This document shows, one piece after another, positions 1 to 64,000 of a DNA stretch of 64,000 bases. A program made the position numbers and the translations under genes. Numbering within the stretch: the stretch's first letter is position 1; each line of letters starts with the position of its first letter. A model generated the notes under the pieces. It made no database searches. It saw only the letters and a program-made list of their open reading frames with translations, and was not told where the DNA came from. Origin of the DNA: Armatimonadota bacterium (GTDB taxonomy: Bacteria > Armatimonadota > Fimbriimonadia > Fimbriimonadales > Fimbriimonadaceae); contig JAFDWQ010000003.1 in NCBI GenBank assembly GCA_018268395.1, positions 531,238 to 595,237 on the forward strand. The letters are read 5' to 3'.

Positions 1-426
1 TCGGGACTCTTCCTGCGCTTGCTGCAGCGGTTTTCCGTTGAACGATTCGTAGGTGAGCGTCAGGCCCTGTCCGTTTTCGGCCCATTTTCCGGCGACCTTC
101 CATTCCGCTTTCATCCTTCGATAGACGAACGTTCCGTCCGAAGCGAAGTCGAAGACGTTCGAGACGGGCTGATCGGCCATTTGTTGGGACAGGGCTCCGA
201 TACCGAGCTGCTTGGCGAATTCAGGATCGACATAGTCCGTCAGCGCCCAGTGTCCGACGACGAACCCGCTGTACGATTTCAAAGCCTCCGAGGATCCGAA
301 CTCAGGTGCTCCGTCACCCGACCGGACGTCGAACTCGGGCGTCGAGTTCGAAGGAGAAGCACAGCCGAAGAGCGACGCTGTTCCTACCGCCAGGCAAAGA
401 CCGATAAGCGACCGCTTCACGGCCAT
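1..426 (-). CDS. Envelope lipoprotein, N-terminal part (gene runs off the window)
   Basis: The gene reads leftward from an ATG at 426 and is still open at base 1, so only the first 142 residues are visible. A short basic start and a hydrophobic stretch end in the lipobox L-F-G-C, with the lipidated cysteine at residue 22; export and membrane anchoring are therefore predicted. Residues ~50-142 look like a small beta-rich domain (GHWALTDY, SDGTFVYRRM, WKVAGKW) reminiscent of lipocalin-like lipoproteins, but that is a guess. It starts 10 bases after the stop of the DUF5703 glycosidase and probably shares its transcript. Confidence 0.75.
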   Translation of the reverse strand, partial: MAVKRSLIGLCLAVGTASLFGCASPSNSTPEFDVRSGDGAPEFGSSEALKSYSGFVVGHWALTDYVDPEFAKQLGIGALSQQMADQPVSNVFDFASDGTFVYRRMKAEWKVAGKWAENGQGLTLTYESFNGKPLQQAQEESR

Positions 427-436
427 ATCTTACCGT

Positions 437-3211
437 TCACGATTTCGCGACGATCTCAAAGTGTTCTGAGACCACGTCTTGGCGCCTTGCCGAAGGTTCG
501 ACCTTCAGTTTGACGACTTTGCCGTCCTTGACGTCGCACTCGACGGTCGTCCGGAACGGTGCGTGCAACTTGAAAGAGACGTCCCAATCCTTGGGCCAAG
601 CGGGCAGGATCCTAATCTCCTTTCCGACGCACTGCATCAACATCTCCTGTACCGCGATCAAGATGTTGCCTCCGTGACACTGGTCAGGGAGCCAATCGTA
701 GTTCGGTCCCCACACGGCGGGAAACCGATGGGACGGGTTCGAATTGGCGGCTTTTGACAAAAGGGACGCTTTCGCATCGTCGACGAGGCCCGCGATCGCG
801 GCGACCTGCGCGTCGTATTGCCAACCGGATCGGGCTTTCTCGATCCGTTGTCGGAACGTCTCGCGGGCGGTTTCGAGATCCTCGCGACCCGTCCCGAAGA
901 TGCGGAACGGCCAGATCGCATAGAACTCCGTGTTCTCGACGTTGGACCTCTCGTCCTTGTACTTTTCTGCGGGGCCGAGCACCGTCTTGCCGTTCCGGAC
1001 CGTACGGGGCACGGTAGGGCACGCCCGCGATGCCGCGGCGAACCGCTCGCGGTCCTCGGCCGGCGCTGCACCGAGCGCGGCGATCCGGGCCGATACGGTG
1101 CACAGGCCCGCGACGCTGGGCGTGTCGTTCACGACGTCGTGCCAGTAGGTTTCGGCAGACTGGGTGGGCGTGATGACGAAGGTGCCGTCCGCTCCCTTGA
1201 GGAACCGCGACTCATAGTACGCCAAGACTCCACGGGCCATCGGTAGGAGCCGCTGCGTCAAGAAGCTCCGGTCTTGAGTCACGTCGTAGTCGTCGAGCAT
1301 GAGCGAGACGAGTTCTAGCCCTTGCTGCCACGCCCATTGCCACCAGGGGCACAGGACTTCGCCGGGAGTGTGGCCGGACCGGTCCCAACCGTAGTCTCCG
1401 TTCGAATAGGTGCCGAAGAAGGACATCGTCTCGGGGAAGTAGACGCCCTCGGCTCCGTAATACGACTTTGCGCGGGAGCGGCAAAGGACGGACACGTCTT
1501 CGAACATCCGGTACAGCGGTTCCATCATCTCGCGGTCGCCCCGCGCAGGCATCGACGCGTAAGGGAACCTCGTGTTCTGCCACCAAAAACAGTCGCCCCA
1601 ACGGCGCCAGTCCTCGTTAAACTCCGGGCCGCCGCTCAGTCCTGGTTCGACCGTAAAGATCGAACCATTGAACTTGATCGGGTACCGGCCACGCCCGGCG
1701 CAGGCCGTCACGTACCTCTGCAGCACGTAGGCCTGTGTGACGAAGCTCGAGGTCCCGGTGTTCGGGCCGTCCCCGGCGACACGCTCGCCGTCGAGGAACA
1801 GGGACAAGGCGCCGGTTTCCGCGCTGTACGTCATCGCGACGTGTTGCCAAGTCCCGACTTTCAATTCCGGGCCCACGATGGTCTTGTCGCCAACGATGCC
1901 TCTGAGTCGGCCACCGTGGGTGTCGAACAAGAAGCCGTCAGACCCTCCTGGAGTGACCTTGTCGAAGATCCGACCGCCTAAGGCGTCGGGCCGGATCCAA
2001 GCCGCAAGGGTCAGACCGTCCGGAAACGTCGAAGGGACGGAGAGGACGGTTCCGCGACCTTCGAAGACCAAGCAAGTCCGTCCAGACGCCGGATCCACCT
2101 TGGACGTCACGCTTGTCGGATCGAGCGGGGACGCAGACTCTTGGACCGCACCCTGTCCAGCTGCGGCTTTGACCTGGACGGCGGGCCAGTCCGTCGGCAG
2201 GACGAGAAGCGCGCTCATGAGGCCGTGGAACCCGCTCCCTCCGCCGGAATCGGAGCCGGCGCGGAACGAATGAGCGTTCTCGGGCACCGACCATCGGGAG
2301 TCCCCATCGATGAAGACGTGGCTCCTGCTCCAGAACGACGTCCACCATCGCGCCGTACGGTCCTGGGCCGCCTTCGTATCGATCGAACGGTGTCGGGCGG
2401 TTTCTAGGACTTTGAGGAACGGGGCGGGGTCGTCGCACTGCATGCAGGCGGTGGCGATATGCACGGCGTGCGTACGGGCCTGTCCAGAGACGATCGACCT
2501 CTCAGAAGCCTTCGTGAAGCCACGGCCCCAGACAGTCCCCCCGAAAGTCCGGCCCTGGAGAGGGTCGTGGTCGGAACCTTCGACGCCTTTGAGACCCTGA
2601 TGCTCGAGCGTCAACGGCACGACCGACGTCTCGTTCCGGTGGTACCAATCAAGGTGTCCGTCCTGAACGAGGACGGTGTCTGCGGACTCCCAGACTTCGA
2701 CGGACTCTGGAGCCGAGTGCATCGTCCAGCTCGACTTCAATTCTTCGCCCTTAAGGACCTTGCGCTCTGTCCGCCAGACCCGGAGTTCAGCGGTGACGGT
2801 CACCGGGTCTTCGGACTCGACGGAAACGTGGACGGTGTCGGAACCGGAGTCGACGAAGACCGTCAGTCGGCTTCGCCCCATGCGGAGGTCGACCCGTCCC
2901 TCCCGCAGACGAAGTTCATGGGAAAACGGCACGCCCGGAGCGTAGGGCGCGGGCAGGATCCGGATCCTGACCTCTCCGAGTTTCAGGAGTCGCGACGCCT
3001 CGCTCCAGGCATCGGTGCGGGAGAGGAGCAGTCGGAGTTCGCCGTCTGGAGCGACCCAAAGGTTGGCCCCTGTCTCGCCGTTCCCGATCGGCATCGATCC
3101 CGCCGCGCTATCGCTCGGTGATTCCCAGACGACGTTGAATTCGCTCAGCCTGTCGAGCGGATCCGCGGGGGCCGCCTCCAGCTTGGGACGGCCCGACGGA
3201 CGGTGTTGCAT
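437..3211 (-). CDS. DUF5703 / GH95-like glycoside hydrolase with inserted LamG domain
   Basis: 924 residues. The N-terminus (~24-75) carries the DUF5703 pattern W-E-S-P-S, S-M-P-I-G-N-G, L-S-R-T-D-A-W-S-E, LLKLGEVRI. This family is related to (alpha/alpha)6-barrel glycosidases such as GH95 (alpha-fucosidase type). The C-terminal half (~530-900) has the helical barrel motifs (NEDWRRWGDCFWWQNTR, YYGAEGVYFPET, PTQSAETYW, CHGGNILIAVQEML). Between these parts, residues ~370-485 form a LamG/concanavalin-like sandwich (LTLAAWIRP, WQHVAMTY, LFLDGERV), which reads as an inserted carbohydrate-binding module. No signal peptide is seen, so it is cytoplasmic or the true start lies upstream. The sialidase-like gene ends 36 bases upstream. 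Substrate specificity cannot be read from the sequence. Confidence 0.8.
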   Translation of the reverse strand: MQHRPSGRPKLEAAPADPLDRLSEFNVVWESPSDSAAGSMPIGNGETGANLWVAPDGELRLLLSRTDAWSEASRLLKLGEVRIRILPAPYAPGVPFSHELRLREGRVDLRMGRSRLTVFVDSGSDTVHVSVESEDPVTVTAELRVWRTERKVLKGEELKSSWTMHSAPESVEVWESADTVLVQDGHLDWYHRNETSVVPLTLEHQGLKGVEGSDHDPLQGRTFGGTVWGRGFTKASERSIVSGQARTHAVHIATACMQCDDPAPFLKVLETARHRSIDTKAAQDRTARWWTSFWSRSHVFIDGDSRWSVPENAHSFRAGSDSGGGSGFHGLMSALLVLPTDWPAVQVKAAAGQGAVQESASPLDPTSVTSKVDPASGRTCLVFEGRGTVLSVPSTFPDGLTLAAWIRPDALGGRIFDKVTPGGSDGFLFDTHGGRLRGIVGDKTIVGPELKVGTWQHVAMTYSAETGALSLFLDGERVAGDGPNTGTSSFVTQAYVLQRYVTACAGRGRYPIKFNGSIFTVEPGLSGGPEFNEDWRRWGDCFWWQNTRFPYASMPARGDREMMEPLYRMFEDVSVLCRSRAKSYYGAEGVYFPETMSFFGTYSNGDYGWDRSGHTPGEVLCPWWQWAWQQGLELVSLMLDDYDVTQDRSFLTQRLLPMARGVLAYYESRFLKGADGTFVITPTQSAETYWHDVVNDTPSVAGLCTVSARIAALGAAPAEDRERFAAASRACPTVPRTVRNGKTVLGPAEKYKDERSNVENTEFYAIWPFRIFGTGREDLETARETFRQRIEKARSGWQYDAQVAAIAGLVDDAKASLLSKAANSNPSHRFPAVWGPNYDWLPDQCHGGNILIAVQEMLMQCVGKEIRILPAWPKDWDVSFKLHAPFRTTVECDVKDGKVVKLKVEPSARRQDVVSEHFEIVAKS

Positions 3212-3247
3212 GTCTCATTGTGCGCGGACCTTTCGGGTCGGAACCTG

Positions 3248-4549
3248 TCAAGCCCTTTGGCCAAGCGTCCAGGACAAGGCGTCGTTCTTCGCCTTACCGA
3301 TAAAGAGACCTCCGTTGAACACCCACTCGAGCGTATCGTTCGGAGACTCGACCCAGGAAACGTAAACGTGGCGCTTGTCCGCCGCCATGCTGATGAAGTC
3401 CAAAGGCGGCCGCATCATGAGGACGTTCTTGGAGACACGGTCCGATGGAAGGAACGTGTCCGATGCCGTGACGGAGTGTCGGACGTGCCAATAGTTCAAG
3501 GCTTGTCCTTGGAACAGCCCTTGTCCCGCACGATCGTCCTGCCAGACGACATGAACCCTGCCAAAGGGGTCGGCGCACGCCCATCCGAGCGTCTGGATGT
3601 ACATGGCATGGTTCGAGGTCCCGAGTTTCTTGGACTCATAGCTCGTGATCGCAGCCGTCAACTCCAAATCGGACAAGACGTTAACGGCAGGACCGAAGGT
3701 GACACCGCCGTCCGTGCTCTTGCAGTACTTCAACAGGAGCGGACGATAGGTCGATCCTGCGACCGTGACTTCCGAATAGTTATGGAAGAACGCGTAGACG
3801 GTGTCCTTGCCGACCGAGACCAGGCACGTGTACATCCAGCGTTCTTGCGAGTCTCCGAGCGACTTTTGGATCGCACCAAGGGTCTTATGACCGGTGAACG
3901 AGAGGCCGCCGTCGTCGCTGTAGGCAAAGTCGATCCGGTCGATGGTGTCGGTGTCGCTCGTTACGCCCCAAAGGGCATAGACGCGGCCGGTGTCCCCGAT
4001 GGCCACGTGAGGGTCGACGGCCCTGTCCGGTGCTACGGAGAGGTCGATCCGACCCGTTTGGACGTAGTTCAGGCCGTTGTCGACGGACTTCGCATGGTAA
4101 ACGCCCTGGGACAACGGGCCGCCGATGTACCCGTTCGAATACACCATGTGGACGGCGCCGTCCAGGCGGTCGTAAGCGATCCACTCCCTGTCCAAGGGGC
4201 CGGACAAGGCGTTGCCCCTGACCATCGACGTACCTCCGTCCGTCGACGACCAGACCTTGATCCCGTCCAAGGCGGACGACATGTAGGAAACGGCGAGGTC
4301 GCCGTTCGGACGGGCGGCGACGGCGACGTCGCAACAAGCGTCCATAAAGGCTTGCTTCTCGGCGAACGTCGCGCCCCAATCAGGGCTGACGAACAACCGC
4401 GACGAGATGTGGCAGGTCAGGAAGACCTTTCCGTTGCCATCGACGGCCAAGGAAGGCTCTCCCCCGAATCCGAGACTCTTGACGTCGGCCCATTGAGCCT
4501 GTGCGGCGGGCGACAAACACAGCAGCAAGAGAATCCTTGCTAATCGCAT
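3248..4549 (-). CDS. Secreted sialidase/BNR-repeat beta-propeller protein
   Basis: 433 residues with a clear signal peptide (residues 1-19, cleavage after AQA). Asp-box motifs S-x-D-x-G-x-x-(W/F) recur at ~55-62 (SPDWGATF), ~102-109 (STDGGTSM), ~211-218 (SDDGGLSF) and ~283 (STDGGVTF), spaced as in six-bladed sialidase-type propellers. The arginine triad of true sialidases is not obvious, so catalytic activity is uncertain; many such proteins are secreted glycan-binding or degrading enzymes of unknown substrate. A TAGACA box lies 6 bases upstream of the ATG and may give a nearly leaderless mRNA. The DUF5703 glycosidase follows on the same strand, which suggests joint work on host or plant glycans. 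Confidence 0.75.
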   Translation of the reverse strand: MRLARILLLLCLSPAAQAQWADVKSLGFGGEPSLAVDGNGKVFLTCHISSRLFVSPDWGATFAEKQAFMDACCDVAVAARPNGDLAVSYMSSALDGIKVWSSTDGGTSMVRGNALSGPLDREWIAYDRLDGAVHMVYSNGYIGGPLSQGVYHAKSVDNGLNYVQTGRIDLSVAPDRAVDPHVAIGDTGRVYALWGVTSDTDTIDRIDFAYSDDGGLSFTGHKTLGAIQKSLGDSQERWMYTCLVSVGKDTVYAFFHNYSEVTVAGSTYRPLLLKYCKSTDGGVTFGPAVNVLSDLELTAAITSYESKKLGTSNHAMYIQTLGWACADPFGRVHVVWQDDRAGQGLFQGQALNYWHVRHSVTASDTFLPSDRVSKNVLMMRPPLDFISMAADKRHVYVSWVESPNDTLEWVFNGGLFIGKAKNDALSWTLGQRA

Positions 4550-4617
4550 AGTACATGTCTATTGTTCAATTCCTAAACATTCCGCACTTAATGAAATCTA
4601 CGAGCGTTGAGGCCGAT

Positions 4618-5523
4618 TCAGGTCCGCTCGGACAGGAACACTTCGGCGGCCATGCACCGGGCCGAACCGCCTCCGACGCTTTCGATCGTCTCGATCGCGA
4701 GCGGGATCAGGTTCCCGTGCCGTTCCAAAGCGCGACGTTGTTCCGCCCGATAACAGTTGAGGCTCGATCGGGAGCAAACGATTCCAAATCCGCCAGATTT
4801 TAATGATACGTGAAGGATGTTCGCTCCAAAACTGGCAATTTGACCGGCATCGAGCTCGATCACGTCCCGGCCCGTCTCCAGGAGCGAACGCATCAGAGCC
4901 TCCCTCGAGGCTGGGTCGGAAACGGTCGTCGGCCCGACGACGGCGAACGACTCTCCGATCGAGAGCAGCACGTTCGTGTGGTAGACGGGCGACCCTCGGA
5001 AGGAAGTGGGAAAGACATGGGCCGTGAACCCTAGCCGTCCGGCGATGTCCTCTAAGACGGCCAGGTCGGTCCTCGACGAGAGCCCCGCATAGGCTGTCCG
5101 GGCGATGCGGTCCAGCACCAAGCTTCCCGTCCCCTCCAAATAGCGGCCGGCCGACTCCCAATGGCTCAGATCGACGATCCTCTGCACGTCGAACCGTGAT
5201 ACGAGGTCTTGTGCCCGCCGTTCGGCGCGCCGGGACGACGACGCCATCGGATAGAGAACGAGCGTTCCGTCCTCGTGCGTCGAGAACCAGTTGTTCGGAA
5301 AGACCGCGTCCGGCTTTCGAGGTTCGGCCGTGTCGTCAAGGACCGTCACCGAAACCCCTGCCCTCGCCAAAGTCTCGACCGCACGGTCGAACTCTCTGAT
5401 CGCGGCCTCCGAAGTCCTAGGGTCAGGCGACCGGGCCTGGAACACGTTGCTTTCGACCGTCTCCGGATTGACGCCGAAGTGGGCCGGACGCACCATGAGG
5501 AGCCTGTCCGAGCACTGTTTCAC
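4618..5523 (-). CDS. ctlX: CtlX-type arginine deiminase-related hydrolase
   Basis: 301 residues from a GTG at 5523 that overlaps the DUF302 stop (GTGA), a typical coupling junction. The start is supported by the family pattern LLMVRPAHFGVNPETVESN close to the N-terminus. The family adopts the guanidino-group-modifying fold; CtlX members are linked to citrulline utilisation. Family motifs seen: FPNNWFSTHEDGT, YLEGTGSLVLDR, F-R-G-S-P-V-Y-H-T-N-V, and the C-terminal GGGSARCMAAEVF with the predicted nucleophile Cys at residue ~290. The open frame continues upstream of the GTG, but that part is arginine-rich and overlaps DUF302, so it is not coding. Function from homology is good; the exact substrate is inference. 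Confidence 0.85.
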   Translation of the reverse strand: MKQCSDRLLMVRPAHFGVNPETVESNVFQARSPDPRTSEAAIREFDRAVETLARAGVSVTVLDDTAEPRKPDAVFPNNWFSTHEDGTLVLYPMASSSRRAERRAQDLVSRFDVQRIVDLSHWESAGRYLEGTGSLVLDRIARTAYAGLSSRTDLAVLEDIAGRLGFTAHVFPTSFRGSPVYHTNVLLSIGESFAVVGPTTVSDPASREALMRSLLETGRDVIELDAGQIASFGANILHVSLKSGGFGIVCSRSSLNCYRAEQRRALERHGNLIPLAIETIESVGGGSARCMAAEVFLSERT

Positions 5524-5915
5524 TTGGCCGCGTCGACGATGGTGCGCAGTTCTCCGTCGATGACGTCGGCTGACGCCGTCGGCACGTCGCCTCCGCCGAA
5601 CAAGGTCGGGACGATCTTGCCTGGCCGAAGCGCAGCGATGTACGTGCTTCCGTTCTCCGTGTAAACGAGGACCGAGCACGGCATGCAGAGGGCCACGAGC
5701 GGGTTCCAAGCCAACATTGCATCGGCGTGGGCGGGAGCACAGATCTCAAGGGTCTTGTACTGTTCCCTTTGGGGAAGCCCTTTTCCAGCGAGGATCTCAC
5801 CGAAATCATGGGAGCCGAGAATGCCCCACTTGTTCGCCTCGACGGCCCTTCGAAGGGCGACGACGGCCTCCGAGAACGGCTTTTCAGTCCGTTCGACGAT
5901 CGCGAATTCGAGCAT
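5520..5915 (-). CDS. DUF302 domain protein
   Basis: 131 residues covering one DUF302 domain: N-terminal EFAIVERTEKPFSEAVVALRR, then YKTLEICAPAHADAML, LVALCMPCSVLVYTENG and a tail ending GELRTIVDAAK. The family is small, cytosolic and of unknown biochemistry; many members keep a Pro-Cys pair such as the M-P-C here (residues ~78-80), and a redox or metal role has been proposed. It overlaps the CtlX gene by four bases and starts 11 bases after the AlkZ-like gene ends, so the three genes probably form one transcript. Confidence 0.8.
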   Translation of the reverse strand: MLEFAIVERTEKPFSEAVVALRRAVEANKWGILGSHDFGEILAGKGLPQREQYKTLEICAPAHADAMLAWNPLVALCMPCSVLVYTENGSTYIAALRPGKIVPTLFGGGDVPTASADVIDGELRTIVDAAK

Positions 5916-5926
5916 GACGTCCCGAA

Positions 5927-7135
5927 TTATGAGGGAGTCAGTTCCGCTCGCAGAGCCTTGATACCCTCGATCCTGTGTTTCCGGCTGACAGGACTGTCAA
6001 GGCTGAAAGTCCGGGCGTCACCGATCTGGCCGGCGACGAAGGCCCTGGTCTCTTGCGCACGGTGGGCGACAAAGTCTCGGTCGCCCGACCACGCGGCGTA
6101 GACGAGCTCTTGAGACGACGGGTCGAAATCCCACACGCCGATCAATCGGCCCCGATCGTAGATGGCGTGGTTCGAGAGTTCGGTCACACTCGAGAGCTTT
6201 TCGGAGGACTTCGCACCCATGACCGCAAGATCGCCGTCGGCCGGATCGATCAAATCGGCCAGCCCGGCGCGTAGGTGCGAGACGTTGTCGATCGGCCCGA
6301 CGAACACGCAGGTCGGAGCCTGGGGCGCCTCGAACCCTTGGAAGGCCTTCAAGTCATGACGGTGAAGGAGCAGGCCGTCTCCGACGTCGACAAGGTCGAG
6401 TCCTGCTACGGCGTCCTTGGACGCCTGGACCCCGAGACCCGAGAACCACTGGAACTCCTTGAACCTTGCCGGCCCTGTCCACTCGAAGTACTCCGTAGCG
6501 AGTCGCTTCAATGCGTCCGGCCGGCCGTCAAGTGAAGGGCGCGGCCCGGACGCCCAAAGAGCGTAGGCGTAGCGTTGACCGTCGATCCTTCCGGTGAGCG
6601 GGACCCTTCGGATCTCGCCCGACGCCTGGAGTTTTCCGAGCGCCAGAGGCAGGCTTGTCGTGATCCCGCGCTTCTTGCCTTCCGGCCCAAAGTTCCGGAC
6701 TTGGTCTCCAAGTCTCGCCTTGAGCCCGACGGGGTCGAGCGGACCGTCCTTCAAGGCCCCGAGGACGGACGCTTGGAGCGCCTGCAGTTCCTCCATTGTC
6801 GCTCCCAAGTGCCGGACCGCCGTTCCGATCGCTGCCTCCTCGCCGAAGCCTTGACCTGCCGAAAGTCCGATCGCGAAGTGCGACGAGGGAAGGACGTACG
6901 TGCATCCTCGCGCGCTCGGGAGTTCATGGAGCCGGAGCGCGGCCACGGACCGATCGACCTCTTCGCGGCTACAGCCGCACCGGGCCCAGAGAGCCAGGTA
7001 CGGGTTGGCGCCCCCGACGGAGCGCGACCAACCGGTCTTCTCCAAGACGGTCTCCGGCGGACTTCCCATGAGCGAACCGTCCAGTGCCTGCTTGTGCGCC
7101 CACCAAGCCCGCAACTTTTGCAGTTCCATATCCAT
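5927..7135 (-). CDS. AlkZ/YcaQ-like winged-helix DNA-binding protein (HTH_42)
   Basis: 402 residues from ATG 7135. An upstream extension would run into the divergent DinB gene and looks non-coding. The pattern L-R-A-W-W-A-H-K-Q near the start, LPSARGCTYVLPSSHF at ~75-90, the winged-helix block at ~115-190 (LQASVLGALKDGPLDPVGLKAR) and the C-terminal GVWDFDP match the HTH_42 family, whose characterised members (AlkZ, YcaQ) excise bulky or crosslink DNA adducts. The Q-x-Q/Q-x-D motif used by AlkZ is not visible where expected (VGGANPYLALW), so glycosylase activity is doubtful. It lies divergent from DinB with ~40 bases between starts. Confidence 0.75.
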   Translation of the reverse strand: MDMELQKLRAWWAHKQALDGSLMGSPPETVLEKTGWSRSVGGANPYLALWARCGCSREEVDRSVAALRLHELPSARGCTYVLPSSHFAIGLSAGQGFGEEAAIGTAVRHLGATMEELQALQASVLGALKDGPLDPVGLKARLGDQVRNFGPEGKKRGITTSLPLALGKLQASGEIRRVPLTGRIDGQRYAYALWASGPRPSLDGRPDALKRLATEYFEWTGPARFKEFQWFSGLGVQASKDAVAGLDLVDVGDGLLLHRHDLKAFQGFEAPQAPTCVFVGPIDNVSHLRAGLADLIDPADGDLAVMGAKSSEKLSSVTELSNHAIYDRGRLIGVWDFDPSSQELVYAAWSGDRDFVAHRAQETRAFVAGQIGDARTFSLDSPVSRKHRIEGIKALRAELTPS

Positions 7136-7166
7136 ATCGGAACGGACGTCGGGGGCCAAAGTTCCG

Positions 7167-7172
7167 TAAGAT
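7167..7172 (+). promoter_or_regulatory. Candidate -10 box for a leaderless DinB mRNA
   Basis: TAAGAT ends exactly 6 bases before the ATG at 7179, too close for a Shine-Dalgarno leader. Several genes in the window show the same layout. No good -35 hexamer is seen. Confidence 0.4.
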
Positions 7173-7178
7173 GTCGCG

Positions 7179-7643
7179 ATGGCTCTGAAAGAGGATCTCA
7201 TCGAGGCGTGGGAAGTCAATGTCCGCATCGGTCTTTACTTGCTTGACGCGATCGACGAAGCCGACCTTGGCCTCAAGTCCGATAAGTCCAAGACCGTCCG
7301 TTCCCAGTTCGCGCACATGGCCTCCGTCCGCGGCATGTGGCTGAAGGCGGCAGCGCCGGAGATTTTCGCGAGTTTCGCACCGGTGGACAAGGACTCGGCC
7401 GACAAGGCGTCTTTGGCCGAGTCCCTACGGTCGAGCGGAGAACTGGTGACCTTGCTCCTTCGTTCCGCCCTCGACGAAGGTCAGCGGGTCAAAGGGTTCA
7501 AACCGTCCGCCGCCGCCTTCGTCGCCTATCTGACGGCCCACGAAGCCCACCACCGCGGCATGCTCGAGCTGACCTTGCGACAGGTCGGACGTCCCGTTTC
7601 CGACAAGGTCAGTTACGGACTTTGGGAGTGGGGTTCGCGATAG
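7179..7643 (+). CDS. DinB-family four-helix protein
   Basis: 154 residues forming the DinB/YfiT-like four-helix bundle: N-terminal helix EDLIEAWEVNVRIGLYLLDAI, first ligand helix around QFAHMASVRGMWL (residues ~47-60) and second ligand helix A-H-E-A-H-H-R-G-M-L (~128-137). These histidines form the usual three-His metal site. The family includes thiol-dependent transferases and stress proteins; the substrate of this member is unknown. It is divergent from the AlkZ-like gene. A second, unrelated DinB protein lies at 40785-41270. Confidence 0.8.
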   Translation: MALKEDLIEAWEVNVRIGLYLLDAIDEADLGLKSDKSKTVRSQFAHMASVRGMWLKAAAPEIFASFAPVDKDSADKASLAESLRSSGELVTLLLRSALDEGQRVKGFKPSAAAFVAYLTAHEAHHRGMLELTLRQVGRPVSDKVSYGLWEWGSR

Positions 7644-7695
7644 GACCGGGATCGGTCACAGGGGCGGCTCGTCAAACAGTATGGGAGAGATGACC

Positions 7696-8307
7696 GTGAA
7701 CACGAAAAAGGTAAAGAAGAGCATCGCAACCGGGCTTGCACTGATGACGGTCGCGTTCGCGGCGGCACAGGTCCAAGACGACGGTCGGCACAGAGAGGAG
7801 CCGACGCTGACCGATGCACGGGCCTCGCAGGCTCTGAGCGCGGCGATGCGGGACTTGACGTCGGCGGGACGACAAGTGGAGTCTGCCTTGCCGGTCTACG
7901 GAGGCAGGAGACAGCAGATCAAGTACAAGATCGTGTTCGCCCTCGAAGACTTGGCCGCATTGAAGAACGTCGGCGGTCGGCCCGCCGGCCGCGCACACCG
8001 ACTCGAGCCGCTTTCCGACCGGCTCCGAAAAATCCCGGCCGTGCGCGAACAGTCGCGACAAGACTTTTTGAGCAGCCAGATCAAAACGAGCGACCAGGCC
8101 ATCAACGCGGCGGGCTTGTCCCTCCTGGACGCCAGGGATTCGCTTTCAAAGATCAAGAACGATCCGAGCGGCCGCCTCGGGATGGCGCGGCGACTCATCG
8201 ACATGGCCCTGGACGATGTCCGGCGGTCGATCGGACGGATCGACGACCCTAGGCCGAAACAGGAACGCGACCTGCACAAAGTCGGCACCGGCCGCCGAGG
8301 CGGCTAA
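7696..8307 (+). CDS. Secreted helical protein of unknown function
   Basis: About 203 residues. Three in-frame starts are possible (ATG 7681, ATG 7690, GTG 7696). The GTG is preferred because GGAGAG lies 6 bases upstream. A basic N-terminus (NTKKVKK) and hydrophobic core ending A-A-A-Q make a signal peptide. The mature part is charged and helical, with two repeats of a similar helical hairpin (~30-100 and ~115-180: LSAAMRDLTSAGRQVESAL and AINAAGLSLLDARDSLSKI). No family recognised; a periplasmic role is inferred. It sits tail-to-tail with the beta-propeller gene. Confidence 0.65.
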   Translation: MNTKKVKKSIATGLALMTVAFAAAQVQDDGRHREEPTLTDARASQALSAAMRDLTSAGRQVESALPVYGGRRQQIKYKIVFALEDLAALKNVGGRPAGRAHRLEPLSDRLRKIPAVREQSRQDFLSSQIKTSDQAINAAGLSLLDARDSLSKIKNDPSGRLGMARRLIDMALDDVRRSIGRIDDPRPKQERDLHKVGTGRRGG

Positions 8308-8309
8308 GG

Positions 8310-9638
8310 TCACCGTCCAAAACGGGACAATGGGATGCGGGCCAGTCCTGTCCGCGTCCCGATCCACACTGCGTCCGGTCCGACCGCGAGGGCTTGCACC
8401 TCGCGGATCGGGAACGGGGTCGTGATCCGCTCTGCCTTGTGGCCCGTGACCCGGTACAGTCCTGTCCGCGAACCGAACACGACCTGGCCGTCCACCGATC
8501 CGATACACGTCACGTTTTCACCGAGAGTTCCGCCGACCGTGACCGCCGAAGCCGAGTCGACTCTGACGAGTCCGCCGACGAACGTCCCGGCATAGACGCT
8601 CTCGCCGACGCGGGCGAGGCATGTCACCCAGTCGTCTGGAAAGCCGTGGCGCTCGTCGACCCACCGGACGGACTGTCCCTCGACAAGGGCGGCGCAACGG
8701 CCCTGCGTCCCGAGCCAAACGCCGCGGCCGGTCGGCAGGAGGCAGGTCGTCGCGCATCCGGACAACTCCGAGTCCTGCAATCGGTGGTCCCAGGTGTCTC
8801 CCGACCAACTGCTCCAACCCGCCCATTGGGCGACGAACAGCCTGCTCCCGTCCGGGGCCGAGACGATGGACCTGGCCTGCTTACGCGGTAACGACGGTGT
8901 CAAGACGTCTCTCGACCAGGTTCCGTCCTGGAGACGGTCGACCGTCCCGTCCGCCTGCCGGACGTAGAGCGCGCTTCGGAACACGGCCGCTTCCCGGGGA
9001 GACTTTGATCCAGGATCTTGAGGGCTCCAGCCCTGAGTCGTCAAGAAGGACAGACCCTCTTGAAGCGTCGATACGACCACATGGCCCTGGAAGAAGGTCA
9101 ATGCCTGGACGGAGTTTCCGGGAGGTTCGTCAAAGGGGACTCGCGACCAAGCCTTGCCTTTCAGTTCGTACAAACCTGAGCCGGCCGTCCCGACGAGCCT
9201 GGTTCCTTTTGCCGCCGCGGTCGACGTGGGTGCGCCCGCTTCTGGAGGAAGCGGCGGTGCGAACGGCCGGCCTTCGACCGTCAGTCCCGATGACCGATCG
9301 GCTTGGACCGGTTTCTTTTCGGACGGAAGTCCCTTAGGCCGTGGCGACACGGCCCACGCTCCTTCGCTTTCGACGTACCAAGTGCCTCGCGAGAGGACGA
9401 CCGTTCGCCCTTGAACGTACGACACGTCTTCGAGTTCGTTGTCGGGCAGTCCGTCGGCGACCGTGGCTTTCGTCCATCGGCCGTCCGGACCTCGCCTCAA
9501 GAGCCCTCCGGAAGTGGCGACTGCGAACGAACCGTCCGGTTTGCTCGCGACCGCTTTGACCCAGCGCGTGGAGGTCAGGACCTCAGCGCGGGCCGATTCC
9601 GGATCCGGTCGCACGAGGCTAAGGACGAGGAGGAACAT
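8310..9638 (-). CDS. Secreted beta-propeller protein (two-component-propeller-like repeats)
   Basis: 442 residues. The N-terminus is a short hydrophobic signal-like stretch (MFLLVLSLV). Repeats of ~40 residues with the pattern G-L-P-x-x-x-(I/V), W-(hydrophobic)-G-T and A-G-T-x-x-G-L (for example GLPDNELEDVSY, VSAPDGSRLFVAQW, GVWLGTQGRCA, YAGTFVGGLVRV, VWIGTRTGLARI) resemble Reg_prop blades from the sensors of hybrid two-component systems, but no kinase or membrane part is attached. Its first 20 bases overlap the end of the VIT-domain gene, so the two are co-transcribed and translationally coupled. The ligand is unknown. Confidence 0.65.
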   Translation of the reverse strand: MFLLVLSLVRPDPESARAEVLTSTRWVKAVASKPDGSFAVATSGGLLRRGPDGRWTKATVADGLPDNELEDVSYVQGRTVVLSRGTWYVESEGAWAVSPRPKGLPSEKKPVQADRSSGLTVEGRPFAPPLPPEAGAPTSTAAAKGTRLVGTAGSGLYELKGKAWSRVPFDEPPGNSVQALTFFQGHVVVSTLQEGLSFLTTQGWSPQDPGSKSPREAAVFRSALYVRQADGTVDRLQDGTWSRDVLTPSLPRKQARSIVSAPDGSRLFVAQWAGWSSWSGDTWDHRLQDSELSGCATTCLLPTGRGVWLGTQGRCAALVEGQSVRWVDERHGFPDDWVTCLARVGESVYAGTFVGGLVRVDSASAVTVGGTLGENVTCIGSVDGQVVFGSRTGLYRVTGHKAERITTPFPIREVQALAVGPDAVWIGTRTGLARIPLSRFGR

Positions 9639-12600
9639 CGGCGACCGTTTCGACCCGGTTGTGGGCTTTGTCGAACGCGACGACCGTCACCTTTCCCCAC
9701 CAACCTGGCGGGGTCTCCAGTACAGTGGCGTAAAGCCCGGGACGGACAAGGAGCAACGGGACCGGAGCGCCCCATGGGACGACGACCTTGACCCGGGCCA
9801 AATCTTGGGTTCCTTCCACGGTGATCCGGAGCTTGCCGTCCGTCCAAACCGCTTTGGCCGATACGACCGGAGCGGAGAGGTCGACTTGGAACGTCCAGTC
9901 CGTCGAAGACGTCTTCCCGTTCCGGTCGATACCGATGACGTGGACGGTCTGCAGACCGGCCGTCGCAAAGAGCGGTACGTCGAATTTGGCTTCCCATCGT
10001 CCGGATTGGGCGTTGAACGTCAACTCCTGGTCATGGTTCCAAGGGAACCTGGCGAACGCTCGGACGGTAGCGGGCGGTAGTCCGACGGAGAGGACCGGGT
10101 CGCCCATCCGGGCATGAAGTTCCTCAGCCTTTTTGCGCAGCTCTGCGATCTGCTTTTCGAGCTCTGGGGTCAGTTCGCGCTTTTCGAGTTTGTCGATGAG
10201 GGCTTCGGTCTCGATCCGCTCGATCCGCCAGCCGATCCACTCTTGGCCCCGCCAGTCCGGGTTAGCGTCACGGAAGTCCTCCCGGAGTTTCGAGACCCGG
10301 TCCGGGTCGGGCTCGGGGTTCCGGAGTTCCATCAAGAACTTCCACCTTGCGTCTTCACCCCAGTAATTGTCTTCCTGGGCCCTTTTTAGGGTTTCGTCCG
10401 GATCCCGCTGCAGGAGAGCGGCGAAGGCCCGGATCGCCCGTTCGTGTTCGGCGATCATGGCGTCGTCCGGATCGGGCCGCCACCGCTGCCCGGAGATCGC
10501 CATCGCTTCTTCGTCGAGCTGCCGCAATAAACGGTCGTCGACCTCCTTCAGCATCGAGCGGAACTTGGCCTCTTCGATCCGCTTGCGTTGGCGCTCCAGA
10601 TCGGCCCTGACCGATTCCACGGATTCGCCTCCGAGCAGCCGGCTACGGGCTTCGTCGACGATCTCCTCTGCGGGCTGGCTCCAAAGGTAGTGCTCTGCGT
10701 CTCCGACGTAGACCGTGCTTTCGGAGAGTTCACGGTACCTCTCAGCGCTGCGGAGTTTCGCTTGGACGCCTTCGTCCTGGAATCCGGACTTTCGGACGGC
10801 GCGGCCAAGATCGGGGATGGCTTCGAACATCCGGGCCCTTGCGACCTGCTTGACCTGTTGCTTGACCGAGGACGGAGCGTCGAACCAACCGAAGACTTGG
10901 TCGAAACCGTCCAGGCGTCGCTGAACGGCCTGGACGTGTTCGGAACCGGATTGTCCGTCCAATTGGGCGATGGCGAGGGTTTTGGCGATCTCCTGCGCAT
11001 CGTAAAGGACATAGGGGCCGAACGCCGTCCGGACGTCACCGGACATCCAGTCCGTCGCACGAAGGACGTGGGCCTTCAAGGTCAGCGCCCGGTCGGTCTC
11101 CCGCCCTTGGCCCAGAACTTCCTGTTCGTATTCCGTAGCGCCTTGTTGCGTCGCCCAGGTCACAACGTGGTTCCAAGATCCGTTCCGGTCTCCTAACTGG
11201 AACCAGGCTTTCAAGCGCTCGGCCTCCTTGCGTGCGGCGGATTCGTCGATGGCGCCTTTCCCGATATGTCCTTCCAGCTTCGTGACCTGGGTCCGGACCT
11301 CGCTGTCGGCGTCGAGCCACAGTTGCCCGCGACCGATGTCCATAGAACGGGCCAAGGCCATGAGCCTGCGAAGTTCGCCTCTCTCCCGAAGACCAGGCGA
11401 CGCGCCCGCCGCGACCCGCTTGCTCCAGGCCGTCGAGATTTTCTCGGTCTCGCCGTCCATGATCCGGTAGGCCGCTTCTTGGAGCACTCCTACGGCTTGG
11501 TCCTGGACGTCCTTCGGCTCCTTCGAGATCCTGGCCATGAGCCGGGCTCTGACGGCACGGTACGAAGCTCCCTTCTGCAACGTCGCGGAAAGTCGGTTCG
11601 CTTCGATGACGGCGTTGGCCGCCCTGATGTCCAGTTCGAACCTTTTTCGCTCGGATTCTGGGATCGCTAACCAACTGGTGTACGGACTGGGCAAGAGATA
11701 TCGCTTGCTCAACGCTCTGACCCGGGCTTCATTGGCCTTGGCCTTACCGAGCCTCTCGATCTCGTCTTGCGCCCAAAGTTTGCTCAAGGCGGCCTTCTCG
11801 CCGCGGAACTCCAGACTCACGGCCGCGTCTCCCTTGAACTTCTGGCCCGTCAGCCGGACGTTCAGTTTTCCAGGCCCCTGGGCACGGCCGGTCACAAGAA
11901 GCGTCTGCCCGGCTTGAAGGTTGGCCCTTCTTTCGACGTGGATCCCTGACGTCCGTACGCCCGATAGCGCGACTTGAGGCCTGCTGATCGCGGAACCGCT
12001 GGATACGAGCAACGCAAAGTATCCAGCGCCTGTACCGGACGAACCGCTCGACATCACCTTGACGGCGCTGTTCCGCGACTGCAGTCCGACTTTAAGGTCC
12101 TTGTCCGGGCGCCACTGCTTCCCTTCGATGCGCAGCCGATAACGTCCGTTTTCAAACGTCGACGGGGCTCCATAGTTGTTCACGATCTGGGTGACCCCCG
12201 CCGGTGCGGCGCCCTCGACGGTGACGACGGCGCTTTCGATCGGCTGGTCCTTGGCGACTTTGACCGGTAACGTGAACGATCCGTCGCGCGCGGTGCACAC
12301 CACCGTCATCTCGATCTTCAAGTCGGACCGTTGTTCCACCGGGAAGATCCTGGCCCGGAACGTCCGTTTGCCGATCAGTTCGACGAGTGCAGGATCGCGA
12401 CGGACGGTCTTGATCGCCGAGTAGATCTGCGCAGCCCGTTCTTTATCGACGATGCGTGCGACGACTCTCTCTCGCTTGTACCAATAGGCGAAACCGATGA
12501 CGACAGATCCTTCGGGAACGGTGAACACGAAATCGGCTTCGGTCTGCGCATGTGCCGGGTTGAAATAGGTCATGTTCAGGACCGTCGTCGCAACGGGCCC

Positions 12601-12741
12601 GTTCAACGTCGCGCGAAGGTCTAACGACTTTTGCCGGATCGGTGCGAACTGCGATCCCTGGAGCTTAAGGAGGGCCTGGCCCCACGCCGAAGGAAAGACC
12701 GCGAGGAGACCGGCAGCGAGGGCCATGGCCCGTAAGCGCAT
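9619..12741 (-). CDS. Large secreted VIT-domain protein with helical core and C-terminal Ig-like domains
   Basis: 1040 residues with signal peptide (1-21, AWGQ). Residues ~22-160 match the vault/inter-alpha-trypsin (VIT) domain (TTVLNMTYFNPAHAQTEADF, GSVVIGFAYWY, GKRTFRARIFPVE). In most VIT proteins a von Willebrand A domain follows; here the next part (~230-320) is another beta domain, then ~500 residues of charged helices (~330-850; a repeated pattern of R/E-rich helices), then beta-sandwich domains at the C-terminus (~895-1040: DQELTFNAQSGRWEAKFDVP, WTDGKLRITVEGT). No MIDAS motif is present. Surface adhesion or envelope scaffolding is inference. A TAGAAT box lies 6 bases before the ATG. 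Confidence 0.7.
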   Translation of the reverse strand: MRLRAMALAAGLLAVFPSAWGQALLKLQGSQFAPIRQKSLDLRATLNGPVATTVLNMTYFNPAHAQTEADFVFTVPEGSVVIGFAYWYKRERVVARIVDKERAAQIYSAIKTVRRDPALVELIGKRTFRARIFPVEQRSDLKIEMTVVCTARDGSFTLPVKVAKDQPIESAVVTVEGAAPAGVTQIVNNYGAPSTFENGRYRLRIEGKQWRPDKDLKVGLQSRNSAVKVMSSGSSGTGAGYFALLVSSGSAISRPQVALSGVRTSGIHVERRANLQAGQTLLVTGRAQGPGKLNVRLTGQKFKGDAAVSLEFRGEKAALSKLWAQDEIERLGKAKANEARVRALSKRYLLPSPYTSWLAIPESERKRFELDIRAANAVIEANRLSATLQKGASYRAVRARLMARISKEPKDVQDQAVGVLQEAAYRIMDGETEKISTAWSKRVAAGASPGLRERGELRRLMALARSMDIGRGQLWLDADSEVRTQVTKLEGHIGKGAIDESAARKEAERLKAWFQLGDRNGSWNHVVTWATQQGATEYEQEVLGQGRETDRALTLKAHVLRATDWMSGDVRTAFGPYVLYDAQEIAKTLAIAQLDGQSGSEHVQAVQRRLDGFDQVFGWFDAPSSVKQQVKQVARARMFEAIPDLGRAVRKSGFQDEGVQAKLRSAERYRELSESTVYVGDAEHYLWSQPAEEIVDEARSRLLGGESVESVRADLERQRKRIEEAKFRSMLKEVDDRLLRQLDEEAMAISGQRWRPDPDDAMIAEHERAIRAFAALLQRDPDETLKRAQEDNYWGEDARWKFLMELRNPEPDPDRVSKLREDFRDANPDWRGQEWIGWRIERIETEALIDKLEKRELTPELEKQIAELRKKAEELHARMGDPVLSVGLPPATVRAFARFPWNHDQELTFNAQSGRWEAKFDVPLFATAGLQTVHVIGIDRNGKTSSTDWTFQVDLSAPVVSAKAVWTDGKLRITVEGTQDLARVKVVVPWGAPVPLLLVRPGLYATVLETPPGWWGKVTVVAFDKAHNRVETVADVPPRP

Positions 12742-12747
12742 GCCACT

Positions 12748-12753
12748 ATTCTA
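12748..12753 (-). promoter_or_regulatory. Candidate -10 box for a leaderless VIT-protein mRNA
   Basis: On the minus strand TAGAAT ends 6 bases before the ATG at 12741. Transcription from this box would begin at or next to the start codon. No Shine-Dalgarno sequence is present. Confidence 0.45.
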
Positions 12754-12791
12754 GCTTGGTCGAGACTGTCCTTCGCAGCGAACGAAGGACG

Positions 12792-12815
12792 GGCCGCCCG
12801 GTCTCCCGGACGGCC
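12792..12815 (-). terminator. Stem-loop downstream of the small secreted protein gene
   Basis: A 10-bp stem (one G-U pair) with a 4-base loop, read on the minus strand 36 bases after the stop of the 94-residue gene. The following bases (CGTCCTTCGTTCG) are only mildly T-rich, so it may be a weak terminator or an mRNA 3-prime stabiliser. Confidence 0.5.
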
Positions 12816-12850
12816 TGTGACGTCGACCGACGCTTGCGGTCTGACACGGG

Positions 12851-13135
12851 TTAAGGCCAGTACGTCCAAGTGTCCGGTAACCGGCGTTCCTGGACGACAG
12901 GGTAGACCCGGCCGTTTCGGAACACGTAGTAGACCGTGTACTCGACGTTGCCTCCGCCCCAGTACCAGTTCCGTGAGTCGACGGCGACGGGAGAGACCGA
13001 CCGCACCATCGAAGGGTTCACGAACCGGGCGTTCGCCGAAGCGGCCCGCACGGACTGTCCCAGTGCGACGGACGGTATGAAGATCGCCCCCACGAGCCCG
13101 GCGGTCACCGCCAGGGATGTGAGTTTTCTTTTCAT
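12851..13135 (-). CDS. Small secreted protein of unknown function
   Basis: 94 residues. A basic start (MKRK), a hydrophobic helix and an A-L-G-Q cleavage site make a signal peptide of ~27 residues. The mature part is aromatic-rich (NWYWGGGNVEYTVYYVFRNG, TWTYWP) and probably a short beta-hairpin unit. A strong Shine-Dalgarno (AGGAGGA, 6 bases before ATG) supports the start. Codon use is like the neighbours. No family recognised. A hairpin lies directly upstream of the ribosome site. Confidence 0.6.
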   Translation of the reverse strand: MKRKLTSLAVTAGLVGAIFIPSVALGQSVRAASANARFVNPSMVRSVSPVAVDSRNWYWGGGNVEYTVYYVFRNGRVYPVVQERRLPDTWTYWP

Positions 13136-13146
13136 CGTCTTCCTCC

Positions 13147-13178
13147 TGGCCCGGGGGTCGTGCTCTCCCGACCGGGCC
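13147..13178 (-). promoter_or_regulatory. Hairpin just upstream of a strong ribosome-binding site
   Basis: Minus-strand GGCCCGG pairs with CCGGGCC, with an inner TCG/CGA pair and a short loop. The hairpin abuts the AGGAGGA of the 94-residue gene, so it could modulate translation. Function is inference. Confidence 0.25.
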
Positions 13179-13310
13179 GTTCATCAGCTAGGACGCCGGA
13201 CGCCCTGTGCGGCACCGGTCGCGGGCTGCGCGCGGCCCCAAAGTCCCTCCCGTGCGCACTCCGGACACGATTCAGGCCCCTGTGCTCTACCGGTATAGTC
13301 GCGTCACGCC

Positions 13311-15359
13311 ATGTTCGCCCGTTCGCTCCTGCTCTTGACTTTGGCCGCCCTCCCCCTCTTGGGACACGCCCAAGAGACGAAAGTCCAGAAGGACGCCCGC
13401 ATGAAGTGGTGGCGCGAAGCCCGCTTCGGCATGTTCATCCATTGGGGCACCTATTCGGTCCTGGCCGGAGAGTGGAACGGCCGAAAAACCTACGGCGAGT
13501 GGATCCGCGAAGAGGCGCACATCCCGCTGACCGAGTACGACAAGGTGAAAGACCGGTTCAACCCGGTCAAGTTCGACGCGGAGAAGTGGGTGTCGCTCGC
13601 CAAAGGAGCGGGGATGCGCTACATCACGATCACGTCGAAGCACCATGAGGGCTTCGCGCTGTTCGACTCGAAGTTCAGCGACTATGACGTGATGGGCACG
13701 CCGTTCAAGCGCGACATCATGAAGGAACTGGCGGACGCTTGCGCCCGGCAAGGCGTGACGATGTGTTGGTACCACTCGATCATGGACTGGCACCATCCCG
13801 ACTACCTGCCCCGGCGTTCGTGGGAGACGGGCGACAGACCCGCGGCAGGCGCCGATATGGACCGTTACTGCGAGTTCCTCCATAACCAAGTGACCGAACT
13901 CCTGACCCGCTACGGGAAGATCGGCGTGATGTGGTTCGACGGGGAGTGGGAGTCGACGTGGAACCACGAGCGCGGACAAAAGCTGTACGACCTGTGTCGC
14001 AAGCTTCAACCGAACGTGATCGTGAACAACCGCGTCGACGTCGGTCGCGGTGGCATGGGCGGGATGTCCGACGCAGGTTTCGCCGGCGACTATGGCACGC
14101 CCGAACAGGAGATCCCTGCGACAGGCATGCCTGGGGTCGACTGGGAGACCTGCATGACGATGAACGACCACTGGGGCTACTGCCGCGAGGACAAAAACTA
14201 CAAGACGACCCGGCAGATCCTCCGCATGCTGAGCGACATCGCTTCGAAAGGCGGCAACTATCTTCTCAACGTCGGGCCGACTCCCGAAGGCGAGATCCCC
14301 GCTGAATCGGTTCAACGCCTCAAAGAGATCGGGGCCTGGATGAAGGTCAACGGCGACGCGGTCTACGGTACGCATGCCAGCGTCTTCAAGTCGTTGCCGT
14401 GGGGGCGGTGCACGGTCAAGACCGCGCCGACGGGCTCGACGCTGTACCTCCACGTGTTCGACTGGCCCTCGAACGGAAAGCTCATGGTCCCGGGCCTCGG
14501 TAACCAAGTGGTGAGCGCCCGCCTGATGGCGTCCAAGTCCAAACTTTCGGTGTCGTCGACGGTCGACGGCGTGATCGTCTCCGTCCCGAAGTCGGCTCCG
14601 GACGCGGACGTGAGCGTCGTCGAACTCAAGGTCAAAGGCGCACCGATCGTCTACAATGCGCCGGAGATCCTGACCGAGTCTGCGGTCTTCGTCTCGTCGG
14701 GCAAATTCAAGATTCAGACCGGATCCAAGGAGATCCAGGCCCGCTACACGTTGGACGGATCGGAACCGACCGCCAAATCCGCGCTGTATGCGGGTGCGGT
14801 CGCCGTCAAGTCTTCTGGCATCGTCAAAGCCCGAGGATTCCGCAACGGAAAGGCCGTGACGCCGACCGTGGCCCAGACGTTCACGAAGATCCAGCCGTTG
14901 CCCGCACAGCTCGGAGCCCGGTTGGGCGATACCGAACCCGGCATCAAAGTCGGGGTCTATCCTGGCAAGTTCGAGTCGATGCCGAAGTTCGAGACCCTGC
15001 GTCCTGAAGAGACGAAGAAACTCGATCTGGTGACCTTGGCCGACGATCCTAAGCGCGAGTTCGTGGCCCGGCTCTATACGGGCTACATCAACGCCCCGGA
15101 AGACGACGCCTATAAGTTCTGGCTCCTGTCTGACGACGGCTCGAAACTCTGGATCGACGGTCAACTCGTCGTGGACAATGACGGCCTCCACTCTCCCCTA
15201 GAGAAAACGGGCGTCGTCGGACTGGCTAAGGGCTTCCACCATGTGCGCGTCGAGTGGTTCAACGCGTCCGGTGGAGCCGAACTGCAGCTCAAATGGGCCC
15301 AGGTCGGCGGGGCTCCGCAAGTGGTCGGAAAGTCGTCGCTCCTTCGGAAGACGAAGTAG
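13311..15359 (+). CDS. Secreted alpha-L-fucosidase (GH29) with chitobiase-C-like and PA14 domains
   Basis: 682 residues with a signal peptide (1-20). Residues ~28-360 are the GH29 barrel: ARFGMFIHWGTYS, ITSKHHEGFALF, and GVMWFDGEWE, in which D210 is the predicted nucleophile; NYLLNVGPTPEGEI closes the barrel. Then comes a beta-sandwich (~370-460), a CHB_HEX_C-like module (~470-540: YTLDGSEPTAKSALY, IVKARGFRNGK) and a PA14 domain (~545-675: FVARLYTGYINAPEDDAYKF, SDDGSKLWIDG). It hydrolyses terminal alpha-L-fucose from glycans, with PA14 as a likely carbohydrate-binding part. The next gene starts two bases after its stop. A TATAGT box lies 11 bases upstream. Confidence 0.9.
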   Translation: MFARSLLLLTLAALPLLGHAQETKVQKDARMKWWREARFGMFIHWGTYSVLAGEWNGRKTYGEWIREEAHIPLTEYDKVKDRFNPVKFDAEKWVSLAKGAGMRYITITSKHHEGFALFDSKFSDYDVMGTPFKRDIMKELADACARQGVTMCWYHSIMDWHHPDYLPRRSWETGDRPAAGADMDRYCEFLHNQVTELLTRYGKIGVMWFDGEWESTWNHERGQKLYDLCRKLQPNVIVNNRVDVGRGGMGGMSDAGFAGDYGTPEQEIPATGMPGVDWETCMTMNDHWGYCREDKNYKTTRQILRMLSDIASKGGNYLLNVGPTPEGEIPAESVQRLKEIGAWMKVNGDAVYGTHASVFKSLPWGRCTVKTAPTGSTLYLHVFDWPSNGKLMVPGLGNQVVSARLMASKSKLSVSSTVDGVIVSVPKSAPDADVSVVELKVKGAPIVYNAPEILTESAVFVSSGKFKIQTGSKEIQARYTLDGSEPTAKSALYAGAVAVKSSGIVKARGFRNGKAVTPTVAQTFTKIQPLPAQLGARLGDTEPGIKVGVYPGKFESMPKFETLRPEETKKLDLVTLADDPKREFVARLYTGYINAPEDDAYKFWLLSDDGSKLWIDGQLVVDNDGLHSPLEKTGVVGLAKGFHHVRVEWFNASGGAELQLKWAQVGGAPQVVGKSSLLRKTK

Positions 15360-15361
15360 GC

Positions 15362-16585
15362 ATGCAGACACGAGGATTGTGGTGCGGGGCGTCCGATTGT
15401 GGGACGTCCCGTAGCGAGGTCGCCGAGTTCGCCGCCCGCGTCGCCGATGCCGGATTCAACCTCCTCCTTCCGGAGTTGAAAGGCGGTCACGGACTCCTCC
15501 GCTACCCGTCCAAGCTCTTCCCACAAGCGGTCGAGAAGCCCTATGACGAACTCGACCTACCTGCCCACCTTTTGGAGGAATGCCGGAAGCGGGGGATCGA
15601 GCTCCACGTATGGTTCATCGATTTCTTTGAAGGCGAGAACGGACCGGCGGTCACGGCGCGCCCGGAGTGGGCCGCCCTGGACGCCCGTGGTCGTCCCACG
15701 AACGAGGAAATGCTTCGGGGTGAGCGGTTCACGGGACTCTGGATGTGCCCTGGCCGCCGTCCGGGCTACACCGACCAGTGGCTCGTTCCCTTGTACCGCG
15801 AGTTCGCAGAACGCTACGATTTCGACGCCGTCCACCACGACTATGTGCGGTATCCGGGCGACCTGGCTCCGGACCAGTATTGCTTCTGCGACGCGTGTCT
15901 CGACGACCTTCCTCGCTGGGCGGGCTACGTCAACCAGGCGTTCCCCGAAGAGCCGTTCGACCACGACCTCTATGACCGGGAGTATCTCGAAGCCCACTGG
16001 GAGCAGTCGCCCCGCGTCCTTCCCGCGTCTTGGGCAAAACTGAACCGGACTGAAAAGTCGCGGTTCTTGCTCGAAGGTTCGTTCTTCCGCTACGGACGGG
16101 CCGACTTGGACACGTTCTTCTATCAGTACCGGAAGGAGGCCGTCCGCGATTTCGTCAGACTTTCGCACGAGGCCGTGACCGCGGCCCGCCCCCAAATGGG
16201 CGTGTCGGCCGCCGTCTTCAAGAACCCGGTCCACAGCGGACGCTTTATCGGGCAGGACTGGAGGGAGTTCGTTCCTTGGGTCGACACCATGATCCCCATG
16301 GACTACCGCGATCATTTTCCAGGCACCTTCGACCACTACCTCGGATTGCTCGCCGAGGCGATCGACCGACAAAAGCTTTGGTCGGCAGGGTGCCGTCGCT
16401 ACCTGACAGGTTTCGCCCTTTGGTCCCTGATCCGGGGCGTCGAAGACGAGTCGAAGCGGGGAGACCATATGGTGGAAACGATCCGGTTGATCGCCGAGAA
16501 CAACGCTGACGGGTGCTGTATCTTCTGTGCAGGCGACTTGTCCCGCTATGGACTTTGGGAGCGCGCTGCGGCCGCCCTCCGGTAG
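15362..16585 (+). CDS. Family-10-like glycosyl hydrolase (GHL10/DUF187 type), cytoplasmic
   Basis: 407 residues from ATG 15362, two bases after the fucosidase stop; the upstream in-frame extension lies inside the fucosidase. It has a TIM-barrel layout: strand-1 region GLWCGASDCG, VADAGFNLLLPELKGGHGLL, GIELHVWFIDFFEG, FDAVHHDYVRYPGD (conserved H-x-D-Y-x-R-Y-P of the DUF187 family), MGVSAAVFKNP and VPWVDTMIPMDY. The family is hydrolase-like but few members have known substrates. A C-F-C-D-A-C cluster at ~178-183 could bind metal. No signal peptide, so it probably acts on sugars released by the fucosidase. Confidence 0.75.
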   Translation: MQTRGLWCGASDCGTSRSEVAEFAARVADAGFNLLLPELKGGHGLLRYPSKLFPQAVEKPYDELDLPAHLLEECRKRGIELHVWFIDFFEGENGPAVTARPEWAALDARGRPTNEEMLRGERFTGLWMCPGRRPGYTDQWLVPLYREFAERYDFDAVHHDYVRYPGDLAPDQYCFCDACLDDLPRWAGYVNQAFPEEPFDHDLYDREYLEAHWEQSPRVLPASWAKLNRTEKSRFLLEGSFFRYGRADLDTFFYQYRKEAVRDFVRLSHEAVTAARPQMGVSAAVFKNPVHSGRFIGQDWREFVPWVDTMIPMDYRDHFPGTFDHYLGLLAEAIDRQKLWSAGCRRYLTGFALWSLIRGVEDESKRGDHMVETIRLIAENNADGCCIFCAGDLSRYGLWERAAAALR

Positions 16586-16598
16586 CATTCGGGGCGAC

Positions 16599-17783
16599 AT
16601 GTCCGACTTGCGGGCCCGCATCGCCGCCGATCACGATTACCTGTCCGATTTCCGGCGCGACCTTCACCGACACCCTGAACTCATGTACCAGGAGACCCGC
16701 ACAAGCCGCCGGGTCTGCGAAGAGTTGGACAAGGCCGAGATCCAATACGTCAAGGGGCTCGCGGGCGGGACGGGGGTTCTCGCCTACCTCCCTGCGACCG
16801 AGCCAGGCGGTCAGACCGTCGCCCTTCGGGCCGACATGGACGCTCTGCCGATCCACGAAGAAACGGGTCTGGACTATGCGAGCACCGTCCCGGGCAAGAT
16901 GCACGCATGCGGCCATGACGGGCATACGACCGTCCTCCTCGGTGCGGCGCGGGCTTTGAAGGACGAACCCGTCCGCCGGAACGACGTCCTTTTCCTGTTC
17001 CAACCCGCCGAAGAAGGGGGAGCCGGTGCCGACCGGATGATCTCGGACGGCGTCTTGGACGGGCGCCTCGTCGGCAAGCGCGTGGACGTCGTTTACGGCC
17101 ATCATGGAAACCCTTGGATCGGTGCCGGAGACTTCTCTGTACGTAACGGGCCGATGATGGCCGCCACGGACGAATTCCGCGTGACGATCGCCGGAAAAGG
17201 GGGCCATGCCGCGATGCCGCACCGCACCGTCGATCCCGTCATGGCCCTCGTCCAAGTGGTGGGCGCCCTTCAGACGGTCGCAAGCCGCAACGTTTCGCCG
17301 CTCGACGCCATCGTCTTCAGCGTCACCGTTTTGGAAGCGGGCCACGCCCACAACGTGATCCCCGAGACCGCCGTCTTCGCCGGCACGATGAGGACGCTCC
17401 TACCGGAGACCAGGGAACTTGGGGAGCGACGGTTCGAGGAGATCGTGACCGGAGTCGCCCAAGCCATGGGTTGCACCTGCGAAATCGAATGGCGGGTCGG
17501 ATATCCGGTAACGGCCAACGATCCTTGGGCCACGGACCGGTTCCGGTCGATAGCGAGAGGACTTTGGGGCGGTCGCGTCAAAGAGGAGGAGGAACCCACG
17601 ATGGGAGGCGAGGACTTTTCCTTCTATGGAAAGGTCGTCCCCGCCTGCTTCTTTTATGCCGGTCTTAAGAGGGACGGTGACATCGACCCTGCCGGTCTTC
17701 ATACACCGAGGTTCGACTTCAACGACGCTGTCATCCCCGACTGCGTCGAGACCTTTTGCCGCCTCGCCCTCGAGTCCGTCTGA
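16599..17783 (+). CDS. M20D-family amidohydrolase
   Basis: 394 residues from ATG 16599, which follows the previous stop by 13 bases. Family features: FRRDLHRHPEL, ALRADMDALPI, metal ligands in MHACGHDGHT and QPAEEGGAGA, the lid domain (~185-290) with GKGGHAAMPH, and the C-terminal PTMGGEDFSFY. M20D enzymes remove acyl groups from N-acyl amino acids (hippurate, N-acetyl-diaminopimelate, IAA conjugates). No signal peptide; cytoplasmic. It completes the rightward transcript begun by the fucosidase. The precise substrate is unknown. Confidence 0.88.
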   Translation: MSDLRARIAADHDYLSDFRRDLHRHPELMYQETRTSRRVCEELDKAEIQYVKGLAGGTGVLAYLPATEPGGQTVALRADMDALPIHEETGLDYASTVPGKMHACGHDGHTTVLLGAARALKDEPVRRNDVLFLFQPAEEGGAGADRMISDGVLDGRLVGKRVDVVYGHHGNPWIGAGDFSVRNGPMMAATDEFRVTIAGKGGHAAMPHRTVDPVMALVQVVGALQTVASRNVSPLDAIVFSVTVLEAGHAHNVIPETAVFAGTMRTLLPETRELGERRFEEIVTGVAQAMGCTCEIEWRVGYPVTANDPWATDRFRSIARGLWGGRVKEEEEPTMGGEDFSFYGKVVPACFFYAGLKRDGDIDPAGLHTPRFDFNDAVIPDCVETFCRLALESV

Positions 17784-17789
17784 TCTCGG

Positions 17790-18182
17790 CTAGCGGGCCG
17801 AGTCGGGCCTGGGGTCACCGGCCGTTCCCGTCGTGCCCGTGTCGCCCGTAGCGCCGTCAGCGTTGTCCGAGCGTTCGTCGGATCCCTGGTCGTCTCCCTT
17901 TGTCGAACCTCCGGCTTCTGTCGAACCTTTCGAGGCGTCGATGTGGATGTCGGTCCGCGACTCGGGGGCGGGCGGAGTGACGATCGTCGTGGTCGGTGGT
18001 GTGACGACGGGCGGCGCCTGGTCACGGATGATCGTGGTCGACGGTGCGGTCGGTGCCCAGGGATGCCAAGCGACAGCGACGATGCCGATCAATGCGGCGA
18101 TGCAGACCACGAAAAATACGACAATGAGAGTGTTCGAGCGTGAGTCGCTCTCGACGTAGTGGACTTCCCGGATTTCGTTCAT
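17790..18182 (-). CDS. Single-pass membrane protein with disordered Pro/Thr and Asp/Gly tail
   Basis: 130 residues. Residues ~17-43 are one transmembrane helix (SNTLIVVFFVVCIAALIGIVAV) following a short charged N-terminus, then a low-complexity tail: PPVVTPPTTTIVTPPAP followed by an acidic Asp/Gly/Thr-rich end. Such proteins are common small envelope proteins of unknown role. Convergent with the M20D gene, 6 bases apart. Confidence 0.6.
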   Translation of the reverse strand: MNEIREVHYVESDSRSNTLIVVFFVVCIAALIGIVAVAWHPWAPTAPSTTIIRDQAPPVVTPPTTTIVTPPAPESRTDIHIDASKGSTEAGGSTKGDDQGSDERSDNADGATGDTGTTGTAGDPRPDSAR

Positions 18183-18273
18183 GGCTGTGCTCCTAGTCGT
18201 TCGACAAGGTTTTTCCTAGAACGCCGGTCAGACGGCAAAGTGACATCTTGGGCCCAATACGTGCCCGAGTCGG

Positions 18274-19359
18274 TCACTCGTCGAAGACTTGGCCGCGCCT
18301 GAGGGAACGTCCCTCCAAGACCGTTTCGCCATCGGTTTTGTCAAGACGGATCGGCTTGCAGGCCAGCCGGTCGACCAAGTGCTTCGTCAACTCTTCTGAA
18401 TGCGTCGTGATCCAAAGTTGGCTGTACTGAGAAGCGTGGGCGAACATGTCGGCCAGGGGCGCCAAGACCGAGGGGTTCAGGCTGGTCTCAGGCTCGTTGA
18501 ACGCGATGAGAGGTGACGGCCGGAACGGGAAACAGGCCGCGGCAAGACACAGGAACTTCAGCGTCCCGTCCGAGAGTTCGCGGCCGGACATCGCCCGCTC
18601 GATACCGTCGCTGTGGACGACGAGGCTCTCAGGCGTGGCCGTCAAGGACATGGTGGGGAAGGCGGCCCGAAGGATCGGCCACAACGTGTCCCCTTCTCCC
18701 CGTTCCGACGTCACGTACATCGCCGGTCCAAGGTTCGAGCCGTCCTCGTGGAGACGGGGCGAGAACGTGGCCAAGGCCGGACGGCGGACGGGCGAGTCTT
18801 TGTCGGTCCGGAACTCGTGATAGAACGTCCAGCGCTCCACGGATTCGCGGAACAGGTAGAGGTAGCCGTACTTCTCGGGGTCGCGCACCTGGGCGAAGAC
18901 GGACTCGGAGTCCACCAAATCGGTCCGGAGCTCGCTGTCCCCGGCAAGGCCCCGCATGGTGGCGACGGACGACTTGCGGTCGACCATGACCCTTCCGGCC
19001 AGCTTGACGACTTCGGACTTGATCTGAGGGTCGAGCGGGAACAAAGGGAGTTCCGAAGCAGGACGGAGGCCCAACTCGAGCGTGTATTCGAAGGGGTCCG
19101 TCACCACGGACAACTTCAGCCTCACGGGCCCCGAGCTGCGAGGGCCGGCCCAAAGCACCGAATCGAGGCCGCCTTCGTCGGCAAGGGACTGTGCGAGGCG
19201 ACCCTCGACCGCGCTTTTCAGGAGCCGGAACGCATTGAAGAGGTTGCTCTTCCCACAACCGTTCGGGCCTGTGATGAGGTTGACGTTCCCGAACCGGATT
19301 TCAAGGCCCCGGATCGAGCGGAAGCCTTCGACCGTCAGGGACTGCACCTGGCCCGTCAC
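18274..19359 (-). CDS. RecF/SMC-like AAA ATPase (AAA_21 type)
   Basis: About 361 residues from GTG 19359 (GTG 19347 is also possible); the open frame continues upstream but overlaps the ferredoxin gene. Walker A is GPNGCGKSN at ~31-39. The ABC-like signature is LSDGTLKFLCLAAACF, Walker B reads LIAFNEPETSLNP (N before E instead of the usual D or E), and the H-loop is WITTHSEEL. No Toprim nuclease follows, so this is a stand-alone ATPase of the COG4637 kind; its role is unknown, with DNA repair or defence as possibilities. Two facing genes share a 58-base region with the ferredoxin. Confidence 0.75.
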   Translation of the reverse strand: MTGQVQSLTVEGFRSIRGLEIRFGNVNLITGPNGCGKSNLFNAFRLLKSAVEGRLAQSLADEGGLDSVLWAGPRSSGPVRLKLSVVTDPFEYTLELGLRPASELPLFPLDPQIKSEVVKLAGRVMVDRKSSVATMRGLAGDSELRTDLVDSESVFAQVRDPEKYGYLYLFRESVERWTFYHEFRTDKDSPVRRPALATFSPRLHEDGSNLGPAMYVTSERGEGDTLWPILRAAFPTMSLTATPESLVVHSDGIERAMSGRELSDGTLKFLCLAAACFPFRPSPLIAFNEPETSLNPSVLAPLADMFAHASQYSQLWITTHSEELTKHLVDRLACKPIRLDKTDGETVLEGRSLRRGQVFDE

Positions 19360-19417
19360 GGCACCGATAGTACCGGCCAGGCCCGCCGTTTGACCGAAGT
19401 GCGGCCGCTCCGGTACC

Positions 19418-19753
19418 ATGGCCGACTTCATGCCGGTACACAAGGTCACAGTCGAAGGGTTCGGGACGTTCGAGGTCGAAGGAGGCACGAAACTCGTCCT
19501 GGCGATGGAACGCAACGGCGTGGACGTCAGCCACCGGTGCGGAGGCAACGCCCGGTGTACGACGTGCCGTGTCCGTTTTCTTTCGGAAGAACCTCCGATG
19601 GGTCAGAAAGAGCAAGATTGTCTCGAAGAGGACGGCGTCTTGGGCGAGTTCCGACTGAGCTGCCAAAGCCGCGTCGACCGCGACATGAACGTCGCCGTCC
19701 TGATGCGGGCCAGCGAGCAAGGTTGGGATCCAGGGATCGAAGTCGAAGACTGA
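19418..19753 (+). CDS. [2Fe-2S] ferredoxin, adrenodoxin-type spacing
   Basis: 111 residues. Beta-grasp fold with cysteine ligands C41-x5-C47-x2-C50 and C82 (motif RCGGNARCTTC, then RLSCQS). The C-x5-C-x2-C spacing is that of adrenodoxin/Isc-type ferredoxins, as opposed to plant-type C-x4-C-x2-C. It transfers single electrons; the partner cannot be told from the neighbours. Divergent from the AAA ATPase and ~55 bases before the M20 peptidase. Confidence 0.85.
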   Translation: MADFMPVHKVTVEGFGTFEVEGGTKLVLAMERNGVDVSHRCGGNARCTTCRVRFLSEEPPMGQKEQDCLEEDGVLGEFRLSCQSRVDRDMNVAVLMRASEQGWDPGIEVED

Positions 19754-19808
19754 GGCACCCTCCTCGGACAGGTGCCAAAATGGGCGGACGCTCTCACGAC
19801 GTGGCACC

Positions 19809-20930
19809 ATGATCAACGAACAACGCCTCGTATCGCTCTTTCAAGAGCTGGTGCTCATCGACGCCCCTGCGCTCCAAGAGCGGGCCGTCGTCGACGCGAC
19901 CCGCAAGACCCTCGAGTCGATCGGACTCGATGTCTGGGAAGACGACGCGGGAGCCAAGATCGGCGGAAACGCGAACAACCTGATCGCGGTCTTAAGAGGG
20001 AACAGGCCGGGGGCGCCTAAGGTCTTTCTGAGCGCACACTTCGATACGGTCGAGCCGACCGCCGGCCTCGTCGTCCAGGAGCGGGACGGGACGTTCTATT
20101 CGTCCGGCGACACGATCCTCGGCGCCGACGATAAGGCGGGCATGGCCCCTGCGATCGAAGCGGTCCGCTGTCTCATCGAGACGGGAGCAGAACACGGAGA
20201 CGTGTACCTGTTGTTCTCGTGCGCGGAAGAGATCGGATTGCTGGGTGCGGCCGCCTTGGACATCGAGAGTCTCGGCCTCGACTTCGGCTACGTCTTGGAC
20301 ACCGGGCCTCCCGTCGGCACCTTCGTCACGCGCACTGCGACGCACGACAAGATCGACTTCCTGATCAAGGGGAAGCCGGCCCATGCCGGCAAAGACCCGG
20401 AGCACGGTATCAACGCGATCAGCGTCCTCGCCGACGCCGTGTCCGGTCTCAAAGTCGGCCGCATCGGCCCCGAGACGACGTCCAACCTTGGGATCGTCGA
20501 AGGCGGTACGGCCGTCAACGTCGTCTGTCCTTTCGTGAAGGTCAAAGGCGAAGCCCGCTCGACGTCCGTCGCCGAACTCGACGCGTGCGTCGAAGAGATG
20601 ATCAAGGCCTTTCGTTCTGCAGGCGAGAAATGGGGCGCTTCCGTCGAAGTCGACCACGAGCGCCATTACGACGCGTACAGCCTTCCGGACTCCTCGAAAG
20701 TCGTCCAAGTCGCCCAACGGGCCGCACGGAACCTCGGCCACTCCGGCGACTTGCGGACGACGTTAGGCGGAAGCGACGCCAACGTCTACAACCGCAAAGG
20801 CGTTCCGACCGCCGTCGTCGGGACAGGCATGGAGTACATCCATACCCACGATGAGCGGGTTTCGCGGGCCGATCTCGTCGCGACGGCCCGGTTGGCGTAC
20901 GAATTAGTCGTCGAAGCCGCCCGGGACTGA
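19809..20930 (+). CDS. M20 metallopeptidase, PepT-like
   Basis: 373 residues. Metal ligands of the dizinc site: AHFDTVEP (H78, D80), LGADDKAG (D115 bridging), SCAEEIG (catalytic and ligand Glu), a later Asp in LDTGPP and the C-terminal IHTHDE. The lid domain with GKPAHAGKDPEHGI is the tripeptidase-T pattern (PepT2 type). It trims short peptides in the cytoplasm. The third enzyme of the M20 superfamily in this window is at 50708-52096. Confidence 0.88.
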   Translation: MINEQRLVSLFQELVLIDAPALQERAVVDATRKTLESIGLDVWEDDAGAKIGGNANNLIAVLRGNRPGAPKVFLSAHFDTVEPTAGLVVQERDGTFYSSGDTILGADDKAGMAPAIEAVRCLIETGAEHGDVYLLFSCAEEIGLLGAAALDIESLGLDFGYVLDTGPPVGTFVTRTATHDKIDFLIKGKPAHAGKDPEHGINAISVLADAVSGLKVGRIGPETTSNLGIVEGGTAVNVVCPFVKVKGEARSTSVAELDACVEEMIKAFRSAGEKWGASVEVDHERHYDAYSLPDSSKVVQVAQRAARNLGHSGDLRTTLGGSDANVYNRKGVPTAVVGTGMEYIHTHDERVSRADLVATARLAYELVVEAARD

Positions 20931-20962
20931 AGCACCGTCCCGGCTTCGACCGTCTGGAATGC

Positions 20963-20968
20963 TATGAT
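20963..20968 (+). promoter_or_regulatory. Extended -10 promoter of the barrel protein gene
   Basis: TGCTATGATG contains TG-N-TATGAT, a good extended -10 element, 46 bases before ATG 21014. The leader contains a hairpin (atgctg/cagcat with an inner ggcc/ggcc) and GGGAA upstream of the start. Confidence 0.45.
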
Positions 20969-21013
20969 GCTGTCCAAGGCCGGACACGGCCCCAGCATGA
21001 TAGGGAATCAAGG

Positions 21014-21541
21014 ATGACCAAGACCGCAACCCTCGCCCTCGTGACGATCCTGGCCCTCGGCGCTGCCGGTACGGCCCAAGCCCAATATTCCAAGCCGCTC
21101 GGACTCAGCGTCCGCATCGGTCTCTTCTATCCGTCGAACGGCGAAGCCCGCGACGTGGAAGGCCAGGGTTGGTTCGCCGGCGGAATCGAGTACAAGGGTG
21201 GCGACCTTAAGTTCGGGACGGGCACGAACGCCAAGTACAGCGCGATGTGGACGGCGTCGCTCGACTATTACGGAAAGGGCAGCTATAGCAACGCGCCGCT
21301 GCTTCTGAACTACGTCGGCCGGATGGACCAGGTGTACTACACCGCCGGTGCGGGCGTCGGCTTCGGACACGTCGCCAAAACGGGCGGCGGATCGACGAGC
21401 GACACGGAGTTCGCGTTCCAACTGGGCGTCGGTTACGACTTCGTGAAAATGGCGACCCCGTTCTTCGTCGAACTGAAGTACTTCGGGAGCTCCGAGAGCC
21501 GCTTGACCGGCTTCGGCGTCTACGGCGGCGTCCGGTTCTGA
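21014..21541 (+). CDS. Small outer-membrane beta-barrel-like protein
   Basis: 175 residues with a signal peptide (1-23, AQAQ). The mature part alternates hydrophobic and polar residues (LGLSVRIGLFYPSN, FAGGIEYKGGDL, SAMWTASLDYYG, VYYTAGAGVGFGHV, FAFQLGVGYDFV) and ends in the C-terminal Phe of GVYGGVRF, as in outer-membrane barrels. Eight strands fit the length. No specific family is recognised, so the call rests on pattern only. Its own promoter and a bidirectional terminator indicate a monocistronic unit. Confidence 0.65.
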   Translation: MTKTATLALVTILALGAAGTAQAQYSKPLGLSVRIGLFYPSNGEARDVEGQGWFAGGIEYKGGDLKFGTGTNAKYSAMWTASLDYYGKGSYSNAPLLLNYVGRMDQVYYTAGAGVGFGHVAKTGGGSTSDTEFAFQLGVGYDFVKMATPFFVELKYFGSSESRLTGFGVYGGVRF

Positions 21542-21560
21542 CGCGTTGACTGAAAATGGG

Positions 21561-21590
21561 AAGGGCAGGGGCCGTACGGCCCCTGCCCTT
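21561..21590. terminator. Bidirectional terminator: perfect 30-base palindrome
   Basis: aagggcaggggccgt followed directly by its exact reverse complement, between the stop of the barrel gene (21541) and the stop of ada (21607). On the minus strand it is followed by CCCATTTTCA, a short T run. It serves both convergent genes. Confidence 0.8.
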
Positions 21591-21606
21591 CGTCGCTTCT
21601 AATAGG

Positions 21607-22662
21607 TCAGACCAGGCGCGTTTGGCCCGACTCGAGTTCCAGAAGCCGCTGTTTGCGCCACTTGCCTCCCCCGTAACCCTGGAGCGCGCCGTTGGCCGCG
21701 ATCACGCGGTGGCACGGAACGATGATCGCGATGCGGTTGTCGCCGTTGGCTTTCCCGACCGCTCGGACGGCACCGGTGTTCTCGATTCGGGCCGCAATGT
21801 CCTGGTACGAACACGTCCGGCCGTAACCGACTTTCAAGAGTTCCCTCCAGACCCGTTCTTGGAAGGGGGATCCTTTGAGGACGATCGGCACGTCGAACTC
21901 CGTCCGCCTGCCCTCGAAGTACTCGTCCAACTCGCGGGCCGTCTGTTCGAGCACAGGCGAGCTTCCGGGCACCAGGGTGGCCGTGAACCTCCGCCGGAGC
22001 GTCTCGAGCTGTGTGGCGAGCATCCGTCGGTCGACGAACTCGAGCAGGCAGAGCCCCTCGTCGTCCGAACAGGCCAGCATCGGGCCGAGCGGCGTCTCCA
22101 ACCATCGGCAATCGAGCGTCCTTGCCGAACCGTTGCGGCTCGGCGTAGTCCCGATGATGTTCTCGAACGCCTCACGGAACCCACTGTCCGAACCGTATCC
22201 TGCGTCCATTCCTGCCGTCACCACGTCTTGGCCTTCTCGCACGCGCTTCAAGGCCTGCCCCATTCTGCGCGAACGGCTGTACGCCTGGAACGTCATCCCG
22301 TAGTTCTTCAAGAAGTAACGGCGGGCCCGGTCGGGGTCGAAACCGAGACCCTTGAGGTCGGCGTTGGTCAGACGCCGTGACGGTTCTTCGTCGACGACCT
22401 CGAAAAGCTTCGTCGCCCAGTCGGGAGACTTGCCTCCGGCGTCCATGGGCCGGCACCGCTTGCACGGCCTGTAACCGGCATGCAGGGCGGCTGACGCCGT
22501 GGCGAAGAACTCGACGTTTTTTGCGAGCGGGGTCCGCGCCGGACAACCTGGCCGGCAAAAGATCCCGGTGGACTTGACGGCCACGAAGAACACGCCCGTG
22601 TACGACTCGTCGCGGCGCTCGACCGCTTCGTACATGGTCTGGAAGGGCGGCAAACGGTTCAT
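21607..22662 (-). CDS. ada: Ada: methylphosphotriester- and O6-methylguanine-DNA methyltransferase/regulator
   Basis: 351 residues from ATG 22662; the longer open frame upstream overlaps the transaminase and is not coding. Residues ~1-80 are the Ada zinc domain with C36 (methyl acceptor), C40, C67 and C70 (GIFCRPGC, RPCKRC). Residues ~85-175 are the AraC-type helix-turn-helix pair (VTAGMDAGYGSDSGFREAFE). Residues ~185-351 are the O6-methyltransferase domain with catalytic C317 in IVPCHRV and the arginine-finger region GAVRAVGKANGDN. It repairs alkylated DNA and, when methylated, activates the adaptive response. Full length; all key cysteines present. Confidence 0.92.
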   Translation of the reverse strand: MNRLPPFQTMYEAVERRDESYTGVFFVAVKSTGIFCRPGCPARTPLAKNVEFFATASAALHAGYRPCKRCRPMDAGGKSPDWATKLFEVVDEEPSRRLTNADLKGLGFDPDRARRYFLKNYGMTFQAYSRSRRMGQALKRVREGQDVVTAGMDAGYGSDSGFREAFENIIGTTPSRNGSARTLDCRWLETPLGPMLACSDDEGLCLLEFVDRRMLATQLETLRRRFTATLVPGSSPVLEQTARELDEYFEGRRTEFDVPIVLKGSPFQERVWRELLKVGYGRTCSYQDIAARIENTGAVRAVGKANGDNRIAIIVPCHRVIAANGALQGYGGGKWRKQRLLELESGQTRLV

Positions 22663-22794
22663 GTCCGGACGTGTACCTGGTCGCCCTCGTGGCCTGCCGC
22701 CGAAAACGCGACGCGGATGTCCCCGCGGTGTTGCGTAGGCCCTGGGTGGGCATTCCTTCTCATGGGAGCCCGTCGGGCTCCGCTCAGGGGCCTT

Positions 22795-22800
22795 CACAAT
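22795..22800 (+). promoter_or_regulatory. Candidate -10 box for the lysine transaminase gene
   Basis: CACAAT ends 6 bases before ATG 22807, with no ribosome site between. Matches the leaderless layout seen elsewhere in the window. Confidence 0.35.
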
Positions 22801-22806
22801 CTCCTT

Positions 22807-24150
22807 ATGCCCCTCGTTTTGGACCGACCCGCCGTCATGCCTGGACCTGTGTCCGCTAGGATGTTGGACGAACTTGGGCGGTACGTCGTTTGTGACCCGC
22901 AGCCCTTCGCCGTCGACCTTGCGAATTGCGAAGGCATGTGGCTGGCGACCGTCGACGGCCGCCGGTTGTTCGACTGGGCGGGATACTACGGCTCCAAACT
23001 GATCGGTCACAACCACCCCGGGCTGTACGACCCGGACTACACCGAGAGGCTCGTCCGGGCCGCCAACAACAAGGTCGCGAACCCCGACTTCTTGACCCAA
23101 GAATGCCTGGACTATTACCGGACGGTCCATCGCCTCGCACCCGAAGTCATGAGGAACCCTGATCTTGAGGTGTACGTAGTGAATTCGGGAGCGGAAGCGG
23201 TCGAGAACATGATGAAGTACATGGTCAGCCGCTTCAACTCCAAGCGGCTCGCCGAAGGACGGTCGGCCACGAACCGCCGCTTCGTCTACTTCGACAAGGC
23301 GTTCCACGGACGGACGGTGTTCGCGCTCGGCGTCACGCAGACCCTGGACCCGGTGGCGACGAAGGACTTCCACGGCCTTACTGCCGGTGGGAACATCCGG
23401 CTGCCGTTCCCGTCGATCGACACCGACAAGAGCGAAGCCGAGAACCTACGGACGACCCAGAACTGCCTGGAGATGGCCGAGACGGTCGTCGCCCAAATGG
23501 CGGACGAGATCGTCGGCATCATCGTCGAACCGATCCAAGGCGCAGGTGGTCAACGCGTGGGCTACCCCAGCTTCTTCCGGGGACTCAGCGACATCGCCCA
23601 CAAGTACGGCGTCTACTTGGCGTTCGACGAAGTCCAGACCGGGCTCGGCCCGACAGGAAAGGTCTTCGCGATCGACCATTTCGACCTGCCTCGTCCGCCG
23701 CTCGCCGTCGCGAGCGGAAAGAAGTTCGGCGCCGGTGTCGTCTACATGCACGAGCCGCTTCAAGAGATCGGCGTCCTCGACTCCACCTGGGGCGGGACCC
23801 TGGCCGATATGGTGCGCGTCGTCCGGGAGATCGAGATCGTCGAGAGCGAGGGGTTGGTCGCAAGGGCCGAGTCCACGGGAGCCGTGATCGTCGAGGCGCT
23901 CAAAGGTCTCCGGGACAAGCACCGGGCCGTCATGTCCAACGTCCGCGGCATGGGACTGTACCAAGGGTTCTCGCTCGACTCCAACGCAAGAAAGTCCGCA
24001 CTTGTCCGGGTCGCAAGGGAAGAGCACGACCTTCTTCTTCTCGGGGGCGGAGAGCGGTCGATCCGACTGCGGCCGAACCTCAGCGTGACCGTGGCCGACG
24101 TCGGTCTGCTGGCCGGGAAACTCGACGCGGCCCTGACCAGCGTGTCCTGA
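22807..24150 (+). CDS. lat: L-lysine 6-transaminase-type class III aminotransferase
   Basis: 447 residues from ATG 22807. PLP-fold type I, class III: substrate and cofactor motifs LANCEGMWLATVDGRRLFDWAG split between N-terminal strands, VVNSGAEAVENMMK, FDKAFHGRTVFAL, IVEPIQGAGGQR, AFDEVQTGLGPTGK, and PLAVASGKKFGAG, whose lysine is the Schiff-base residue. The sequence NNKVANPDFLTQE and the N-terminal layout match the lysine epsilon-aminotransferase family, which turns lysine into 2-aminoadipate semialdehyde. A GABA- or ornithine-type substrate cannot be excluded. Its role in lysine catabolism is inferred. Confidence 0.8.
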   Translation: MPLVLDRPAVMPGPVSARMLDELGRYVVCDPQPFAVDLANCEGMWLATVDGRRLFDWAGYYGSKLIGHNHPGLYDPDYTERLVRAANNKVANPDFLTQECLDYYRTVHRLAPEVMRNPDLEVYVVNSGAEAVENMMKYMVSRFNSKRLAEGRSATNRRFVYFDKAFHGRTVFALGVTQTLDPVATKDFHGLTAGGNIRLPFPSIDTDKSEAENLRTTQNCLEMAETVVAQMADEIVGIIVEPIQGAGGQRVGYPSFFRGLSDIAHKYGVYLAFDEVQTGLGPTGKVFAIDHFDLPRPPLAVASGKKFGAGVVYMHEPLQEIGVLDSTWGGTLADMVRVVREIEIVESEGLVARAESTGAVIVEALKGLRDKHRAVMSNVRGMGLYQGFSLDSNARKSALVRVAREEHDLLLLGGGERSIRLRPNLSVTVADVGLLAGKLDAALTSVS

Positions 24151-24161
24151 CGACGTCCGGC

Positions 24162-24167
24162 TAGAAT
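24162..24167 (+). promoter_or_regulatory. Candidate -10 box for a leaderless GH15 mRNA
   Basis: TAGAAT, then exactly 6 bases, then ATG 24174. Identical box and spacing to those of the VIT gene and the SGNH hydrolase. Confidence 0.45.
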
Positions 24168-24173
24168 CCCGAT

Positions 24174-26012
24174 ATGCCACGGCCGCTCGTCTACGGGAAC
24201 GGACGCTTCCTCATCGCGTTCGACCGTAGGCACCGCGCCAGGGACCTGTTCTTCCCGAACGTCGGGTATCCGAACCATCTCCTTGGGCACACGGTCAAAA
24301 CGGGGATCTGGTCGGACGGCGAATTCGGGTGGTGCGACGCCGACGACTGGGACATTCGTCAGGACTACGAACGGTCGTGCCTCGTCGGGCGTTCGCTGTG
24401 GCGTTCGTGGAAAGCCGGCTTCGAGATCGACGTCCAGGAGGCGGCACACCCGGAAGAAGCGCTGTTCGTGCGCCGGTTCCGGGTGACCGACCTCCGCGGC
24501 CTCGCACGGAACGTCACCCTGTTCTCGACGCAAAACCTGATCCATGGACAGAGCGACGTCGGCAACACCGCGTTCTGGAACCCGTTCTGCCAAGCTTTGG
24601 TCCATTACCGGGGTCCGTACTGCACGCTCGTCGCCGCCCGGGCCTCCCATGGGGGCCCGCCCCAGTATGCGACGGGTTTGACCGGCTTCGGCGATCTCGA
24701 GGGGACCTGGCGCGACGCCGAGGACGGACGTTTGAGCGCGAACCCGATCGCCCAGGGATCCGTGGACTCTACGATCGGCGTCGGACTGGCCGCCGACGGT
24801 CTGGAAACGCTCGACTTGGCGTTCGTCTGCGGATCGCGGCTGGACGAGGTCGTCGGTCTCTTGGAGCGGTCCGAGGCGGCGGGATGGGACGAGGTGTTCG
24901 AGCGGACGCGGACGTCCGGTCAAATCTATGTCTCGAAGGCCCCGGCCCTGGAGCTTTCCGAGCGCATCGGTGCCCTCGTGGAGCGGAGCCTGTTGCTCGT
25001 GCGTTCCCAGATCGATCATGAAGGCGCGATCGTCGCCGCCAACGATTCCGACATCCTGGCGACGAACCGTGCGACGTACAGCTATTGTTGGCCGCGGGAC
25101 GGGGCGTGCGTGTCGCGGGTCATGGCGTCGCTCGGATCGCCCGAAATCGCAGAGGGCTTTCTCCAGTACTGCCGCCGCATCGAACCGAGAGACCAACCGT
25201 TCTTCCTACAAAAGTATCGGAGCGACGGCAACCTCGGAGCGTCGTGGCACCCGTGGATCGTGAACGGCCGGCCGGAAATCCCGTTCCAAGAAGATGAGAC
25301 CGCCCTGGTGCTGTTGCTCCTTGCGGAGCAGGCCGCGACGCTGTCCGGAGACTGGGAGCCGTTCGGGAGGAAGCTGGCCGACGCGATCGTGGCCCACCGG
25401 GCGCCCGACGGGACGCCGCTCCCGAGTTGGGACCTGTGGGAAGAGCGGCACGGCGTCCACTTCTTTACCGCGTGCACGGCCGTGGCGGCCTTGCTCGCCG
25501 CGTCCACCGTTTGGTCGGAAGCGGCCTACGCAGAGGCCGCTCGCGGAACGCTCGAAGCGCTCGAAACCGTGTTCTGGAACGGCACGTCTTACGATCGGAT
25601 GATTGGCGACGCGACTCTGGACTCGGCCGTCCTCGGCGGGATGCTGCTCTGCGGCGGCCTTGACCCGGACCGGCAAAGGGCGACGTTCGAACGACTGGAG
25701 GAAGGCCTCACCGTCCGCTCCCCGATCGGTGGGCTGGCCCGATACGAAGGCGACTACTACTTCCGGCAGACCGACCTGTACCCGGGAAACCCGTGGGTCA
25801 TCTCCACCATGTGGTCGGCCCGGATGTCCGCGCGGTTCGGGGACACGGGGTCGGCGTGGAAGAAGTTGGAATGGGTCGTGGACAGGGCCGAAACGACCGG
25901 CGTCTTGGCCGAGCAGTACCATCCCGAAACCGGCGCGCCGTTGAGCGTCAGCCCCTTGACCTGGTCGCATACGGAGTTTCTCGAGACCGCCGCATTGCTC
26001 GGCGCGTCCTGA
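24174..26012 (+). CDS. GH15 glucoamylase-type glucosidase
   Basis: 612 residues. The N-terminal beta-sandwich (~1-270) includes GNGRFLIAFDRRHRARDLFFP and VGYPNH; the (alpha/alpha)6 barrel follows (~275-610). Catalytic glutamates are expected in SWDLWEERHG (E423/E424) and LAEQYHP (~587), and YCWPRDG (~305-310) is the conserved substrate-binding turn. GH15 enzymes release glucose from alpha-1,4/1,6-glucans or act on trehalose. No signal peptide, so it works in the cytoplasm. With the nearby GT4 synthase-like gene it fits glycogen or trehalose turnover. Confidence 0.88.
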   Translation: MPRPLVYGNGRFLIAFDRRHRARDLFFPNVGYPNHLLGHTVKTGIWSDGEFGWCDADDWDIRQDYERSCLVGRSLWRSWKAGFEIDVQEAAHPEEALFVRRFRVTDLRGLARNVTLFSTQNLIHGQSDVGNTAFWNPFCQALVHYRGPYCTLVAARASHGGPPQYATGLTGFGDLEGTWRDAEDGRLSANPIAQGSVDSTIGVGLAADGLETLDLAFVCGSRLDEVVGLLERSEAAGWDEVFERTRTSGQIYVSKAPALELSERIGALVERSLLLVRSQIDHEGAIVAANDSDILATNRATYSYCWPRDGACVSRVMASLGSPEIAEGFLQYCRRIEPRDQPFFLQKYRSDGNLGASWHPWIVNGRPEIPFQEDETALVLLLLAEQAATLSGDWEPFGRKLADAIVAHRAPDGTPLPSWDLWEERHGVHFFTACTAVAALLAASTVWSEAAYAEAARGTLEALETVFWNGTSYDRMIGDATLDSAVLGGMLLCGGLDPDRQRATFERLEEGLTVRSPIGGLARYEGDYYFRQTDLYPGNPWVISTMWSARMSARFGDTGSAWKKLEWVVDRAETTGVLAEQYHPETGAPLSVSPLTWSHTEFLETAALLGAS

Positions 26013-26020
26013 CCAGACGG

Positions 26021-27163
26021 TCAGGCGAAGAGGTGAGGGACGAATCGGGCGAAGTCGTCCGTGACGGGCCCGTCGCTTTCTCGGATCCCCATGCCGCGCG
26101 CCTCGCCGCCGATGACCCAGCTTCCGATCACAGGGCGGTTACCCTCGAAGTCCGGGAGCCGGTAAAGGCCCTGGAAAACGTAGCCCTTGTCCCCGTACGC
26201 GCCCGGTGTCCGGACGATGCGGCCGTCCGCTTTCATCATGACGTTCGCCCCCTCGCGGGAGTAGAGCGGCTTTTTGACGTACTCGGTCAACGTCTGCGAC
26301 CTCCCGATGTAAGCGGGCAACAGGTTCGGATGACCAGGGAACATCTCCCACAGGACCGCGAGGATCCCTTTGTTCGCCAGGAGCAGTTTCCAGACCGGCT
26401 CGATCCACTGCGTTTTGCCGTACGTCGCCAGCGCGTATTGGCCGAACTTGTCCGTCAAGATCCACTCCCAAGGATAGAGTTTGAAGACCGTCTCGATGTC
26501 CCGCTCTTGAAGGTCGACGAACGTGTGCCGCGCGCTGTGCCAGCCGATGTCCTTCATGTGGAGCGCCTCAGTGCGCAGTCCTGCCTCTTGGGCGGTGTCG
26601 CGAAGGACCGTCACCGTCATCAGGTCCTCCATGTGCGCTTCATGGGCGAAGTAGACGGTGTCGCCCTTTAAAGCGCCCCGCTTCGATTTGAGACCCTTCC
26701 ACACCTCGATGAGGCCCTCCCAAAGCGAGTTGAACTGGTCGGCCTCGGGAGCGAACTCTTGGAGCCACTGCCACTGCACGACCGCCGCCTCGAGCAGCGA
26801 CGTCGGCGTGTCGGCGTTGAACTCGAAAAGCTTCGGCGGACCGTCCCCGTCATAACCGAAGTCGAAGCGGCCGTAGACCGTCGGCGGTCGGTCGTGCCAC
26901 GACTTCTTGATCGCGTTGACCGCCTCCGGCGGAACGGCCATCTGGTCGAATCGGTCCTCGTCGATGACGAACTGCACCGCCTGCAGGCACATCCGGTAGA
27001 GCGCGTTCGTCGCTTCTTCCAGCTCGTCGATCTCGCGCTCGTAGAACGCGTAGTGCGCCGACTCGTTCCAGTAGGGCTTCCCTTCGTGCGTGTGGAACGT
27101 GAGCCCCCACTCTTCGACCTTGGCCTCCCAATCGGGCCGGGGTGGATGGGAGAACCGCTTCAA
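26021..27163 (-). CDS. Glutathionylspermidine synthase-like ATP-grasp protein (YgiC type)
   Basis: 380 residues, the length of E. coli YgiC. N-terminal NESAHYAFYEREIDELEEATN, then GRFDFGYDGDGPPKLFEFNADTP split over the ATP-grasp entry, ILAVLWEMFPGHPNLLPAY, YVKKPLYSREGANV and GSWVIGGEARGMGIRE at the C-terminus are the family's ATP- and Mg-binding blocks. It lacks the amidase domain of bifunctional GspS. Such ligases join an amine to a carboxylate; the natural substrate of YgiC proteins is not established. A glycine-rich YgiB-like lipoprotein starts upstream, ending 3 bases before this ATG. Confidence 0.85.
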   Translation of the reverse strand: MKRFSHPPRPDWEAKVEEWGLTFHTHEGKPYWNESAHYAFYEREIDELEEATNALYRMCLQAVQFVIDEDRFDQMAVPPEAVNAIKKSWHDRPPTVYGRFDFGYDGDGPPKLFEFNADTPTSLLEAAVVQWQWLQEFAPEADQFNSLWEGLIEVWKGLKSKRGALKGDTVYFAHEAHMEDLMTVTVLRDTAQEAGLRTEALHMKDIGWHSARHTFVDLQERDIETVFKLYPWEWILTDKFGQYALATYGKTQWIEPVWKLLLANKGILAVLWEMFPGHPNLLPAYIGRSQTLTEYVKKPLYSREGANVMMKADGRIVRTPGAYGDKGYVFQGLYRLPDFEGNRPVIGSWVIGGEARGMGIRESDGPVTDDFARFVPHLFA

Positions 27164-27166
27164 CCC

Positions 27167-27493
27167 TCAGCCACCGGACGAGGAAGAACCGCCGAAACCG
27201 CCCCGCGAGACCGATCCGCCCGTCGTCCCACCACCGGTCGTCGTCAAGCCTCCCCCGCCGGTCGTAAACCCGGACCGATACCCGCTGCCGCCGTAGTAAC
27301 CGCCGCCTCCGGAATAGACCCAGTGCGGGTAGGTGTAACGCCCCGAGTTCGTCGTGCATTCGACGTCCGGGATCCGTCGTCCCATGCTGTCCTGGCACGA
27401 CCGGCTTCGCCCACATCCGACCGACACGATGGCTGCGACCGTCGCGACGAGCGCCGCCGTCACATTTTCCGAGCGTTTCATCGATTTCGCCAT
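27167..27493 (-). CDS. YgiB-like glycine-rich lipoprotein
   Basis: 108 residues. The lipobox VGC (cysteine ~27) follows a hydrophobic core, so this is a predicted lipoprotein. The mature part has a C-rich stretch (SCQDSMGRRIPDVEC), then a Gly/Ser/Tyr-rich tail (YSGGGGYYGGSGY ... GGSVSRGGFGGSSSSGG) very like the C-terminal tail of YgiB/DUF1190 proteins, whose genes pair with ygiC in enterobacteria. It ends 3 bases before the YgiC-like ATG. The YgiB assignment is inference from tail composition plus synteny. Confidence 0.6.
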   Translation of the reverse strand: MAKSMKRSENVTAALVATVAAIVSVGCGRSRSCQDSMGRRIPDVECTTNSGRYTYPHWVYSGGGGYYGGSGYRSGFTTGGGGLTTTGGGTTGGSVSRGGFGGSSSSGG

Positions 27494-27569
27494 GCGGATG
27501 ACGCCAATGATGACACAGAGGTTGCGGATTACGGCCTAAATCCGCGCGCAACCTGGTACCGGCAAGCTC

Positions 27570-27575
27570 CACAAT
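27570..27575 (+). promoter_or_regulatory. Candidate -10 box for the GT4 gene
   Basis: CACAAT ends 6 bases before the GTG start at 27582; no Shine-Dalgarno is seen between. Same layout as other genes here. Confidence 0.35.
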
Positions 27576-27581
27576 GAGGCC

Positions 27582-28970
27582 GTGCGCGTGATCATGCTCT
27601 CGTGGGAGTATCCGCCCCGGATCGTCGGCGGCATCAGCCCGCACGTCCACGACCTGTCGCAAGAACTCGTCAAGGCCGGAGTCGAAGTCCACGTCGTCAC
27701 CAAGGCCACTCCCGCCGCGCCTGACGAAGAGACCGAACCCAGCGGCGTCCACGTCCACCGCGTCCCCCTCGCTTCCGAGCCCCACAACTTTGTCCACGAG
27801 ATCCAGCTCCTCAACCAGGCGACCGATATCCGCGTCCGGCGCCTCCTGGAAGATTGGCGCCCCGGCGGACAGCCCACGATCTTCCACGCTCACGACTGGC
27901 TTTCGCTCGACGCCGCCCGCGACCTCAAGTACGAGTACCAACTCCCCGTCATCGCGACCGTCCACGCCACCGAGCAAGGCCGCAACAACGGGCTGCACAC
28001 GGACATGAGCCGCTACATCCACGAACAGGAGTACTGGCTCACCTATGAGGCCTGGCGCGTCATCGTCTGCAGCACCTTCATGCGCGACGAGGTCGGACGG
28101 TTCTTCAACTGCCCGCCCGATAAAGTCGACATCGTCTACAACGGCGTCGACGCCGAGAAGTTCGAGTTCCAGGCGACGCCCGAAGAAGAAGCCGAATGGC
28201 GGGCGAGGCTCGCCAAGCCCGACGAGAAAATCGTCCTCTATGTCGGCCGCTTCGTCCGTGAAAAGGGGATCCACGTCCTCCTCAACGCCGCGAGCTGCGT
28301 TCTCGCCGAGGAGCCCGACGTCAAGTTCGTCATCGTCGGCGGAGGCAACCGTGAGAACCTCGAGCGGTTCGTCCGGTGGTTCGGGCTCGACGACCGCGTC
28401 CTCTTCACCGGGTTCATGCGCGGCCGAGCTTTGCACCAGCTCTACCGCGCCGCCGACGTCGCCGTTTTCCCCTCGCTCTATGAACCGTTCGGCATCGTCG
28501 CGCTCGAGGGCATGGCGGCCGGATGTGCCGTCGTCGCCTCCGACGCCGGCGGACTCCGCGAAGTCGTCGAACACGACGTCACGGGCACGTCGACCTTCGC
28601 CGGTGATCCAGGCTCGCTCGCCTGGGGGGTGCTCCGCGTCCTCCGCGATCCCGATCGGGCCGAGCGCTTGAAGGCCGCCGCCCGAGAGCGCCTGCGTACC
28701 GACTTTCACTGGAAGGCCATCGCGGCCCAGACGATCAAGGTCTACGAACGGGTGTGGGACGAGTTCCTCCAAAGCTACTGGGCCGACAAGACCCTTTGGC
28801 CCGTCACACCGGGCGCCGAAGAGCGCGCCGAACGCCTCGGGGTCCGGGACAAGGCCGTCACCGGCGCCTATGTGGCCCGCCCGCAGCCTTCGGTCTCCGT
28901 CCCCGCCGCCCTTCTCACCCCCGACCACGCCATCTCGGCGGGCGAATCGGAAGAAGAGGAACAGGAGTAA
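27582..28970 (+). CDS. GT4 glycosyltransferase, glycogen/alpha-glucan synthase-like
   Basis: 462 residues from GTG 27582. The N-terminal Rossmann domain begins MLSWEYPPRIVGGISPHVHD, typical of nucleotide-sugar-dependent glucan synthases. The C-terminal domain carries VLYVGRFVREKGIHVLL, FVIVGGGN, VLFTGFMRG and the E-x7-E motif EPFGIVALEG with A-S-D-A-G-G. Retaining glucosyl transfer from ADP- or UDP-glucose is expected. The last ~75 residues are a family-unlike extension ending in a Glu-rich tail. Beside GH15 it suggests storage glucan synthesis; mannosyl-type activity is the alternative. Confidence 0.82.
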   Translation: MRVIMLSWEYPPRIVGGISPHVHDLSQELVKAGVEVHVVTKATPAAPDEETEPSGVHVHRVPLASEPHNFVHEIQLLNQATDIRVRRLLEDWRPGGQPTIFHAHDWLSLDAARDLKYEYQLPVIATVHATEQGRNNGLHTDMSRYIHEQEYWLTYEAWRVIVCSTFMRDEVGRFFNCPPDKVDIVYNGVDAEKFEFQATPEEEAEWRARLAKPDEKIVLYVGRFVREKGIHVLLNAASCVLAEEPDVKFVIVGGGNRENLERFVRWFGLDDRVLFTGFMRGRALHQLYRAADVAVFPSLYEPFGIVALEGMAAGCAVVASDAGGLREVVEHDVTGTSTFAGDPGSLAWGVLRVLRDPDRAERLKAAARERLRTDFHWKAIAAQTIKVYERVWDEFLQSYWADKTLWPVTPGAEERAERLGVRDKAVTGAYVARPQPSVSVPAALLTPDHAISAGESEEEEQE

Positions 28971-28975
28971 GAGTA

Positions 28976-29034
28976 GGTCCGGAAAGCCCCCTACCCGTCT
29001 GCAGGGGATGGTTCGTGCCCCGAAGATGAGGAGG
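28976..29034 (+). repeat. Direct repeat R1 of the DUF559 island
   Basis: 59-bp unit starting ggtccggaaagcc and containing ctgcaggggatgg and gccccgaagatgaggagg. A near-identical copy (R2) lies at 29137-29194, and a partial copy follows IR2 near 29664. Confidence 0.8.
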
Positions 29035-29084
29035 GGGTCGGGGGTGGAGCGGTCCGGAGCCCCCACTCTCACCCCGGAACAGAC

Positions 29085-29138
29085 GGGCTCCGGACTCCCC
29101 CTCGCCCCTCCGGGGGAGAGGGGGCGGGGGGTGAGGGG
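29085..29138 (+). repeat. Inverted repeat IR1 flanking the DUF559 gene
   Basis: 54 bp beginning gggctccgga and ending ggggtgagggg. Its reverse complement occurs at 29609-29663 with only one inserted base in each copy. The unit itself is an imperfect palindrome (cccctcgcccctccggggga-type core), so it could form a REP-like hairpin. Confidence 0.8.
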
Positions 29139-29194
29139 TCCGGAAAGCCGCCTACTCGTCTGCAGGGGATGGCCGTGCCCCGAAGATGAGGAGG
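29137..29194 (+). repeat. Direct repeat R2 of the DUF559 island
   Basis: 58-bp copy of R1, 161 bp downstream of it, directly abutting IR1 and ending 12 bases before the nuclease stop codon. A few substitutions and one base missing relative to R1. Confidence 0.8.
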
Positions 29195-29205
29195 AGGGTG
29201 AGGGG

Positions 29206-29589
29206 TCAGGGGTCGGGGAACGCCTTGCGGCCGGTCCGCTCCTCACACTGCCGCTGCACCTGCAGGAGGTCGTTCGCGAAGACTTCCCCGAACATCATGA
29301 AGTAGCGGCGGTTCGGGATCCGATAGGTCGCGATCCCGAGGTCTTGCAGGGCCCGGTCCCGCACCGCGTCGCGCGAGGGCTCGTGCTGCTCACCATCGAG
29401 CTCGACGCAGAGCATGGCCTCGCGGCAGAAGAAGTCGAGGCGGTAGGGGCCGACGGGGTGCTCACGGCGGAATTTGAAGCCCAGCCGGCCGTCGCGCAGG
29501 CTCTCCCAGACCTGCCGCTCGACGACCGAGGGTCCCTTCCTCGCCTTTCTGGCCCGGTTCTTGGCCGCCTCGCCCCGGTTCCTCGGCAT
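29206..29589 (-). CDS. DUF559 / Vsr-like endonuclease-fold protein
   Basis: 127 residues from ATG 29589. The open frame extends upstream through IR2 as Pro/Arg/Gly-rich sequence, which is repeat-derived, so the internal ATG (M-P-R-N-R-G) is chosen. Core fold: E24 in VERQVWESL, GFKFRREHPVGPYRLDFFC with D52, and E63-L-D65-G-E67-x-H69, then DLGIATYRIPNRRYF. This D...E-x-D layout is that of the PD-(D/E)xK/Vsr-like DUF559 family, predicted nucleases. The last codons (F-P-D-P) sit in repeat-like DNA. Flanking inverted and direct repeats suggest a mobile or repeat-associated unit. Activity is unproven. Confidence 0.8.
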   Translation of the reverse strand: MPRNRGEAAKNRARKARKGPSVVERQVWESLRDGRLGFKFRREHPVGPYRLDFFCREAMLCVELDGEQHEPSRDAVRDRALQDLGIATYRIPNRRYFMMFGEVFANDLLQVQRQCEERTGRKAFPDP

Positions 29590-29608
29590 CGGTCTGCCGA
29601 GGTTACCG

Positions 29609-29663
29609 CCCCTCACCCCCCGACCCCCTCTCCCCCGGAGGGGCGAGGGGGAGCCGGAGCCCC
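29609..29663 (-). repeat. Inverted repeat IR2 flanking the DUF559 gene
   Basis: Reverse complement of IR1 (29085-29138), ending 19 bases upstream of the nuclease start codon. IR1 and IR2 bracket a segment of ~580 bp holding R2 and the gene. Confidence 0.8.
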
Positions 29664-29790
29664 TTCCTCGTGTGCAGGGGATGGTCCGTGACGGGAGGGA
29701 GAAGGGGGAGGGGATGAGGGTTGTCCGTGCCGGGCCAGTAGTATCACCCCTCACCCCCAGCCCCTTCCTTGTGTGCTGGCGACGGCCCGT
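29664..29790 (+). repeat. Partial and degenerate copies of the R unit
   Basis: 29664-29690 repeats cctcgtgtgcaggggatgg from R1/R2, followed by diverged GA-rich sequence. 29748-29790 has a second, weaker copy (cacccccagccccttccttg, then gctggcgacgg). Orientation matches R1 and R2. Confidence 0.6.
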
Positions 29791-29806
29791 GCATCAGAGG
29801 TGGTCA

Positions 29807-29834
29807 CGTCATCCCGAGCGATATCGAGGGATCT
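29807..29834. repeat. REP-like motif around cgatatcg
   Basis: Contains gtcatcccgagcgatatcg followed by agggatct, a near-palindrome centred on cgatatcg. Motifs of this kind (tcccgag...agggatc) occur as dispersed intergenic repeats in several bacterial groups. Only one copy lies in this window. Confidence 0.45.
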
Positions 29835-29874
29835 CCGGGAAGCCCGTGCCTTTGCTGCCCCTGTCTGGAGGAGT

Positions 29875-30063
29875 TTCGGTCCTTGTCGTGTCTTTTCCGG
29901 AACCGGCGGTGTGTCTTCCGGTCCTTGCCGCGTGCTTTCCGGTCCTTGTCGAGGTCCTTCTTCGCGAATGACGCACGCCAAGCACTCACTGGATCACTCC
30001 AAGCCTTCACTGGAGCACGCCCAGCGCTCACTGGAACACGCCCAGCGCTTACTGGAACGGCCC
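29875..30063. repeat. Array of nine 21-bp units in exact phase
   Basis: Nine 21-bp units fill 189 bp. Units 1-4 share tccggtccttg (unit 2 diverged), unit 5 (29959) is divergent, and units 6-9 share cactggancacgcc. Units 7 and 8 differ at few positions. Because 21 is seven codons, the array reads as heptapeptide repeats in every frame, but no gene is supported. Confidence 0.7.
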
Positions 30064-30144
30064 GAGTGACCCGCCCACCGCAATGAGGCCCTACTGGATC
30101 GCTCCGAGTGAACTTTGGGACTCTGGCAAGAGGAAGCGAGAAGA

Positions 30145-30169
30145 GGGCCGAAGCTCCCGGAGCGGGCCC
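30145..30169 (-). terminator. Possible terminator of the 580-residue secreted protein gene
   Basis: Minus-strand gggcc...ggccc arms enclose an inner gctcc/ggagc hairpin, starting 10 bases after the stop codon at 30180 and followed by TCTTCTCGCTTCC. Weak T run, so confidence is modest. Confidence 0.35.
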
Positions 30170-30179
30170 CCTTCCGAAT

Positions 30180-31922
30180 CTAACTTCCGCCTGTCAGGTC
30201 GAACCGGAGATGGTCGACCTGGACGCTCCAGAACGTCAGGTTCGCCACGGTGTCCTTGATGTTCACCCGGATCTGTGGGTGGTGGGTCGTGCCTTCTTTG
30301 CCGAAGAAACGGGCTTCGTAAGGCACGGCCAACCGGAACGACTTCCAGTTGTTCTTGATCTTCTCCTGGTCGTGCGGGATGTCAAAGTCCTCCCAGACTT
30401 CGTTCACGTAGTCCCATACCTCCATCCAGAGGTCGCACGTCGTGCCTGTGTTCAACCTCGCCGAGACGGTCGCAGTGAAGGCCTGGTCTCCATCCACTGT
30501 GAAGTCCGCGGAAAAGTCGAACTGGACGTTGGGGGTCGGCGGCGAAGAGTGCACCTTACCGATAGGGAAGTAGAGATTGTCATAGAACATCAGGGAGTCG
30601 GCCCATATCGAATAGTTGAAGGGTATGCCGTAGAGACCCCGCGTAATTTGAAAGTCGGAATCTGTGGTCGGAATGAGGGCGGGCCGGCTGACTTGGTAGC
30701 CGATGGCCAGCCTTGGGCTCGTCGGATCGGACCTCATGAGAAGATAGGGATAGGTGAGTTCCGTTCCTGGTTGTATGGCCGTGTCGTAGAGGATCTGCAT
30801 CCTCGAGGACAGCTCGCCGTTCTTCGCGTGCGCCCGGAGTCCGTCCACGTCGTTGTAGAACTTTCCGAGCCTGCCCTGGCCCTCGGTAAGGAACTGGTTG
30901 ACGATGAAGTACGACGTAGCTTGGGAATCAAGGTTCGAAAGCATCGTGTATTTGTCGACGGCCCGGACTCCTTGGACAGAGTAGTTGTGAAAAAAGAAGG
31001 TCCCCGCACTTTCGTTTTCGTCCCACGTGAACGCCTGGGCGGTCCCTTCCTTAGTCCCCGCGATGATGGTGATGCTAGAGCCGTTCTGGCTCAGTTCGTA
31101 TGACTTGATGTCATAGGCCCACCCGGAGGTGTTCCCTGGCCAGCCGTTCAAGAGCGTGATGCTCCAACCCGCGACGTTGCCGTTAGCATAGAACCCGCTC
31201 GGTTTCCAGATGCAGGGCAGCTTGAGGCCCGAGGTGGAGGTCGCGATATAGCCGACGACATAAGCCTTCGCGTTACACGAATACGCCTCGCCCGTAGTGT
31301 ATCCCTGTGGCAGCGGCAACGGTTGTGAGTTGTCAAGACCTGGCTGCCAATAGATCGGAATGGGAGGCGAGGTCTCCGTTTCATTCGCGCGGCCCACAGC
31401 GAGCATCCTCCACGCCTTTGCTTCGTAGTCAAACACATAAGGGTCGGCCCGGTTGAACCAACCCCACCGAAATGTTACGTGGGGAACGGCGAATGAACTG
31501 CCAAAACCTGGTTGCCCGTGCAGCCTAACCCAAAAGACGGGTTGGCGGACGTCTTCGACGATTCCTGATCCGACGACATACTCGTCGTGAACCGTGTTGG
31601 CGTGCTCTCCCGAATTCTCTTCGTCGTAAGATGCGATGTCGTTCGCGTGCGTGTTCGTGGCACCGGCTTCGCTCAGGGCGATCGGGACGCCGCTGTTGAG
31701 GTTTTCGTTGAAGTAGTGGGCGCGAGGGGTGTTGTCGCTCTTAAAGTCCGTCCTCGCGACATGTTTGTAGTCGTTGATGCCGCCTGCCTCCGACCGGACG
31801 TAAGGCGAGACCGTTGGCAGGTCGATGAACGTATAGCGCCAAGTGCTTCCTGGAAAGTCGGCGGGTTGTGCCGAAGAGATGCCAGCGGCCAGTGCTGCCG
31901 CGAGCACGAGGATGTGTTTCAT
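30180..31922 (-). CDS. Secreted HAF-like beta-rich protein
   Basis: 580 residues with a signal peptide (1-18). The early part carries HAF-repeat-like phrases (AGGINDYKHVARTDF, EYVVGSGIVE, AYVVGYIATSTSG, SITIIAGTKEGTAQAFTW), where a phrase about a state is followed by G-x-I-N-x-x-x-x-V. The C-terminal ~110 residues look like a carbohydrate-binding beta-sandwich (QFDFSADFTVDGDQAFTATV, TFWSVQVDHLRFDL). The role is unknown. It lies downstream of a canonical HAF protein (31999-33000) on the same strand, 76 bases apart, so the pair probably works at the cell surface together. Confidence 0.6.
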   Translation of the reverse strand: MKHILVLAAALAAGISSAQPADFPGSTWRYTFIDLPTVSPYVRSEAGGINDYKHVARTDFKSDNTPRAHYFNENLNSGVPIALSEAGATNTHANDIASYDEENSGEHANTVHDEYVVGSGIVEDVRQPVFWVRLHGQPGFGSSFAVPHVTFRWGWFNRADPYVFDYEAKAWRMLAVGRANETETSPPIPIYWQPGLDNSQPLPLPQGYTTGEAYSCNAKAYVVGYIATSTSGLKLPCIWKPSGFYANGNVAGWSITLLNGWPGNTSGWAYDIKSYELSQNGSSITIIAGTKEGTAQAFTWDENESAGTFFFHNYSVQGVRAVDKYTMLSNLDSQATSYFIVNQFLTEGQGRLGKFYNDVDGLRAHAKNGELSSRMQILYDTAIQPGTELTYPYLLMRSDPTSPRLAIGYQVSRPALIPTTDSDFQITRGLYGIPFNYSIWADSLMFYDNLYFPIGKVHSSPPTPNVQFDFSADFTVDGDQAFTATVSARLNTGTTCDLWMEVWDYVNEVWEDFDIPHDQEKIKNNWKSFRLAVPYEARFFGKEGTTHHPQIRVNIKDTVANLTFWSVQVDHLRFDLTGGS

Positions 31923-31998
31923 GTGCTTTCCAGGGGAGAACCGTCTTGACCCTCCCCTTTAACGACCATATCCGAGGGAATCGTCGTCCGGTTGTGCC

Positions 31999-33000
31999 TT
32001 AGTCCAACCTTATCAGGAGGAATGCCCGTGTGTCGCTTCCTAGGGCTGCAACACCCACGATATCCCCTCGGCTGTTGATCGACCTAGCGCGATCGAGCCT
32101 CCAGCCCGCCGGTATGTCCTCGGTGACGGTGTTAAGGTCGATGGTCCCCATGCCCGGCTCGACGAGACAAGCCCGGGCCGGGTCGGCGAACAGGACCCCC
32201 ACGGCCTGAAGGGAGTCGTTGATGTCCTCAAGTTCGGTATGGAAGACGCCATAGGGCTGCATTTGCCCGCCCGGGGGGACGATGAACCCCTGCGAGCCGG
32301 TGCTGACGTTGCTGGAGTAGCCGACGATATATCCCAGACCGTTGACGCCGAACGCACGGCTTTCCGTGTCGCCGAAGAGGACGCCGAGGTCGGTCATCCC
32401 CTCACCCGCCTTCCACCGGAACGCACGGCTCGCGCCCGTTCCGAGCCTAGCCGACCCGCAGACGATTCCGGACCCGTTGATGTCCCTGGCCGTCGAACCC
32501 CAGTCGGGATGCAGGCGGCCGATGAGCGTCGCCTTGCCCGAGGCGTCCCAGACGCAGGCGTCCTCCGGCGACGTGAAGACGTAGCCACAGGCCACTCCAA
32601 CGTCGTTCACGGCGAATGCCAAGCCTTGAGTGCGGCCGACAAGGTCCAACAGCCTCAGGCCTTGTCCCGGCTTCCAGACGAAGGGGACCTGCCACATCCT
32701 CTTGCCGGCCCTCATCAGGTCCGTGTAGCCGACGACGGTGCTTGAGGAGTTCACGTCCATACAAAGCCCGGGGGTCCAGGCGAAGGGAGACGGGCCTGGC
32801 TTGAACATCCCCGTCTGCTCCGTCCAGACCATGAGCTCCGAAATGGAGTGGGTCGCCCCGACGACCATGTTGGAGTCGTTCAGAGCCCAAGCCGTCGAAC
32901 CCCACGGCCCGCCCGGGCCGCCGAGGTCGATGCAACGGTACCGGACGGCGTGGGCGACGGGGCCTAGAAGGAGGAGGGAGAGCAGGGCCGTGCGCTTCAT
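31999..33000 (-). CDS. Secreted HAF-repeat protein
   Basis: 333 residues with a signal peptide (1-18). At least five ~45-residue repeats: each has a D-I/A-x-x-x-N-D/G-x-G-x-(I/V)-V-G-Y/A core (AWALNDSNMVVGAT, CMDVNSSSTVVGYT, AFAVNDVGVACGYV, ARDINGSGIVCGSA, AFGVNGLGYIVGYS, ARSINSRGDIVGVA) followed by A-F-x-W. This is the HAF extracellular repeat. HAF proteins are secreted and of unknown role; a beta-propeller-like fold is likely. No sorting signal at the C-terminus. Confidence 0.8.
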   Translation of the reverse strand: MKRTALLSLLLLGPVAHAVRYRCIDLGGPGGPWGSTAWALNDSNMVVGATHSISELMVWTEQTGMFKPGPSPFAWTPGLCMDVNSSSTVVGYTDLMRAGKRMWQVPFVWKPGQGLRLLDLVGRTQGLAFAVNDVGVACGYVFTSPEDACVWDASGKATLIGRLHPDWGSTARDINGSGIVCGSARLGTGASRAFRWKAGEGMTDLGVLFGDTESRAFGVNGLGYIVGYSSNVSTGSQGFIVPPGGQMQPYGVFHTELEDINDSLQAVGVLFADPARACLVEPGMGTIDLNTVTEDIPAGWRLDRARSINSRGDIVGVAALGSDTRAFLLIRLD

Positions 33001-33189
33001 GCCCCTAGTCTACGACACTGGAACCGTCTTCCGGACTCAACCGGTGGAAACCCGGTAGCTGGCAGGGCGGGCAAGACGGAGCATGGCGCTCCACGGCTGA
33101 ACCCGGCATCCTCGAACCCCGGCTCCCCGGCTCCCTAGGCCTCCGTAACAGCACACCGGGCTAGACCGTCCATTCCCCCGGAGACTCGA
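33001..33189. other. Divergent 189-bp spacer with a structured leader
   Basis: Holds the starts of the HAF gene (left) and the DUF4139 gene (right). The right half has ggagc-atggc-gctcc and several short GC-rich inverted repeats at ~33060-33150. The closing cggag, 6-8 bases before ATG 33190, is the ribosome site. I compared it with the common riboswitch signatures I know and could not match any. Confidence 0.35.
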
Positions 33190-34626
33190 ATGTTGATTTC
33201 AACCATGGCCCTCGGGGCGGTGCTGGGGCCGCTCGCTGCGCAGAACGCCGAACTCACCGTTTACAACCAAGGCTTCGCGCTCGTCAAAGAGCAGCGGACG
33301 CTCCAGCTTCGACAAGGGGTGCAGAAGATCGCGGTGGAGGACGTCGCGCAGATGATCGAGTCGAACAGCGTCGGCATCAAGAGCCTGACCGATCCGGGCT
33401 CGTTCAGCGTCCTCGAACAGAACTATCAGTACGACCTCATTAGCGTCCAGGCGATCCTGAACAAGGCCGTCGGCAAGGAGATCGTCTTCAACCGCGTGCT
33501 GCCGGACGGCAAGAAGGAGCGGATCGTCGGGACGCTCATGGTCGCCCCGACCAACGTCATCAGCACGGGCGACGGCGGCCAGAACTATACGTGGAACGGC
33601 ATGGTCGTCAAGACCTCCGACGGACGGATCCTCTTGAACCCGAGCGGCGAGATCGAGGTCGGCTCGATCCCCGACGGCCTCATATCCAAACCCACTCTGA
33701 TGTGGGAGGTGGACAGTTCGAGGACGGGCGCGAACAACGTCGAGCTCAGCTACTTGACGCAGGGGATGACGTGGAAGAGCGACTACGTCCTGGCGCTGGA
33801 CGGCGGCGGTACGAAAGGCGACCTGAAGGGCTGGGTGACGATGACCAACAACAGCGGCGCGACCTTCACCGGCGCGAAGCTGAAGCTGCTGGCGGGCGAC
33901 GTCTTCCGCAACGTGAACCGGAACATGCCGGGCGGCTTCGGCGGCGGGGCGCGCGGCGCAATGGAAAAGGCGGCCGATGCGTTCCAAGAGGAGACGTTCA
34001 GCGAGTACCACCTCTACACGATGCAGCGGCCCGCGACGATCCGGAACAACGAGATGAAGCAACTGTCGCTGCTCGAGGCCACGGACGTGCCCGTCTCGAA
34101 GAAGCTGATCGTGGACGCGTTGCGCGGCTACGGGCGGTTCTATCCGAGCGAGGGGCTCGTCGGCACGGGGCCGATCAAGCCGCTCTTCCTCGTCGTGTTC
34201 AAGAACGATGAGGCGAGCCACCTCGGAATGCCGCTGCCGGCGGGGAACGTGAAGGTGTTCCAGCGCGACAAGAGCGGTTCGCTCCAGCTCGTCGGCGAGG
34301 CCGGGATCGAGCACACGCCGCGGAACGAGACGCTGTCGCTGGCCGTGGGCCGGTCGTTCGACGTCGTGGCGGAACGTAAGCGCTTGGACTTCCGGTGGCT
34401 GGGGACGTCGTCGCGCGGTTGCGTCGAGAAGTTCGAAGTCGAAGTCCGCAACCGGAAGGAAACGCCCGAGACGGTCCATGTCTACGAGCGGCACTGGGGC
34501 GACTGGAAGGTCACCGAGAAGAACATGGAGTTCACGAAGCTCGATTCCGAGACCATCGACTTCGTCGTCAACCTGAAACCGAACGAAGTCAAGAAGGTCC
34601 TCTACACCGTCGAGACGTACTGGTAA
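33190..34626 (+). CDS. Secreted DUF4139 domain protein
   Basis: 478 residues with a short signal peptide (AAQ). The domain's hallmark phrases are present: AELTVYNQGFALVKEQR at the start, VGSIPDGLISKPTLMW, NNVELSYLTQGMTWKSDYVLAL, WVTMTNNSGATFTGAKLKLLAGDV, and the C-terminal LDFRWLGTSSRGCVEKFEVEVRN with NLKPNEVKKVLYTVE. These are beta-sandwich envelope proteins without a known activity. A GGAG site sits upstream of the ATG. It ends at a bidirectional terminator. Confidence 0.85.
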   Translation: MLISTMALGAVLGPLAAQNAELTVYNQGFALVKEQRTLQLRQGVQKIAVEDVAQMIESNSVGIKSLTDPGSFSVLEQNYQYDLISVQAILNKAVGKEIVFNRVLPDGKKERIVGTLMVAPTNVISTGDGGQNYTWNGMVVKTSDGRILLNPSGEIEVGSIPDGLISKPTLMWEVDSSRTGANNVELSYLTQGMTWKSDYVLALDGGGTKGDLKGWVTMTNNSGATFTGAKLKLLAGDVFRNVNRNMPGGFGGGARGAMEKAADAFQEETFSEYHLYTMQRPATIRNNEMKQLSLLEATDVPVSKKLIVDALRGYGRFYPSEGLVGTGPIKPLFLVVFKNDEASHLGMPLPAGNVKVFQRDKSGSLQLVGEAGIEHTPRNETLSLAVGRSFDVVAERKRLDFRWLGTSSRGCVEKFEVEVRNRKETPETVHVYERHWGDWKVTEKNMEFTKLDSETIDFVVNLKPNEVKKVLYTVETYW

Positions 34627-34660
34627 GGAGTGCCCTCAGGGCAAGCCCGGAAAAAGAAGA

Positions 34661-34696
34661 ACGGCCCGGTCGGATGTCGACCGGGCCGTTTCTTTC
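34661..34696. terminator. Bidirectional intrinsic terminator
   Basis: A perfect 12-bp stem (acggcccggtcg / cgaccgggccgt) with a 5-base loop, followed on the plus strand by TTTCTTTCC and preceded by AAAAAGAAG, which is a T run for the minus strand. It ends both the DUF4139 and the PEP-CTERM genes. Confidence 0.9.
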
Positions 34697-34711
34697 CGTG
34701 TGACCGGAAGG

Positions 34712-35263
34712 TCAGCGGGCAGCCTTGCGCCTGCGGACGATCGCCATCAAGCCGGCACCGACGGCGAGGATGCTCGCCGGCTCCGGAACGGTCTCGACCG
34801 TGATGAAGCCCGTATTGCCGCTCGTGCCCGGGAAGTCCGTGTCGAGCCGCACATGGAACCCGACCCTTTCGACCGACGCCGTGTCGAGCGACGTGTAAGT
34901 CAGCGTGGTGTTCTGACCTGCGGTCAGCCCCTGGTTCGGATTGGACTTCCAACCGGCGATCCCGCCCGTGCTCGCGTTACTGGCGTTCCACTTGAAGTCG
35001 CCCTGGTCGACACCGCTCGCCACAAGGTCGTTGTCGTCGGACAGGTTCCAGAAGCCGATGACGTCGGTGATGTTGTACCAAGTGCTGTTATAAAGGAACT
35101 TCGGGCTCTGCCCGACAGCGACGTTATAGGACAGTCCGCCGTTGCTCGGCGTGACCGTAACGTCCTGGAGGTTGTCGACCGACAAGAAGGAACTCCTTGT
35201 CTGAGCCTGGCCCGCTACCGCCAGCGCTAGTACCGCTCCAACAGAAAGAACTTTGAACCGCAT
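34712..35263 (-). CDS. PEP-CTERM sorting-domain protein
   Basis: 183 residues from ATG 35263; an earlier ATG adds 7 residues and is less likely. Signal peptide (1-20, AGQAQ). The mature part is a compact beta domain of ~130 residues. The C-terminal tail V-P-E-P-A-S, hydrophobic helix ILAVGAGLMAI and basic V-R-R-R-K-A-A-R is the PEP-CTERM sorting signal, recognised by an exosortase (not in this window). It is therefore a predicted surface or exopolysaccharide-associated protein. A TATAGT box lies 9 bases before the ATG. Confidence 0.85.
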   Translation of the reverse strand: MRFKVLSVGAVLALAVAGQAQTRSSFLSVDNLQDVTVTPSNGGLSYNVAVGQSPKFLYNSTWYNITDVIGFWNLSDDNDLVASGVDQGDFKWNASNASTGGIAGWKSNPNQGLTAGQNTTLTYTSLDTASVERVGFHVRLDTDFPGTSGNTGFITVETVPEPASILAVGAGLMAIVRRRKAAR

Positions 35264-35285
35264 TGCCGAGCAACTATAGGACAAT

Positions 35286-36008
35286 TTATCGGCCAGATTG
35301 TTCCTTCGCCTTCGATTCTAGTAACTTTCGTAGCGTATCCTTGATCCCTTCGGCCCACAGCTTGTAGCCGGTCGCGTTGAGGTGGAGGAAGTCGGGGAAG
35401 ACCTCCTGGGGCAACGTGCCGTCCGGTTTCAAGAACGACGGCCCTAAGTCGAGGAACGTGACGCGTTTGTCGTCGGCCAGCGGCTTGAACAGCCGGGTCG
35501 CCTCGGCCACGTCCTTCCTCATCTTGTCCTCCGTGCTTTGGCCCCGAGGAAAGATCCCGAGGAGCAGGATCTTGGCGGAGGGCACGTCTTTCAGGAGCTT
35601 CTCGACGATCGCGCGTACACCGTCCGCCGTCTCTTTCGGCCCGGACGATCCGTGGCCGATGTTGTTCGTCCCGATCATGATCACGATCGCCTTGGGTTTG
35701 AGCCCGATGATCTCGCCGTGACCGAGCCTCCAGAGGACGTGTTCGGTCCGGTCGCCGCTGAATCCGAAGTTCGCGGCGTTATAGGGGGCGAACTCCCTGT
35801 CCCAGACGGCCTTGCCTTCGCCCTCCCAACCCTGGGTGATCGAATCACCGAGGAAGACGAGGTCGACGCCCCCCTTCTTCGTGGTCTCGACACACTGCTC
35901 GTGCCGGGCTTTCCACCAGTCTTCGGACAAGCGTTCGGCGGGAGTGACGGCGACTTGGACGGGGTCGACGAGGGTCATGAGTCCGGCGAGGAGCGGTAGA
36001 AACGGCAC
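35286..36008 (-). CDS. Secreted SGNH/GDSL hydrolase
   Basis: 240 residues from GTG 36008. N-terminal hydrophobic stretch, then the block-I motif VFLGDSITQG with S56, block II/III NFGFSGDRTEHVLWRLGHGE and IGTNNIGHG, and the C-terminal D-F-L-H-L-N-A-T-G-Y with the catalytic Asp and His. The layout fits the platelet-activating-factor acetylhydrolase-type SGNH esterases, usually active on acetylated sugars or esters. A TAGAAT box lies 6 bases before the GTG. It stops 23 bases before the PEP-CTERM start on the same strand. Confidence 0.88.
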   Translation of the reverse strand: MPFLPLLAGLMTLVDPVQVAVTPAERLSEDWWKARHEQCVETTKKGGVDLVFLGDSITQGWEGEGKAVWDREFAPYNAANFGFSGDRTEHVLWRLGHGEIIGLKPKAIVIMIGTNNIGHGSSGPKETADGVRAIVEKLLKDVPSAKILLLGIFPRGQSTEDKMRKDVAEATRLFKPLADDKRVTFLDLGPSFLKPDGTLPQEVFPDFLHLNATGYKLWAEGIKDTLRKLLESKAKEQSGR

Positions 36009-36014
36009 GGTTCG

Positions 36015-36020
36015 ATTCTA
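36015..36020 (-). promoter_or_regulatory. Candidate -10 box for the SGNH hydrolase
   Basis: Minus-strand TAGAAT, 6 bases, then the GTG start. No ribosome site, so a leaderless mRNA is likely. Confidence 0.45.
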
Positions 36021-36157
36021 GTCAATGGCCGATCCTCCGCGCTGACCGCAATCCTAACGCAAACCGTGCCCTTCTTGCACCAAAAGGCGACCGATCCGGA
36101 ACATAAGTAGACGATAATGGAGCGTCGCCGGCACATTGTCCGGCAGAAGGACGATCC

Positions 36158-38620
36158 ATGATGATTCGAAGCACGCATCCCAAGAGGAGCCGCGCGCCGG
36201 GCCAAGTAGCCCGAGCGCTCTTGGCCGCCGCACTTGCGGCGACCGCACTGGCAGCAGGAGCACAGAAGGCTCAGGCGCCTCCGACGGTAAGGGACGGTAC
36301 CGTTCCCCAAGCCCGGTGGGGCGACATGAAGGGCAAGCCGTTCGCGCGGGTCCCCGGCACGTCGGTCACGACCCTCCTGCCCGTCGTCGACTACCCCAAC
36401 CCGACCCGTCCGACGAACCCGGACTGGGAAGGCAAGGAAGAGGAGATGTACGGAGGCAAGAAGTACGTCCGAAAGGCCGACGAACTGCCGCCCGTCTTCT
36501 TGGACAACCCCGGCATCGCTACGAACGCCTTGACCACCGATTTCATCGGCATCGGTCAGACCGCCTTGCGGCCGCCCGACTGTTCGATGGCGGTAGGACG
36601 GGACCACATCGTACAGACGGTGAACGACAGGTTCCGGATCAGCGACAAGGCCGGTATCACCATCTTCGAGGCTGACATCCCCGACTGGCTCAGCGATCCG
36701 AACGGCTTCTACTTCGACCCCAAGGTCATCTACGACCCGTGGCGTTCGAACTTCTGCATGCTGTGGCACAGGTGGGACGACGCCAACCAGCAGTCCCAGC
36801 TCGTCCTCATCGGCAGCGACGACAGCAACCCGGTCGGCACGTGGTACGTCCATCGGTTCGACAGCGACATCACGATCTCCGGTAAACGGACGAAGCCGGA
36901 CTATTTCGACCTTGGCTACTGCAGCAAGGCGATCGTGATCTCCGGGAACATGTTCAACTGGGACGGGACGGGTTTCTCGACCGGAGCCATCGCCATGTTC
37001 AATCCCGCCGAAATCTACACCTCGGGCGGGGCGGGTTGGCTGATCTATGTCGGCTTCAACAATGCGAACGGCACGGAAGCGGCGACGATCCGTCCGGCGC
37101 ACATGCTGCGCTCGTTCGGGAGCGGCTGGGACCAGATCTTGGTCAACTCGGCGGGAGGCGGAGGCAACTTCCTCTCGGTCTGGAAGCTGACGGACCCCTT
37201 GAACACGGACGGGAACCTGGCGTTCAACCGAACGACGATCACGGTCAACGCCTATACGCTTCCGCCCAACGCCAACCAGCCGGGATCTGGTTCGACGCTC
37301 GACACGATCGACTGTCGGCTCATGCCCGTGTACGTCGACGATGCGGCGCCCGGTCAGACCACCAGTTCCACGCTCTATACCGGACTGAGCGACGCGAGCG
37401 CGGACGGGACGAGGGCGGAAGCCAGGTTGTTCGTCGTGGACCCGATCGCGGGAACCAAGGCGTTGGACACGAGCTTTACAGACGGGACGAACGACTACTG
37501 GTTCCCGACTCCGAGCGCCGAATACGGCCACAACTGCACGTGGGTCTTCGCTCGGGCGGGCACCGTCTTCGGTGAAGCCCGCTTCGTGACGTGGGACCCG
37601 GCCGGAGGGCTGGGAACGAGCGTCGTTCTCAAAGCTGGCGAAGGCCTTTACACGCTCTCCCGTTGGGGCGACTACTTCGGAGGCGAACCGGACTGGGGCG
37701 ACTACTATCTGAACGGCCTCTCTTCAGGCCGCCAGAAGATGTGGTTCTATGCCGAGTATGCGGAGACGGGCAACGTCTGGGGCACGTGGGTCGGTTGCAC
37801 GCGGCCCATCGGCGTAGCCGCCGGCTCCATGAGCGTCAGTCCGGCCGCCGACCAGAGCCTGTTCTGGTACCGTGGAGCCGCGTCCGGCCCGGACGTCGAC
37901 TATACGGTCACGAACTCGGGCGACGTGAGCTTCCTTTACCGGGTTCGCAGCCTGGCGAGCTGGCTCGCCGCTTCACCGTCGCAAGACGAGGTCGGCACGA
38001 CTCCGAACACCGGCCACTGCTTCATCGGGCCGGACGCGTCAGGTTTGAACCTGAACTTTGGCGTCTACAGTGATACGTTCCAGTTCGAGAACGCTTACAC
38101 CGGCTCGCTGCTGAACCGGACGATCGAAGGACGGGTCGGCGAACTGCTCAAACCGGCGACGATGACCGTGGAACTCGGCAAGTTGAACTCCGGTGACGTG
38201 ACCGGCTTCGCGGCATCCGGCGACGGGATCGTCGTCCGGGTGTGCAAGTTCGTGGTTCCGAACGCGAACGCCTACCCGGTCACCGTGCGGCTTGACGCGA
38301 CGTTGTCCGGCTCCGGTGCCACGACGGTCAGCGACGTCGTGTTCACAGTCCGGTCCCGCGTCACGGTCGGCGGAGCGTTCATCCAGACCTTGGAACTCTT
38401 CAACTGGCAGACGAACGGGTACGACGCTCAATCGGTGACGAACGCGGTCAACACGACCTTCGCGAACCGCAGCCTGAACCCGAACGGCGACTTGACCCGG
38501 TTCGTCAACCAGACGACGAGGCAGATGCGCGCCCGTGTCAAGATCAAGCCCAACGGGGTCGTCGCTTCGGCTTCGTGGTGCGGCGAGTTCGACTACGGCG
38601 TGTTCGATACGCGTCCCTGA
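36158..38620 (+). CDS. 820-residue secreted protein with propeller-like core
   Basis: Signal sequence (1-38) with basic N-terminus; ATG 36158 has AGAAGG 7 bases upstream. Residues ~130-560 contain repeated W-, G- and D-rich strands; CSMAVGRDHIVQTVNDRFRI resembles motifs of secreted bacterial beta-propeller proteins. Residues ~580-820 are beta-sandwich domains (DVDYTVTNSGDVSFLYRV, TVRLDATLSGSGATTVSDVV). The phrases WDQILVNSAGGGGNF and GGEPDWGDYYLNG are not from a family I recognise. No sorting or anchoring tail, so it is probably released or bound to the cell surface. Confidence 0.6.
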   Translation: MMIRSTHPKRSRAPGQVARALLAAALAATALAAGAQKAQAPPTVRDGTVPQARWGDMKGKPFARVPGTSVTTLLPVVDYPNPTRPTNPDWEGKEEEMYGGKKYVRKADELPPVFLDNPGIATNALTTDFIGIGQTALRPPDCSMAVGRDHIVQTVNDRFRISDKAGITIFEADIPDWLSDPNGFYFDPKVIYDPWRSNFCMLWHRWDDANQQSQLVLIGSDDSNPVGTWYVHRFDSDITISGKRTKPDYFDLGYCSKAIVISGNMFNWDGTGFSTGAIAMFNPAEIYTSGGAGWLIYVGFNNANGTEAATIRPAHMLRSFGSGWDQILVNSAGGGGNFLSVWKLTDPLNTDGNLAFNRTTITVNAYTLPPNANQPGSGSTLDTIDCRLMPVYVDDAAPGQTTSSTLYTGLSDASADGTRAEARLFVVDPIAGTKALDTSFTDGTNDYWFPTPSAEYGHNCTWVFARAGTVFGEARFVTWDPAGGLGTSVVLKAGEGLYTLSRWGDYFGGEPDWGDYYLNGLSSGRQKMWFYAEYAETGNVWGTWVGCTRPIGVAAGSMSVSPAADQSLFWYRGAASGPDVDYTVTNSGDVSFLYRVRSLASWLAASPSQDEVGTTPNTGHCFIGPDASGLNLNFGVYSDTFQFENAYTGSLLNRTIEGRVGELLKPATMTVELGKLNSGDVTGFAASGDGIVVRVCKFVVPNANAYPVTVRLDATLSGSGATTVSDVVFTVRSRVTVGGAFIQTLELFNWQTNGYDAQSVTNAVNTTFANRSLNPNGDLTRFVNQTTRQMRARVKIKPNGVVASASWCGEFDYGVFDTRP

Positions 38621-38630
38621 CGCGTCAGTC

Positions 38631-38658
38631 GCCCGGCCCTGCTTCGGCAGGGCCGGGC
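38631..38658 (+). terminator. Strong 12-bp stem with UUCG tetraloop
   Basis: gcccggccctgc-ttcg-gcagggccgggc begins ten bases after the stop at 38620. Perfect stem and an exceptionally stable tetraloop; no T run follows, so it may be Rho-assisted or an mRNA 3-prime protector. Confidence 0.7.
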
Positions 38659-38730
38659 GTCGTCTCAAAACTCCATCCTGTCTGCAACGGACGCCCGCCG
38701 CTTCCGATAGGGAATGATGGACGGAACCGC

Positions 38731-40029
38731 ATGAGGACGTTCCTGACGGTTTGGGCAGGTCAGCTCGTTTCGTTGCTCGGTTCGGGACTGACCAATTTCG
38801 GTCTCGGCGTCTGGGTGTACCAGAAGACGGGCTCGGCCACGATGTTCGCGATGATCGGGGTCTTGGCCGTCCTTCCCGGACTTTTGGCAGCACCCCTCGC
38901 CGGCGTGATCGTAGACCGGACCGACAGGCGCCTGGTCATGCTCGCAGGCGACGTCGCTTGTGCTCTGGCCGTCGTTTTCGCCGCTGTCGCGGCCTGGTCC
39001 GGGACGATCCAGGTCTGGCACGTCATGGTGCTGGCGTTCGTCACTTCGACCGCGGCCGCCTTTCAAGTCCCGGCTTATGCAGCGGCCGTTTCGACCTTGG
39101 TGCCCAAAGAGCAGTTGGCCCGGACCGCGAGCATGATCCAAGCGGGCCAGGCGGTCGCCGACCTCGCGGCTCCGATCCTGGGCGGCCTGTTGTTCCTCCG
39201 CGTCGGTCTTCACGGCCTCATCTTCATCGACTTCGTAAGCTTCTTCGCTGCGATCGCGACCTTGATGTTCGTCCGCTTCCCAAAAATCGAACGGCCGGAT
39301 GAAGGCACACCCGAAGCGTCATCGTTCAAGGCCGAGTTCAAGGAGGGCCTCGGGTTCATCCGTTCACGGCCCGGGCTCTTGATCCTGCTCGCCTATTTCG
39401 CGACCCTGAACTTCCTCCTTCCTATGGCCGGGGTCCTCTTCGCCCCGTTGATCCTGAGCATCGCCGGCCCGGACGGGTTTGGCACGGTCAGTTCCGTCTT
39501 GGGCGCAGGGATGCTGGCTGGAAGCTTGATCGTGGCGGCCAAGCCGCCGAAAGGGAATTCCGCCGTCCTGGTCGCCGTCGCCGGAATCGCGACGGGAGCG
39601 ATGATCGCCGGCGTCGGGTTGCGACCGGACCTGCTCGTGATCGGGACGTTCGGGTTCCTCATGATGGCGACCGTTCCCCTCATGAACGGACCGAGCCAAG
39701 CGATCTGGCAGACCAAGGTTCCGCACGAACTGCAAGGTCGTGTCTTCTCCGTCCGTCGAATGATCGCGCAGGCGACCGTTCCGGTCGCGATGATCATTTC
39801 CGGGCCGCTCGTCGACCAGGTGGTCGGCCCCGCCATGATGCCCGGAGGGGCGTTGGCACCGGCCTTGGGCGGTTTTCTCGGGACCGGGCCTGGGCGAGGT
39901 GCCGGACTGGTCTTCGTGACCATGGGCGTTCTGACGGTGATGGCGTCACTCATAGCACTCGCCAGCCCGAAGTTCCGCAACGTCGAATCGGACCTTCCAG
40001 ACGCCGTACCCGCGACGGCTGCGACGTAA
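38731..40029 (+). CDS. MFS transporter (MFS_3/EntS-like)
   Basis: 432 residues from ATG 38731; an in-frame extension upstream is arginine-rich and crosses the terminator. About 11-12 hydrophobic helices, including RTFLTVWAGQLVSLLGSGLTN at the start, the family motif GVIVDRTDRRLVML between helices 2 and 3, and VPHELQGRVFSVRRM in the C-terminal half. These proteins export drugs or siderophores by proton exchange. A proline/glycine-rich insertion (~375-395: MMPGGALAPALGGFLGTGPG) is unusual. The substrate is unknown. Confidence 0.8.
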   Translation: MRTFLTVWAGQLVSLLGSGLTNFGLGVWVYQKTGSATMFAMIGVLAVLPGLLAAPLAGVIVDRTDRRLVMLAGDVACALAVVFAAVAAWSGTIQVWHVMVLAFVTSTAAAFQVPAYAAAVSTLVPKEQLARTASMIQAGQAVADLAAPILGGLLFLRVGLHGLIFIDFVSFFAAIATLMFVRFPKIERPDEGTPEASSFKAEFKEGLGFIRSRPGLLILLAYFATLNFLLPMAGVLFAPLILSIAGPDGFGTVSSVLGAGMLAGSLIVAAKPPKGNSAVLVAVAGIATGAMIAGVGLRPDLLVIGTFGFLMMATVPLMNGPSQAIWQTKVPHELQGRVFSVRRMIAQATVPVAMIISGPLVDQVVGPAMMPGGALAPALGGFLGTGPGRGAGLVFVTMGVLTVMASLIALASPKFRNVESDLPDAVPATAAT

Positions 40030-40056
40030 GCCGGGACAACGGGGTACAAGCGGACG

Positions 40057-40746
40057 ATGTCCGTCGCGCTGTCCCTTGTCGTCCTCGCGTCGTTACCGCG
40101 CCCCGGCGACGCCCCTTCAGACGATCTGCTCAAGTACGTCTATCCGTTAGCGCCTCGACTCGCCTGCCCTCCCGTCGAGACGGACACCCGGGACTTACCC
40201 GAGGCGGAAGACTGGGCAAGGGCGGCGAAGAGCCTGGTCGAGTCGTGGTATCCCGAAATCTGCTCCTTACTGTCGACTCAAGACTACAAGCCGCCGAAGA
40301 GGATCCGGCTCGTTTTCAAGAAGAAGATCTCGGCGCCGGCCTATGCGTCAGGAGGGACGATCACGATCAACGGTGAATGGATCGCGAAACACCCTGAAGA
40401 CCTCGGAATGGTGGTCCATGAATTGACCCACGTCGTCCAGGCCTATCCCCGTTCGAGGACCGACACAGGCTGGCTCGTCGAAGGGATCGCCGATTATGTC
40501 CGATGGTGGCGCTATGAACCCGAGGCGCCACGTTCGAAGATCGATCCGGCCAAAGCCAAGTTCACGGACTCCTACCGGACGACGGCATGGTTCCTGGCCT
40601 GGGCTTCCCAGAAGTACGACCGCAGGCTCGTCCCTGACCTCGATCTGGCCCTGAGAAAGGCCGAAGATCCCTTGCCCGTCTTTTCAAAGCGGACAGGAAA
40701 GGACGTCGAATCGCTCTGGAAGGAGTTCATCGAAGGCCGAAAATGA
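40057..40746 (+). CDS. Basic secretory protein family, HExxH metallopeptidase-like
   Basis: 229 residues. N-terminal signal-like helix (SVALSLVVLASL). The mature protein has the zinc signature H-E-L-T-H in MVVHELTHVVQAY at ~125-137 and the following WLVEGIADYVRWWRY, where the Glu of the W-L-x-E-G-I-A-D-Y-x-R motif completes a thermolysin-like site. It matches the basic secretory protein (BSP) family, secreted putative peptidases. TACAAG 6 bases before ATG 40057 could give a leaderless mRNA. Confidence 0.8.
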   Translation: MSVALSLVVLASLPRPGDAPSDDLLKYVYPLAPRLACPPVETDTRDLPEAEDWARAAKSLVESWYPEICSLLSTQDYKPPKRIRLVFKKKISAPAYASGGTITINGEWIAKHPEDLGMVVHELTHVVQAYPRSRTDTGWLVEGIADYVRWWRYEPEAPRSKIDPAKAKFTDSYRTTAWFLAWASQKYDRRLVPDLDLALRKAEDPLPVFSKRTGKDVESLWKEFIEGRK

Positions 40747-40749
40747 CGG

Positions 40750-40771
40750 CGGGTGCGGAGACCCGCACCCG
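40750..40771. terminator. Stem-loop between two convergent genes
   Basis: 9-bp stem (cgggtgcgg/ccgcacccg) with a 4-base loop between the stop of the BSP gene and the stop of the DinB gene. On the minus strand it is followed by CCGTCATTTTC, a short T run. Confidence 0.65.
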
Positions 40772-40784
40772 ACCGCCGCTCCTC

Positions 40785-41270
40785 TCAACCCATCCAGTGG
40801 ACGTCGCCGTCGCCGTTCAAGGCTTGGATCAGGTTCAACTGACCGTCGTGGTACCAGATGTGGTTCACCGCGATCGTGGCGAGCATGAAGACCGTGGACT
40901 CCATCTGCCACGGCGCCATCACCGTCTTCGTCAACGTCGCTTCGTCCGCAGCGGACAGCGCCGCCGACAGTTCGTCGACCGCTTCGGTGAACGCGGCCAC
41001 GACCTGGTCCTTCGTCGTCAGGCTCCGAAAGGCCTCGGAATCGCCTTCGCTCATCGTCGGGGTCTCGCCGCGCAAAACGCCCGACATCCACTTGCACATT
41101 CCGATCGCGTCGCCCGTCAGGACGTTCACCGGACGGGCGACCCCGCCCGAAGACTCGGTGATGGTCGCTTCAGGCATCGCGTTCAGGTCGGCGATGTACA
41201 TTCCCTTCAGGCCGGCCAGCCACTGGACCAGGTTCTCTCTCGCGTCGATTCTCTCGGCAACGTTACTCAT
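40785..41270 (-). CDS. DinB-family protein (second copy)
   Basis: 161 residues. Four-helix bundle with the final-helix motif N-H-I-W-Y-H-D-G-Q-L-N (residues ~136-146), giving two ligand histidines; NLVQWLAGLKGMYIADLNAMP is helix 1. A strong site (GGAGGAGG, 9 bases) precedes ATG 41270, with a -10-like TATCAT further up. A paralogue in fold only lies at 7179. The substrate is unknown. Confidence 0.8.
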   Translation of the reverse strand: MSNVAERIDARENLVQWLAGLKGMYIADLNAMPEATITESSGGVARPVNVLTGDAIGMCKWMSGVLRGETPTMSEGDSEAFRSLTTKDQVVAAFTEAVDELSAALSAADEATLTKTVMAPWQMESTVFMLATIAVNHIWYHDGQLNLIQALNGDGDVHWMG

Positions 41271-41374
41271 AAGAATAATCCTCCTCCCTATGATAGCTCG
41301 TAGGGAACCTGGAACGCAACAGGTGTCTACTAGTTCACCGATTCTTCACGTTCGAGTTTTCCACACTCGGCCCG

Positions 41375-42226
41375 TTACAGGTCCACCGCCATCTCGAACT
41401 GGCTGACCGACATCTCCCGGAACCCGGTCTTCTGGAAGAACCCTCGGGCGAGGTCGTCGGGGACGTCGACGGACGTGAAGATCCTCCGTCCCGGATAAAC
41501 GGACGCTAGGCCTTCGATCAAACTCCGGCCGACGCCTTGGCCGCGGTGTTCTCGCGCGACCGCGACCTGCCAGAGCACCGCTCTCTCCGGACCGAGGTCG
41601 GAGACGAGCGACACCGCACGGCCGTCCAAGGTCCATGCTTCGACGGGCGGGGCCAACTGGGCGAGCGTCGTCGCTTGCAGGTTCCAGGGCAGGTCGGCCG
41701 GGCACAGGTCATGAAACCGTCTTACCGCTTCAGACGGGTCCAGAGGTTCCAAGCCGGACGGACCCGGCCGGCTTGGAACACCGTCCCGCTCCCACCCCAC
41801 GATCCTTCGCGTCTTGCGCATTCCGACGGACTCGTAGAGGGCGATCGCGGGCGGGTTCTGTTCGATGACTTCCAACACCACGCGCTTTTCGCCTCTGGAG
41901 CGGGCTTCCAAGATCGCGGCCGACATCACGTGCTTGCCGACGCCCTGACCGCGACGGCGCCGGGCCACCGCCATTGCGGCGATGCGCGAGGTCCATCCCC
42001 TTCTTGCGACGAAGACGACCGCCGCCGGCCCCTCGTCGTCCAGCCAGACCGTGCTGGCTTCGACGTCGAGACTTTCGCGGCGAAACCTCCGCTCTGCCTG
42101 TGGGGCCGTCAACGTGAACGGCACGACATAGTCTTCGAAGCAGTGGTTCAGGGCCGCGCAGAGGTCGGTCGCCGACCAATCGATCGCGGGCGTCGGTCGA
42201 AGTCCTGAGTCCCGAAAGCCGGCCAT
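41375..42226 (-). CDS. Tandem GNAT N-acetyltransferase
   Basis: 283 residues from ATG 42226. Two GNAT domains: the first (~1-140) has the acetyl-CoA loop RRRRGQGVGKHVM and later QNPPAIALYESVGMRK; the second (~150-283) has REHRGQGVGRSLIEGLA. The R/Q-x-x-G-x-G/A pattern in both shows both can bind acetyl-CoA. Such fused pairs often have one catalytic and one regulatory domain. The acceptor is unknown. An earlier ATG is possible but adds 22 residues with no known family match. Confidence 0.8.
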   Translation of the reverse strand: MAGFRDSGLRPTPAIDWSATDLCAALNHCFEDYVVPFTLTAPQAERRFRRESLDVEASTVWLDDEGPAAVVFVARRGWTSRIAAMAVARRRRGQGVGKHVMSAAILEARSRGEKRVVLEVIEQNPPAIALYESVGMRKTRRIVGWERDGVPSRPGPSGLEPLDPSEAVRRFHDLCPADLPWNLQATTLAQLAPPVEAWTLDGRAVSLVSDLGPERAVLWQVAVAREHRGQGVGRSLIEGLASVYPGRRIFTSVDVPDDLARGFFQKTGFREMSVSQFEMAVDL

Positions 42227-42283
42227 ATCCTCGGAATACCCGACTGACAGCGCCAGAGACTCCCTGAAGAAGGGGCCGTGTGA

Positions 42284-42320
42284 AAAACGCAAGGCCGCTC
42301 CAGAAGTGGAGCGGCCTTGC
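42284..42320 (-). terminator. Intrinsic terminator of the HPPD gene
   Basis: Minus strand: a perfect 14-bp stem (gcaaggccgctcca and its complement) with a 4-base loop, then GTTTTTCA. It begins 23 bases after the stop at 42344. Confidence 0.9.
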
Positions 42321-42343
42321 GGGCCTAGGGCGTCCGAACAGGT

Positions 42344-43432
42344 CTAGAGCGTGCCGCGAAGGGCCTGCTCGCGCTCGATCGATTCGAACAGCGCCTTGAA
42401 ATTGCCCTTGCCGAAGCTCTGGGCGCCTTTCCGGTGGATGATCTCGTAGAACAAGGTCGGGCGGTCGGTGATGGGCTTTGTAAAGATCTGCAACAGATAT
42501 CCCTCGTCGTCCCGGTCGACCAAGATTCCAAGGTCGGCGAGCACGTCGATGTCCTCCTCGATCGAACCCACGCGTTGCGGCAACATGTCGTAGTACGTCT
42601 TCGGCACCGAAAGGAAGTCCACGCCGCGCGCCCGGAGCCTCGAGACGGTGTAGACGATGTCGTCCGTCCTCAAAGCGACGTGCTGGCAACCCGGGCCGCC
42701 GAAGAACTCGAGGAACTCGTCGATCTGAGACTTCTTCTTGCCTTCGGCCGGCTCGTTGATCGGGAACTTGACCCGACCGTTGCCGTTGGACATGACCTTC
42801 GACATCAGCGCCGTGTACTCCGTGCTGATGTCTTTGTCGTCGAAACTGAGCATGTTGTGGAAACCGAGGACGTCCTCGTACCACTTGACCCAGGTGTTCA
42901 TCTTGCCGAGCTCGACGTTCCCGACGCAATGGTCGATCTCGATGATGCCGATCCCGTCGCCCGGCTCGTTGCGTGCGGCGAACCCAGGCAGGAACGGCCC
43001 TTTGTACTTGTCGCGATTGATGAAACTGTGGACGGTGTCGCCGTACGTGCAGACCGCGGCCATGCGGACGCTTCCGAAGTCGTCTTCGATGGTGTACGGT
43101 TCGCGCCACGCTTTCGCGCCACGGTCGGTCGCCGTCTTGAACGCCCAATCGACGTCGTCCACCTCGAAGGCGATGTCCTGGACGAAGTCTCCGTGGTACG
43201 CGAGCTTTTCGGCCATCGGATGTCCGGGCCTGACAGGCGCGCTGAAACAGAGGGTGACGTCGTTCTGCTTTAACGCGTAGCCGACTTCGTCGCGGCTGCC
43301 CGTTTCAAGACCTTGATAGGCCGAAATGTTGAAGCCGAACGTCTGCTGATAGAAGTAGCTCGCTTGCCGCGCGTTGTTGACGTAGTGACGGACGTGGTCC
43401 ACCCGTCGGATCGGAAAGGTGTCGGTGCTCAT
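42344..43432 (-). CDS. hppD: 4-hydroxyphenylpyruvate dioxygenase
   Basis: 362 residues from ATG 43432, chosen because AAGGAA stands 7 bases upstream and the family starts M-S-T-D-T-F-P-I-R-R. Two glyoxalase-like domains; the iron ligands are H168 (IDHCVG), H251 (CQHVALR) and E330 (FYEIIHRKG). The enzyme converts 4-hydroxyphenylpyruvate to homogentisate in tyrosine breakdown. No other homogentisate-pathway gene lies in this window, although the CoA-transferase pair could take acetoacetate onward. Monocistronic with its own terminator. Confidence 0.95.
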   Translation of the reverse strand: MSTDTFPIRRVDHVRHYVNNARQASYFYQQTFGFNISAYQGLETGSRDEVGYALKQNDVTLCFSAPVRPGHPMAEKLAYHGDFVQDIAFEVDDVDWAFKTATDRGAKAWREPYTIEDDFGSVRMAAVCTYGDTVHSFINRDKYKGPFLPGFAARNEPGDGIGIIEIDHCVGNVELGKMNTWVKWYEDVLGFHNMLSFDDKDISTEYTALMSKVMSNGNGRVKFPINEPAEGKKKSQIDEFLEFFGGPGCQHVALRTDDIVYTVSRLRARGVDFLSVPKTYYDMLPQRVGSIEEDIDVLADLGILVDRDDEGYLLQIFTKPITDRPTLFYEIIHRKGAQSFGKGNFKALFESIEREQALRGTL

Positions 43433-43552
43433 CGTTGGTTCCTTGCCTTCTGGTTGCACGCCCCAATTTCCCGGCGGGGGAATACGGTCGATCGGGCAAC
43501 GAAGAGCCGGTCGTATTATGACAGACGTTTTTGCGGACCGCGACGATCCGCT

Positions 43553-45547
43553 TCAGGGCTTCGAGACGCGCAGGGTGGGCGTCTTAGGCCCGTGGTCGAC
43601 ATAGTACGTCCATGGCTTGTCGACCTTGATCAGTCCTGCCTTGACGTACGCGTGGAACCGGGGGGCGAGGGCTTCGTAACGGTCGAGCAGCGGTTGGACT
43701 TCGGTCGCCAGCTCCCGTTGCCGCGTCACGAGACGTTCCTTGAGTTCTTCAAGTTCGGCCGGGGCGCTCCGGAGCCGTTGTGCGAGCATCGCCTCCTCAG
43801 ACCTGAGTTTTCGCTCCACGGCTTCGTTCTCCTCGTCGGTCAGCTCCTTTGCGCACGTCGAAAAGTAGTGTCCGCACAGCGTCGATTTCCAATCCAGAAG
43901 CCCCTTGCAGGTCCTGGCGTCGAGTCCGGCGACCTTGGCGAGCCGATGTTCGTCCAAGTCCGCAGCCGTGCGGATCTGGGCTGCGGCAAGGACAGGTCGG
44001 TTCTTTTCGGTGACCAGACCAGAAGAAACGACCGCGAACTTCGACAGGTAACCCTGGGTCTCTCCCGGCCGTCTGGCGAAGTAAACCTCGGATTGAAGAA
44101 GGGCCTCTCTTCCCGCGCGGTCGGCGAGCCGAGACCGGACGTCGGCGAGCTCTTGCATCTTCTCCGCATAGTTCGTCTGGGCGACGTCGCTCCACTCTGG
44201 CACGAGCGCGTTCAGTTCTTCGACCAGAGCCTTGAACTCTGGAGCCTTGGGAACCGGGAGGCCAGATTTCAATCGCCTTTGATGGCCATAAATGACCAGC
44301 CCGCATACCACAGCTATGACTGCGACGGATACCGCGACCCGCGCGATGCTCGATCCGCCAATGTTGAACATAAAGATCACACCTAGCAGGCTGGCCCAAC
44401 GTTGATTTTCGAACCAGGCCAGTTTTGACGGGTGAGTCTCGTCGTAGTTCTGGAGGACCGGAGGCGGCACCAGGAACGGGGCTCGTACGGAAGCGACGTC
44501 CGCCCAAAGTGAGGTTACGTCCGGAGTCGGAGCGGACTTGCGTTCGCGGACATGCCGGCCGGAAGAGAAAAGAGGGACTTTCCACGCTTCCTCCAGGCGG
44601 CACCAAGGGCACCCGTCGGCACCGCTCCAGAACACGTGGCCCGATCGATCCGGGCACTCGGCCGTTTCGGCTTCGAGCCGCAGAAGCGCGTCGTACCATT
44701 CCAGCGCCGACGGACGGTCCGCGACGGACAGATCGAACGCCCTTTCGAACAACGCTCCGATCTCCGGTGGCAGCCACGATAGGTTCAAGCCCAGCGGTGG
44801 GCGGACAGGCACGTCGCGCCTTTGGGCCCAAGCGTAGTGGCCGGCGGCGATCCTTTCTTCGAGCGTGGCTTCGGAACCGTCCGAAGAGGCACCGGAAAAC
44901 GGATGGCGTCCGAACACCAGCGTCTGAAAAAGGAGGACGGCCAGCGCGAACCTGTCGGACTCGATCGTCCTGGGAGCGTCGGCCATCGAACGGTCTTGCA
45001 GTTCGGGCGGAGTCAGCTCGCTCTTGCCCACCCGGCACGAGAACGCCCCGACTTGAAAGCTGTCGACGTCGATGATCCGGACCATGCCCCGCGCGTCGAC
45101 AAGGACGTTGGATTCGTTCAAGTCTCCGATCACTAGACCGGCCTCGTGGACGTAATGGACGCACGTCGCCAGGTTGCGTGCAGCCCGCACGAGAAAGGTG
45201 AACGAGGCGCGGGGCAGGAGTCGCATCCTTGACCCCGACTGATAGACGCGGAACAGCGGCACCCACTCGTCGAGGAGCGCCATCTCGAAACCCACGATCG
45301 CGCCGTCCTCGTTCCGCAAGACCGATTGGGGCCAGGCGCCCGCTTGTCGGAGGCGGTCGCCGTCCAACGTGACGAGTTCCAAGAGCTTCGCCGCACGGTC
45401 GTCGTCCGGATGGCGGTACACCTTGGCCGCAAGCGACGGGCGGTCCGTGACCCGGTAGACGGCGCCCTCTCCCCCCTCTCCGAGAACGGGTCCGAGGCTC
45501 GCCGGACCGTCCTCTCGAAGGACATTGATCGAAATCGAAGGCGTCAT
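43553..45547 (-). CDS. TerY-P triad protein kinase with helix-hairpin-helix domain
   Basis: 664 residues. Kinase domain ~1-310: glycine loop LGEGGEGAVYRV, K42-type lysine in LAAKVYRH, the catalytic segment VIGDLNESNVLV in place of HRD, and IDVDSFQ in place of DFG. These swaps are usual in this family. ~390-440 has two transmembrane segments (IFMFNIGGSS, VAVIAVVCGLVIYG). Then a coiled coil, and near 575-590 the HhH-like LAKVAGLDARTCKGLLDW, a DNA-binding fold. The first codon overlaps the PP2C stop by four bases. This is the kinase of a kinase-phosphatase-vWA triad. Confidence 0.85.
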   Translation of the reverse strand: MTPSISINVLREDGPASLGPVLGEGGEGAVYRVTDRPSLAAKVYRHPDDDRAAKLLELVTLDGDRLRQAGAWPQSVLRNEDGAIVGFEMALLDEWVPLFRVYQSGSRMRLLPRASFTFLVRAARNLATCVHYVHEAGLVIGDLNESNVLVDARGMVRIIDVDSFQVGAFSCRVGKSELTPPELQDRSMADAPRTIESDRFALAVLLFQTLVFGRHPFSGASSDGSEATLEERIAAGHYAWAQRRDVPVRPPLGLNLSWLPPEIGALFERAFDLSVADRPSALEWYDALLRLEAETAECPDRSGHVFWSGADGCPWCRLEEAWKVPLFSSGRHVRERKSAPTPDVTSLWADVASVRAPFLVPPPVLQNYDETHPSKLAWFENQRWASLLGVIFMFNIGGSSIARVAVSVAVIAVVCGLVIYGHQRRLKSGLPVPKAPEFKALVEELNALVPEWSDVAQTNYAEKMQELADVRSRLADRAGREALLQSEVYFARRPGETQGYLSKFAVVSSGLVTEKNRPVLAAAQIRTAADLDEHRLAKVAGLDARTCKGLLDWKSTLCGHYFSTCAKELTDEENEAVERKLRSEEAMLAQRLRSAPAELEELKERLVTRQRELATEVQPLLDRYEALAPRFHAYVKAGLIKVDKPWTYYVDHGPKTPTLRVSKP

Positions 45548-46299
45548 GGGACGACCCTCGCGACGATCAAGGACGTGTCGTCATCGGTCCGGGTCGTGAC
45601 TTGTGGCGAGGCCAGGACCGAGGCGAGCCACTCGCACGCCGGTCCGTCAGGCCCGGACTTGTCCGTGAGCCTGTCCGTTACCGATCGGAAGAACGGGTCG
45701 TGAGGCCGGCCGTCCTTTGGTGAGATGACGCTGTCCTGCAACCCGTCCGAGAGAAGCGTCACGCTTCTCACGCTTTCCCGGACTTTTGCTGTCGCAAGCC
45801 GGGACTCGGCGTCCGGCGACGTCACGAAGACGGTCTCGTTCACGTGCTCCGACCGCAGCGGCGCGACCGGTATGAAAAACCCGGCCCCGGTCTCTACGAC
45901 GGCCGCACCGTCCCCGACTTGGACGACCAGACAACCGTGGGGCGTCGCGACGACCCCGACCAATGTACAGCTCAAGTCCGAGACCGAGGCATCGATCTGG
46001 ACGGCCCGGGCTTCGACCTCTGCCAAGACCGACCGGAACAGGCTGAGCACGCGGCTCCGTCCTGCCAGGGTCGGCCGGTCGCCCAACAATCGGACGCCGG
46101 ACAAGAACGCATCAACGACGGCTTCAGCACCGATGGCGCCGTACGGGGCCGACCCCGCTCCGTCGCTCACCACGGCGGCCAACAACGGACCCGACGATTC
46201 GGCCGCCGCACGGTCCTGGCCGCCCTCTTCTAGGCCGTGGACGGCCCCTTTTCTTACTGCCGTGGCAAAGCTCCAACCGGATGCCCGTGAGGCCCTCAC
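45544..46299 (-). CDS. TerY-P triad PP2C protein phosphatase
   Basis: About 251 residues from GTG 46299, 22 bases after the vWA stop. The longer open frame upstream overlaps the vWA gene and is not coding. PP2C motifs: D-G-A-G-S-A-P in VVSDGAGSAPYGA, SDLSCTLVGVV, VVQVGDGAAVV, TLLSDGLQDS, and the final D-D-D-T-S in TDDDTSLIVA. These hold the Mn/Mg site. It should oppose the kinase encoded downstream. A site GAGAGG is only ~3 bases from the start, so the exact start is uncertain. Confidence 0.8.
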   Translation of the reverse strand: MRASRASGWSFATAVRKGAVHGLEEGGQDRAAAESSGPLLAAVVSDGAGSAPYGAIGAEAVVDAFLSGVRLLGDRPTLAGRSRVLSLFRSVLAEVEARAVQIDASVSDLSCTLVGVVATPHGCLVVQVGDGAAVVETGAGFFIPVAPLRSEHVNETVFVTSPDAESRLATAKVRESVRSVTLLSDGLQDSVISPKDGRPHDPFFRSVTDRLTDKSGPDGPACEWLASVLASPQVTTRTDDDTSLIVARVVP

Positions 46300-46321
46300 G
46301 GACCTCTCGGCCCTGCGTCGT

Positions 46322-46993
46322 TCAAGGGACGGGATCGCCCCACTCCTCGATGGCCGGCAGGTTCGGCAAAGTGCCTGGCTCGCTCCTCGAAACGGGCTTG
46401 AGCGATCGCGAAAGCCATACGAACATCTCGCGATAATGGGCGTGGCGCAACCGGACCGGCCCCCTGGGGCGCCCCACTTCGGCCAAGACTTCAAAGTTGG
46501 CGTTGTCGGTGCCGATGGTGAACACTTCGATGCCTCCCCGGTCGGTTTCCGCATGGACTTGAGGAAGGGCCCGGCGCCAGAGGTCCGTAGGTGCGCCGTC
46601 CGTCACAAGCCAGATCCATGGCCGGTAGTACGGGATCCCTGCCTCCTGATAGGCTGATTTGCGGGCCTTGATCTGCTCGATCGCGAACATCAGGGCTTCG
46701 CCGAGAGGAGTGTTGCCAGAGGCGACCAGCTTCGGCGGCACCCATTGGTCGACGGTGACGAAGTCTTGGGCGAGCTCGACGGGCCCGAACGTCACGACGC
46801 AAAGTTCGACGCGTTGCGAGGCGAGGGCGTCGCGCCGAAGGTCGTCCCTGAGCTCGGTCAGCCCTTGGTTCACGACCGACATGAAGGGCGACATCGAGGA
46901 CGACGTGTCCAACAAGAGGACGACGGGACAACGCCTCTCGGTATTGAGGAACATATCGTCTCCGAGAGGCTCGAGTTCTGGCCCGTTGGACAT
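46322..46993 (-). CDS. TerY-type von Willebrand A domain protein
   Basis: 223 residues from ATG 46993 (an upstream ATG adds 8). The MIDAS metal site is D-T-S-S-S in LLLDTSSSMSPF, with T in GNTPLGEAL and D in VTDGAPTDLW. The start ERRCPVVLLLDTSSS is typical of TerY. TerY-type vWA proteins are encoded next to a PP2C phosphatase and a kinase in Ter-linked stress systems (Anantharaman, Iyer and Aravind described such triads). No other ter gene lies in this window. Divergent from 47133 with a 139-base spacer. Confidence 0.85.
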   Translation of the reverse strand: MSNGPELEPLGDDMFLNTERRCPVVLLLDTSSSMSPFMSVVNQGLTELRDDLRRDALASQRVELCVVTFGPVELAQDFVTVDQWVPPKLVASGNTPLGEALMFAIEQIKARKSAYQEAGIPYYRPWIWLVTDGAPTDLWRRALPQVHAETDRGGIEVFTIGTDNANFEVLAEVGRPRGPVRLRHAHYREMFVWLSRSLKPVSRSEPGTLPNLPAIEEWGDPVP

Positions 46994-47132
46994 AACGTTC
47001 TTGATCAGAGTGTACACACGCTTTGAGCCGACCGTTCCTGCCAGGTTCCAAGGCCCATGCTTCGGATACGGACTCGAAAGGTCACGGAACTGTGAACCGA
47101 GATCGCCTCGGACGCGTTAGAATGGCTATCAC

Positions 47133-48104
47133 ATGATCAGCCTGATCGCCCTCCTCCTCTTGCCTGGTCAAGACGAAGTCGAACTCGCCAGGAAGATGAC
47201 GACCGGAGAAAAACTGGACTATGAAGTCCGGTCGAACCTGATGGCCGAGATCAAGGCCGGAGACATGTCGTTCTTCCTTCCTCAAGAGTTCGACGTCAAC
47301 TACAAGTTCTCGATGACCTTCGAGAACGCAAGGCCGGACGGGTTCGCGACCGTCCTGTACGAACGGCCGTCCATGACCCTCATCGACGGCGAGACGGCGG
47401 AACGACCCCCGAAACAGACCGTCGAGAAGATCGGCTGGAAGCTCAGACTGACGCTTTCGCCGATCAACGAGCTCACCGACGTGAAAGACCTCTCGGAGAA
47501 GAAGAAGGACGGCAAGGACGGAAAGGACGGAAAGGGCGGAAACGGCCAGCTCCGCGCCGTAGGTCGTCTGCCGCGATCGGTCCAGGACGGCGGAATCGGC
47601 CGCATGATCCAGGAACTCAACAGTTTGGCGATGTTCGTCGGCAACTTGGACTCTTCCCTCGACTTTTCGCCCAAGCTGCCGTTCGACTCCGTCCAACCTG
47701 GCGCGACCTGGAAGAAGACGGTCAGTTATCAGCCTCGGGAGATCAAGGGGACGGACAAGCAGGCCGTCCAGCGGCTCGACTATGTGTACACCTACGAGGG
47801 GCTGGCGGATTCGGGCGGCAAGAAGGTCCATCGGGTCACGGCCAAGCTCGATCTGGACACGGACGCGGCCAAGTTCATCAACCAGTCCATGGGGACGAAA
47901 CCGGAAGAGAGCGGCCTGAAGGAGCTCCGCCTCCGGATGAAAGCGCTGCTGACCTTTGATCTGGACAAGGACAGCAAGGCCACGCTCAGGGCCGAAGGAG
48001 CTTCGGAAGGCGGTTTCGCGATCGTGACCACCGATCGGGACGAACCGGTCTATCAGGAAAAGATCAAGGGTCACACCACGCTCCGACTTCTCGAGAAGAA
48101 GTGA
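47133..48104 (+). CDS. Secreted protein of unknown function
   Basis: 323 residues. A weak N-terminal hydrophobic stretch (MISLIALLLLPG) suggests export. The rest is beta-rich (YKFSMTFENARPDGFATV, TWKKTVSYQPREI, VHRVTAKLDLDT, LLTFDLDKDSKATLR) with a low-complexity lysine/glycine segment (KKKDGKDGKDGKGG, ~124-137). No family recognised. The following OGG1-type gene starts inside its stop codon (GTGA), so the two are translated together. A TAGAAT box lies 9 bases before the ATG. Confidence 0.65.
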   Translation: MISLIALLLLPGQDEVELARKMTTGEKLDYEVRSNLMAEIKAGDMSFFLPQEFDVNYKFSMTFENARPDGFATVLYERPSMTLIDGETAERPPKQTVEKIGWKLRLTLSPINELTDVKDLSEKKKDGKDGKDGKGGNGQLRAVGRLPRSVQDGGIGRMIQELNSLAMFVGNLDSSLDFSPKLPFDSVQPGATWKKTVSYQPREIKGTDKQAVQRLDYVYTYEGLADSGGKKVHRVTAKLDLDTDAAKFINQSMGTKPEESGLKELRLRMKALLTFDLDKDSKATLRAEGASEGGFAIVTTDRDEPVYQEKIKGHTTLRLLEKK

Positions 48105-48967
48105 CCCCGCTCCGCATCCGGTCCGAAGGTCTGGACGTGGCCCTTTCCGTCAATTGCGGCCAGGTCTTCCGTTGGACCGTTTCCGCCGACGGATCGTGCC
48201 TGGGTATGGACGGCGATCATTGGTGGCACGTCGCTCCCGGAGGTTCAGGGCACGTCGTCCAAGGGTCAGGCGGCGAGGCTGCGTTCGCCGGCCTGTTCCA
48301 GACGCGTTGCGACTGGGTCGCCCGACGGCGCAGGGTCTGGGAGGTCCTTCCCGAACTCAGGCCTGCGCTCGAGGCCCTACCCGGACTCAGACTCCTTCGG
48401 CCCTCCGATCCCGTCGAGGTGCTGTTCTGTTTCCTGTGCACGTCCAACAACCACCTGTCCCGGATCCGTGGGATGGTCGACAGGCTGTCCGAACGGGGGC
48501 CCTCCGTTTCCACTCCGTTCGGCACGTTGCACCGCTTCCCGGACCTAGAAACGATCGCAGGGTTGGAAGAGGCCGAACTGAGGCGCCAGGGTTTTGGCTA
48601 CCGGGCGGCCACGATCCCCCGGGCGGCACGGCAGGCTCTGGATCGGGGCGGAGCCGACTGGCTCCGGGGCCTGAAGGAAAGGCCTCACGCAGAGGCACGC
48701 ACGGCCCTCATGGAACTGGCCGGTGTCGGGCCGAAACTGGCCGATTGCGTCTGCCTCTTCGGCCTGGGCCAAGACCGGAGCGTTCCGGTCGACACCCACG
48801 TCTGGCAGGTGGCTGTCCGGACGTTCTTCCCGGAATGGAGGGGCAAGTCCCTGACGTCCTCACGGTACGAGGCCGTGGCCGGTCTCTTCCAGGACCGTCT
48901 TGGGGACGACGCCGGTTGGGCCCACCAGTTCTGCTTCTACGGGAACGTCGTCGGAGCCTTCGCCTAA
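48101..48967 (+). CDS. OGG1-type 8-oxoguanine DNA glycosylase
   Basis: 288 residues from GTG 48101. Residues ~1-105 match the OGG N-terminal domain (FRWTVSADG, DHWWHVAP). The HhH-GPD domain follows: CTSNNHLSRIRGMVDRLSE, then ELAGVGPKLADCVCLFGLGQDRSVPVDTHVW, in which K212 is the predicted Schiff-base lysine and D231 the acid, 19 residues apart as in human OGG1 (K249/D268). It removes 8-oxoguanine opposite C. Most bacteria use MutM for this; the OGG1 type is less common there. The upstream gene is translationally coupled but unrelated. Confidence 0.88.
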   Translation: MTPLRIRSEGLDVALSVNCGQVFRWTVSADGSCLGMDGDHWWHVAPGGSGHVVQGSGGEAAFAGLFQTRCDWVARRRRVWEVLPELRPALEALPGLRLLRPSDPVEVLFCFLCTSNNHLSRIRGMVDRLSERGPSVSTPFGTLHRFPDLETIAGLEEAELRRQGFGYRAATIPRAARQALDRGGADWLRGLKERPHAEARTALMELAGVGPKLADCVCLFGLGQDRSVPVDTHVWQVAVRTFFPEWRGKSLTSSRYEAVAGLFQDRLGDDAGWAHQFCFYGNVVGAFA

Positions 48968-48970
48968 ACG

Positions 48971-49007
48971 GAAAACGGCTCCTCACCCTTGCGGGATCGG
49001 AGCCGTC
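48971..49007 (-). terminator. Terminator of the LuxR-type gene
   Basis: Minus strand: acggctcc pairs with ggagccgt around a 16-base loop, then TTTTCC. It lies just after the stop at 49030. Confidence 0.7.
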
Positions 49008-49029
49008 GAACACACTGGAGCCGGTCCGC

Positions 49030-49305
49030 TTAGGACTCGCCTTGCGTGTGACCGAAGAACGGTTCGAACGGGATAAGGCCGAGGCGCGTCGCCGCGCGGA
49101 GGGCCTGTACCCTGTTGTTCACCTGCAACTTCTGATAGATGTTGGCCAGATGGAAGTCCACCGTTCGTTTGGACACGACCATGCGGTCGGCCGCTTCTTG
49201 GCTACTATGGCCCTGAGCGATAAGGCTCAGTACCTTGACCTCCGTCGGTGTGAGCCTCACACCGCGGGGTGATTCGCTAGATCTACTCGTTCCTGGCATT
49301 GCCAT
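49030..49305 (-). CDS. Small LuxR-type helix-turn-helix regulator
   Basis: About 91 residues from ATG 49305, preceded by GAGGG 9 bases upstream; a TTG at 49344 that overlaps the galactokinase stop would add 13. Only the GerE/LuxR HTH is present: LTPTEVKVLSLIAQGHSSQEAADRMVVSKRTVDFHLANIYQKL, in parts; no receiver or ligand domain. It may act on its own, like the stand-alone LuxR HTH proteins such as GerE. Encoded directly after galactokinase, so it may regulate galactose use; that is inference. Confidence 0.8.
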   Translation of the reverse strand: MAMPGTSRSSESPRGVRLTPTEVKVLSLIAQGHSSQEAADRMVVSKRTVDFHLANIYQKLQVNNRVQALRAATRLGLIPFEPFFGHTQGES

Positions 49306-49340
49306 TTCCCATCCCTCGCTTCGGTTTGTCTTGCCGCCTG

Positions 49341-50552
49341 TCAATCTCTTTCCATGTCTGATGGCGGTTTTGAGATGGTCTGTCCGGAATTCCCAAGAAA
49401 TTCCTGACGAAAGGTCAAGTCAGTTACGGTCCGTGCCCCGTCGGCGGCCTCCGTTACAAGGAACGACGGCTCAAACCCGGGCACTTCGGCACGGTATCGG
49501 GCTTCAGTGTCGGAAAGGAAGGCCGGGACGGACCCGGTCCGGACCAGGGCCACGCACGCCCCTCCGAACCCGGCTCCCGTCATCCGAGCCCCGATGCACC
49601 CTTCCGACCGTACGGCTGCCTCGACCATGCTGTCTAGTTCGATGCAACTCACTTCGTAATTGTTCCGCAAGTTCATTTGAGATTCAGACATCAGGTCGCC
49701 GAGGTGTCTTAGATCCCCTGATCCGAGCGCTTTGGCGAACTCGAGGCACCGCTGGTTCTCGGTCACGACGTGGAGCGCTCTACGGAGAATGACGCCGGGC
49801 AGGCTCTGGCTGTTCTCCGCAAGGAGGTTCGGCGTCGCCTCTCTGAGGCTCGGAATCCCGAGCAGGCGGGCGGCCTCGGTACATTCGGCACGCCTCTCGT
49901 TGTACTTGGACCCTGCGAGTTCCCGGCTCTTACCCGTATGACAGACCACGATGGACACCCCTTCCGGTAAGGGCCGGTAGTCCGTTTCTAGGCTCCTGGT
50001 GTCCAAGAGCAAGGCGTGGCCACGTCGGCCCAGCGCGCTCGCCGTCTGGTCCATCACGCCGCAAGCCATGCCTACGAACCCGTTTTCGGCGCGCTGGCAC
50101 TTCAGGGCGAGCTCTTGGGGCGGAATCCCGAAACCCTCCAGAGAGTTCCAAGAACAAGCGAACGCGAGTTCGATCGCTGCACTGCTGCTCAGTCCCGATC
50201 CCGTCGGAAGGTCGCTCAAGACCACGGCCCGGACGTCGGGCACGGTCCCGGCGTCGGAGAGGCTCCACGCGACGCCGGCAGGATAGGCGCCCCAACCCGT
50301 AACGCTCCCCGGAGTCAGGCTGTCGGACGTGAAGCGGACCGGTCCGCCCGCCTCCTCCGACCAGAGTTCCGACGACCCGTCACATCGAGACATCGCGACC
50401 CAAACCCCTCGGTCGATCGCAGCCGGGAACACGAACCCGTCGTTATAGTCGGTGTGCTCGCCGATCAGGTTCACACGTCCGGGGGCGAACGAGACGACTT
50501 CGGGTTCTACGTGAAACTTTTCCCTGAAAGACCTGACAGCATCAAAATACAT
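49341..50552 (-). CDS. galK: Galactokinase
   Basis: 403 residues from ATG 50552; a TTG at 50567 is the alternative. Signatures: PGRVNLIGEHTDYNDG (galactose-binding), LPTGSGLSSSAAIE (GHMP ATP loop), ENGFVGMACGVMDQ, and RMTGAGFGGACVALV near the C-terminus. It phosphorylates alpha-D-galactose at C1 in the Leloir pathway. No galT or galE is in this window. Upstream, 155 bases separate it from the divergent dipeptidase gene. Confidence 0.93.
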   Translation of the reverse strand: MYFDAVRSFREKFHVEPEVVSFAPGRVNLIGEHTDYNDGFVFPAAIDRGVWVAMSRCDGSSELWSEEAGGPVRFTSDSLTPGSVTGWGAYPAGVAWSLSDAGTVPDVRAVVLSDLPTGSGLSSSAAIELAFACSWNSLEGFGIPPQELALKCQRAENGFVGMACGVMDQTASALGRRGHALLLDTRSLETDYRPLPEGVSIVVCHTGKSRELAGSKYNERRAECTEAARLLGIPSLREATPNLLAENSQSLPGVILRRALHVVTENQRCLEFAKALGSGDLRHLGDLMSESQMNLRNNYEVSCIELDSMVEAAVRSEGCIGARMTGAGFGGACVALVRTGSVPAFLSDTEARYRAEVPGFEPSFLVTEAADGARTVTDLTFRQEFLGNSGQTISKPPSDMERD

Positions 50553-50707
50553 GGAAACCAGACCCAAGTTTAGCCGGGATTCTGGTATCCGTGACAGGGG
50601 CAGGCCGAGGGGATAGCGGAACGATCACTTTGGCAGGCCCGGGGCCCACCGCCGCCACTAGGGTCCCGGCCTGTCCGACCTCCGACCGAAAGGTACGCTC
50701 CTGCCCC

Positions 50708-52096
50708 ATGGACGAGGCCGTAAGCCGCCTGCGCGGATGGCTCCAAGAGCACGAGGCGGAACTTCTCAGCGACTATCGGGCGCTCCTTCAGATTCCCAGC
50801 ATCGAGTCCGATCCTGAGCCCGACGCTCCGTTCGGCCAGGCTAACCGGGACGCTCTGGACTTTATGCTCGGTCTGGCCCAAAAGTCCGGTATGACCACGA
50901 AGGACGTCGACGGCTACTGCGGTTGGGCCGAATTCGGATCGGGCGAGAGGATGGTCATGTCGCTCGGCCATGTCGACGTCGTTCCGGTCGGGCCAGGCTG
51001 GAAGCACGGACCTTTCGGCGCCGAGATCGACGATGGGTACGTGTACGCCCGAGGCGCCGTCGACGACAAGGGCCCGACCATCGCTTCGTTCTACGCGTGC
51101 CGGGCCCTGCAAGCCTGCTTCCCGAACCTCGACTGCCGGATCCGGAGCGTCTTCGGGTGCAACGAGGAGTCCGGGTTCAAGTGCGTCCATCGTTATATGG
51201 AAACCGAGGAGACACCGACGTTCGGGGTCGCTCCGGACTCGGGATGGCCCTGCATCCACGGTGAAAAGGGGATCGCGAACTTCGAAATCGGCTTTCCGCT
51301 CGTGAAAGGCGGACTGTCTTTGGTCGAGGTCGACGGGGGGCAGAGGCCGAACATCGTCGTCGACTCCTGTCGGGCTACCGCCTTGGTCGCGCCCGGATCC
51401 CGGCCCCATGTGGAAGGCAAAGTCGCCGACGCTTGGGACAGGAACGTGACGGCGACGTGGGACGGTGATCGGCTCCTGATCGAGGCCGTCGGGAAGGCCG
51501 CCCATGGGGCGTACCCGTTCGGCGGCGACAACGCCGCCGTGCGCGTGTTCCGCTTCCTCAAAGAGATCGCCCCGTTGCCGGAACAGAAAGCCTACGAGCA
51601 GCTGGCCGAAATCGGACACTACGCCGGGGACGGCCTCGGTATCGCAGGTTCCGACGAACAGAGCGGCTCTCTGACGGCCAACCTTGGGATCGTCCGTACG
51701 GAAGGCGACCGCCTGCGCCTGACCGTCAACGTCCGCTATCCCGTCACGTGGAACGGCAACGACCTCAAGGCCGCCTGCGAAGCCCATCTCGCCAAGCTCG
51801 TGCCCGGCTTCACGGTACTGGCGTTCTCAGATTCGCCCCCCCTCTACTTTCCCATCGACCATCCATTGGTCCAAACGGTGTGCTCTGTTTACAGAGCGGA
51901 GACTGGGGACGACAAGAAGCCGGGCACGATGGGGGGTGGCACCTATGCGCGGGCGGTACCGAACACGGTCAGTATCGGAACCGGCTGGGACGGAGACGGG
52001 GACGCCCACGAAACAGATGAACGGTGTGCGATCGAGAGCCTGTACAAGATGAGCCGGATCTACGCTCACCTGTTTTACAGGCTTGCGACCCTATAA
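50708..52096 (+). CDS. M20 dipeptidase (PepV-like)
   Basis: 462 residues from ATG 50708. Metal site: LGHVDVVPVG, GAVDDKGP, GCNEESG, PDSGWP and the C-terminal G-D-A-H-E-T. The lid domain (~180-360) contains AVGKAAHGAYPFGGDN. It resembles Lactobacillus PepV/carnosinase-like dipeptidases that hydrolyse dipeptides with basic or bulky N-terminal residues. TACGCT lies 8 bases before the ATG. It overlaps the convergent pyrophosphatase gene by 6 bases. Confidence 0.88.
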   Translation: MDEAVSRLRGWLQEHEAELLSDYRALLQIPSIESDPEPDAPFGQANRDALDFMLGLAQKSGMTTKDVDGYCGWAEFGSGERMVMSLGHVDVVPVGPGWKHGPFGAEIDDGYVYARGAVDDKGPTIASFYACRALQACFPNLDCRIRSVFGCNEESGFKCVHRYMETEETPTFGVAPDSGWPCIHGEKGIANFEIGFPLVKGGLSLVEVDGGQRPNIVVDSCRATALVAPGSRPHVEGKVADAWDRNVTATWDGDRLLIEAVGKAAHGAYPFGGDNAAVRVFRFLKEIAPLPEQKAYEQLAEIGHYAGDGLGIAGSDEQSGSLTANLGIVRTEGDRLRLTVNVRYPVTWNGNDLKAACEAHLAKLVPGFTVLAFSDSPPLYFPIDHPLVQTVCSVYRAETGDDKKPGTMGGGTYARAVPNTVSIGTGWDGDGDAHETDERCAIESLYKMSRIYAHLFYRLATL

Positions 52097-52594
52097 CCGG
52101 TAGCTGGAAATGATCCGCCAGGCTTCCTCGCGGTCTTTCCATCCCAGGATTTCGACTTCTTTGTTCTCTAGGGCTTTGTAGACTTCGAAGAAGTGGACGA
52201 TCTCGGCCAACGTATGCGGGTTCATGTCCTTCATCGTGAAGCGCTGGTTGAACCGGGGGTCTTTCGTCGCGATACACAGGATCTTCTCGTCGGGTTGGCC
52301 GCCGTCGCGCATTTCGAGGACGCCGACGGGCCTTGCGTCCACGACGACTCCGGGGAACGTCGGGCGCGAGATCAAGACAAGGGCGTCGACCGGGTCTCCG
52401 TCGAGGTACTTGGTCTGAGGGATGAACCCATAGTCCGCCGGATAGTGGAGCGGCGAATACAGCACCCGATCGAGCCGCATGACGCCCAGTTCGGGATCCA
52501 TTTCGTACTTGTTCTGGCTGAGGCGGGGGATCTCGATGATCACGTTCACCTCGTCTGGCGACTTGGGCCCGGTCGGGACTTCGAGCAGACTCAC
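52091..52594 (-). CDS. ppa: Inorganic pyrophosphatase, family I
   Basis: 167 residues from GTG 52594 (the open frame to 52636 is arginine/proline-rich and unlikely). Family I motifs: NVIIEIPRLSQNKYE, YPADYGFIPQT, and D-G-D-P-V-D-A-L (D65, D67 and D70), which bind the metals. It hydrolyses pyrophosphate to two phosphates, pulling biosynthetic reactions. A TACCCT box lies 6 bases upstream, consistent with a leaderless mRNA. Confidence 0.93.
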   Translation of the reverse strand: MSLLEVPTGPKSPDEVNVIIEIPRLSQNKYEMDPELGVMRLDRVLYSPLHYPADYGFIPQTKYLDGDPVDALVLISRPTFPGVVVDARPVGVLEMRDGGQPDEKILCIATKDPRFNQRFTMKDMNPHTLAEIVHFFEVYKALENKEVEILGWKDREEAWRIISSYRL

Positions 52595-52686
52595 GGTCGG
52601 AGGGTACCGTCCGGCCCGGCCTCCCGGCGGGGCCAAGCGTCAGGCGTACTGAGACCTTTTCCTCTCGAAACCGTCTTATCCTTAGG

Positions 52687-53157
52687 ATGACGAGAGTACG
52701 AACGACGGCCGCGGTCTTGAGCTTGGCGCTTGGGATCGGCGTTTATTCGGTCGTGGCCGCCGGCCAGGTCCAAAGCGAGGGAAAACTGACCTCTGACACG
52801 CTCAAGAAGTCCCTGTCCGACCTCGGCTACGAGACGAAGGACTTGAACGAGAAGAAGGTCGAGATCAAGATCACGAAAAACGGCTTCGACGTGCCGATCG
52901 CAGCCGAGATCAGCCCGAGCACCAACTACATTTGGCTGACCGTGTTCCTCGGAACGGACGTCACCGACGCCAAGGCCGGAAAGCTCATCCGGCGGAACTT
53001 CAAAGTGCAGCCGTCGCAGTTCTACGTGACGGAGAAGGGAAGCCTGATGATGGCCATCCCGGTCGAGAACCGATCGATGTCGAACGCCGTTTTACGGCGC
53101 GCTTTGGACAAGCTGTCCGACGACGTCGTTTCGACCAACGAGGACTGGAAGGACTAA
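52687..53157 (+). CDS. Secreted protein, YbjN/T3SC-like fold
   Basis: 156 residues. Signal peptide (1-27, AAGQ). The mature part fits a small alpha-beta fold with strands [48 protein letters not shown] and a final helix [16 protein letters not shown]. The pattern recalls YbjN or type-III-secretion-chaperone-like domains; that is an impression, not a match I can prove. It overlaps the CoA-transferase B gene tail-to-tail by four bases. Confidence 0.55.
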
Positions 53158-53813
53158 CCGACGACGGACGCCAATCCGGGCGCGACCTTAAGGCCGGCCG
53201 CAGTCTTGGCCATGACCTCGTCGACCGTCACGTCCGGTGCAAGCTCGATGAGGGTGAGTCCGACTCCCCGCTCGACTTCGATCACGCCCAGGTCGGTGAT
53301 GATCAGATCGAGACACTCTTTGCCCGTGAGAGGCAGCGAGCACTCCTTGAGGATCTTCGATTCGCCGGCCTTGTTCGTGTGCTCCATGACGACGACGACC
53401 CGCTTGACGCCGGCGACAAGGTCCATCGCCCCGCCCATCCCCTTGACCATCTTCCCAGGGATCATCCAGTTCGCCAAATCGCCCCTTTCGGACACCTCCA
53501 TGGCCCCTAAGATGGACAGATCGATGTGGCCGCCACGGATCATTCCAAAACTGTCCGCGCTCGAAAAGTAGCAGGTTCCCGGTATTTCCGTGATCGTCTG
53601 CTTGCCTGCGTTGATCAGATCCGGATCGGCTTCGTCCGGAAACGGGAACGGCCCCATTCCGAGCATCCCGTTCTCGCTCTGGAGCACGACTTCGACCCCA
53701 GGCGGGATGAAGTTCGCGACCAGCGTCGGGATGCCGATCCCGAGGTTGACGTAATATCCGTCGCGCAGTTCCTTCGCCGCGCGGCGGGCTAAGTCGTCTC
53801 GTGTCCAAGCCAT
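53154..53813 (-). CDS. scoB: 3-oxoacid CoA-transferase, subunit B
   Basis: 219 residues. The nucleophile is E47 in LQSENGMLG; other blocks are [35 protein letters not shown] and GMGGAMDLV. With subunit A it moves CoA from succinyl-CoA to acetoacetate or a similar 3-oxoacid. It lies 24 bases after the subunit A stop. Ketone-body or acetoacetate use is inferred; tyrosine breakdown via HPPD would supply acetoacetate. Confidence 0.92.
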
Positions 53814-53837
53814 GTTCGTGTCTCCTGTGCCCTGCCC

Positions 53838-54536
53838 TTAGCGCTCCCGCGTGGTCAAGCGTTCGATCCTCTTCTCGAACGACGGTCCTTGGACGATCCT
53901 GTCGACGAAGATGCTCGGCGTGTGGATCTCGTCGCCCTCAAGACCTCCGACCTCCACCAGACCTTCGACTTCGGCGACGCAGACTTTGCCCGCCGAAGCC
54001 ATCATCGGGTTGAAGTTCCGGGCAGTCTTGCGATAGACCAGGTTGCCCCATTTGTCTCCCTTCCACGCCTTAACGATGCTCAGATCGGCGCGAAGTCCGG
54101 ATTCCATGACGTACCACTCGCCCTCGAATTGGCGGGTCTCCTTGCCCTCTGCGACCAAGGTTCCGTACCCCGTCTTGGTGAAAAACGCCGGAATCCCGGC
54201 TCCGCCCGCCCGGATGCGTTCCGCCAACGTCCCTTGAGGGTTGAACTCCAGTTCGAGCTCGCCGCTCAAGTATTGCCGTTCGAACTCGGCGTTTTCGCCG
54301 ACGTAGCTGCTGATCATCTTCTTGATCTGTCGGGTCTGGAGCAGAAGGCCCATACCGAAATCGTCGACGCCGCAGTTGTTACTGATGACGGTGATGTCCT
54401 TCACCCCGGAGTCCCGGACCGCAAGGATGAGGTTCTCTGGGATCCCGCAGAGGCCGAACCCTCCCGACATGATCGTCATGCCGTCGAAGAGTAGGCCGTC
54501 CAATGCGTCCGCAGCGCTGCGCCGCACCTTGTCCAT
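53838..54536 (-). CDS. scoA: 3-oxoacid CoA-transferase, subunit A
   Basis: 232 residues from ATG 54536; the long open frame upstream overlaps the receiver gene and is not coding. Signature [13 protein letters not shown] at ~25-37, then [16 protein letters not shown] and [22 protein letters not shown] in parts. It partners subunit B encoded directly downstream. The pseudo-receiver gene ends 26 bases upstream. Confidence 0.92.
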
Positions 54537-54562
54537 GAGGGGCAGGTTACCCAGAGGTCTGG

Positions 54563-54895
54563 TCAGACCGCGAGGCGTCCAAGGACGTCTGCCGGACGGT
54601 GGGTCAGTTCGCTGTTCGTGACGACGAGGTCCGCCCCACAATCCCGTCCGACGTCGAGCAGGGGGACTTCCTTGTGTCCGGCGTGGGCGACGACCTTGAC
54701 CCCTGAAGTGCGGAGCCGACCGATCCACTCTTCTGGCGGGAACGCGCGGGATCCCAGGTTGACGATGGCCACGTCGCAAGAAGGGGCCACGTCCAACGGA
54801 CGGGGGACGACCTGGACGGTGTGACCGAGCGCCTCCAGAGACTTCCGGAGGCGCTCGCTCCATAGCAGGTTGTCCTCAAGGAGGAGGACCGTCAT
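54563..54895 (-). CDS. Stand-alone receiver-like domain with a lost phosphoacceptor
   Basis: 110 residues, one CheY-like fold: [23 protein letters not shown] (acidic E7, D8), the third strand DVAIVNLGS with N46 where the phosphoacceptor Asp should be, and [11 protein letters not shown] where T/S and the conserved Lys lie. The Asn suggests it cannot be phosphorylated normally, making it a pseudo-receiver. It sits between the flotillin and the CoA-transferase genes, 4 bases after flotillin ends. TAACCT lies 6 bases before the ATG, so it may also have its own promoter. Confidence 0.65.
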
Positions 54896-54899
54896 GGTG

Positions 54900-55814
54900 T
54901 CAGGTTACCGGCTGTGTCTTCTTCGCCTGAGTCTTGCCGCCTTCGGCGACTTTCGCGACCAACTCGGGAAGGTTGATTCCGGACATCGTCTCGACGACGC
55001 CGGGGATCTGGGCCAAGACTTCGGTCACTCCACGAGTGATCTTCTCAACGCCCACCGAGCCGTCGCCGCCCGAGTTCACGAGCGTGATCTTATCGACCCG
55101 GCCGAGAGGCGAAGCGACGGCTGCGGCGATTTCGGGGAGCCGGTCCATCAACATCTGCGTGACGGCCGCGTCGTTGTACTCCTGGTACGCCTTCGCCTTC
55201 TGTTGCATGCCCTCGGCCTCGGCCAGGTACTTCGCTTTGAGCCCCTCGGCCTCAGCCAGCGTCCGTAAGCGGATCGCTTCGGCCTCGGCCTCGCCCTTGG
55301 CCCGGATGACGTCGGCTTCGGCGAGCCCCTGGGCTTTGGCCGCCGCGGCGTCCGCTTCGGCAAGGAGGCGGCGACGATCGGTCTCGGCCTTGGCCAGGAT
55401 CATCGTCCGCTCCTGCTCGGCCTGCGCAGGCTTGAGGACCGAGTGTACGAGTTCGCGTTCACGTCGCTCGATTTCGGCGTTTTCCACCTCGATCTGTTTC
55501 TTCTTTTCGACAATGGAGACGCCGAGCGTTTCTTCGGACAGGACCTGTTGCCGCTTCGCCCTCTGAAGGTCGTACGCCATGTCCGAATCAGCCTTGGCCG
55601 ACTCGACTTCGGCTTCGAACTCCCTTAACCGAAGGTCTTTGTCCTTCTGGGCTTCGGCGACGGCGACGTCTGCGCTGAGCCGCGCGAGCTGCGCCTCTTC
55701 CATGGCTTTGCTGCTCGTGACGGTCGCTTCACGGTCGGCGAGGGCCTTGCCCATCGTCGAGTCGCGGTTGGCCGCTGCCTCGCCGATGATCGCGCTCTTC
55801 CGGACCTCGGCCAT
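54900..55814 (-). CDS. Flotillin C-terminal half (coiled-coil region)
   Basis: 304 residues if started at ATG 55814, but it more likely belongs to the upstream half. Almost all helical: repeated E/A/K heptads (AEVRKSAIIGEAAANRDS, KAQGLAEADVIRAKGEAEAEA in parts) as in the flotillin coiled coil, and a C-terminal VEKITRGVTEVLAQIPGVVE block. No ribosome site precedes ATG 55814 (GGCCGGCCGCAG). Flotillins form membrane microdomain scaffolds. Confidence 0.6.
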   Translation of the reverse strand: MAEVRKSAIIGEAAANRDSTMGKALADREATVTSSKAMEEAQLARLSADVAVAEAQKDKDLRLREFEAEVESAKADSDMAYDLQRAKRQQVLSEETLGVSIVEKKKQIEVENAEIERRERELVHSVLKPAQAEQERTMILAKAETDRRRLLAEADAAAAKAQGLAEADVIRAKGEAEAEAIRLRTLAEAEGLKAKYLAEAEGMQQKAKAYQEYNDAAVTQMLMDRLPEIAAAVASPLGRVDKITLVNSGGDGSVGVEKITRGVTEVLAQIPGVVETMSGINLPELVAKVAEGGKTQAKKTQPVT

Positions 55815-55853
55815 CTGCGGCCGGCCGATCGCGGTCAGATAGCCCTGGGGGTC

Positions 55854-56435
55854 TTAGATCTGCCGGATCGTGAAAGAAATGACCTGGATGCCCATGTTCG
55901 CCAAGTCTTCGCTCGTCAGGCGCTGGACCGTTTGCGCGAAGGTCTCGGGCGAACTGTGGATCTCCTCGAACGGCAACGTGCTGATCACCGAACGCAAGTG
56001 GCCCGACATCATTTGAAGGGCGATCTCGTTCATCTCCGTCCGAGACTTGCTCAGGAACATCTCGGCGGCGGTGATGAGCGACGTCGGATCGTCGCTTCGG
56101 ACCTTGATCTGGGCGATGCCGTCGACGATGATCGGGACGCCGAACTTCGTGTAGAACTCGGGCGTACAGATCTCGAGCGTCATCAGTTCGAGGCTCAAGC
56201 GGTCGACGCGCTCACGGACGGGCCATACGAAGGTTCCGCCGCCGTGGAAGATCCGGAAGTTCTTCGTGGCGGTGTGACCGTCGTGCCCCGTATACGTCGT
56301 TGGGCGGCCGCTCACGATCAAGACTTCGTTCGGACCGACCTTCTCATATCGTCCGGCGACGAAGCCCGCGACAAGGAGGACCGTCGACAGGGCGACGAGT
56401 GGCCAAAGATACGGCAAGATTTGGGATACGTTCAC
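55854..56435 (-). CDS. Flotillin N-terminal half (membrane anchor and SPFH domain)
   Basis: 193 residues, then TAA. Residues ~9-28 are a hydrophobic membrane segment; ~30-190 are the SPFH domain (YEKVGPNEVLIVSGR, GGGTFVWPVRERVDRLSLE, EFYTKFGVPIIVDGIAQIKV, SVISTLPFEEIHSSPETF). The NfeD-like gene ends 3 bases before its start, as in the known NfeD-flotillin pairs such as YuaF/FloT. Confidence 0.7.
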   Translation of the reverse strand: MNVSQILPYLWPLVALSTVLLVAGFVAGRYEKVGPNEVLIVSGRPTTYTGHDGHTATKNFRIFHGGGTFVWPVRERVDRLSLELMTLEICTPEFYTKFGVPIIVDGIAQIKVRSDDPTSLITAAEMFLSKSRTEMNEIALQMMSGHLRSVISTLPFEEIHSSPETFAQTVQRLTSEDLANMGIQVISFTIRQI

Positions 56436-56437
56436 AG

Positions 56438-56986
56438 TTACAGTTCCTCGACAATCGCGACACCGGACTGGACGTCAATGACGATCACTCGGAGACCGGT
56501 GTCCACCGGCCCGTCGTCCGGGGTCTTCGCCGGGACGACCCGGCGTTGGCCCTCGGCGAGATACGTCACCCGACCGACCCCGTCCTGAGGGATCGAAAGG
56601 CACACCGTACCGACCGATCCGATCAGAGTCCGCCCCCTCAAAGGCTCGCCCGCGTCGGTCATCAGCCGCTTGAACACCGCGGTAGCGGCCAGCGAACTGA
56701 CGAGCGTCGCGAGACTGGCGACGACGACGGCCGTCCTTGAACCGGCACCAAAACGGCTCGCGGTCATACCGGCGAGTCCGAAGGCCGTCAAGGTCAGCGT
56801 CAATGTCGGGCCGAGCCAAGGCTTGGCACTTCGGAACCCGTCGGCAAGGCGCATCCTTAGCCGGGGCGGTCGGATCGCCCTCAGGGGCGCCGACGTTCCG
56901 AGAGCCATTAGGGCACCGATGACGATGGCACCGATGAAGAAGGCTTCGACGATCGGTCGGTCGGACAGGTGGTCTGGGAGACCCAT
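56438..56986 (-). CDS. NfeD-like membrane protein
   Basis: 182 residues from ATG 56986, preceded by GGAG at a good distance; ATG 57010 is a poorer start. Three hydrophobic segments (IGAIVIGALMALG, WLGPTLTLTLTAFGLAGM, TAVVVASLATLVSSLAAT) then an OB-fold-like C-terminal domain (LIGSVGTVCLSIPQDGVGRV, GLRVIVIDVQSGVAIVEEL). This is the short, NfeD1b/YuaF-like form without the protease domain. It precedes flotillin by 2 bases, the common partner order. Confidence 0.8.
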   Translation of the reverse strand: MGLPDHLSDRPIVEAFFIGAIVIGALMALGTSAPLRAIRPPRLRMRLADGFRSAKPWLGPTLTLTLTAFGLAGMTASRFGAGSRTAVVVASLATLVSSLAATAVFKRLMTDAGEPLRGRTLIGSVGTVCLSIPQDGVGRVTYLAEGQRRVVPAKTPDDGPVDTGLRVIVIDVQSGVAIVEEL

Positions 56987-57191
56987 GTGGCGCTCCTTCC
57001 CGCCCGACATGCTTGCCAGCTCGTGCGCCTCGGTCTCCGTCGATCAGGTGATCAGCCCAAAGTGAATGGGGCGCGGGAAGTGTTTGTCGGTTCCAATTTA
57101 TCGCGGTTTTCGTCCCAAACCACCGGGCTGGGCCGAAATTCTCAAGGCCTTGCGGTCGCCCTGGCTTCCCGAGTCCCGGTACCCTTTCGAC

Positions 57192-58163
57192 ATGATCCGA
57201 CCGCAAGAGTGGACCGGCGACCGGCTCAGGATGCTCGACCAGCGGACTCTTCCGAACCGTGAGGAATGGCTCGAACTCACGACGTGGCAGGGCGTCCGCG
57301 ACGCCATACGGGACATGGCCGTCCGAGGCGCACCCGCGATCGGAGTGTCGGCCGCGTACGGCATGGCCTTGGCCGCGCTGGACTCGCCAGGACCGGAAGA
57401 GCTTGCCGCTGCTCGTGACGGCCTTGCCGCCAGCCGTCCGACGGCCGTCAACCTCGCCTGGGCCCTGGACCGGATCATGTCTCTCGAAGCGCTCGACTTC
57501 GAACACGTCCTGGCCGAAGCACAGGCCATCGAACGCGAAGACCTCGAGATGAACAAAGCGATCGGCCGGCTCGGCTCGGCCCTCGTCCCTGAAAACGCCC
57601 GGGTATTGACGATCTGCAACACCGGAGCCCTGGCGACGGCCGGACACGGCACGGCGCTTGGAATCGTCCGCACGGCCCATGCCGAAGGCAAGATCGCGCA
57701 AGTCTGGTCGTGCGAGACGCGTCCGCGCCAGCAGGGTTTGAGACTCACGGCCTGGGAACTCCTTCACGACGGGATCCCGTTCCAAAGCATCGTGGACTCG
57801 GCCGCCGCGTCCCTCATGGCGGCGGGCAAGGTCGATCTCGTGGTCGCAGGCGCGGACCGGATCGCGTCGAACGGAGACGCGGCGAACAAGATCGGAACGT
57901 ACATGCTCGCCGTGTGCGCCCGCCACCACGACGTCCCTTTCGTCATCGCGGCCCCCAGCTCGACTTTGGACCCCGCCTTACCCGACGGGTCCGGCATCCC
58001 GATCGAGGAGCGGAGCGGGTCGGAAATCACGGAGTGCGAAGGCGGGAGGATTGCACCAAACGGTTGCCCCGTGTTCAACCCGGGTTTCGACGTGACTCCC
58101 GGTCCGTTGATTTCGGCCATTGTCACCGAAACGGGCGTCCATCGCGGTCCTTACAGGTTCTGA
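57192..58163 (+). CDS. mtnA: Methylthioribose-1-phosphate isomerase
   Basis: 323 residues from ATG 57192; the frame upstream is weakly coding and unlike the family. Catalytic C142 in TICNTGALATAGHG and D222 in VVAGADRIASNGD, 80 residues apart as in the B. subtilis enzyme. GAPAIGVSAAYGMAL and CETRPRQQGLRLTAWEL are also diagnostic. It isomerises methylthioribose-1-phosphate to the ribulose form in methionine salvage. TACCCT lies 6 bases upstream. The pyrimidine phosphorylase follows 200 bases on. Confidence 0.92.
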   Translation: MIRPQEWTGDRLRMLDQRTLPNREEWLELTTWQGVRDAIRDMAVRGAPAIGVSAAYGMALAALDSPGPEELAAARDGLAASRPTAVNLAWALDRIMSLEALDFEHVLAEAQAIEREDLEMNKAIGRLGSALVPENARVLTICNTGALATAGHGTALGIVRTAHAEGKIAQVWSCETRPRQQGLRLTAWELLHDGIPFQSIVDSAAASLMAAGKVDLVVAGADRIASNGDAANKIGTYMLAVCARHHDVPFVIAAPSSTLDPALPDGSGIPIEERSGSEITECEGGRIAPNGCPVFNPGFDVTPGPLISAIVTETGVHRGPYRF

Positions 58164-58171
58164 ATCGGCCC

Positions 58172-58360
58172 ATGCCAAGGACGAGGCGCAGCAAAGGATC
58201 CGTCGCCGGAAGCGACGACAGTTCGGCCGCCGAACTGGGCTGTTGCCTCGCGGAGATCCTGTTTTCCGGAATTTCCTGCTTTTCGGTGTCGCTCCTCTTT
58301 GTGGCCGTCGGATCGGCGGTCCTGTCGTTCCTGAGCCTGGCGGTCTTCCGGACACAATAG
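58172..58360 (+). CDS. Small single-pass membrane protein
   Basis: 62 residues (ATG 58172), eight bases after mtnA. A basic N-terminus (PRTRRSKG) and a long hydrophobic stretch (LAEILFSGISCFSVSLLFVAVGSAVLSFL in part) form one or two membrane helices. No family recognised, and no clear ribosome site; it may be co-translated with mtnA and deoA. Confidence 0.4.
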   Translation: MPRTRRSKGSVAGSDDSSAAELGCCLAEILFSGISCFSVSLLFVAVGSAVLSFLSLAVFRTQ

Positions 58361-58364
58361 AGGC

Positions 58365-59711
58365 GTGACCATCCTTGACGCGATCTCGGCCAAGCGCGAC
58401 GGTCGTCGCAACACGCGCGAGGAACTCACAGCGGTCGCAAACGGCGCCGCTGACGGGACCGTCCCTGACTACCAGCTCAGCGCCTGGCTGATGGCCGCCT
58501 TCTTGAACGGTCTCGACCCGAAGGAAACGGCGGAGTTGACCATGGCCATGGCCCATAGCGGCGGGCGGCTTGACCTGTCCGGCGTGCCGAAACCGTGGGT
58601 GGACAAGCACAGCACGGGCGGAGTCGGGGACAAGACGACCTTGGTCGTGCTCCCGATCCTGGCGGCGTGCGGACTGACGATGGTGAAGATGAGCGGCCGA
58701 GGGCTCGGCATCACGGGCGGCACGATCGACAAGCTCGAGAGCGTGCCAGGCTTTCGCACCGACCTCACGCCGGAGGAGATGGTCGCTCAGGCGAAACGGA
58801 TCGGGATCGCACTGAGCGGCCAGACCCCTCGACTCGCTCCGGCCGACAGGGCCCTTTACGCCTTGCGCGATGTGACGGGCACGGTGGCGAGCGTCCCCTT
58901 GATCACGGCCAGCATCCTCAGTAAGAAGATCGCGGGAGGAGCGGAAACGGTCGTGCTCGACGTCAAGTGCGGATCAGGCGCCTTCATGAAGGCGCTGCCC
59001 GAGGCGGAGGCGTTGGCCCGCTCGCTGGTGGACGTGGGGACGGCGGCAGGGCTGAAGGTCAGCGCGGTGATCACCGACATGGACCAGCCGCTGGGGACGG
59101 CGGTCGGCAACGCTAACGAAGTGGTCGAGGCGCTCTTGACATTGTCGCCGTCCCGGTCGATCCATCTTGCCGAGCCCAACATGACGGACGGACTCTCGCG
59201 CTTTGCGCACCTTTGTGTCGAGCTCGCAGGCCACGCTCTCGAAGCTGTCGGCGCCGGTGACCGCACGACAGCGCGAAAGGCGGTCCTCTCGGGCCGGGCA
59301 CAGGCGAAAGCCGTCGAATGGTTCGTCGCGCAGGGGGCCGCACCTCAGGACGTGGACCTCGAAACCCTCCTCGGCCGCGAAGAGGGGTGGCACCGGCCGA
59401 AAGCCGGGGCTACGGTCGTCCACGAAGGAGAGTGGGGATTCCTGCACCGGATCGACGCCCGATCGGTCGGTGAGGCCGTGATCGAACTGGGCGGCGGTCG
59501 GAAGGAGAAGGGTCAGACGATCGACCCTTTGGCAGGCGTGACAGTGGTGCAAGCCGTCGGTCACCGGGTGAACAAAGGGCAACCCGTCTTCATGGTGCAA
59601 GGGTCGGACCCGGAGCGGTGCCAACGCGTCGCCGACGGCCTGCGAGGCGCGTTCACGGTCTCGCGCGAACCCGAGGACGGCGTGGACCCGGTCCTCAAAG
59701 TCGTGACGTGA
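58365..59711 (+). CDS. deoA: Pyrimidine-nucleoside (thymidine) phosphorylase
   Basis: 448 residues from GTG 58365. Family signature S-G-R-G-L-G-I-T-G-G-T-I-D-K-L-E at ~107-122, KHSTGGVGDK (phosphate loop), DVKCGSGAFMK and the C-terminal TVVHEGEWGFLHRIDA. It cleaves thymidine, uridine or deoxyuridine with phosphate to the base and (deoxy)ribose-1-phosphate. Alternative name pdp if it accepts uridine as well. Adjacent mtnA makes a small salvage unit. Confidence 0.93.
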   Translation: MTILDAISAKRDGRRNTREELTAVANGAADGTVPDYQLSAWLMAAFLNGLDPKETAELTMAMAHSGGRLDLSGVPKPWVDKHSTGGVGDKTTLVVLPILAACGLTMVKMSGRGLGITGGTIDKLESVPGFRTDLTPEEMVAQAKRIGIALSGQTPRLAPADRALYALRDVTGTVASVPLITASILSKKIAGGAETVVLDVKCGSGAFMKALPEAEALARSLVDVGTAAGLKVSAVITDMDQPLGTAVGNANEVVEALLTLSPSRSIHLAEPNMTDGLSRFAHLCVELAGHALEAVGAGDRTTARKAVLSGRAQAKAVEWFVAQGAAPQDVDLETLLGREEGWHRPKAGATVVHEGEWGFLHRIDARSVGEAVIELGGGRKEKGQTIDPLAGVTVVQAVGHRVNKGQPVFMVQGSDPERCQRVADGLRGAFTVSREPEDGVDPVLKVVT

Positions 59712-59741
59712 AGGGACAGGCGTGTTCCGGGCGGCGGTAGG

Positions 59742-60353
59742 TCACTGCACTCCGGCGAGCGCCTCTTCCAACCGTTCCAGGGGCAGGCCGACGACGTTCG
59801 TGACGCTCCCTTCCGTCTTGTCGATGAAGGCCTTGGCCGCCCCTTGCCAACCGTATCCGCCCGCCTTGTCGAACGGCTCTCCGGTAGCAACGTAGGCCTC
59901 GATTTCGGTAGGTTTAAGGTGGCGGAAAGTAACCTTTGTCGAATCGGTGAAGGCGCTCATGCCGCCCGGCCAGACGAGGCAGACGCCCGTAACGACCGTG
60001 TGCGTGCGGCCCGAAAGACGGCCGAGCATCGCCTGGGCCTCGGCGTCGTCTCCCGGCTTGGCCAATTGGGCCCACTCGCCGCATTCTTCGACGGCCACCA
60101 CCGTGTCGCCGGCCACCACAAGGGCCATGGGGAACCGCTCACGGACGGCCAGCGCCTTTTCACGGGCGAGTCGCTGCGCCGTCACCCAGGGATCGCGGTC
60201 GGTCAATCCGTCTTCGTCGAGATGGGCGGGCTCGACTGAGAACTCCTCGACCAGGCGCGAGAGCAACTCGTGTCGACGGGGTGACGCCGAAGCCAGGATC
60301 ACAGGGAACGGGAACGAGAAGGTCTTGTACTGGCGGTGCCGGTCGATGTCCAT
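59742..60353 (-). CDS. maf: Maf-family nucleotide pyrophosphatase
   Basis: 203 residues. Motif SASPRRHELL at ~22-31, the catalytic D83 in VAGDTVVAV, the loop GRTHTVVTGVCL, and GGYGWQGAAKAFIDKTEG with the VVGLPL tail. Maf proteins hydrolyse dTTP, UTP or modified nucleotides to monophosphates, preventing their use. The tRNA-Ser gene lies 16 bases upstream on the same strand. Confidence 0.93.
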   Translation of the reverse strand: MDIDRHRQYKTFSFPFPVILASASPRRHELLSRLVEEFSVEPAHLDEDGLTDRDPWVTAQRLAREKALAVRERFPMALVVAGDTVVAVEECGEWAQLAKPGDDAEAQAMLGRLSGRTHTVVTGVCLVWPGGMSAFTDSTKVTFRHLKPTEIEAYVATGEPFDKAGGYGWQGAAKAFIDKTEGSVTNVVGLPLERLEEALAGVQ

Positions 60354-60369
60354 GCTGAGGATGGCCTGG

Positions 60370-60454
60370 CGGAGGAGGTGGGATTCGAACCCACGAGGAG
60401 TTGCCCCCTAGCGGTTTTCAAGACCGCCGCATTCGACCACTCTGCCACCCCTCC
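60370..60454 (-). tRNA. tRNA-Ser (UGA)
   Basis: 85 nt on the minus strand: 7-bp acceptor stem (GGAGGGG/CTCCTCC), anticodon loop CTTGAAA with anticodon TGA, a long variable arm as in class II tRNAs, T-loop GTTCGAATC, discriminator G, and CCA encoded at 60369-60367. Reads serine codons UCA/UCG/UCU. Confidence 0.97.
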
Positions 60455-60512
60455 GGTCCGCCTATTCTATCTTCCAGACGCCGCCGGGCCCGGTTCCTGT
60501 AGACTCCGGGCC

Positions 60513-61277
60513 ATGGACTTCGGGCTTCAAGGAAAGGTGGCGATGGTCGCTGCCGCTACGAAGGGCATCGGCCTGGCCTGCGCCCGGGCCTTGGCCGACG
60601 AAGGGTGCCGCGTCTCGGTCTGCGCAAGACAGGCGCCGGAAGCGCCGATTCCCGACGGATGGTCGTTCACGGCCTGCGACGTCGGCCGCGACGAGGACAT
60701 CTCCAGGTGGTTCGATGAGACGGAGGCCGTGTTCGGACCGCCCGACATCGTCGTCACCAATACGGGAGGACCCCCGGCCGGGACGTGGCCCGAACTTTCA
60801 GACGCGCAGTGGGCGTCGGGGGTCGAGACGACCCTCATGAACGTCGTCCGGTGCGTCCGGCATGCCGCGCCGAAGATGAAGGAAAAGGGATGGGGGCGGA
60901 TCGTCCATATCACGAGCCTTGTCGCTAAGGACCCTGAACCGCTCCTGGCCGTCTCGTCGACCGTCCGGTCAGGATTGTGCTCGCTGACCAGGCTCCAGGC
61001 CATAGAGCTGGCGCCTTACGGCGTCACCGTGAACGCGGTTTTGCCAGGTCACACGTTGACGGACCGTCAGCGACATCTGGCGGGACTTCGGGCGGAGCAG
61101 TGGGGCACGAGCCTCGAGGAAGTGCTCGAACGCCAAGGAAGGACCGTGCCCGTCGGACGGCTCGGCAGGCCGGAAGAAATCGCGGCCGCGGTGGCGTTCC
61201 TTTGCTCGTCCCAGGCGTCGTTCGTGACGGGCGTGAACCTTTTGGTCGATGGCGGCGGGGCGAAGGGGGCCGGCTAA
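60513..61277 (+). CDS. Atypical SDR-family oxidoreductase
   Basis: 254 residues. NAD(P) loop AAATKGIGLACARAL (T-K-G-I-G), VVTNTGGPPAG, ITSLVAKDPEPLL, GVTVNAVLPGHTLTD, GRPEEIAAAVAFLCSSQASFVTG. Where most SDRs have Y-x3-K, this one reads A-V-S-S-T-V-R-S-G-L, so the catalytic Tyr is Ser and the Lys is Arg. A divergent FabG-like subclass keeps S-N-x-x-R there, so the enzyme may be non-classical. TAGACT lies 7 bases before ATG. It overlaps the convergent kinase gene by 4 bases. Confidence 0.82.
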   Translation: MDFGLQGKVAMVAAATKGIGLACARALADEGCRVSVCARQAPEAPIPDGWSFTACDVGRDEDISRWFDETEAVFGPPDIVVTNTGGPPAGTWPELSDAQWASGVETTLMNVVRCVRHAAPKMKEKGWGRIVHITSLVAKDPEPLLAVSSTVRSGLCSLTRLQAIELAPYGVTVNAVLPGHTLTDRQRHLAGLRAEQWGTSLEEVLERQGRTVPVGRLGRPEEIAAAVAFLCSSQASFVTGVNLLVDGGGAKGAG

Positions 61278-62947
61278 CGGCCCAATCGCGCCATCGCTTC
61301 ATTGACCCGGTCGCTTTGTTGCTGCGTGTGCGCGTAGCCGCCTGCCGAAACCAGCATTTGAGCGGCAAGGTTCGGATCGCCCTTCTGCTCGGCCGACTGC
61401 GCGGCACTGACGAACGACTCGAACGCTTCGTCGAAGACCTTGTCCTTGTCGCCTTCGAGGGCCAGGTCGGACCACATCGTGGACGCTTGGGCGATCAACC
61501 GTTGACGGACGTCCGGATTGGGCTCGTTGACGGCCAATTCGACCGTAGCACGGGCTGATTCCACCGTCGCCGAAGTCCTAGAACCTCCGTTCGCCGTGTC
61601 GAGAGGGACCTGAGACCCGGGTCTGTCCCGGTCTCCCACCGTCTCGGCCGCCCCCGGTGCGGCGGACCGTGGTTTGAACGTCGCTTTCGGCGCCAGGATT
61701 TTCGGGCCCTGGATGACCGCGGCGACGACGAGGGCGGAAATCGTCCCCAGCAGGAGGAAGACCTTCAACAACCGGCCGAAAAAGACCCGCGTTTCGGGGC
61801 TGAACATCGGAGGCCGGACGGCCGGAGGATAGTAGACCGGGACCTGGGCCATCGGCATCTGCTGTCCATAAGGTTGACCCATACCGCCCATCTGTGGCGG
61901 ATAGGACGGCGCACCATAAGGTTGACCGTATTGCGACGGCAGGTACGGCTGCTGCACGGTGCCAGGCATCGGTGTCCCGTACGGCGTCAGGCCGGGCCCA
62001 TAAGGACTCGCTTGTGGCTGGTAGACGGGGATCTGGACCGGCGGGGGGCCGGGATTGACGGGGCCGAGCGTCGGATAAGCGGGCGGCAAGGCGGCCGCCG
62101 GTACATAGGGGTCGACGACGACTTGGCCGGACGCCATTTGGGCGAGGACGCTCTTGAGGGCGTCCGCCATCTCCCGGGCGCTGCTCCATCGGAGCTGCGG
62201 GCTCTTTTCGATGGCCTGGCGAACGACGTTCCACAAACCTGGCCCGCATTGCCCTGGTTGAGGCGGGTCGACGTTCATGATCGCGTGCGTGATCGCGACG
62301 ACGTTGTCGCCGGAAAACGGCTTCTGCCCTGCGACCATTTCGTACAGGATCACACCGACGCTGAAGAGGTCGCTGCGGGCGTCGATGTCTCGGCCGTTGA
62401 TCTGTTCCGGCGACATGTAACTCGGTGTCCCGAACACTTGTCCGTCCATCGTCAGGTTCGGCTCGAACGTCAGCCTCGCGATTCCGAAGTCGGTGATCTT
62501 GACCTCTCCGTTCTCGAGGAGCTGGATGTTGTCCGGCTTCACGTCCCGGTGGATGACGCCCTTGGAGTGGGCGAATTCCAGCCCCTTAAGGACCTCGACC
62601 GCATAACCGACGGCCTTAGCCGGCTCGATGAAACCCTTCGTGTCGAGCAGGTTCCTCAAGTTCTGCCCGTCCAGGTACTCCATCGCGATGTACCTGCGGC
62701 CGGCCTCTTCGCCGACTTCGTAGATCGTGACGATGTTCGGATGGACGAGCGAACCTGCGGCGCGGGCTTCCCTCAGGAACCTCTGGATCCGGTCGTCCCG
62801 CTGCTGTTGGGTCGCGCCGCCCGGCATGGCCAGTTCCTTGACCGCGACGCGACGGTTCATCACCGGGTCGTACGCCTCGTAAACGATGTCGTTCGAGCGC
62901 GCGATCTCCCGGATGATCTGGTACTTGCCGAGGGTCGTCTGGCTCAT
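61274..62947 (-). CDS. PknB-like Ser/Thr protein kinase, membrane-anchored
   Basis: 557 residues. Kinase domain ~8-270: V-A-V-K-E with K37, HRDVKPDN with D135, DFG at D153, GTPSYMSPEQ. The glycine loop is missing (EIARSNDIVYEA in place of G-x-G-x-x-G), so ATP affinity may be reduced. A proline/tyrosine/glycine-rich linker (~275-385) follows, then one transmembrane helix (~398-418: LLKVFLLLGTISALVVAAVI) and an extracytoplasmic helical tail with tetratricopeptide-like pairs (~480-557). It presumably senses an envelope signal. Convergent overlap with the SDR. Confidence 0.9.
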   Translation of the reverse strand: MSQTTLGKYQIIREIARSNDIVYEAYDPVMNRRVAVKELAMPGGATQQQRDDRIQRFLREARAAGSLVHPNIVTIYEVGEEAGRRYIAMEYLDGQNLRNLLDTKGFIEPAKAVGYAVEVLKGLEFAHSKGVIHRDVKPDNIQLLENGEVKITDFGIARLTFEPNLTMDGQVFGTPSYMSPEQINGRDIDARSDLFSVGVILYEMVAGQKPFSGDNVVAITHAIMNVDPPQPGQCGPGLWNVVRQAIEKSPQLRWSSAREMADALKSVLAQMASGQVVVDPYVPAAALPPAYPTLGPVNPGPPPVQIPVYQPQASPYGPGLTPYGTPMPGTVQQPYLPSQYGQPYGAPSYPPQMGGMGQPYGQQMPMAQVPVYYPPAVRPPMFSPETRVFFGRLLKVFLLLGTISALVVAAVIQGPKILAPKATFKPRSAAPGAAETVGDRDRPGSQVPLDTANGGSRTSATVESARATVELAVNEPNPDVRQRLIAQASTMWSDLALEGDKDKVFDEAFESFVSAAQSAEQKGDPNLAAQMLVSAGGYAHTQQQSDRVNEAMARLGR

Positions 62948-62992
62948 GCGCCTTTGTATCTGACGAAAGTCGACGCCTGAAGGTTGGCCGTC

Positions 62993-63427
62993 TTAGGGAT
63001 CATCGGTCGATTCGCTCCTTCTCTCCTGGGCGGGGTGGCGCGGCCCCATAGCCCCGGCACAACCGCGAAAGGTGCTCGCGACGAACCCGATGAGAATGAT
63101 GAAGAGGTAGATCGTCCACGGGCCGCTCTGGAACAACCGCCGGACTCCGACCTTGAGCGAATGGAACACGGCTCCCGGTCGGACCGTGACCTGCTGATGG
63201 GCACACTCCGGACACCTCGGCCCCGCCGGACCCAAGACCACGCACCGGGTGCACACGGGGCGCCCGCACCGGCCGCACGTCAACTGCGTCGGAGTCTTAG
63301 GGTGACGGTAGCAGGTCAACTCGCCCGATTCCCCTTGAAGGACGGCTTCGTCGACCAGGGCCTTGCCGCACCGGAGGCAAAAGTTGGCCCCGTCCGGGTT
63401 TTCAATGCCGCACTTCGGGCAGTTCAT
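62993..63427 (-). CDS. Zinc-ribbon plus B-box-like membrane protein
   Basis: 144 residues. N-terminal zinc ribbon: C-P-K-C (3-6) and C-L-R-C (17-20). A second metal module follows: C-Y-R-H-P at ~39-43, C51-x2-C54, C59-x2-C62 and CPEC (~72-75), like the B-box-type finger at the start of some rhomboid-like proteins. One transmembrane helix (~104-125, WTIYLFIILIGFVASTF). No enzymatic motif. It ends 45 bases before the kinase start on the same strand. Confidence 0.75.
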   Translation of the reverse strand: MNCPKCGIENPDGANFCLRCGKALVDEAVLQGESGELTCYRHPKTPTQLTCGRCGRPVCTRCVVLGPAGPRCPECAHQQVTVRPGAVFHSLKVGVRRLFQSGPWTIYLFIILIGFVASTFRGCAGAMGPRHPAQERRSESTDDP

Positions 63428-63537
63428 GCTCGCTGTGGATTATGCTCAGATACGGCCGATCGGCCCGAATCCAGGGTCTTGTCAGGTTTTCGACTCCAAA
63501 TCCTGACCGGATGACCGAGAATTGAGACGTTCGGCGC

Positions 63538-64000
63538 ATGCGCGACATCAGATGGGTTGGAGTGTTCCTGGTCCTAGGAACGGGCTGTCGGCCGGTGAAA
63601 CCACCGGCGAAACCGCCCGTCGCCGCTGTCCGGGACCCGAATGCGGTCGTCGTCCGGTTGCACAACAGGACGAAGGCGGAGCTCGTGGTCAAGTGTTTCG
63701 TCCGTGACCGGTACATCGGCCTTCCCTTATCGAACGTGCTCCGGTTGCCGACCGTCGTCCAAGAGAGCTACTTCAAGGCCCGGTCCGACGTCGAGGTCCC
63801 CCTATTCGCCGTCGTCCCGCTCCAGCAAGAGACGATCGGGGCGTACAGCATCGAGATCAACACCGATGAGACCGAGATGCGGCTCGGCGTCATCGACGTC
63901 TCCGTCAAGGAGATGGACGAGGCCCGTTTGAGCAAGAAGTTCATCCTTGTCTTCCGGGACAACGGGATCGACGCCTTTATCGGGAAGAAAGCACGCTTCG
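63538..64000 (+). CDS. Lipoprotein, N-terminal part (gene runs off the window)
   Basis: From ATG 63538 to the window end (154 codons seen). Lipobox L-G-T-G-C at ~13-17 after a hydrophobic core. The visible part is beta-rich (VVRLHNRTKAELVVKCFV, SDVEVPLFAVVPLQQ, YSIEINTDETEMRLGVIDV, KFILVFRDNGIDAFIG). No family recognised. The C-terminus is outside the window. Confidence 0.75.
   Translation, partial: MRDIRWVGVFLVLGTGCRPVKPPAKPPVAAVRDPNAVVVRLHNRTKAELVVKCFVRDRYIGLPLSNVLRLPTVVQESYFKARSDVEVPLFAVVPLQQETIGAYSIEINTDETEMRLGVIDVSVKEMDEARLSKKFILVFRDNGIDAFIGKKARF

What the first reader, a model, noticed from the sequence alone, without database searches (positions are those of the whole stretch)
28976..29790. 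DUF559/Vsr-like nuclease gene bracketed by near-identical 54/55-bp inverted repeats and flanking direct repeats
The nuclease gene lies between IR1 (29085-29138) and IR2 (29609-29663), which match over 53 of ~54 positions apart from one inserted base in each. Each IR is itself hairpin-prone. A 58/59-bp direct repeat (R1, R2) sits on one side, with a partial copy after IR2. The stop of the gene lies in repeat DNA and an upstream frame runs through IR2. This looks like a repeat-associated nuclease unit, comparable in logic to REP/RAYT systems but with a PD-(D/E)xK-type protein. I do not know of a description of such a unit, though DUF559 genes near GC-rich repeats are a recurring sight.
Basis: partly seen in the sequence, partly recalled or inferred. 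Interest (0 to 1): 0.8.

Follow-up and report, generated by a model that had tools for sequence, protein, structure and literature searches.

The report
Nuclease gene bracketed by hairpin repeats
A small gene for a predicted DNA-cutting enzyme sits, here and in many distant bacteria, between two mirror-image hairpin repeats whose copies are scattered through the genome, which suggests a mobile enzyme-plus-repeat unit for which we found no published description.

Summary
In detail: a DUF559 (PF04480) gene, 29206-29589 (-), lies between IR1 and IR2 (53 of 55 aligned columns identical), beside a ~70-bp direct repeat at 90%. It is not a one-off. Of 141 distinct DUF559 genes, 104 have an inverted repeat (>=30 bits) between their 300-bp flanks; controls give 3 of 972 sliding windows, 0 of 27 HNH genes, 35 of 560 mismatched flank pairs. 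It reaches five phyla. Arms are hairpins, mostly with a gene-facing G-rich tail, and their copies are dispersed. In the host family, >=3 repeats of one common type occur in 26 of 46 DUF559 genomes against 1 of 27 others, and in 5 of 11 against 0 of 20 where no RAYT-type gene is found. At three sites the unit is present in some relatives, absent in others. The host carries a second copy (dS 0.045; 0.81 for a nearby gene pair). The modelled fold is nearest to 3HRL, homing endonuclease I-Bth0305I and Vsr.

Best reading: a repeat-associated PD-(D/E)XK nuclease unit, working like RAYT/REP or homing systems but a member of neither. Cutting is inferred, not shown. Against: no sequence co-evolution across loci; a sister family has many repeats without association.

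The parts
29206..29589 (-). DUF559 (PF04480) PD-(D/E)XK nuclease gene, 127 aa, ATG start at 29589
   Evidence: Pfam 74.7 bits; model pLDDT 88.3, nearest folds 3HRL, I-Bth0305I, Vsr; dN/dS 0.15 against the second copy in the genome
29085..29138 (+). IR1, arm on the 3' side of the gene: hairpin plus gene-facing G-rich tail GGGGGGTGAGGGG
   Evidence: 53 of 55 columns identical to IR2 in inverted orientation
29609..29662 (-). IR2, arm on the 5' side of the gene, 19 bp before the start codon
28976..29045 (+). R1: second hairpin-repeat type, with tail TCGGGGGT(GGAG); dispersed in the genome
   Evidence: 90% to R2; many of the 61 genome matches fall on it
29137..29206 (+). R2: second copy of R1, ends at the stop codon of the gene
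   Evidence: fold z -1.99 for 29146-29206
29658..29708 (+). degenerate partial copy of R1 after IR2
   Evidence: 75% to R1 over 51 nt
29742..29767 (+). partial IR-type tail copy; right end of the stretch that is 94% identical to the second unit in the genome

Best explanation
A DUF559 nuclease gene together with its two inverted hairpin repeats forms a transmissible unit. Shown: the arrangement is general; where it was counted, the arms belong to dispersed repeat families; whole units are present at a site in some relatives and absent in others; the host has two units, one of them copied or converted recently. Inferred: the nuclease recognises its own hairpin-plus-tail repeat, extruded or single-stranded, and nicks or cuts there. 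Repair of the break from ectopic copies multiplies the repeats and, when both arms are used as homology, copies the gene-bearing unit, so the unit behaves like a REP/RAYT pair built on a homing-endonuclease-like enzyme. Most dispersed repeats would then be gene-free descendants.
For: Bracketing: 104 of 141 distinct DUF559 genes; 58 of 76 named loci against 3 of 972 control windows; HNH control 0 of 27; mismatched flanks 35 of 560. Arms lie close: median 32 bp (5') and 36 bp (3') from the aligned domain in 109 loci. Orientation: outer third C-rich and gene-facing third G-rich in 100 of 109 loci, 1 opposite. The hairpin seems to be kept: of 1669 pairs, 41 differ on both sides between the two arms of a locus yet still pair, against 3.6 expected in a simple independence model; 156 differ on one side and 15 on both sides without pairing. 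Dispersal: own genome, genus g30, two Caulobacter genomes with 44 and 41 matches. Repeats track DUF559 and not Y1_Tnp in the host family: Y1-negative genomes 5 of 11 against 0 of 20 (5 of 12 against 0 of 19 with G058 moved); 10 Y1 loci carry none of the pattern. Collapsed to genera: 14 of 23 against 1 of 9, p 0.018. Presence/absence at sites: genus g19, Deinococcus hpa genes, Sphingobium carboxylase genes. Recent copy: dS 0.045 against 0.81. Purifying selection in the 5 of 6 pairs where dN/dS could be computed, 0.04-0.21. Fold near I-Bth0305I, Z 11.7, and Vsr, Z 9.6.
Against: No assay of cutting. Protein and repeat similarity do not correlate across 109 loci (Mantel rho 0.03; 303 of 1000 permutations as high), so enzyme-repeat specificity is not shown. 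In sister family f2 the pattern is not associated with DUF559 (>=3 repeats in 5 of 6 against 8 of 12 genomes; 5 of 7 against 8 of 11 with G087 moved); G077 and G083 have 97 and 104 matches without a PF04480 hit. In genus g30, G066 has 68 matches to the L072 query but its only DUF559 gene, a 411-aa frame, has no inverted repeat, and G050, G032 and G072 have DUF559 hits but none of this repeat. 37 of 141 genes lack an inverted repeat at 30 bits, the third DUF559 of the host among them. If every PF04480 hit counts, the host-family test weakens to 26 of 51 against 1 of 22 and the Y1-positive stratum to p 0.17. Exact ends and target duplications could not be read at the diverged sites. In Deinococcus the tail points outward.
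Confidence: 0.5

Rival explanations
1. The unit is a non-autonomous passenger: the hairpin repeats are moved in trans by another enzyme, for instance a Y1/HUH RAYT-type transposase, and the DUF559 gene is cargo between two such repeats.
For: Y1_Tnp matches occur in 82 of 121 relatives, 4 in the host genome. Repeats occur without DUF559 in family f2. In Legionella, DUF559 genes lie in three repeated segments that also hold a transposase and recombine with each other (PMC12308824, passages).
Against: In the host family, repeats (>=3) occur in 5 of 11 genomes with DUF559 but no Y1 match, in 0 of 20 with neither and in 1 of 7 with Y1 only. Y1 loci carry inverted repeats of another sequence type in 5 of 8 and the DUF559-type pattern in 0 of 10; f2 Y1 loci 0 of 5. 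Other transposase families were not searched.
Confidence: 0.2
2. DUF559 is a host repair or defence nuclease (Vsr-like), spread by ordinary recombination. The hairpins are kept beside it as transcription terminators or insulators for a dangerous nuclease, or as preferred sites for homologous exchange, without being substrates.
For: Caulobacter VsrA (CCNA_02930), a DUF559 protein, drives the SOS response in cells lacking the methylase ScmA and is proposed to be a mismatch endonuclease (PMC12907096, passages). IR2 lies just before the start codon. Purifying selection.
Against: Insulation does not explain near-identical inverted arms, the compensated changes, the dispersed copies or insertions at different places of one gene cluster.
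Confidence: 0.2
3. Chance or composition: G/C-simple intergenic DNA yields inverted matches near any gene.
For: The IRs of the window fold no better than dinucleotide shuffles; mismatched flanks match in 35 of 560.
Against: 104 of 141 against 3 of 972, 0 of 27 and 35 of 560.
Confidence: 0.03

Closest known systems
REP/RAYT systems (REPtrons, REPINs)
   Same: One small nuclease gene between inverted hairpin repeats; hairpin with an unpaired tail; repeats dispersed as gene-free copies; repeats may persist where the enzyme is missing (reported for RAYT-less E. coli, PMC8049555, passages).
   Different: PD-(D/E)XK DUF559 protein instead of an HUH/Y1 tyrosine enzyme; GTAG occurs anywhere in an arm in only 19 of 114 loci; often several DUF559 genes per genome; insertions between genes of one cluster.
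TIRYT/TIRtron elements (PMC3733652, passages)
   Same: Enzyme gene flanked by longer inverted repeats, some of which form repeat families.
   Different: Tyrosine transposases; the repeats at Y1 loci here differ in sequence.
EDxHD homing endonucleases (I-Bth0305I)
   Same: Second-best fold match, Z 11.7, 93 residues, rmsd 2.4. PMC9403480 (one passage) places a DUF559-containing gene in the EDxHD homing endonuclease family. Conserved E24, D52, H69, D74 fit that motif; the mapping is mine.
   Different: Not in an intron or intein here and no single conserved target; the unit sits in intergenic DNA at many places and carries inverted repeats.
Vsr very-short-patch repair endonuclease / Caulobacter VsrA
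   Same: Fold, Z 9.6 to 1CW0; VsrA is itself a DUF559 protein.
   Different: Vsr is known by T:G mismatch repair beside a cytosine methylase; methylases were not surveyed here, and the repeat link is not in the passages read.
CGTC REPs and RIME-like rhizobial repeats
   Same: Hairpin repeat families; [quoted passage not shown] 4 of 34 alphaproteobacterial DUF559 loci have a CGTC-stem-CCA hairpin in an arm, shuffles 3 of 680.
   Different: Only a minority fits. The 114-bp arm of the Sinorhizobium unit resembles RIME only by my recollection; no RIME sequence was compared.

Membership tests
REP/RAYT (REPtron) | HUH/Y1 tyrosine nuclease (PF01797) | tested here: not met
   Pfam finds only DUF559 and, below its cut-off, MTES_1575
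REP/RAYT (REPtron) | enzyme gene flanked by inverted hairpin repeats | tested here: met
   104 of 141; window IR1/IR2
REP/RAYT (REPtron) | GTAG tag at the foot of the hairpin | tested here: not met
   GTAG anywhere in an arm in 19 of 114 loci
REP/RAYT (REPtron) | the flanking repeats are dispersed in the genome | tested here: met
   common pattern
REP/RAYT (REPtron) | enzyme cleaves single-stranded repeat DNA | not testable with these tools
   needs purified protein
Insertion sequence with terminal inverted repeats | moves as a block that ends at the inverted repeats | tested here: inconclusive
   presence/absence at three sites, but exact borders are not readable and some extra DNA lies outside the arms (L060, L430)
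Insertion sequence with terminal inverted repeats | DDE, HUH or serine transposase encoded inside | tested here: not met
   the gene between the arms is DUF559
Insertion sequence with terminal inverted repeats | target-site duplication | tested here: inconclusive
   flanks too diverged at the sites compared
Homing endonuclease gene | nuclease of a homing-endonuclease fold | tested here: met
   3R3P Z 11.7; a shared fold shows no function
Homing endonuclease gene | sits at one conserved target that it splits | tested here: not met
   different places even within one gene cluster (L432 against L441)
Homing endonuclease gene | biased copying into unoccupied alleles | tested here: inconclusive
   unit dS 0.045 against 0.81 for nearby paralogues in the host, consistent with copying, mechanism unknown
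Vsr endonuclease | PD-(D/E)XK Vsr fold | tested here: met
   1CW0 Z 9.6
Vsr endonuclease | nicks at T:G mismatches, linked to a cytosine methylase | not tested
   no survey of methylases was made

The most novel reading that the evidence does not exclude
DUF559 enzymes are the makers of a second, non-HUH world of REP elements. Across at least five phyla they recognise hairpin-plus-tail repeats, cut them, and so both spread the gene-free repeats and copy their own repeat-bracketed gene. This would assign an enzyme to orphan repeat families, possibly including some CGTC-tagged and rhizobial ones that are said to lack a transposase.
Probability: 0.35. Interest if true: 0.9.

Novelty: new variant of a known kind. 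Interest (0 to 1): 0.78.

Why it matters
DUF559 is a widespread domain named as of unknown function, and G/C-rich hairpin repeats fill intergenic DNA of many bacteria with no known origin. A general physical link between them gives both a testable explanation. If true, REP-like repeat populations arose at least twice with unrelated enzymes, and the published question of what moves REPs that have no RAYT (PMC3733652, passages) becomes a direct experiment. It also bears on Caulobacter VsrA, whose DNA-damaging activity is reported but whose possible mobile-unit context is not mentioned in the passages read.

Tried and rejected
Enzyme-repeat co-evolution by sequence: rejected at this scale; Mantel rho 0.028, 303 of 1000 permutations as high. 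Only pairs of very similar proteins share repeats.

RAYT as the driver: examined and disfavoured in the host family; in f2 the Y1 loci fetched do not carry the pattern (0 of 5), so the many repeats of G077 and G083 stay unexplained. Other transposase families were not searched.

Rfam: two chance-level microRNA matches (E 0.031 and 0.048, far below gathering scores) in 28900-30200. PADLOC: one weak DpdF match, E 0.025, not taken as evidence of defence. Phage records: no DUF559 relative at 1e-6.

CGTC REP as the identity of the arms: only 4 of 34 alphaproteobacterial loci and 0 of 80 others; kept as a lead. The set of 114 is the 109 plus 5 plasmid loci.

Literature: searches with DUF559 plus repeat, RAYT/REP/endonuclease, DUF559 alone, COG2852/PF04480/DUF559, REP plus Vsr, REPIN/RAYT/nuclease, Vsr-like plus homing endonuclease, RIME, and extragenic palindromic plus endonuclease-like protein; only open-licence papers are held. 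Of the 20 papers listed I opened passages of 8: PMC12907096, PMC12308824, PMC6712171, PMC9403480, PMC8861277, PMC9845703, PMC7251935 and PMC9927313 (the last only matches DUF5590); 12 were not opened. None of the passages describes DUF559 genes between inverted hairpin repeats. The nearest is PMC12308824: in Legionella three repeated segments with a transposase and a DUF559 gene are mutation and recombination hotspots. Also read: passages of PMC8049555 and PMC2573895; passages, section 6 and part 1 of section 4 of PMC3733652. No whole paper was read.

Dropped rows and choices: 4 of 80 named loci with short flanks; 11 of 152 genes with short flanks; 3 of 30 HNH and 2 of 10 Y1 loci cut by contig ends. 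The DUF559 set is not random: it holds the best-scoring hits, stretches that I listed by hand, and genus g30/g19 stretches fetched for comparison. One of the 3 control windows reaches 60 bits. DUF559-positive genomes were set by hand at E 1e-10 or better, leaving out G087 (2.6e-13, partial match in a 287-aa frame); G058, positive only, was counted negative; one search gives the counts with these changed. Group names are my reading of record titles; L098, titled only 'bacterium', was put with Armatimonadota. 13 of 33 plasmid records were fetched, chosen by me. An earlier count said 9 of 13 plasmid loci with an inverted repeat; the output gives 8 of 13 at >=29 bits (7 at >=30), and the report uses that.

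Full report
What is in the window. Between 28976 and 29767 lies a repeat cluster around one gene on the minus strand. The gene encodes a 127-aa DUF559 protein (29206-29589; PF04480 at 74.7 bits). IR1 and IR2 flank it 67 bp after its stop and 19 bp before its start and match in 53 of 55 columns. A 70-bp direct repeat, R1 and R2, lies outside and inside IR1, and degenerate pieces follow IR2. The gene before the cluster encodes a glycosyltransferase that looks like a glycogen synthase (my reading of the 462-aa frame); in two same-genus genomes its orthologues are followed, in the 700 bp that I printed, by other DNA without repeats or DUF559, so this unit is not ancestral there, although the neighbours differ too.

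Elsewhere in the same genome. The 3.72-Mb genome holds three DUF559 genes. One, on contig 8, is a second unit: 736 aligned columns at 94%, arms included, with extra tandem copies of the repeats on one side. Related downstream genes lie near both units (in the window one further gene lies between); that gene pair has dS 0.81 and the DUF559 pair dS 0.045, so the unit was copied or converted recently. The third DUF559 gene has no inverted repeat. Repeats of both types are scattered through the genome.

Is the bracketing general? A genome-wide scan confirmed 545 relatives and kept the best 80. Of the 76 with full flanks, 58 have an inverted match of at least 30 bits between the 400-bp flanks, against 3 of 972 windows slid along the same loci. 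By group at that threshold: Armatimonadota 21 of 25, Alphaproteobacteria and unassigned Proteobacteria 28 of 34, Planctomycetota 3 of 3, Verrucomicrobiota 3 of 4, Betaproteobacteria 1 of 1, Ignavibacteria 1 of 1, archaeal-labelled MAG 1 of 2, Bacteroidota 0 of 3, Patescibacteria 0 of 1, Myxococcota 0 of 1, Gammaproteobacteria 0 of 1. Over all held loci it is 104 of 141 distinct genes. HNH genes from the same genomes: 0 of 27. Left flanks paired with right flanks of other loci: 35 of 560. In the plasmid collection 33 records have a relative; of 13 loci fetched, 8 reach 29 bits: two Deinococcus, Sphingomonas, Novosphingobium, Sphingobium, Qipengyuania, Sinorhizobium (114 bp, 96.5%) and Neisseria. 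Azospirillum, E. coli, Photobacterium and two cyanobacteria do not.

Anatomy of the arms. Read toward the gene, an arm starts C-rich, forms a hairpin and ends G-rich, often GGGGTGAGG in Armatimonadota. Outer third C-rich and inner third G-rich hold in 100 of 109 loci, with 1 opposite. Between the two arms of a locus, 41 of 1669 pairs changed on both sides and still pair, against 3.6 expected in a simple independence model; 156 changed on one side only. Arm hairpins are strong against base shuffles (median z -3.3), but the arms of the window are not better than dinucleotide shuffles. In Deinococcus the tail faces outward.

Repeats and gene across genomes. The pattern CCCTC-N4..34-GAGGG-N1..6-GGGGTGAGG occurs in 67 of 121 relatives, while the backward control matched twice. 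In the host family at least 3 copies occur in 26 of 46 genomes with a strong PF04480 hit and in 1 of 27 others. Counting G058 as positive gives 26 of 47 against 1 of 26; counting every PF04480 hit gives 26 of 51 against 1 of 22 (p 0.0001); collapsing to genera gives 14 of 23 against 1 of 9 (p 0.018). Within genomes lacking a Y1_Tnp match it is 5 of 11 against 0 of 20, within those having one 21 of 35 against 1 of 7. Family f2 shows no association, 5 of 6 against 8 of 12, and the remaining relatives are not significant, 7 of 13 against 4 of 17. None of these tests uses a tree. In genus g30 the L072 query, host flanks included, gives 27, 68, 48 and 17 matches in four genomes and 1 in four others. 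The fit to DUF559 is imperfect there: the 68-match genome has only an unbracketed DUF559 frame, and three of the four poor genomes have a DUF559 hit. In two Caulobacter genomes one arm has 44 and 41 matches, with only 40 of 119 and 109 candidates scored.

Presence and absence. At one site of genus g19 two genomes carry the unit (G021, G071); G122, G123 and G125 join the same two genes with little or no extra DNA, and G069 has a different inverted element there. In the Deinococcus hpa cluster the unit lies between hpaB and an oxidoreductase gene in D. proteolyticus and D. wulumuqiensis (there truncated), but between the oxidoreductase gene and hpaE in strain NW-56; D. radiodurans, D. ficus and D. 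deserti lack it. In Sphingobium RAC03 it lies between two carboxylase genes that nearly abut in Sphingobium V4, RC1 and Caulobacter FWC26. Junctions are too diverged to read exact ends or a target duplication, and some extra DNA lies outside the arms at two of the sites.

Protein. R17, W28, D52, F53, E63, D65, G66, D74, R77 and R90 are among the columns invariant in 39 sequences; E24 and H69 are nearly so. The model (pLDDT 88.3, pTM 0.79) aligns best with 3HRL (endonuclease-like protein of Neisseria, Z 15.3), then the homing endonuclease I-Bth0305I (Z 11.7), with Vsr at Z 9.6; two mitoribosomal proteins score between them. 3HRL is also the only strong sequence match in the PDB (E 1.9e-13). One paper places a DUF559 gene, in an intein context, in the EDxHD homing endonuclease family (PMC9403480, one passage). 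A Caulobacter DUF559 protein, VsrA, is required for the SOS response of a methylase mutant (PMC12907096, passages).

Mechanism. I think the nuclease acts on its own flanking hairpins. This ties together the arms, their scattered copies, the family-wide link and the moving units, and it fits a fold shared with a homing endonuclease and a mismatch-sensing repair nuclease. Shown: unit, dispersal, site-to-site presence and absence, recent copying, purifying selection. Inferred: recognition, cutting, and repair as the copying step. The main facts against it are the missing sequence co-evolution, family f2 and the uneven fit within genus g30. Persistence of repeats without their enzyme is reported for RAYT/REPIN (PMC8049555, passages), which softens these points but does not remove them. 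In Legionella, repeated segments with a transposase and a DUF559 gene are recombination hotspots (PMC12308824, passages), which fits either this reading or the passenger rival.

Novelty. It works like a REPtron or homing unit but fails the defining enzyme and tag of the first and the fixed split target of the second. In the nine literature searches and the passages named under Tried and rejected I saw no description of DUF559 genes between inverted hairpin repeats; most papers listed there were not opened. I rate it a new variant of a known kind.

Noticed in passing
window 29874-29951 and 29973-30056: Further short direct repeats (TTCCGGTCCTTGTCG type, three copies; a 21-bp unit ending ACTGGA in tandem) follow the unit, and related DNA follows the second unit on contig 8.
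   Followed up: partly
window 21560-21591: A perfect 32-bp palindrome, seen in the self-comparison.
   Followed up: no
L212 (G069), about 1511592-1511728 of contig 1: At the site where G021 and G071 carry the DUF559 unit, G069 has a different element of roughly 110 bp whose ends mirror each other.
   Followed up: no
G077, G083 (family f2), loci L394-L422: About 100 hairpin repeats of the DUF559 type per genome without a DUF559 hit; several stem variants, some in tandem about 100 bp apart.
   Followed up: partly
L440 1030-1191: The DUF559 gene of D. wulumuqiensis is 5'-truncated between arm remnants: a decaying unit.
   Followed up: no
L438 443-721: S. parapaucimobilis has a barstar-family gene in the gap where Sphingobium RAC03 has the DUF559 unit.
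   Followed up: no
L430 1165-1330: Short pieces resembling both flanking host genes lie beside the unit in Sphingobium RAC03, perhaps a trace of the insertion event.
   Followed up: no
L305, L306, L310, L311, L313: Y1_Tnp genes of the same phylum have inverted repeats of other sequence types.
   Followed up: partly
window 28985-29035, 29146-29196; L063, L071, L105: The longer repeats share an inner motif of roughly the form GATGnnnCGTGC near the hairpin tip.
   Followed up: no
L080, L096: Contigs titled Methanoregulaceae archaeon carry DUF559 genes of Armatimonadota type; the arms of L080 equal those of L056 from a host-family genome, so the title is probably wrong.
   Followed up: no

Follow-up and report, generated by a model that had tools for sequence, protein, structure and literature searches.

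The window, the whole 64,000-nucleotide stretch of DNA that was analyzed, carries on its minus strand a FloT-type flotillin gene whose reading frame is interrupted by an in-frame TAA (Table 1). Read codon by codon, the gene consists of 193 codons, the TAA, and a further 317 codons in register, with the natural stop at 54900–54902. The two halves cover positions 7–183 and 185–476 of the 477-position NCBIfam FloT model, so that a single model position (184) is taken by the stop. This adjoining coverage indicates that the halves are one gene with one internal stop and not two unrelated ORFs. The preliminary description of a flotillin split by an in-frame TAA and otherwise intact, with the register kept past the stop without loss, is thus borne out by the codon reading, the Band_7 and Flot matches, and the model coverage.

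Table 1. Features of the interrupted flotillin gene and its neighbors (positions in the window)
Feature	Position	Strand	Description	Basis
Interrupted FloT-type flotillin gene	54900–56435	minus	One gene with internal stop	Translation
Flotillin N-terminal part	55854–56435	minus	193 aa, GTG start; membrane anchor and SPFH/Band_7 domain; ends in internal TAA	Band_7 E 5.2e-21; FloT positions 7–183
In-frame TAA	55854–55856	minus	Residues of orthologs here: Gln, Arg, Ser, Thr, Lys	
Flotillin C-terminal frame	54900–55853	minus	317 codons plus stop, undamaged; helical wall and C-terminal region	Flot E 6.7e-12; FloT positions 185–476
First possible restart codon	55812–55814	minus	ATG, residue 208, 14 codons past stop	
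NfeD-like partner	56438–57010	minus	190 aa, intact, upstream of flotillin	
Small downstream gene	54563–54895	minus	110 aa, response-regulator-like	By eye; no family match

On base composition alone, an open stretch of 317 codons has a chance of ∼1.6e-4; a chance origin of the C-terminal frame is ruled out by homology, the region past the stop being 63% identical to the closest ortholog. Compared with FloT (NCBIfam NF058507) and its nfeD partner, the window gene has the same order of SPFH domain, helical wall, and C-terminal region and likewise sits directly behind an NfeD-like gene. It differs in being broken by the TAA at model position 184, and both of its parts score far under the 700-bit curated cut-off, as expected for fragments of a diverged member. 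The SPFH/Band_7 domain is thus present before the stop, the coiled-coil and C-terminal region lies past it, and the NfeD-like operon partner is in place; the single continuous reading frame of the type, kept at this site in ∼30 orthologs, is missing.

When aligned with the solved cage of the human flotillins, the stop site fell at FLOT1 residue 155, five residues ahead of Tyr160, which the structure paper assigns to the hinge region (PMC11260169). By this alignment, the stop is located at the hinge that joins the SPFH domain to the helical wall. In the human protein this wall comprises 186 residues, and oligomerization has been ascribed to the wall together with the C-terminal region (PMC11260169). 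The window protein is alignable along residues 63–493 with the human flotillin-1/-2 cage (PDB 9bq2, 9l3g; PMC11260169). However, the human flotillins are uninterrupted and carry lipid anchors, whereas the window protein has an N-terminal hydrophobic segment, recognized by eye, and ends before the wall.

When 113 genomes from the order and 291 from the phylum were searched at the protein level, ∼30 close orthologs were recovered, and GTDB contigs added one more. None of the ∼30 phylum orthologs has a stop at the equivalent site. The closest ortholog (genome G084; 71% identical) has CAG (Gln) there, and the others have mostly Arg (CGC), also Ser or Thr, with Lys (AAG) occurring once in ∼30 relatives. 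The single base change from AAA (Lys) proposed earlier is possible, but Gln is the better guess for the earlier residue, because G084 has CAG and Lys is rare at the site; this preference leans on one close relative. Two marks of a recent nonsense pseudogene, homologs that are intact and just one disabling change, were found. The ortholog added by the GTDB contig scan was the only one it yielded and is not another strain of the same species; it lies on CALQJI020000001.1, a contig whose title names a Klebsiella pneumoniae MAG, is close to the flotillins of the window's phylum, and carries an organism label that looks doubtful. A search of viral contigs yielded no relative. Another orthologous flotillin of the phylum (L049; G240:C6:1842-3224) is itself interrupted by a TAG in frame (SKT*KIIVIGG), which lies in the C-terminal region and at another site than the stop of the window gene.

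No suppressor tRNA was found: all 46 Rfam tRNA hits scanned by ARAGORN carry normal sense anticodons. RF1 and RF2, both of which recognize TAA, are both encoded in the genome, and TAA terminates 38 of the 204 long ORFs sampled. Stop-codon reassignment is ruled out by these results, since TAA ends other genes and neither release factor is missing. The RNA past the stop showed no unusual structure (z −1.0). At the first possible restart ATG no Shine-Dalgarno motif was matched, and a short match precedes the main start of the flotillin; since the intact G084 ortholog has the Met of the restart codon as well, this residue did not originate as a start. Scans for promoters and terminators gave no hits. 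According to a published survey, in-frame stops under purifying selection occur widely in bacterial genes and are not invariably fatal (Belinky et al. 2021, PMC7918605). The cases in that study resemble the window flotillin in that one stop is present and the sequence beyond it stays constrained, but they were picked for stops shared between species, whereas the stop described here occurs in one genome only.

Identity to the G084 flotillin was 83% before the stop and 63% after it, and the region after the stop had changed more in both lineages. When changes were polarized with other orthologs, the window lineage accounted for 16 and the G084 lineage for 13 before the stop, and for 44 and 51, respectively, after it. 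The dN/dS ratio against G084 was about 0.18 before the stop and 0.22 after. We found no sign of relaxed constraint, a frameshift, or a second stop in the 317 codons past the TAA. If the gene has been neutral since the TAA arose, the lack of a second stop caps the age of the lesion at under ∼0.08–0.11 substitutions per site; dS between the window copy and G084 is 0.8–1.4, well above this cap. The lack of decay past the stop leaves three readings: a young lesion, a stop that the organism itself does not have, or continued production of the downstream part.

The quality of the assembly was surveyed in a 454-kb sample of the same genome by a coding-potential scan for genes interrupted in frame. 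Apart from the flotillin, it returned one candidate, which by eye is an ordinary rplC/rplD boundary. A frameshift scan of the sample gave four candidates, and the assembly looks clean because these are few and three of the four resemble ordinary gene starts or boundaries. Frequent base errors are not borne out by the two scans, in which an error-rich assembly would be expected to yield further candidates. The remaining frameshift candidate (G000:C3 near 418.5 kb) consists of a frame of ∼566 codons and, after it, one of 178 codons that lacks a clear start. CAA accounts for 1329 of the 3415 Gln codons sampled in the genome.

The NfeD-like gene upstream is intact, as the preliminary description had it. 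Its product is 36% identical over the C-terminal 123 residues to that of the gene preceding the flotillin in G084, where the order of nfeD and flotillin is the same, and itself has no Pfam match. The pair in G084 lies between other genes. A close flotillin occurs in only 3 of the 113 genomes of the order, and the pair is missing from all three congeners. Two of these (G001 and G003) keep CoA-transferase genes, the 110-aa gene, and mtnA together with no nfeD-flotillin pair between the 110-aa gene and mtnA. In the window (54563–57066), the pair occupies what in the two congeners is a very short divergent gap. The longest mtnA ORF probably starts too early (window 57066–57170), homologs aligning only from about residue 35–43. 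The patchy distribution and differing sites of the pair suggest that it is a laterally gained accessory pair, and lateral transfer has been proposed for prokaryotic SPFH genes (PMC2636767); repeated loss is a possible alternative source of the same distribution. Four other SPFH genes in the genome are intact and without stops, which makes loss of the window flotillin plausible. Because only 4 bases separate the natural TGA of the flotillin from the downstream ATG that starts the 110-aa gene, the latter may be translated in coupling with the flotillin, and polarity from the internal TAA could affect both it and the CoA-transferase genes.

We favor a nonsense mutation that is real and arose recently in the accessory nfeD-flotillin pair, a reading to which we assign a probability of roughly 60%. 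Translation would stop at the TAA and leave a 193-aa product consisting of the membrane anchor and SPFH domain. Such a product would lack the helical wall and C-terminal region needed for cage building, and the window flotillin is therefore very probably non-functional. It would also be dispensable, given a patchy and probably laterally gained pair and four remaining intact SPFH proteins. Against inactivation, the total lack of decay past the stop would equally be the outcome of an error, and, CAA and TAA being one base apart, a single wrong base would suffice. An error of sequencing or assembly, or a variant carried by a minority of a mixed sample, in an organism with an ordinary, intact flotillin is accordingly the main rival and a real though clearly less probable one. 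Apart from the TAA the frame is flawless, and its rate of change does not exceed that of the G084 copy; CAA, a common Gln codon, needs only one substitution. Yet the 454 kb scanned yielded no further in-frame stop, frameshift candidates were few, and the G084 codon, CAG, is two changes from TAA. The lesion is moreover a substitution, whereas common long-read errors are indels.

Inactivation, error, readthrough, and a two-part flotillin had all been put forward in the preliminary description; the last two fare poorly, since no suppressor tRNA was found, RF1 and RF2 read TAA, a Shine-Dalgarno motif is missing at the restart ATG, and none of the orthologs is split at this site. Partial readthrough giving full-length flotillin at a low level would fit the constraint that persists past the stop and the in-frame stops under purifying selection reported widely in bacteria, but the stop is not common to any relative examined and the RNA beyond it is not unusually structured, and we consider it improbable. 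The persisting constraint would also fit a working two-part flotillin, in which an SPFH anchor and a separately started wall and C-terminal protein, cut at the hinge between the domains, assemble together, with an ATG available 14 codons past the stop. Restart at this ATG would, however, drop 14 hinge codons, and its Met is already present in the intact G084 protein; this arrangement appears very improbable.

Most likely, then, an optional and probably acquired gene has recently been inactivated in an ordinary way. If the stop is real, the locus would be a snapshot of gene loss just after the event, in an accessory membrane-scaffold pair. If the stop is instead read through or followed by a restart, the gene would provide a test of SPFH and wall domains assembling as separate chains.
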